IMG/VR virus record: IMGVR_UViG_3300025767_000170
Coordinates: 1-20,017 of that record
Length of the DNA: 20,017 nt
Strand: one strand, 5' to 3'
DNA from: a virus
Numbering within the stretch: position 1 is the stretch's first letter; every line of letters starts with the position of its first letter. Below, piece after piece: positions 1-20,017 of the stretch. The position numbers and the translations under genes were made by a program. The notes below the pieces were generated by a model. It saw nothing but the letters and a program-made list of their open reading frames with translations, was not told the DNA's origin and made no database searches.

Positions 1-482
1 GATATGACACACATAAGAAACATAAGTATATCGGTAGACAGGATGTTGGAGAGGGTGATATTGGTAACGTGCATCCAAGTTTAAATTTTGCTAAATTACA
101 CCAGGCACAAAACTTGGCTGAAATAGAAAAAGTTAAACTTAAAGTTTCTCTAGAATCTTTTAACCCGTCAATCTATAAGTACCAGAAGATTCCTGTATTA
201 ATTTACGAATATAATAAAGAGCGTGTTGCAGCAATGCTTAAATACAATAAATTGTTAGATGAACAAGGTTTTTCTGATAAGTTTTTAGATATAGATCCGG
301 GCGTTGCTGACGAAGACAATGAAGATTCTAGACCAGATCAAGTAGTTAATAGATTCTTAAGTGGTTTTTACGTAATTGAGAACATTAACTACAAATACAA
401 CATTGATAAAGGTGGGATAGTACAAGAGGTTACTCTAATTAGAAGAGAATGGCCTGGTGGTTTTACTAACTACGCAGAATAA
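1..482 (+). CDS. Probable baseplate hub-type protein, C-terminal part (5' truncated)
   Basis: The reading frame is open from base 3 at the window edge to a TAA at 480-482, so this is the last ~160 residues of a longer protein. A GTG at base 69 lies inside the open frame and is not needed as a start, because the upstream codons read through smoothly. The visible part is a mixed alpha/beta segment with an acidic linker (DEDNEDSRPDQ). It ends in a strand-rich tail containing FLSGFYVIENINYKY and VTLIRREWPG. An ending of 'structure that modifies or orients, then beta strands ending in RREWP' is what I associate with hub or late-control-D-like tail proteins. The family assignment is an inference from that ending and from the downstream tube-cap-like and spike genes. 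It is followed after 13 bases by the next gene, consistent with one operon. Confidence 0.5.
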   Translation, partial: YDTHKKHKYIGRQDVGEGDIGNVHPSLNFAKLHQAQNLAEIEKVKLKVSLESFNPSIYKYQKIPVLIYEYNKERVAAMLKYNKLLDEQGFSDKFLDIDPGVADEDNEDSRPDQVVNRFLSGFYVIENINYKYNIDKGGIVQEVTLIRREWPGGFTNYAE

Positions 483-495
483 GAATATATAGTAC

Positions 496-1800
496 ATGGC
501 AGATTTTGGTAAGATAAATGAATTTAGAAAGACGACTCAATTAAGGAAGATCAATGAGGATCCTACTTATTTGAGCTTCTTCTTTTTGTTTGATTCTTCT
601 CGAGAACATTCACCTCTACTATCGGGTGTTGCCGAAGAATATTTAAGAAATGTAGTTGGTGATACTGAAAGGGCTGATCTATTAGCTCGTTTTGTTAAAC
701 TTTTAAAGAAGATTAATACAGAACTGCCATGGTTTTGGCAAAGCGTATCCGGGCTTGAAACTACTAGGAAGTATAACAAGATGGAAGATCCTTGGCGTGG
801 TGCTGGAGAATCAAAGCTAGAGATTGAATGCCTAGAGAATGTTGAACTTACTGCTGCAACTCTAATTGATCTTTATAAAAGAGCAGCATATGATTTTAAC
901 AGGTGGGTTGAAGTTATTCCTAAAAACTTACGTCATTTCGAAATGACAGTCTATGTCACTGAAGTTAGATCATTCCAACAGACCACTGAAGCTGGACTTT
1001 TAAACTCAAAAGATAAAGATACCTCAAGTACTGAGATTAGAAATCCAGACAAAACTAATACCAATAACGCTACTAACACCGAGATGTCTATTAACGCTAA
1101 ACCTATTTTTGTAACTAAATTAGGGTATTGTGAATTTAATATAGAATCCACTAGCGATATGTTTGCTAGTTTGACAAAAAACCCAGAAATGGCACAGTCT
1201 AAAATTATAATAGACTGGAATACTGCTGAACAGAGCAGTCAATTATACGGTCAAAACTTAAATGCTAATCAAGATAATAGTTTAGTGTTTCAAAGAAATA
1301 CTGATCCTAGACTGGCTGAATATAACCCGCTTGACCCTATTAATCCTATTGATAAGCTTAAAGAAAGGGCAAAAGATAAATTAGATGGTGCTATTGCAGG
1401 CGTAACAAATATATTAGGTGGACTTCCAGGAGATAGAGGTGCTTTAGGTAATGCACATGGTTCTCTGTTAACAGGGCAGCTTGGACAACTAGCAAACTCT
1501 ATAGTTGAAGGAGCACTTGCACGACTTCTACTTGGTAACGTACATGGCATTAATGCGGCATCTACAATTCAAGATGCAATAAACGCAGGTAGTTTAAATG
1601 GAATAGCTAATGCAGCTGGACAACTGTTTAAGCAGTTTAACAGACCTTCGCCCGGCACCGGAAATGACGTGATAGCTCCGAAAAAGATCTATCCAGAAAA
1701 TGCGATAGATAGTTCACAAGGACCTATTAACGAAAGAATACATGAACCGGGAGTAGACAGTAGTCCAGACGGCAACTTAAACCAGAACGTATATGAATAA
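496..1800 (+). CDS. Probable tail-tube initiator / baseplate tube-cap protein with Gly/Ala-rich C-terminal tail
   Basis: This 434-residue protein has two visible parts. Residues ~20-255 are tail-tube-like: a central RHFEMTVYVTEVRSF strand pair (~146-160) and, after a low-complexity Asn/Thr linker (~170-200), a second strand block (~204-242) ending near KIIIDWNTAEQ. Tail tube proteins and their gp48/gp54-type caps show this type of paired-strand pattern with a hydrophilic loop. Residues ~285-380 are Gly/Ala/Leu-rich and carry the motif LGN(A/V)HG twice (317-322 and 346-351). The last ~50 residues are polar and Pro-rich. The ATG at 496 has the leader AATATATAGTAC and no Shine-Dalgarno site. The end overlaps the spike gene by 8 bases, suggesting coupled translation. 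The position just before the spike fits a protein joining hub to tube. The function is inferred from fold pattern and context; no diagnostic motif proves it. Confidence 0.5.
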   Translation: MADFGKINEFRKTTQLRKINEDPTYLSFFFLFDSSREHSPLLSGVAEEYLRNVVGDTERADLLARFVKLLKKINTELPWFWQSVSGLETTRKYNKMEDPWRGAGESKLEIECLENVELTAATLIDLYKRAAYDFNRWVEVIPKNLRHFEMTVYVTEVRSFQQTTEAGLLNSKDKDTSSTEIRNPDKTNTNNATNTEMSINAKPIFVTKLGYCEFNIESTSDMFASLTKNPEMAQSKIIIDWNTAEQSSQLYGQNLNANQDNSLVFQRNTDPRLAEYNPLDPINPIDKLKERAKDKLDGAIAGVTNILGGLPGDRGALGNAHGSLLTGQLGQLANSIVEGALARLLLGNVHGINAASTIQDAINAGSLNGIANAAGQLFKQFNRPSPGTGNDVIAPKKIYPENAIDSSQGPINERIHEPGVDSSPDGNLNQNVYE

Positions 1801-2509
1801 CGATGAACTTTATAGAGATAATCTTAGGGATACACACTGGCTTGGTGAAGTTATGGTTAATGAAGACCCACTTCTAAAAGGCAGATGTCGCGTTAAAGTC
1901 TTCGGTAAATTTGATCTGTTGACAGACGATGCTATTCCATGGGCAACACCAATGAACAGAGACGCAGTAGGCTCTCATCATGTACCTAGATTAGGTGATA
2001 TTGTTGCAGTACGCTTTGACAACGGTAACATATATCACCCAGAATACTGGTTCCAAGTAGATCAGAACGATGACCTAAAGACAGACATTCTTGAGGCATC
2101 AGATAGCCCACAGGACGTCATAAGCTTAGTCTATGATGCCGAAAGAAATTTAAGGATATATCACTCACCGGAAGACGGTCTTGTGATTACACGCGGCTCT
2201 GGTGCTAAAGAGCGACCGATGATTCAAATTGATGAAGAGGGCTTTATAAAGATAAGTACTGACGCTAAGATGTTTCTAGACTGTGGTGATATTTTTATCT
2301 CAAATGAAGGTGAATCTGGAGCAGATGAGACTGAACCGGCAGTTCGTGGCCAATCCTTACAAGACTGGTTGCAAAAACTATTGGATGACTATAATACACA
2401 CATCCATCCAACTGGAGTTGGTCCTAGCGGCCCACCGATGCCTCCAACGCCAGTTACCGTTGGAGAACTAACAACTACTCATATTAACTATCAACAAAAA
2501 GGTAAATAA
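1793..2509 (+). CDS. gp5: Baseplate spike protein, OB-fold gp5/gpV type, without lysozyme domain
   Basis: This is the likely central spike under the tail tube that pierces the host envelope on contraction. Residues ~14-90 match the gp5/gpV/VgrG OB-fold pattern: WLGEVMVNEDPLLKGRCRVK, then IPWATPM, then PRLGDIVAVRFDNG, ending HPEYWF. Residues ~115-170 are short beta strands (RIYHSPEDGLVITR, MIQIDEEGFIKIS), compatible with the start of a beta-prism. The C-terminus (~183-215) has the spike-family ending AVRGQSLQDWLQKLL...HIHPTGVGPSGPP. At 238 residues it is far shorter than T4 gp5 (575) and has no room for the T4 lysozyme domain. The start overlaps the preceding gene by 8 bases, and its TAA overlaps the next ATG (TAATG), so translational coupling is likely on both sides. 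The OB and HIHPTG features make the family call firm. Confidence 0.88.
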   Translation: MNNDELYRDNLRDTHWLGEVMVNEDPLLKGRCRVKVFGKFDLLTDDAIPWATPMNRDAVGSHHVPRLGDIVAVRFDNGNIYHPEYWFQVDQNDDLKTDILEASDSPQDVISLVYDAERNLRIYHSPEDGLVITRGSGAKERPMIQIDEEGFIKISTDAKMFLDCGDIFISNEGESGADETEPAVRGQSLQDWLQKLLDDYNTHIHPTGVGPSGPPMPPTPVTVGELTTTHINYQQKGK

Positions 2510-4305
2510 TGCCAGCACTGTGGCCTAAATTCATAACAGACGTTAGTAGTTACATTGCAAACGGCGATGCAAACTCTGGTGGACCAGGAGTTTTAAAGGG
2601 TCAAGATAGACCCGGTGCTGAGATTAACGCTAACTTTAAGGTTAAGACATATGTGCCTCTTGTAACACCAAGTGGACGTAGAAGCTTTGGTGAAGCTCTA
2701 GCTGGCTTCTATCTAGATGCAATTAAGACTGCGCAGACACCTTTAGGTGCAACACATACAGAATCACCAGCTGCACAGCTCTTTGTTAAAGCATATGGTG
2801 AAATATTTGAGCAGATCTTTAGAAACGGTGAACCTTATCTAGTAGATCAGAAAGATGCAGACGGTAATGTTATAGAACAGGGTAAAGAATCGCTTGAGCC
2901 TTATGATGAAATGTCAACCGAGATTCCAGATCCACCGACTGAAGAAGAACTAGAAGCTGAACGTGAGAAGAAGTTCTGCCAGTTCTTAGAAGAAGAGGGC
3001 CAAAGACTCTATACGTTTTCATATTTTAAATTTCATTGTATTGAACCAAACGACACTCAGGCTCAGATTGAAGATATGTTCGTGAACAGAATCTTACAAC
3101 AATTTGAGAAAATAACTAATGCTAACGAACGCTGGGATTTCTACCAATGGGCTATATCGTTAGGTAAACAAGAATACCTTGGTTTTAATTTTAACAATGT
3201 TAGTTTAGGCAGCGGTTTTACAGCACCTTATATTAATGTACATACGGATGTTAAAAACTCAATTACACAAGCTGGTTACAACTGGACGACGTTAATTGAT
3301 AATGTTTCAAACAAGTTGAGAAATGCTATTAACGCTGCACATCCTGTTAATATTTTTAGCTTGTTTAGTCCGTTTAGTAACGTTGCAAATATTGATAATG
3401 AAGAAGCTGCAATTAAAAGACCTGCGTTATATCCTATTCAAAAGCCATGGCCATTTGGTAGTGATAGGCCAGAAAAAGAGTTGGATCCAAAACGTATCCA
3501 AGTTTCTTATAATAGAGAATCTCCTAGTAAAAGACCTAAGATACTAACCGATGCTGTCGTTGCCTTCTTTACTTGGAGGCCAGACGTAAAAGTTCTTCTA
3601 CCATATAATTTTACAAAAAGTATGGCAGATGGTAGTAATAGAACTCTGAGCAGATGGCAGAAATCTCCAGCTTATGTAATATCAACGTATGAGATTACTG
3701 AGTATAAGAATAACTGGGTTAGAACACCAGATCCACAGTTAAGGGCTTTTACCTCAAGTAGCACATTCGCAGACTTTAAAGCTCTTAGTGGTGGAACTCT
3801 ATTTGAATTTATTAAATGGCAAGGTGAACAAGCTGAAATTAATGCAGCAGCATGTGAAGCAGCGCCTGCAAATCTACCTTTTGACTATAGTTGCTATTCA
3901 GGCCTTTCGATGACTAACGGGTTATTTAATACAGATGATGGTACAGATCCATGGAAACAACTTGGGCAAGCAACAATTGCATATTGGTATAGCACATTAG
4001 TACAGCCTTTTAAAGCATCACCTTCGATGGCACCAGCTCTTATTCCAGCACCTCTTGGTGGTATTTACGTTCCGATTTACTACGGTAGTGCAGACAGACT
4101 TGCTAATAACTTAAGAAGAGCAATGCACATGGGTCAGACATTTTCACAGTTACCTGCCACACAACCACCTGCATTAGTAGTTGCTTCAGCACTTGCAGCA
4201 ACTTACGCAATTCATCTACTTGAGTTTAAATTGCTTTATCTCGGTGGTATACCAACGCCAGTTGGGCCAGTACCAATGCCTGGTTTTGTGCCCGTGGTTA
4301 TTTAA
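2509..4305 (+). CDS. Virion-associated protein of unknown function, tail-tip block
   Basis: I do not recognise this 598-residue protein. It starts at an ATG sharing its A with the upstream TAA; AAGG lies six bases before the ATG, one of only two purine-rich leaders in the window. Residues ~45-115 look helical and include SGRRSFGEALAGFYLDAIK. Residues ~135-160 are strongly acidic (PPTEEELEAEREKK). A middle region (~170-270) is aromatic-rich. The section ~305-400 is Pro-rich with PWPFGSDRPEKEL and a FFTWRPDVKVLLPYNF strand. The last ~50 residues are hydrophobic, with an Ala/Leu stretch (ALVVASALAATYAIHLLEF) followed by a Pro/Val tail (GGIPTPVGPVPMPGF). That end could pack in a tail core or contact a membrane; neither is shown. 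Translational coupling to the spike gene suggests a tail-tip or spike-partner role. Confidence 0.75.
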   Translation: MPALWPKFITDVSSYIANGDANSGGPGVLKGQDRPGAEINANFKVKTYVPLVTPSGRRSFGEALAGFYLDAIKTAQTPLGATHTESPAAQLFVKAYGEIFEQIFRNGEPYLVDQKDADGNVIEQGKESLEPYDEMSTEIPDPPTEEELEAEREKKFCQFLEEEGQRLYTFSYFKFHCIEPNDTQAQIEDMFVNRILQQFEKITNANERWDFYQWAISLGKQEYLGFNFNNVSLGSGFTAPYINVHTDVKNSITQAGYNWTTLIDNVSNKLRNAINAAHPVNIFSLFSPFSNVANIDNEEAAIKRPALYPIQKPWPFGSDRPEKELDPKRIQVSYNRESPSKRPKILTDAVVAFFTWRPDVKVLLPYNFTKSMADGSNRTLSRWQKSPAYVISTYEITEYKNNWVRTPDPQLRAFTSSSTFADFKALSGGTLFEFIKWQGEQAEINAAACEAAPANLPFDYSCYSGLSMTNGLFNTDDGTDPWKQLGQATIAYWYSTLVQPFKASPSMAPALIPAPLGGIYVPIYYGSADRLANNLRRAMHMGQTFSQLPATQPPALVVASALAATYAIHLLEFKLLYLGGIPTPVGPVPMPGFVPVVI

Positions 4306-4317
4306 GATAATTAAGTA

Positions 4318-4330
4318 GATATATAATATG
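4318..4330 (+). promoter_or_regulatory. Candidate late-type promoter element before the S1-like gene
   Basis: The 47-base gap before the S1-like gene holds GATATATAATATG, an eight-base core of TATATAAT at 4320-4327. It resembles the T4 late consensus TATAAATA with mismatches. A transcript starting about six to eight bases further on would leave a leader of roughly 18 bases before the ATG at 4353, a sensible arrangement. In AT-rich DNA such matches arise by chance, so confidence is low. Confidence 0.3.
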
Positions 4331-4352
4331 TTACACCTTTAATATAAAATAA

Positions 4353-5636
4353 ATGTCAAACAAAAACAAACGAACTCGTATCAGTGCGACGGCTGATAAT
4401 GAAGTTAAAAGAGAGCAATCTACACAAAACGTCGAATCAAACAACATTTCAGAAGAGCCAAAGACTGAGCATAGTGAATTCTATGACAAGGACGGCAATT
4501 TTATGTGGGAAGCTTATGAGTCTACTTGTATTTCACATACAAGAAAACCTAATCCACATATTAAGACTAGACCTGGAGATAAGGTTTACTCTCGTGAGCC
4601 GTATGCTCAAGAAATGTACAACATACTGCAAGACTTTGAAATCAACCAGACTATTAAATCAAAAGTTAGTATTGGTGAGATCCACTCCGGTATTATTCAT
4701 GCAGTAACTCAAGACACTATTACAGTTGATATTGGGTACAGAGAACTAATCTATGTAAAGGCTGATAAAGAGCCTCAGCATATTAAAGAACTTTTGCCAG
4801 GTGATGAAACTGCAGTCTTGATTGTCAATACGGACAATGCATATATTTCAGGTTCAATTTCAGGTGGTGTTAAACAGAAGGTCTTTATGGATCTTAGAGA
4901 TGGAGTAGAGTCAGGTGATACTGCTTGGGTCGGTCTTATTAAGAGTATGATTGAAAACGGAGGTTATATCGTTGAAGTGCAAGGTATTGAATGTTTCATG
5001 CCAGGCTCACTTGCAGGTATTAATAAACTCGCAGACTTTGAGTCAATCATCGGTCAAGAACTCTATGTTGTACCAGTATCTTTCTCAGCAGGTAGAGGCA
5101 CAATTGTTGTTTCACACAGAAAATATCTACAAGCATTAATTCCACAGGAGATTGAGAAGATTAAAGAGAATGCGGGTGAAGAAATCACAGGTAATGTAAC
5201 AGGAACTGCTAAATACGGCGTCTTTGTTGAATTTAACAGATGTTTGACAGGTATGATTCACAAGAATGATCTAGATCCAGAAACATTCGAGAAGTTTAAG
5301 AAGCGTGAAATTATGCCAGCGGATGAAGTTACATTCAAGGTAAAGGAAGTTATCTCGAATACTAAGATTACTCTAACACAAATAGACAATGTACATACCA
5401 ATCCTTGGGATGATATTGCTACAAGGTATAAGATCCCAGCAGTTGTTAAAGCTCAAGTAAAAGCCAGAAAAGAATACGGCCTCTTTGTTACGATTGAAGA
5501 TGGTATTGTTGGTCTACTACATGTTAGTGAATTAGGTGAAGATGTAATGAATATCTTTAATCCAGGCGACGATATTACAGTCAAGATAACTAGGATTGAA
5601 GAGGAGACTCAGAAAGTCTTTCTTAAATTACCATAA
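4353..5636 (+). CDS. Ribosomal-protein-S1-like RNA-binding protein with four S1 domains
   Basis: This 427-residue protein has a polar, disordered-looking N-terminus (~1-45), a ~60-residue unassigned segment, then four S1-type OB repeats. Repeat 1, ~107-169, contains VDIGYRELIYV. Repeat 2, ~190-256, contains GGYIVEVQGIECFMPGS and ends IVVSHRK. Repeat 3, ~276-343, contains GTAKYGVFVEFNRCLTGMIH. Repeat 4, ~363-427, contains KARKEYGLFVTIEDGIVGLLHVSEL and ends VFLKLP. Repeats 3 and 4 are the clearest. Repeat 2 resembles the second domain of bacterial bS1, which with domain 1 docks on the 30S subunit; later domains bind RNA. Bacterial bS1 usually has four to six repeats, so this is a complete compact version. 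Possible roles are recruiting late phage mRNA to ribosomes or protecting RNA. The leader is A/T-rich (AATATAAAATAA) with no Shine-Dalgarno site. The domain call is strong; the role is inferred. Confidence 0.9.
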   Translation: MSNKNKRTRISATADNEVKREQSTQNVESNNISEEPKTEHSEFYDKDGNFMWEAYESTCISHTRKPNPHIKTRPGDKVYSREPYAQEMYNILQDFEINQTIKSKVSIGEIHSGIIHAVTQDTITVDIGYRELIYVKADKEPQHIKELLPGDETAVLIVNTDNAYISGSISGGVKQKVFMDLRDGVESGDTAWVGLIKSMIENGGYIVEVQGIECFMPGSLAGINKLADFESIIGQELYVVPVSFSAGRGTIVVSHRKYLQALIPQEIEKIKENAGEEITGNVTGTAKYGVFVEFNRCLTGMIHKNDLDPETFEKFKKREIMPADEVTFKVKEVISNTKITLTQIDNVHTNPWDDIATRYKIPAVVKAQVKARKEYGLFVTIEDGIVGLLHVSELGEDVMNIFNPGDDITVKITRIEEETQKVFLKLP

Positions 5637-5647
5637 GCTACATATTT

Positions 5648-5685
5648 GAGCTGGATATATATTCAAATAAGAATATCTAGAGCTC
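5648..5685 (+). promoter_or_regulatory. Interrupted inverted repeat / RNA hairpin directly before the amidoligase start
   Basis: GAGCT at 5648-5652 can pair with AGCTC at 5681-5685, and ATATTC at 5659-5664 with GAATAT at 5671-5676. The loop is AAATAA, with an asymmetric internal bulge of six against four bases. The hairpin ends one base before the ATG at 5687. No T-run follows, so it does not look like a simple intrinsic terminator. It overlaps a TATATATT stretch (5656-5663) that could instead be a late promoter element. Either it limits access to the start codon, or it marks an mRNA end or processing site. Confidence 0.4.
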
Positions 5686-5686
5686 G

Positions 5687-6997
5687 ATGAATAAATTAAG
5701 TAGACAATCTACAAGAGAGTCAATTCTCAATGCAGCCTTAATGGGCATTGAGTTTGAATTTTACTCAAAAAAGAACCTAGAAGAAACCCATAAAATGATT
5801 GGGGATCTTCTAGGTTTACCTATTAGTCTAGAAGATAAAGCACATTCTGAATTTCAACCATCGGCCAAACATTTTAAGATGGAACCTGATATGTCAGGTG
5901 GTTCAGGCTTAATCGAACTAGTAACCGGTCCAATGCCATATCGTAACGCTAGGATTGTTGTTATTAAGATGTTAGGTTGGATCAGAGAACATGGTTATAC
6001 AACCGATAGAGCTTCGATCCACTTAAACATGTCGTTCGATAAGAAGTATCTTGAAGATCCGATGATGGTATCGAAGATGAATACTCTTAAATTTATCTTG
6101 ACCTTTAATGAAAAGCAGGTCTATAAATTCTTTCCAAATAGAGAGAATTCAGTCTACGCAAAATCAATTAAGTTTGTAATGCCGAAGCATGAAGCTGCGC
6201 ATTTCAGTGCTGAACATGTTAACCCAATGAACTTTGTATTTCCAGACACTAAGTATTATGGTGTTAACTTCTTAAAGAAAGAGAAGAACTATCTAGAGTT
6301 TAGATATATTGGCGGTAAAGATTATGAACAGAGGCAAGATGACATACTTTATATGGCTGATCGATTTATCCTACAACTTTTTAAAGCATGTACTCAGCCT
6401 GAATTTACAGCTGAGGATAAGATTGAGCTCAAGTATATCTTAAATAAGAACTTACCAATTCTTGAGGCTTTAAAAGACCACAGGAACTTAAATAAACACT
6501 GGCCTAATATTAATATCTTAGTTGATCTACAAGATGACTATCAGATTATTAAAGTACAGTGGGATAGAATTAAAAGAAGGGTATTAGACTTAATTATCCA
6601 TGGCTCTCTAGAAAAGGGTGTGGTTAACTATGACTCTGACTTTTCTTCGATACAAGTTAAAGACGGTAAGATGTCAACATGTTTCTTAGCTGAAAATTAC
6701 GAGTTTATTACATCTGAAATTAGAGGTAATTTAATTAATTGTGACTTTTATGCATGTAAGGTTGAAGGTTCAGATTTACAGTATTGTAACTTCTATCAGT
6801 CAACTGAGATAAAGGAGTCTAAGATTCAGTCTTCATATGTACATGGAAGTTGTACTGCTGTCAATAGTTATGTTTTTGGTAGAGATGGTATCTTTAAAGG
6901 TAAAATGATAGGTGGTATATTTAGAGAGGGTAATATTGGCCCTTATGCTAGATTTGAAGATACAGAAATCGTAGTAAGTAAAAAAATAAATTCATAA
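5687..6997 (+). CDS. Predicted amidoligase (glutamine-synthetase-like fold) fused to a pentapeptide-like beta-helix
   Basis: Residues ~17-240 carry the motif series of the amidoligase_2 group of ATP-dependent carboxylate-amine ligases. These are GIEFEF (20-25) with the acidic pair E22/E24, EPDMSGG...ELVTGP (66-82), HLNMSF (112-117), and YGVN...YLEFRYIGG (191-210) with N194, E204 and R206. In this fold the acidic residues hold metal-ATP, and the Asn and Arg contact nucleotide or substrate. Residues ~240-310 are helical and link to the tail. From ~335 to ~390 bulky residues recur about every five positions (F340, I345, I350, F354, V359, L364, F369, I375, I380, V385), with CDF and CNF units: a pentapeptide-like right-handed beta-helix. 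The end (~390-430) is Gly-rich and may continue it. Known relatives make amide or peptide bonds; the substrate here cannot be read from sequence. The ATG sits right after a hairpin, 50 bases past the S1-like gene. Confidence 0.8.
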   Translation: MNKLSRQSTRESILNAALMGIEFEFYSKKNLEETHKMIGDLLGLPISLEDKAHSEFQPSAKHFKMEPDMSGGSGLIELVTGPMPYRNARIVVIKMLGWIREHGYTTDRASIHLNMSFDKKYLEDPMMVSKMNTLKFILTFNEKQVYKFFPNRENSVYAKSIKFVMPKHEAAHFSAEHVNPMNFVFPDTKYYGVNFLKKEKNYLEFRYIGGKDYEQRQDDILYMADRFILQLFKACTQPEFTAEDKIELKYILNKNLPILEALKDHRNLNKHWPNINILVDLQDDYQIIKVQWDRIKRRVLDLIIHGSLEKGVVNYDSDFSSIQVKDGKMSTCFLAENYEFITSEIRGNLINCDFYACKVEGSDLQYCNFYQSTEIKESKIQSSYVHGSCTAVNSYVFGRDGIFKGKMIGGIFREGNIGPYARFEDTEIVVSKKINS

Positions 6998-6998
6998 A

Positions 6999-7838
6999 AT
7001 GAGTGAAATTAGAAGTGGTAATGAAAATGGTTTAACATCGCCTAGAGATTTTAGTGATGATTGTTTAAACGAGTTTCTAGATGAAATTGGTGATGAAATC
7101 ACAGGCGCGTGTATGGTACCTGTTAACCTGCCAAAAAAAGAGATCATTAATATTATCAAGAGAGCTAAAAAATGGTTCTATAAGAAGTATGAGGATTCTG
7201 TAAGGGAGAACTATTACCATATCCCAAAAGAGATTTTTAAGACTGATTACTTTAAGACACATAGATGTTTAACCTTACCAGACGCTGCTGCTGATGGTTC
7301 AGGTAAAGTTTATGCTGTTTATGGTGTTTATGATCTAGCCAGCGGCTGGAACAACATGGGTGGATCAGATTTAAGATTTCAATCTGGTGCTGACTTCTCA
7401 ATTGACAAAATGTTATTTAGAAGAATGTATGATGGCTCAGGACCTGCTCAAGCGGCTGAGGAGCTACAGTATTATGTACTTAACGCTTCACTTGCTGATC
7501 TTTCAAGACAGATTCTTGAGAATCCACTCTCTTTTCAGTATTCAAGACTGACTGGTGATTTAAAGTTCATGGGTGATACACCAAAGGGTGATATTATTTT
7601 AGAAGTTTACGAGACAATTCCAGACTGTGCACTTTACGATGATGAGATATTCTTTAGATATATCAGTGCAAAGATCAAGCAATCACTTGGTGCTAAATTA
7701 GGCATCTTTAAGTTTGCTCTACCAGGCAACGTTGACTTCGACTATGATGCGATTAAATCAATGGGTGATGATGAACTTGCAGCTATTGAAGAAGAAATCA
7801 AAGGCGACGAAGGTGTGGACTGGATGTTCCACAGCTAA
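6999..7838 (+). CDS. Unrecognised structural-cluster protein
   Basis: This 279-residue protein begins one base after the previous TAA, so its expression is probably coupled to the amidoligase. The N-terminus is polar. A helix-rich, Lys-rich segment follows (~45-85, EIINIIKRAKKWFYKKYEDS), then a mixed segment with an Asp/Gly-rich loop (DAAADGSGKVYAVYGVYDL, ~95-113). The middle holds long helices (~145-175) and a strand block (FMGDTPKGDIILEVYETIP). The C-terminal ~35 residues are strongly acidic (DDELAAIEEEIKGDEG). There is no signal peptide or membrane segment. The early amphipathic helix and later strand block would suit a connector, neck or wedge-contact protein, but I cannot place it in a family. 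It could also be a substrate or partner of the neighbouring amidoligase; that is speculation from adjacency. Confidence 0.7.
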   Translation: MSEIRSGNENGLTSPRDFSDDCLNEFLDEIGDEITGACMVPVNLPKKEIINIIKRAKKWFYKKYEDSVRENYYHIPKEIFKTDYFKTHRCLTLPDAAADGSGKVYAVYGVYDLASGWNNMGGSDLRFQSGADFSIDKMLFRRMYDGSGPAQAAEELQYYVLNASLADLSRQILENPLSFQYSRLTGDLKFMGDTPKGDIILEVYETIPDCALYDDEIFFRYISAKIKQSLGAKLGIFKFALPGNVDFDYDAIKSMGDDELAAIEEEIKGDEGVDWMFHS

Positions 7839-7855
7839 AAGAGATACATATAAAG

Positions 7856-8212
7856 ATGGAATTATACGTTAAATATGTTGGCGACCCTAATTATGATCCA
7901 AATCAAGTTCATATTGAGAATGAAGTTCAACAACTTGTAACTCAAATTGAAACTACTCTTTTTACTAACAAAGGAGAAGTTTTAGGCGCTCCTGATTTTG
8001 GCTGCAACCTAGAGGACTTAATATATTCATTAGGGTACAATGAACATCAATTAAAATCAACAATAGATGGTCAGCTAGGCGCATATTGCCCACTGGCTGC
8101 AAAATATAACGTAGAAACCAAGATTAGCTTTTTACGAGGTGCCGTGAGAGATATTGCTTATATTGACATCACAATTAATAGCAAGTATCTTGTACAAGTT
8201 TACGTAAATTAA
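7856..8212 (+). CDS. gp25: Baseplate wedge protein, GPW/gp25 family
   Basis: This 118-residue protein matches the family's usual length (T4 gp25 is 132). The core motif is NKGEVLGAPDFGCNLEDLIYS (residues 38-58), the family's characteristic 'turn, then acidic strand and DFG-x-L-x-D-L' segment. It is followed by a helix and a strand pair (VETKISFLRGAVRDIAYIDITI, ~86-107). In contractile systems gp25 joins the baseplate inner ring to the first sheath ring and binds the gp6 wedge. The gp6-like gene follows 13 bases downstream, the usual gene pairing. The leader ACATATAAAG has no convincing Shine-Dalgarno site; an AGAG lies too far upstream (about 13 bases). The assignment is firm from motif, length and neighbour together. 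Confidence 0.92.
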   Translation: MELYVKYVGDPNYDPNQVHIENEVQQLVTQIETTLFTNKGEVLGAPDFGCNLEDLIYSLGYNEHQLKSTIDGQLGAYCPLAAKYNVETKISFLRGAVRDIAYIDITINSKYLVQVYVN

Positions 8213-8225
8213 ATAAACAAAACAG

Positions 8226-10052
8226 ATGGCAGATCTTAAATTTTTAAATAAACTTAGAGTAACAGGTGCTCAGATTAAACAAGATGCAAGAACTTATATT
8301 TCTCGTATCTACAAGCGTGCCGGTACTTTATTTACAGAAGCTTCTCCTTTTGCTCAGCTTTTAAGCGTAATGAGTGAGATGAGCGAGTTGATTATGTTCT
8401 ACGTGGAAGATTCTTTAGTAGAACAAAATATTTATACAGCTCAACAAGCCGAGTCTATTTATGGTATGTCAAGACTGACCGGCCATGATGCCACTAGAGG
8501 TTATGCCGCGTTCGGTGAAATTGATTTTAGATGGAAACCAGGTGCTGACTTTACTAAAATCGCAGGTACAGGTTTAACATTTGATGGCAGAGCTGTTATT
8601 AAATTTGACTCAAACGGTCTAAAATATACAGTACAAACTCCAAGAGAACGATTTAGAGTTGAGAAGAGTAATAAGAATAAATTTACATGTGAAATTATCC
8701 AAGGTGAATATGAGTCTCAAACCGTAACTGGAACTGGCGAGAATCTACAGTCTTTTAATATTAATGTTAGAGGTTTAACCGATCATAATAAGATTACAGT
8801 TTATGTAAACGGTGAAGTATGGACTAAACATGTTTCACTATATGACATGAACGCTAATGAGAAATCATACATAGTAAAGACTGGAATAAGCGGAGGTCTA
8901 GATCTTTATTTCGGTAACGGTTCGTTTGGTATGCCACCTGCAAATGGCGCTACGATTGAAGTTGAATATATCAAACACGATGGCGATAAGGGTAATTTAA
9001 GAGACGGTTCCGATCTAACTGTAAAATGGGAAACTGAAGGTGAAGACTCAATTGGTGAACTACATGATCTAAATGAGTTCTTTGACGTGACTGTAACTTC
9101 ATCTCCGAAAATGGGAGCTGAACGCGAGTCGACTGAGTTTACAAAGATCCTAACACCACTTGCTAGCAAGTCATACGTGTTAGCCACTCCAGACAACTAT
9201 GAGTACTTTCTTTCTAAGTACAATCAATATTCATATATTGATGCATATAACCGCACAGACGACCAGTATCTAGACGATGATAACGTAGTTTACATCTTTG
9301 CAATGCCAGACTTTAAGAGAAAACTGACTGCAAATATGGATTACTTCTCTCTACCACAACAAGAGATGTTCTTTACACAAAGTGAATATGATGCGATGTA
9401 CCAGGTGATACAAAATTCAGGTCAGATGATGATGGCCGCTGAGGTTAAATTTGTAGAACCTGTCGTTAAGAAGTATAGTATGGATGTTGCTATCAGATAT
9501 TTTGATGGCTTTAGCAAGCAAGAAATTGCAAACGATGTGAGATTGGCTATCTCAAACTATATGCTTAATATTACAAGAAGAGATAAACTGCCTAAGTCAG
9601 ATATTGTCTATATCCTTGAAGAGATTGAGGGTATTGACTCTGTTAACGTAAGGTTCATCAGTCAGAAAGAAGAAGATGCACTTAGATTAGGTTACTACGA
9701 GACCGTAATAACTACTATTCAGCCACAAGAACCAGTTACCCTTGAGAATATCGGTAACGGTAAACAAAAGTATGTATTCTTTCAGAAGATTGAAGAGTCT
9801 AATCTAGTTAGAATTAATCCAGGCGACTCTATCCCAGATTCAGTTAGAGGCCTAGATCAATGGGGTGATATTATAATGGGCAAAGATGAAGTTGCTATTT
9901 TTAGAGGAGGCTGGTTAGACCGTGACGGCGATCTTGTTGATGATGATGTAAAATTAAATGAAGAGGCTGCACTAAGTATAAACTTTGATGAAGCTCCTGT
10001 GCCTAGAACGATTTACACTAGAGTACAGGCTGGAAATAGAAAAGCGTTATAA
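8226..10052 (+). CDS. gp6: Baseplate wedge protein, gp6 / Baseplate_J-like
   Basis: This 608-residue protein is close to T4 gp6 (660). gp6-type wedges form the iris-like inner ring that drives baseplate opening and sheath contraction. The N-terminus (~1-75) is helical. A beta domain (~95-255) contains ITVYVNGEVWTKH and the family-typical strand and turn FGNGSFGMPPANGATIEVEY (229-248). The section ~413-479 has the Baseplate_J C-terminal pattern: a strand (KKYSMDVAIRYFDGFS), a helix (EIANDVRLAISNYMLN), then SDIVYILEEIEGIDSVNVRFIS. The remaining ~130 residues are an acidic tail (DRDGDLVDDDVKLNEEA), longer than the J core needs. The start ATG begins ATGGCAGATCTT; a similar ATGGCAGAT opens the tube-cap-like gene. 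Its TAA overlaps the next ATG (TAATG). Confidence 0.9.
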   Translation: MADLKFLNKLRVTGAQIKQDARTYISRIYKRAGTLFTEASPFAQLLSVMSEMSELIMFYVEDSLVEQNIYTAQQAESIYGMSRLTGHDATRGYAAFGEIDFRWKPGADFTKIAGTGLTFDGRAVIKFDSNGLKYTVQTPRERFRVEKSNKNKFTCEIIQGEYESQTVTGTGENLQSFNINVRGLTDHNKITVYVNGEVWTKHVSLYDMNANEKSYIVKTGISGGLDLYFGNGSFGMPPANGATIEVEYIKHDGDKGNLRDGSDLTVKWETEGEDSIGELHDLNEFFDVTVTSSPKMGAERESTEFTKILTPLASKSYVLATPDNYEYFLSKYNQYSYIDAYNRTDDQYLDDDNVVYIFAMPDFKRKLTANMDYFSLPQQEMFFTQSEYDAMYQVIQNSGQMMMAAEVKFVEPVVKKYSMDVAIRYFDGFSKQEIANDVRLAISNYMLNITRRDKLPKSDIVYILEEIEGIDSVNVRFISQKEEDALRLGYYETVITTIQPQEPVTLENIGNGKQKYVFFQKIEESNLVRINPGDSIPDSVRGLDQWGDIIMGKDEVAIFRGGWLDRDGDLVDDDVKLNEEAALSINFDEAPVPRTIYTRVQAGNRKAL

Positions 10053-10324
10053 TGGCAACACCGTTCAAAGATTTATTACAATATAAGCGCGTAAAGATTT
10101 ACAACGTTGCAAAGCACCGTAAAGACTCTAGACTTAATACTGGATATGATTATAAGGATAAACTTTTTAACCTGATGACCTCTAAACATATTCAGAGAAA
10201 TCAAGTAATTAAAGATTTTATGTTATTCCTTAATGATTATTTTTACAATATTATTAAGGGTGTTAAACATCTAAAAACGTTTAAAAACTATACTGTAGAA
10301 AAAGACGATACAAATGTACGATAA
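10052..10324 (+). CDS. Small basic protein between the gp6-like and gp7-position genes
   Basis: A 90-residue protein rich in Lys and Arg (about 20 together, against roughly 10 acidic residues), with many Tyr, Phe and Asn. It overlaps the upstream stop by one base and the downstream start by 11 bases, so it is very likely translated by coupling in a gp6 - small protein - gp7-like cluster. Its middle (FMLFLNDYFYNIIKGVKHLKTF, ~57-78) is an amphipathic aromatic helix. I recognise no family. Its size and position would suit a wedge adaptor or chaperone, as small factors are needed in wedge assembly, but nothing in the sequence shows that. The tight overlaps on both sides support it as a real gene. 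Confidence 0.8.
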   Translation: MATPFKDLLQYKRVKIYNVAKHRKDSRLNTGYDYKDKLFNLMTSKHIQRNQVIKDFMLFLNDYFYNIIKGVKHLKTFKNYTVEKDDTNVR

Positions 10325-13091
10325 GCTAAGATTTTTTAAAGGGTTTGACTATGATATGAACATGGTCAAAAATGATAGCGGTATCTGGCAGGGTGTTGTC
10401 TATTTAGACGCAGTATCTGTTGGACTCTATGAAACTGCTAATATTTTCTTATTAGAGGAGACTGGTTATTACTATGCAGGTCAAACTACATCTGCAACAA
10501 TGCCCGGTTTAATTCAACCAATTGAGAATTCAGTTGGTTCAAAGTTAGTTTGTAAGTGGATTGACGAAAAAGGATCTTCTAGCGATGTTTTTATCTACGG
10601 TGCAGAAATGAAGAATGGCCAACCTGTAGTTACACACCATAAAGAACTCACGTTAGATCCACAGCTACAGTCAGTTGCGCCTTATAATGTTGTTGATGGT
10701 GTTAAGTACTATGAGAAACTAGACTTTAAAAAGTTAAGCAATCAAGCACTGCAGTTAAATATAGCTTTAAGATCGGACACTGACGGGCCGCACAGACGAG
10801 TCCTAGGTATTTATGATGTGCTTAATGGAATTGAGACACAAGTCGCTCAGATTGTATTCTATGGCGAGGTGGTTGCCGAAGACGAAAGGCTTAAGACCTT
10901 ACTACGAAATTTTGGAGCAACTCTAGATGAAGGTGACTTTTTACTCTTTAAAGAGCATGATATTTCGGAACAGAGCCCTGACTATAAACTATTAAACAGA
11001 AAGCGTAAAGAGCTCTTACTAGAGCTACATAATATTAAACCATTCGTTGGTACATATAAGGCAATCCTAAATGCGATTGACTTCTTTGGTTATAATAATA
11101 TAACCCTTAAGGAATATTGGATGAACGTTGATAAGAGTAAATCTTCTTTTGGTAAACTTTTTGCAATTCCAGTGCCTAACTCTTCAGTGCGCGGTGAGAT
11201 GTTGCGTAAGAAGTTAACAGTACAAATTCCTTCAAGTACAATGAAGAAGACTAGTCGCTTTAGCCTGGTCTATCGATTAAATGAGCCTAACGGTGGTGTT
11301 GACCAGTGGGATATTCCGACAGTAGATGAGGTCTTTGAATATACACCGGATGAAATCTTAATTAAGCTCTATGGTTTAAAGCAGAAGTTACAACGTGAGT
11401 ATCTGCCGCTAAATACTAAGATTGTAGATATTACAGCTGAAGGTGATTACTTTACACAAAGAAGCATGAACGTATGGAACGTTCAAAATGAAATCGGCTT
11501 TATAAGTGAAGGACATAATATTAAATTTAAAGTTGCACCGGAAGGTAGAACACTTTTTATTGAAGATTTAGCCCTAGTGCTGCAAACAACATTAGATAAG
11601 AATAGTGCTGATTATCAGACATACTTGAGCTTTACGCCAGCTGATTTTGCAACTGCAACTACAGTTCAACTACAAGAGCTTGAAGACATCTATAATGATT
11701 TTTATGAGTACTACATTGAAAGAGATTTAAGAACTTTTAACAAGGATATTCAGGTTGGTTGTCCAGTTATCTTAGATGGTAGTGAATCCTTTAAGGACAC
11801 ATGGTACGATGCTGATTTTAACTGGAATGATGCAATTGACCCAAACCCTCAGCTCTTAATTACATGGGATGACTGGTGGAAACGTTGGGCATATGAAGTT
11901 GAATGGCTTGTAAACGGACCTAAAGGCTTTAACTTTGAAGTTCGTGGTGATATTGACAACTACCTAACAATGCCTATCATAGTGCCTTATGAAGGTAACT
12001 ACACTGTTGAAATGCGAGTTTACGACCTGTTTGGACATCGTTCGCATTATAGAGAAAGAGATCTTTTCCAAGTTAAATTAAAGGATGTTGAACTCTATGG
12101 AATCTACCAGTGGTTAGATCCAGCAAGATGGAATGACAAAGGCTTAAACTGGGATAAATCAGGTGGCTATTGGAACAATGCACAGGACAGTAGTGTAACC
12201 GTAGACGAGGCTATTGCAAGTCTATATGATACTCTTGATAGATCTAATTATACACATGACGAAAGCCAAGGTATTAGGTTTTCAACAGTAAGAAGATACA
12301 AAGATCCATTAACTGAGGCTGGTTTTTCAGAGACTACAGGACCTTACCAATTTAATGAGTCTAGATTTAGATGGAGGGACACTGAACATCTTTCTTGGGA
12401 TGCAACTAGAGTTGGTAGTGATTTAGCCGCCTCTTTTAAAGTTTATGATATAGCGTATGGCGATGAAATTTTAATTAACTTTAAAGACCCGAACACTGAA
12501 GTTATAACAACAGGTTCACATATAATTACAAGTCCAACACCAAGTTCACCTATTAATACTAGCGCGTATGAAGCAGAATGGGAAGCAATTAGAGATGAGT
12601 TAAATAACTCAACAGACCCGATCATTCAAAAGTTTAACTGGAACTCTGTTTTTCACGATACTAACGGTGATGGCTATGCTGATACATTCTTGTATATGTT
12701 AGCCGTTGGTAAAGAGTATTCTAAAAACTATGACTTTGAGAACGTTACTGTTACTGCAGCTGGAGCAAGTACAATATCAGTCGACGGTGAATTACATGTA
12801 GTTCATTACAATCCAGGCTTTGATGACACTAAGATTTTTAGAGAATATACTGAGGTTGAAAGATCAACTCACGTTACAATTGCAGCTGATGCTACTAACA
12901 TGCCGGGTATTAAAAACCCAAAGTGGGGCATTGTAAACAGAAGCAACCCTGAAATAAATGATATATACTATGATAGTATGTGGTTAACCTATATATTCCA
13001 AGACCCAGGTGCTTACGAGATTACACTTGAGGTTGAAGATACTAACGGTAACCACAACTTCGTCAAACGTAATATGATAAATGTAAAATAA
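10314..13091 (+). CDS. Large baseplate wedge protein in the gp7 position, with PKD-like domains
   Basis: At 925 residues this lies immediately after gp6-like and the small gene, where T4 keeps gp7 (1032 residues). The first ~290 residues are mixed alpha/beta. A helical section (~225-275) contains KRKELLLELHNIKPFVGTYK. Residues ~483-590 look like an immunoglobulin-type PKD fold: CPVILDGSESF, then WAYEVEWLVNGP, then YEGNYTVEMRVYDLFGHRS. A Trp-rich segment follows (~600-625). Residues 782-790 read D-T-N-G-D-G-Y-A-D, a DxNxDGxxD calcium-loop motif. A second PKD-like repeat closes the protein (~880-925, FQDPGAYEITLEVEDTNGNHNF). The wedge role is inferred from position and size. The PKD-like folds are inferred from the 'Y-x-V/I-x-L/M-x-V-x-D' ending, seen twice. 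It overlaps the preceding gene by 11 bases. Confidence 0.75.
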   Translation: MYDKLRFFKGFDYDMNMVKNDSGIWQGVVYLDAVSVGLYETANIFLLEETGYYYAGQTTSATMPGLIQPIENSVGSKLVCKWIDEKGSSSDVFIYGAEMKNGQPVVTHHKELTLDPQLQSVAPYNVVDGVKYYEKLDFKKLSNQALQLNIALRSDTDGPHRRVLGIYDVLNGIETQVAQIVFYGEVVAEDERLKTLLRNFGATLDEGDFLLFKEHDISEQSPDYKLLNRKRKELLLELHNIKPFVGTYKAILNAIDFFGYNNITLKEYWMNVDKSKSSFGKLFAIPVPNSSVRGEMLRKKLTVQIPSSTMKKTSRFSLVYRLNEPNGGVDQWDIPTVDEVFEYTPDEILIKLYGLKQKLQREYLPLNTKIVDITAEGDYFTQRSMNVWNVQNEIGFISEGHNIKFKVAPEGRTLFIEDLALVLQTTLDKNSADYQTYLSFTPADFATATTVQLQELEDIYNDFYEYYIERDLRTFNKDIQVGCPVILDGSESFKDTWYDADFNWNDAIDPNPQLLITWDDWWKRWAYEVEWLVNGPKGFNFEVRGDIDNYLTMPIIVPYEGNYTVEMRVYDLFGHRSHYRERDLFQVKLKDVELYGIYQWLDPARWNDKGLNWDKSGGYWNNAQDSSVTVDEAIASLYDTLDRSNYTHDESQGIRFSTVRRYKDPLTEAGFSETTGPYQFNESRFRWRDTEHLSWDATRVGSDLAASFKVYDIAYGDEILINFKDPNTEVITTGSHIITSPTPSSPINTSAYEAEWEAIRDELNNSTDPIIQKFNWNSVFHDTNGDGYADTFLYMLAVGKEYSKNYDFENVTVTAAGASTISVDGELHVVHYNPGFDDTKIFREYTEVERSTHVTIAADATNMPGIKNPKWGIVNRSNPEINDIYYDSMWLTYIFQDPGAYEITLEVEDTNGNHNFVKRNMINVK

Positions 13092-13101
13092 TTAAACAAA
13101 A

Positions 13102-13668
13102 ATGGCAAACATTACACAAATTTTAGGAACAGATTCTATCTCATCTTCTAGACCAGTTATTAACAGTAACTTTCAGTTGGTAAATGACGATATTGCTGAT
13201 CTACAGGCACTTCTAGATCCTACAAATGCTACTATTCAGAATATTTCATCTGCGACAGTAGCTGCTTTAACAGTACTTAACGGTACAACAAACATTGCTA
13301 CATTTACAACATCCGGTATTGATTTAGACGTTGATGTTGAATTTGCTGCAAGAACTACGATGGCCGGCGAGATTGTAAAGTCTGGTGTTGAAGGTAGCGC
13401 TGTATCTCCAACTGCAACATCAAATCCGGTTTCTTTAGCTGAATCATCGTATTTTGTAAATACAACATTCTTGTTACCAGCAGGTATCGAGGGTCAAGAA
13501 GTAACTATTATTAACGTTAATACTAGTGATGTTACAGTGGGTGTTCAAGCAGGACCAACACTAGGAGCAACTTCTATTAGCTTAGATGGACAGAACTCAA
13601 CCGTAACATTAAGATATATCGGTACAGTTTGGTATGTGATCTCATCACATGCTGCAACTATATCATAA
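13102..13668 (+). CDS. Small fibre-like structural protein
   Basis: This 188-residue protein opens with ITQILGTDSISSSRPVINSN (4-23), followed by NFQLVNDDIADLQALLDP. This 'D-x-I-S-x-S-R-x-x-I-N-x-N-F' header recurs at the N-termini of phage fibre and whisker proteins, where it probably anchors a trimer; the helix after it (~28-38) can form a short coiled coil. Residues ~45-100 are Thr/Ala/Val-rich strands, a low-complexity beta shaft. A beta-sandwich tail (~128-180, GQEVTIINVNTSDVTVGV ... STVTLRYIGTVWYVISS) could be a knob. Length and composition suit a neck or baseplate fibre or a decoration protein. The leader AATTAAACAAAA lacks a Shine-Dalgarno site. The specific role is unknown. Confidence 0.72.
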   Translation: MANITQILGTDSISSSRPVINSNFQLVNDDIADLQALLDPTNATIQNISSATVAALTVLNGTTNIATFTTSGIDLDVDVEFAARTTMAGEIVKSGVEGSAVSPTATSNPVSLAESSYFVNTTFLLPAGIEGQEVTIINVNTSDVTVGVQAGPTLGATSISLDGQNSTVTLRYIGTVWYVISSHAATIS

Positions 13669-13690
13669 GTAATAAATTAAAAGAATATAA

Positions 13691-15625
13691 ATGGCAACTC
13701 CGTTAGTTAGAATACCTCAACCAAGAGGCGGCACGATGTACGCTTTTGCGTCTTCTGCTAGAGATATGACTAGGGCGTTCAATAATCCTGACCTGAACTT
13801 TGAGTTTAGTCGTTATGCGTTATTGGATTTACCTGATTTTACACAATCCACAAATGGTGCAAATACAATTAACTTTGGTTTAAACCTTGTTAATGCATCT
13901 GGAAGTACCTATTCTGCTGGCGCGCCAAATATTGATTTTGCACAGACTTTTCAGAATTATGCATTAAACGCTGAAGAGCTCTTATTACAAGATGACGATT
14001 ACGATCCAATAATTCTTCAGTCAGACGCTGAAAAATTATTCTTTAAATGGTTAAGCGTTCTAGGTGCGATTAGATTTAGAACTGCTGACTCAAACGAGGC
14101 TACTATTGGTGCTCTAACTGAAGAGAATAATTCTATTCAGACTGGTGCTGTTTATGATCGAGTAGTTAAGTATATTGGTACTATTGATGCTGAGAACGAC
14201 ATTGCTTATAAAGGTAATGCATACCATGAAGTTTATATTAATGTGCCAACTTCGGTAGGTTCGACACCTACTGTTCTTTTTCAGCCTAGACAATACAATA
14301 CTACAGCAACTAAACTTTATGCTGATAATACAATTGAAGGCAGATCGGGTCAAAACCACCCAGATCCAAACATCAACCTATTCTCAGTTGTAGACACTTA
14401 CGACGTAGGTACAGGTGAGGCCTATTACAACATTAATCCAAATGCAACCGATAGCGTACAAATTGTATTCAACGATACCTCATATGCTCAGATTGCAAAT
14501 GTATCTGATGTTGAGAATTTATTAGACTTTGCTAAAACAGGTCAACAGTTTACTTTCAATGCCATTTTGGTTTACTATGACTTAGCTAGCGTTTCAAATC
14601 CTTCACAAAGAGCAACTAATCTATATGGTATTCTAATATTAGATGAGATTCAGTCTACCGGTGGAGCTGGTTCTAAGATACATGAGCAGATTAAATTTAA
14701 GCCAAATGAAGTTACAGGACTTAATGGTAACGCTTTTTCTTTAAAGCTAAATCTTAAGTTTAACTCTTCTTTAGATAACGTTGGCGTTGAGACCTCAGTA
14801 AATGACTTTACTACATTCTCAATGGATCTCTTTATGGATACGACTACAGCTCTAGAGAATGCAACCGAGTTGTTGGTGGAAGCTAACAGGAGATATGGTT
14901 ATCTAGCAGAGAGATTAGATAGCGTAGAGAATCTGGTAGTTGGTAGTCAAGAGAACGATGAACTTGTTGCTAGAATAGCTGATGTTGAACAACAGATGCA
15001 AAATGCATCTCTGCAACTACAGGACTCAGACTCATTATTGCAGCTTATTACTAAAGCACATGACCGCATTAATTCAATGATTGACGGTACTATTCCTACT
15101 GAGATTCAGTATAACACTGATGTGATCTTTGCTGGTGCTGGTACGAGAATTGACAAGTCTAATCCTGAAAAGATTAAGATTATAAACGACGTAAACGGTT
15201 ACTCTATTACGCCGGCTTTTAAGTGGGATCAAGTTGGTACTCCAACGTTGATTACTACAAGCAGTCCATTTGATGTTGGAGCAGGAGGTCAAGGCGCTCA
15301 AGCATTTGGTGTTTATGCTAAATTGTTAAACTACACGAATAGATTAAGCTTACAGAATTTGTTAACAAATGACCCTAATGATGACCTAGATATATACCTT
15401 GACGATGGTTCGTTTGCATGGAAAGCTGGTCAATTATTTAAGATCTCTTTCGATACAATAAACATGGGTGGTAACTCAATTAACATATATACAGGCCGCA
15501 CTACTGAGTACGATAAGACGATTGCAACTCTACAGCCGGTACAGCTTATTAGCAATAAGCCATATATTGAGGTTGTGTGTATCGACCCTATAAACTACAT
15601 TTTTGAAGTGGACATATTAAGATAA
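13691..15625 (+). CDS. Baseplate structural protein with central coiled coil, gp8-like position
   Basis: A 644-residue protein starting MATPLVRIPQPRGG, with no Shine-Dalgarno site (leader AGAATATAA). Residues ~30-130 are mixed and include a helix (ELLLQDDDYDPIILQSDAEK) followed by KLFFKWLSVLGAIRFR. Residues ~150-380 are beta-rich and contain FNAILVYYDLASVSNP...NLYGILILDE, a segment I associate loosely with gp8-type wedge proteins. Residues ~387-465 form a coiled coil with heptad-like Leu/Val/Ile (LVEANRRYGYLAERLDSVEN, IADVEQQMQNASLQLQDSDS). A compact C-terminal beta domain (~480-644) follows. T4 gp8 is only 334 residues, so the coil and C-terminal domain would be additions. Position after the gp7-type gene and before the largest protein supports an outer wedge role. 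The gp8 link is weak. Confidence 0.72.
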   Translation: MATPLVRIPQPRGGTMYAFASSARDMTRAFNNPDLNFEFSRYALLDLPDFTQSTNGANTINFGLNLVNASGSTYSAGAPNIDFAQTFQNYALNAEELLLQDDDYDPIILQSDAEKLFFKWLSVLGAIRFRTADSNEATIGALTEENNSIQTGAVYDRVVKYIGTIDAENDIAYKGNAYHEVYINVPTSVGSTPTVLFQPRQYNTTATKLYADNTIEGRSGQNHPDPNINLFSVVDTYDVGTGEAYYNINPNATDSVQIVFNDTSYAQIANVSDVENLLDFAKTGQQFTFNAILVYYDLASVSNPSQRATNLYGILILDEIQSTGGAGSKIHEQIKFKPNEVTGLNGNAFSLKLNLKFNSSLDNVGVETSVNDFTTFSMDLFMDTTTALENATELLVEANRRYGYLAERLDSVENLVVGSQENDELVARIADVEQQMQNASLQLQDSDSLLQLITKAHDRINSMIDGTIPTEIQYNTDVIFAGAGTRIDKSNPEKIKIINDVNGYSITPAFKWDQVGTPTLITTSSPFDVGAGGQGAQAFGVYAKLLNYTNRLSLQNLLTNDPNDDLDIYLDDGSFAWKAGQLFKISFDTINMGGNSINIYTGRTTEYDKTIATLQPVQLISNKPYIEVVCIDPINYIFEVDILR

Positions 15626-15626
15626 G

Positions 15627-18600
15627 ATGAATACAAACAACTCAATTTCCAGCACAGTTAAGAAACTTCTCGAGATAAACACTAACTCGTTGAAGACCTT
15701 CGAACGTATAAACGAAGCGATTACAACCCAAGAGAAGAACGTGCCACTTGAAATCTTAAACGGTGAAGGTGGGACAACAACTGTTTATGTGCCTTCTTTT
15801 GGCTACATGAAACGCGAACTTGAACGTTTAAATACTAATCTTAAAGCCCTAAGTGGTCTTGGTAAAGGTAACACTAAAGTTAGGCTTTCAGATGGTTCTT
15901 ATCAGAATGTAATTACATCTAGACTTAAGAGCCCGGCGAACGACATTAAAACTTTTATAAAGCCGGAGCAATTTAACGTAAAATCTAATTATTTCTTTGA
16001 GGATTTTTTAAATCCTCTATTAACAGTTTCATTCAACGTTACAAATCAAATACCAAGTGATACTGAGAGAGTTCTTGTAAAAAGAATTCTTTTTGATAGT
16101 ACTAGTCAAGCCGCTGTTGACTTCTTTAATGAAAATTATTTAAACCAAGAAGAACTAAGCCACGATCAAGTAATTAGAGATATTGATAATAACAATATTT
16201 CTTATCAATTCGACGAAGAGCTTAGAGATATGCCTTATCAGAGTGTTCTTTACTTTGGTTCTTTCGATGTATTGGCAATTAATGATTCTAAGAGAACAGT
16301 TACAATTGACGGCCAAACTAAAAGAAAGGCAGTTAAAAGATATAGATTAGATAAACTAACATATACAGACTCTAACAAAGATGTTAAAGATACTGAAGTC
16401 TTAAAGGAAGGTGACGAACTTATCGTTAATACCGGTAAGATGACTACTAAATATAAGGCTACTCGTGTTGATAGTTCTACTAGAGAGGTCGAACTAGAGC
16501 TAATAGAAGGCTTTGAGGCTATTAGGATTGGCGCTAACGCACTTAAAATTTATAAGAATACAAACATTCAACTGAATGTAGATATTAACGTAGGGTTTAA
16601 CGAACGCGTTCTAGTATTTGTTAAAGCAATTGATCCGGATTCTAAAATTTTAGCCGAAAATTGGTCACCTGGTGTTGGTTTTTATAGCAACGATCTAAAT
16701 AGAGTTGATGAGGACGGAAATGTTATAACTCTTGCAGATTACTACAAAGAAGAAGTTGCTGACTTTGGTCAATTTATCAGAGCATTGAAAAACGATTCAA
16801 TCCCACCTTCAACTGAAGGTATTACACCGGACGCTCCGGTTATTGATGCCGCAAACTTTAGTGTTGTACAGATAAATAGGCACTTAACTGACAACGATGC
16901 TGCTAACAAAATTAAACAGCTATCAAGAGATAAAGTTGCAGTAGAGGAAGCAATTAAAAAATTAGACGATACAATCGTCAAGAAGAGATCTGAAACATCA
17001 ACTAAGAAATATACGTCACAGATTGAGTCTGATAAAGACAAGAATCAGTTGGCTAGCCTAATTGAACAGAGAACTTCTGAGACTAGACTTTATGGATCTA
17101 TTGTAAACCAGATTCAAAGTCTTTCTTCAGATACTAATGTTACTAACGTAACTCCTAAATTTAGAATTAGAGGCTTTTGGTCTATTCCAGCAGATAAAAG
17201 GGTTGCTTCAACTACAGATCAAAGAGTTGTACAATTTGTTATTCAATACAGATACTTATCAACTAGCGGTAAAGCACCTGAAGTTTCTCAATTGTCATTC
17301 ACAGAAGAAGCTCGAGAAAAAACAGCAGTCTTCTCAAATTGGAATGAAGTTAAAACACCAGTTAGAGAAAGAGCTAAAGACCTTGTGACTGGAAAGTTTG
17401 TATGGCAGGATTCTTTAATAGAGGATGGTCAGAAAGTTAACTTTAATCAACTTGATATTCCAATCCAACAAGGTGAAGTTGTTGAGTTTAGAATTAAGTC
17501 TGTTTCTGAAGCTGGTTTTCCAGCTAATCCAATCATGTCGGACTGGTCAGCTCCAATTACAATTACTTTCCCGGATGCCGAGTTAGATACAACTGATCTA
17601 CAGGATATTGTTGATCTAAACAAGACCGAGCTTGCTAGTGTTAGGCTGACAGAAGAGTTAGACTCTAAAGGTGTTTACACTCATGTTGGTGATTCATTTA
17701 CATCTAACGAGAGATATTACGCTCACGTTGCAACTAATCTAGCTTCAGGATTTTTATCACCTGAGCAAAAGCCAATCTCAGTTTATGATAAATTAGCTGA
17801 ACTCCAGCAGAAAATCGAAGCGTTACAGCAACAGATTGATAATGCTAAAGGTGAACTTCTAGTTAAACTTGTTGCTGAAGACGGTACGGTAACTATTATT
17901 AACAAGAATACTAACAATAAGATCTTTGCAGGCTACTATGTAGATGAGGTTGCTGAAATCTCAATTAAGAAAGGTCATATTGTAACCAAGACGTTTAAAC
18001 TTTTACTAGAGAATACTAAAGCAACACAGCTTGAATTAATTTCAAGAATTGCAGGTGAAAGAACAAAACCAGCATACAGATCTTCTGTGAGTGGTTCTAT
18101 CGCTGGTATAAACAGCTTTGGTAACGTAACTAATGATCAAGGGGATAACGATGTTGATGATAAGATTGTATCAGACATTTATTATACAAGCAAAGGTAAG
18201 TATGACCTTGCTCCAATTCTTTACCAGAATTTAACAGGTGATGAACTTACAAGCTATGATCTACTACAACCAACCCCATATCAATCGGCACAAAGAAGAG
18301 GTCAATTTATATACTCAAGGTATATGGACATCGCTAACGTTCACTCTCTATATGCAGTGCATGCTGTAACATCTCAAAATACTTCAAGTACTAACTTTAG
18401 CTTCTATGAACATACTTTAAGTTATGGTACATTTGAAGGTGGTGATGCTAATTTCTTAGCGGCAGACGGAGACGCTGATTCAACTAACTACATTTGGGCA
18501 GGTTCTTTCGGTAGATACTGGTCTTCGCAGAACCAGTCTGCTCCAGTTGACTTCCAAGAATGGGCTGGCTATGACCCAGAAGCGGTTGATTGTACTGCAG

Positions 18601-19370
18601 TAAACAGCATTAACACGTCTACCTATAATAATGGTATCTTTATGCATAAAGACCATCCAGATATTGAGACGTTCTTTACTAGAACTTGGCCGCAGGCTGC
18701 ATCAGATCCAAATGATATGTTGGATAGCGAACAGACTCAAGCATTACAGGCAATTGTAGACAGTGCTATCTACACAATGCCAATTACTGCCAATATTCCA
18801 AACGGGGCCTTGACAAGTACTCATCTAGGTTTATCGAATCTCGCGCTAAAACAATTAGGCTTTAGAGATACTAATACAATGATTAGTGCAGATAGAAGAA
18901 CCTTTAAGATGTCCTTTGATGCTAACGATCAGTATTTATTAGGGGGGCGCTCGTGTGGTGCATTCTTATATATGTCGCCTATTAACTTATTATCACTTTC
19001 AGTTCATGGTGACAATGATCTTTCTAGAAAATACTTAAGTCAAGGTGAACGTAATGCAATTGCAGTTGATATTGTATTCCAGTACAGAATGACGGATTAT
19101 GCTGGTAATGATAACACGACTGATATTGGTAATATTGCAGGCCTAAGAGGCTCTAGTGTTTCTAACCTTACTTATTCTAAGAAAATTGGCCTAGATGTAT
19201 TTGATGAAGGCGACGAGCAATTCTCATTTGACTTAGAAGTATTCGCTAAGTATTCGGCAAAGGGTAGCAATATTAACTCGATTAAAGCTGCTCAGTTAGT
19301 TGCAAATACATCTGTGGGTAATGGTTTTTCGGCTGCATCTCCAATCTCACCACTAGGCTTTACTCTTTAA
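15627..19370 (+). CDS. Large multidomain baseplate / tail-fibre attachment protein
   Basis: At 1247 residues this is the longest protein in the window. It starts one base after the preceding TAA (TAAGATG). The N-terminus (~1-70) is helical. Residues ~85-400 are beta/alpha and contain a strand pair around KRKAVKRYRLDKLTYTDSNK. Residues ~420-505 are a charged coiled coil (KIKQLSRDKVAVEEAIKKLD and following). A beta-sandwich resembling fibronectin type III occupies ~512-649 (VVQFVIQYRYLSTSG ... GEVVEFRIKSVSEAGFPAN ... DWSAPITITF). A second coiled coil lies at ~720-745 (KLAELQQKIEALQQQIDNAK). The C-terminal ~450 residues form an Asn/Thr/Ser-rich globular part ending in a strand block (FSFDLEVFAKYSAKG). 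It sits where T4 has gp9-gp11 and could hold the fibres; I cannot tie it to one family. Confidence 0.75.
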   Translation: MNTNNSISSTVKKLLEINTNSLKTFERINEAITTQEKNVPLEILNGEGGTTTVYVPSFGYMKRELERLNTNLKALSGLGKGNTKVRLSDGSYQNVITSRLKSPANDIKTFIKPEQFNVKSNYFFEDFLNPLLTVSFNVTNQIPSDTERVLVKRILFDSTSQAAVDFFNENYLNQEELSHDQVIRDIDNNNISYQFDEELRDMPYQSVLYFGSFDVLAINDSKRTVTIDGQTKRKAVKRYRLDKLTYTDSNKDVKDTEVLKEGDELIVNTGKMTTKYKATRVDSSTREVELELIEGFEAIRIGANALKIYKNTNIQLNVDINVGFNERVLVFVKAIDPDSKILAENWSPGVGFYSNDLNRVDEDGNVITLADYYKEEVADFGQFIRALKNDSIPPSTEGITPDAPVIDAANFSVVQINRHLTDNDAANKIKQLSRDKVAVEEAIKKLDDTIVKKRSETSTKKYTSQIESDKDKNQLASLIEQRTSETRLYGSIVNQIQSLSSDTNVTNVTPKFRIRGFWSIPADKRVASTTDQRVVQFVIQYRYLSTSGKAPEVSQLSFTEEAREKTAVFSNWNEVKTPVRERAKDLVTGKFVWQDSLIEDGQKVNFNQLDIPIQQGEVVEFRIKSVSEAGFPANPIMSDWSAPITITFPDAELDTTDLQDIVDLNKTELASVRLTEELDSKGVYTHVGDSFTSNERYYAHVATNLASGFLSPEQKPISVYDKLAELQQKIEALQQQIDNAKGELLVKLVAEDGTVTIINKNTNNKIFAGYYVDEVAEISIKKGHIVTKTFKLLLENTKATQLELISRIAGERTKPAYRSSVSGSIAGINSFGNVTNDQGDNDVDDKIVSDIYYTSKGKYDLAPILYQNLTGDELTSYDLLQPTPYQSAQRRGQFIYSRYMDIANVHSLYAVHAVTSQNTSSTNFSFYEHTLSYGTFEGGDANFLAADGDADSTNYIWAGSFGRYWSSQNQSAPVDFQEWAGYDPEAVDCTAVNSINTSTYNNGIFMHKDHPDIETFFTRTWPQAASDPNDMLDSEQTQALQAIVDSAIYTMPITANIPNGALTSTHLGLSNLALKQLGFRDTNTMISADRRTFKMSFDANDQYLLGGRSCGAFLYMSPINLLSLSVHGDNDLSRKYLSQGERNAIAVDIVFQYRMTDYAGNDNTTDIGNIAGLRGSSVSNLTYSKKIGLDVFDEGDEQFSFDLEVFAKYSAKGSNINSIKAAQLVANTSVGNGFSAASPISPLGFTL

Positions 19371-19377
19371 TCTAGTT

Positions 19378-19398
19378 AAACTTGTTTATCTCAAGTTT
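19378..19398 (+). terminator. Weak candidate terminator hairpin after the 1247-residue gene
   Basis: AAACTTG (19378-19384) pairs with CAAGTTT (19392-19398) across a seven-base loop, eight bases after the TAA at 19368-19370. The stem is seven base pairs with only two G-C pairs, and what follows (CAGTCTATG) is not a T-run. It could be a weak terminator or an mRNA end stabiliser. It is the only hairpin of this kind in the longest gap of the window. Confidence 0.28.
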
Positions 19399-19426
19399 CA
19401 GTCTATGATATATAGATTGCAGAAGC

Positions 19427-19442
19427 TATATAAAAAAGAAGG
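19427..19442 (+). promoter_or_regulatory. Candidate late-type promoter element and Shine-Dalgarno site before the last gene
   Basis: TATATAAA at 19427-19434 resembles the T4 late promoter consensus TATAAATA. It is followed by AGAAGG at 19437-19442, six bases before the ATG at 19449. AGAAGG matches the start of a bacterial Shine-Dalgarno site and has ordinary spacing, unlike nearly all other starts here. If transcription began just after the TATA element, the site would sit very near the RNA's 5' end. This crowding makes one of the two assignments doubtful. Confidence 0.35.
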
Positions 19443-19448
19443 CAATAG

Positions 19449-20017
19449 ATGGCATTACAATCAATTAACTTATATTATAAATGGGGAGTATCTAATCCGT
19501 GTACTGAAGGTGCGCAAGGTACGTTGGGTACTTTTTATTGGGATGATAATGATGGGTCTAGTGGTAGTTTAACCCCGAACTCTTTAGAAACTATTGTAGG
19601 TAATAGTAAACCGATTTATACGGATGTCTCGTTAGAAAATGTAGCCAGTACTGGCTGGTATGCTGGGTCTCCTTTTCCTAGTCAAAACTCAGTTGAAGTC
19701 TATGCATTTGATGGAGGCACTTGGGTTAACCTGGTAGAATGTACACCTTCAACTACAGCTTCAATTGTAGTTTACTATAAAGACCCTAATTTAATAGAAC
19801 CAGGTGTAAATCCGGAAAATACAGATCCTTGTGAACCTGCAGTCAGTGCACAGCAAGTTACAATTTACTACGACTCAACAACAAATGGCGGCATCGGTTT
19901 TGGTTTAACATTAGAACAATTAATTAATAACGACGTTAACGTATATTCTGACTTTAGTTTATCTCAGCCTATAGAGGATGGTTGGTATGCTGATGATTAT
20001 TTTCCTGATTCTGTTAA
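19449..20017 (+). CDS. Fibre-like repeat protein, N-terminal part (3' truncated)
   Basis: The frame opens at ATG 19449 and is still open at the window end: 189 complete codons plus two bases. The translation starts MALQSINLYYKWG and is rich in Tyr, Ser, Thr, Asn and acidic residues, typical of extracellular fibre proteins. It holds an internal repeat. Residues ~57-78 read Y-T-D-V-S-L, seven residues, then GWYAGSPFP; residues ~166-186 read Y-S-D-F-S-L, six residues, then GWYADDYFP. The W positions (70 and 179) are 109 residues apart. YY pairs at 9-10, 109-110 and 140-141 start strand segments. This suggests tandem beta modules in a tail fibre or adhesin. Few Cys (18, 98, 128) are present. A TATA-like element and an AGAAGG leader precede it. 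Host-contact function is inferred from composition and position at the end of the baseplate cluster. Confidence 0.75.
   Translation, partial: MALQSINLYYKWGVSNPCTEGAQGTLGTFYWDDNDGSSGSLTPNSLETIVGNSKPIYTDVSLENVASTGWYAGSPFPSQNSVEVYAFDGGTWVNLVECTPSTTASIVVYYKDPNLIEPGVNPENTDPCEPAVSAQQVTIYYDSTTNGGIGFGLTLEQLINNDVNVYSDFSLSQPIEDGWYADDYFPDSV

Follow-up and report, generated by a model that had tools for sequence, protein, structure and literature searches.

A predicted amidoligase–β-helix fusion kept among the tail genes of a giant-phage family, whose own tail it may modify

A family of giant phages keeps a gene for an amidoligase joined to a β-helix among its tail genes, and the product may modify the phage's own tail. 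The example described here lies in the window, by which we mean the whole 20,017-nt stretch of DNA that was analyzed (IMG/VR record IMGVR_UViG_3300025767_000170), and the features of the window are collected in Table 1. Its product is very probably an active amidoligase, as predicted from motifs and fold, fused to a β-helix. The gene belongs to a tail run of 14 one-strand genes with intergenic gaps of -11 to 50 nt, where it sits between the S1-domain gene on its 5' side and the Ad2 neck gene on its 3' side. A sequence-only reading made before this analysis had placed the fusion among baseplate genes, which agrees with the spike/OB, gp25-like, and gp6/J-like genes found in the same run. No T4-type late promoter word was found on the + strand upstream of the fusion gene. 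The gene is under purifying selection, with dN/dS values against four relatives of 0.033 (L009), 0.038 (L007), 0.088 (L014), and 0.120 (L015), the last two being rough estimates because dS is high; these values are within the range of the neighboring genes.

Table 1. Features of the window and of the fusion gene, with the evidence for each
Feature	Position	Strand	Evidence or remark
gB434	496..1800	+	no family; cluster F12; some megaphage loci have homologues close to the fusion gene
Tail spike/hub OB protein	1793..2509	+	PF04717 7.5e-6; phrog_37871 2.1e-12
S1-domain protein, upstream neighbor	4353..5636	+	PF00575 3.3e-21
Amidoligase-β-helix fusion gene	5687..6997	+	436 aa, intact, ATG to TAA
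Predicted GS-like catalytic domain, about residues 1-240	5687..6406	+	AF2 model; PF12224 in relatives
GIEFEF, E22 and E24	5744..5761	+	both invariant, 63/63
KMEPDMSGG, E66 and D68	5876..5902	+	E66 60/63; D68 63/63
ELVTGP, E77	5915..5932	+	invariant, 63/63
SIHLNMSF, H112 and N114	6014..6037	+	H112 62/63; N114 63/63
KYYGVN, N194	6251..6268	+	invariant, 63/63
LEFRYIGG, E204 and R206	6293..6316	+	both invariant, 63/63
Mostly helical link, about residues 241-305	6407..6601	+	AF2 helices 242-254, 256-263, 266-271, 285-304
Predicted C-terminal pentapeptide-like β-helix, about residues 306-424	6602..6958	+	separate model, VIA, periodicity
Neck protein, PHROG head-tail adaptor Ad2	6999..7838	+	phrog_211 2.1e-10; start 1 nt past the fusion stop
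gp25-like baseplate wedge protein	7856..8212	+	phrog_43 0.0012; PF04965 0.0071 (under cut-off)
gp6/J-like baseplate wedge protein	8226..10052	+	phrog_219 2.2e-29

The motifs GIEFEF, EPD, ELVTGP, HLN, YGVN, and EFR had been read from the letters as an intact active site, and each is present at the residues then named. In alignment A4, which holds the window protein and 62 relatives with less than 80% mutual identity (63 rows), eight of the motif residues are invariant, and H112 and E66 are nearly so (Table 1). Such constancy is at odds with free variation and rules out chance motifs. A second alignment of 60 rows, A5, was the input for an AlphaFold2 model of the window protein (pLDDT 91.9, pTM 0.83). 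With this model, Foldseek ranks glutamine synthetase (GS) first (2.3e-5), with low TM-scores (about 0.27), since the match covers one of the two domains, and VIA aligns it with glutamine synthetases at Z 11.7 (rmsd 3.2-3.6 over 185-186 residues). Both searches thus place the N-terminal domain in the GS-like fold. Neither of the two refutations named in the sequence-only reading, a fold other than GS-like or free variation of the motif residues, was observed. In these models, the relation to glutamine synthetase is visible by fold only: E. coli glutamine synthetase gave no match by sequence (hhalign probability 0.9%), the window protein alone had no match in a PDB sequence search, and the enzyme part was unmatched, apart from weak unrelated rows, in the alignment-based PDB sequence search.

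Profile evidence for the proposed membership in the Amidoligase_2 family comes from the relatives and not from the window protein, which alone has no Pfam amidoligase match even at E <= 10. PF12224 is matched by 24 of the 63 A4 members at E <= 10 (best 1.3e-8), and its 22-bit cut-off is passed by L149, L150, L174, L182, L183, and L187 (22.5-31.3 bits), six of the 30 members scanned singly and all from one batch of ten. These six are 40-53% identical to the window protein. A further relative, L107, scores 21.5 bits with hmmscan and 22.1 bits in a genome search. Against PHROG, the window protein matches phrog_33777 (1.6e-6), a family of unknown function. We base the amidoligase assignment on the profile matches of the relatives together with the phrog_33777 match and the GS-like fold. 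Judging from motif order, the site residues would be equivalent to the metal and ATP ligands of GS, and we infer the ligase chemistry by likeness to GS-like ligases.

A five-residue periodicity at residues 340-385 had suggested a β-helix. This periodicity is hydrophobic (p = 0.001 against 10,000 shuffles of the window protein) and recurs with p < 0.05 in 59 of the 60 A5 rows. The β-helix itself is present in the models, but its extent of 306-424 is about 2.5 times that first proposed. When residues 303-436 are folded separately, the model (pLDDT 93.2) has strands from about 306 to 424, and short strands recur about every five residues throughout the C-terminal part of the models. The predicted helix is related in its five-residue steps to pentapeptide-repeat proteins (AlbG, MfpA, Qnr, NP275-276), from which it differs in being a domain of an enzyme, with an irregular repeat and sub-cut-off Pfam scores. 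Pentapeptide_4 is matched by 39 of the 63 A4 members at E <= 10 (best 8.7e-7), with all pentapeptide scores below the 38-bit cut-off among the members scored (26.8 bits at most, 12.1 for the window protein), and AlbG-like pentapeptide proteins match the alignment profile at 4.2e-5 in the PDB sequence search. The exact class of the modeled β-helix is less sure because in VIA the best match, the pentapeptide-repeat fusion 2j8k (Z 10.2), is tied by the Ag43 autotransporter (9.8), as it is by synthetic solenoids. Foldseek E-values for this part are modest, and the SV2A luminal β-helix is ranked first.

The β-helix is more variable than the enzyme part, with a mean top-residue frequency of 0.46-0.53 against 0.58-0.63 for residues 18-240. 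Its end, GGIFR.G..G, is conserved, and R413 is invariant. NCBIfam HalA is matched by 19 of the 63 A4 members (best 9.4e-5); we propose no anti-phage role of the HalA kind, as the HalA structure aligns with profile positions 333-398 alone, that is, with the β-helix. In LR756501, a separate ORF of ~692 aa has two stretches that resemble the β-helix part alone (L353 and L354, 617785-618408).

To avoid the bias of baiting with the enzyme, the presence of the gene was assessed with two other genes of the run, Ad2 and gp6, as baits; both favor the window's lineage, and the two locus sets overlap. With Ad2, 75 of 80 loci were testable (at least 2.2 kb upstream), and the fusion gene is upstream in all 75, at 400 aa or more in each case. 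With gp6, 62 of 80 were testable (at least 4.5 kb upstream), and the gene is present upstream of Ad2 in all 62, with 61 copies of at least 400 aa. The lone apparently broken copy in the gp6 set (L333:4445-5743) has its enzyme match in several pieces, as if frameshifted, which could be an assembly error or decay. Together the baited loci hold 76 distinct copies, 23 of which (by the last 300 aa) are absent from the set of 170 relatives described below. The fusion gene and Ad2 are separated by no more than 16 nt in 73 of 75 loci of the Ad2 set and in 61 of 62 of the gp6 set. Among loci with all five genes (the window and 23 others, with 4 of 27 loci excluded), pairwise identities of the fusion correlate with the corresponding identities of Ad2 (r = 0.92) and gp6 (r = 0.96). 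The S1-domain gene is kept beside the fusion gene across the window's lineage. The fusion gene is a core gene in this lineage; an accessory or lone gene is ruled out by its presence in every testable Ad2- or gp6-baited locus.

A comparison with 45 distant megaphage loci, 42 of them with distinct proteins, shows a changed gene order relative to the window. In 32 of the 42, the flank of the enzyme holds a family that is either tail- or neck-named or homologous to the window's tail run, a raw count, uncorrected for background, from loci of shared ancestry that are not independent. The count becomes 34 of 42 once F2, which is named by no library, is included; the tail family F12 is counted because it weakly matches PHROG and is homologous to gB434, which has no name either. 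The flank of L143 has an additional gp6 match, and in 10 of the 42 loci the flank examined lacks any named tail family. An S1-domain gene is near the enzyme in one of the 42, and the S1 match lies about 50 to >400 kb from it in LR756504, LR745206, LR756501, and LR756502, which weakens the case for the S1 neighbor as a constant partner. The enzyme is more than 200 kb from Ad2 and gp6 in LR745206 and LR756501, and about 2 kb from Ad2 in LR756504. Homologues of the window's S1-domain gene occur in LR756500-LR756504, LR745206, and Lak phages. In the Lak-B5 megaphage, where the Ad2 and gp6 homologues read through TAG, there is no enzyme match at E <= 0.1 despite matches to Ad2, gp6, and S1, so the wider tail type can do without the enzyme. 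Taken together, one lineage has the enzyme as a core gene and megaphages carry it widely, yet the wider tail type does not depend on it.

By sequence, the fusion is a large family and no one-off. Scan A1 gave at least 493 relatives among at least 599 pattern-matching stretches and scan A2 at least 490; the best 80 were taken from each. The 170 translated relatives, which do not include Salicola phage SCTP-2 (L022) or a copy truncated at the end of its contig (L017), represent 129 distinct proteins, and all 170 have the full fused length (429-483 aa). Five relatives belong to GenBank entries 462-735 kb in length (LR756500, LR756501, LR756502, LR756504, and LR745206); LR756503, with a match at coordinates identical to those in LR756501, is outside the five counted. 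Huge-phage genomes in this size class are the Mahaphages, predicted to infect Bacteroidetes, according to an excerpt of PMC7162821. A cellular source was rejected: of 58 pattern-matching stretches in cellular contigs, one was a relative, and it sits on a 5.9 kb MAG contig with phage tail genes. Among 46 genomes of that MAG's phylum, no further A4 match was found, and PF12224 was matched in one further genome of the phylum.

The sequence-only reading knew of no phage system with this combination. That view is wider than the databases allow: phage amidoligases as such are common there, and what is out of the ordinary is the fusion and its link to the tail. The best viral model in a BFVD search, A0A6J5PQ40 (uncultured Caudovirales phage, 439 aa), matches over the whole length (TM 0.85/0.84, 24% identity) and is followed by many phage amidoligases. 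The enzyme type is thus already known, and the enzyme-β-helix fusion looks undescribed: in the titles and abstract openings of the open-licence literature, we found no paper on an amidoligase-pentapeptide fusion and nothing on an amidoligase detected among phage virion proteins by mass spectrometry. The Amidoligase_2 proteins (PF12224), which include phage proteins annotated "amidoligase enzyme", have in common with the window protein the fold, the motif order, and the profile match of its close relatives; the fusion adds the C-terminal β-helix and a fixed place in the tail run. Partner genes of Amidoligase_2 encode a glutamine-amidotransferase-like peptidase and an Aig2-like cyclotransferase; Pfam scans of ten of the 14 proteins in the window named neither, and such a gene may lie elsewhere.

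Two cultured phages outside the fusion family have informative homologues. The protein AUZ94978 of Agrobacterium phage Atu_ph07 (A0A2L0UZM1, 500 aa; 30.7 bits) is homologous to the fusion by tblastn (2e-5) and profile comparison, and it lies beside virion genes as the window fusion lies beside tail genes; however, its C-terminal part is different, with no β-helix apparent in the sequence. Its gene is located two genes before the Atu_ph07 portal gene, on the opposite strand, and corresponds to gp196 because portal gp198, topoisomerase gp200, prohead core gp204, and capsid gp215 share the numbering offset. It falls inside the region of CDS 170-215, described in an excerpt of PMC6102473 as one of three clusters with most virion proteins. 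In SCTP-2, gp124 and gp125 (phrog_33777) have site motifs homologous to those of the fusion. They differ from it in being a tandem pair (647 and 606 aa) that carries a long insert and a leader-like N-terminus and in which no β-helix is apparent. The two N-termini (gp125 and gp124, L022:10924-14684) share MKF..IK.N and I-x-E-G and resemble a head-targeting leader that carries a protease site. When the SCTP-2 gene neighbors were compared with 15 Atu_ph07 proteins, the amidoligase was the sole match.

Location suggests to us, tentatively and with a likelihood a little short of even, that an ATP-dependent amidoligase is tied to the assembly or function of the tail and has a tail protein as its substrate. 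The enzyme, an Amidoligase_2/GS-like ATP-dependent amide-bond former with a C-terminal pentapeptide-type β-helix, would be produced with the tail gene run of a huge-phage lineage. In the cleft of the E-x-E, D...E, H-x-N, and E-x-R motifs, metal-bound ATP would phosphorylate a substrate carboxylate, and an amine would attack the acyl phosphate to yield the amide. The β-helix would keep the enzyme on its partner, and hub, spike, neck, or baseplate proteins are candidate substrates, which would leave a modified or cross-linked tail. We also infer the activity, timing, and location of the enzyme. A GS-like amidoligase with a β-helix in a structural cluster, read earlier as an enzyme held on a scaffold, is indeed apparently intact, joined, and in the tail run, and the scaffold idea itself fits. 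It is unlikely that huge phages use a dedicated, scaffold-bound ligase specifically to form amide cross-links, or to attach amino acids, in the hub or neck of their own tails as an enzyme-made covalent finish. The HK97 capsid contains amide cross-links between its virion proteins, formed without a dedicated ligase, and the fusion enzyme would share with it amide bonds in virion proteins if the tail cross-linking reading is true.

The retained link to tail genes favors a virion or tail-linked role over host tagging or wall remodeling; the location may also reflect late timing alone. We consider it rather unlikely that the enzyme modifies a host protein (e.g., a component of the translation machinery), either at a late stage of infection or once it has been injected, with the tail run serving expression or packaging only. 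The starts of SCTP-2 gp124 and gp125 argue for such a role, since they presumably resemble the head-targeting leaders of injected T4 proteins. So does the S1-domain neighbor in the window's lineage, as phage S1-domain proteins are proposed in an excerpt of PMC7162821 to redirect translation. However, the S1 gene stands beside the enzyme in just one distant locus and is far removed in the LR records cited above, and the fused enzymes are without a leader of the gp124/gp125 kind.

Action on cell-wall peptides, either to close the hole that the tail makes or to change cross-links against superinfection, would accord with the neighbors in distant megaphages, which include tail proteins with VanY peptidase (PF02557 1.3e-14) and GH19/endolysin-like parts, and it has precedent in amidoligases, GS-like and others, that act on small peptides. 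It is nevertheless quite improbable, as no export signal or wall-binding part is seen by eye, no wall-enzyme neighbors were found among the scanned proteins of the window's lineage, and no ATP is expected outside the cell. The fixed place in the tail run, and the frequency of β-helices in tail spikes and needles, would also suit an ex-enzyme that is now a non-catalytic structural or assembly part; this we hold to be very unlikely because E22, E24, D68, E77, N114, N194, E204, and R206 are invariant in A4, and a dead enzyme would have no need of them.

A gene found in every testable locus of a lineage performs something that the lineage needs. If the tail-modifying reading is correct, a phage tail would be covalently modified by an enzyme, and we know of no precedent for that. 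The fusion family offers a tangible entry point to the function of phage amidoligases and to the ways in which tails are built or used by the largest phages known.

We note two observations on the surroundings of the enzyme in the distant loci. A DHH-family protein (F1, PF01368 6e-4; e.g., L113:9379-11094, - strand) flanks the enzyme in 26 of the 42 distinct loci. A start like MKYLKxYExF is found in 51 of 667 distinct ORFs (at least 70 aa, M start) from L018-L023 (without L022) and L109-L148, compared with 2 of 2903 internal Met positions, and looks like a shared N-terminal targeting tag, which we take to be reminiscent of T4 head-targeting leaders. The tag is absent from the enzyme and present on the F1 and F13 genes beside it.
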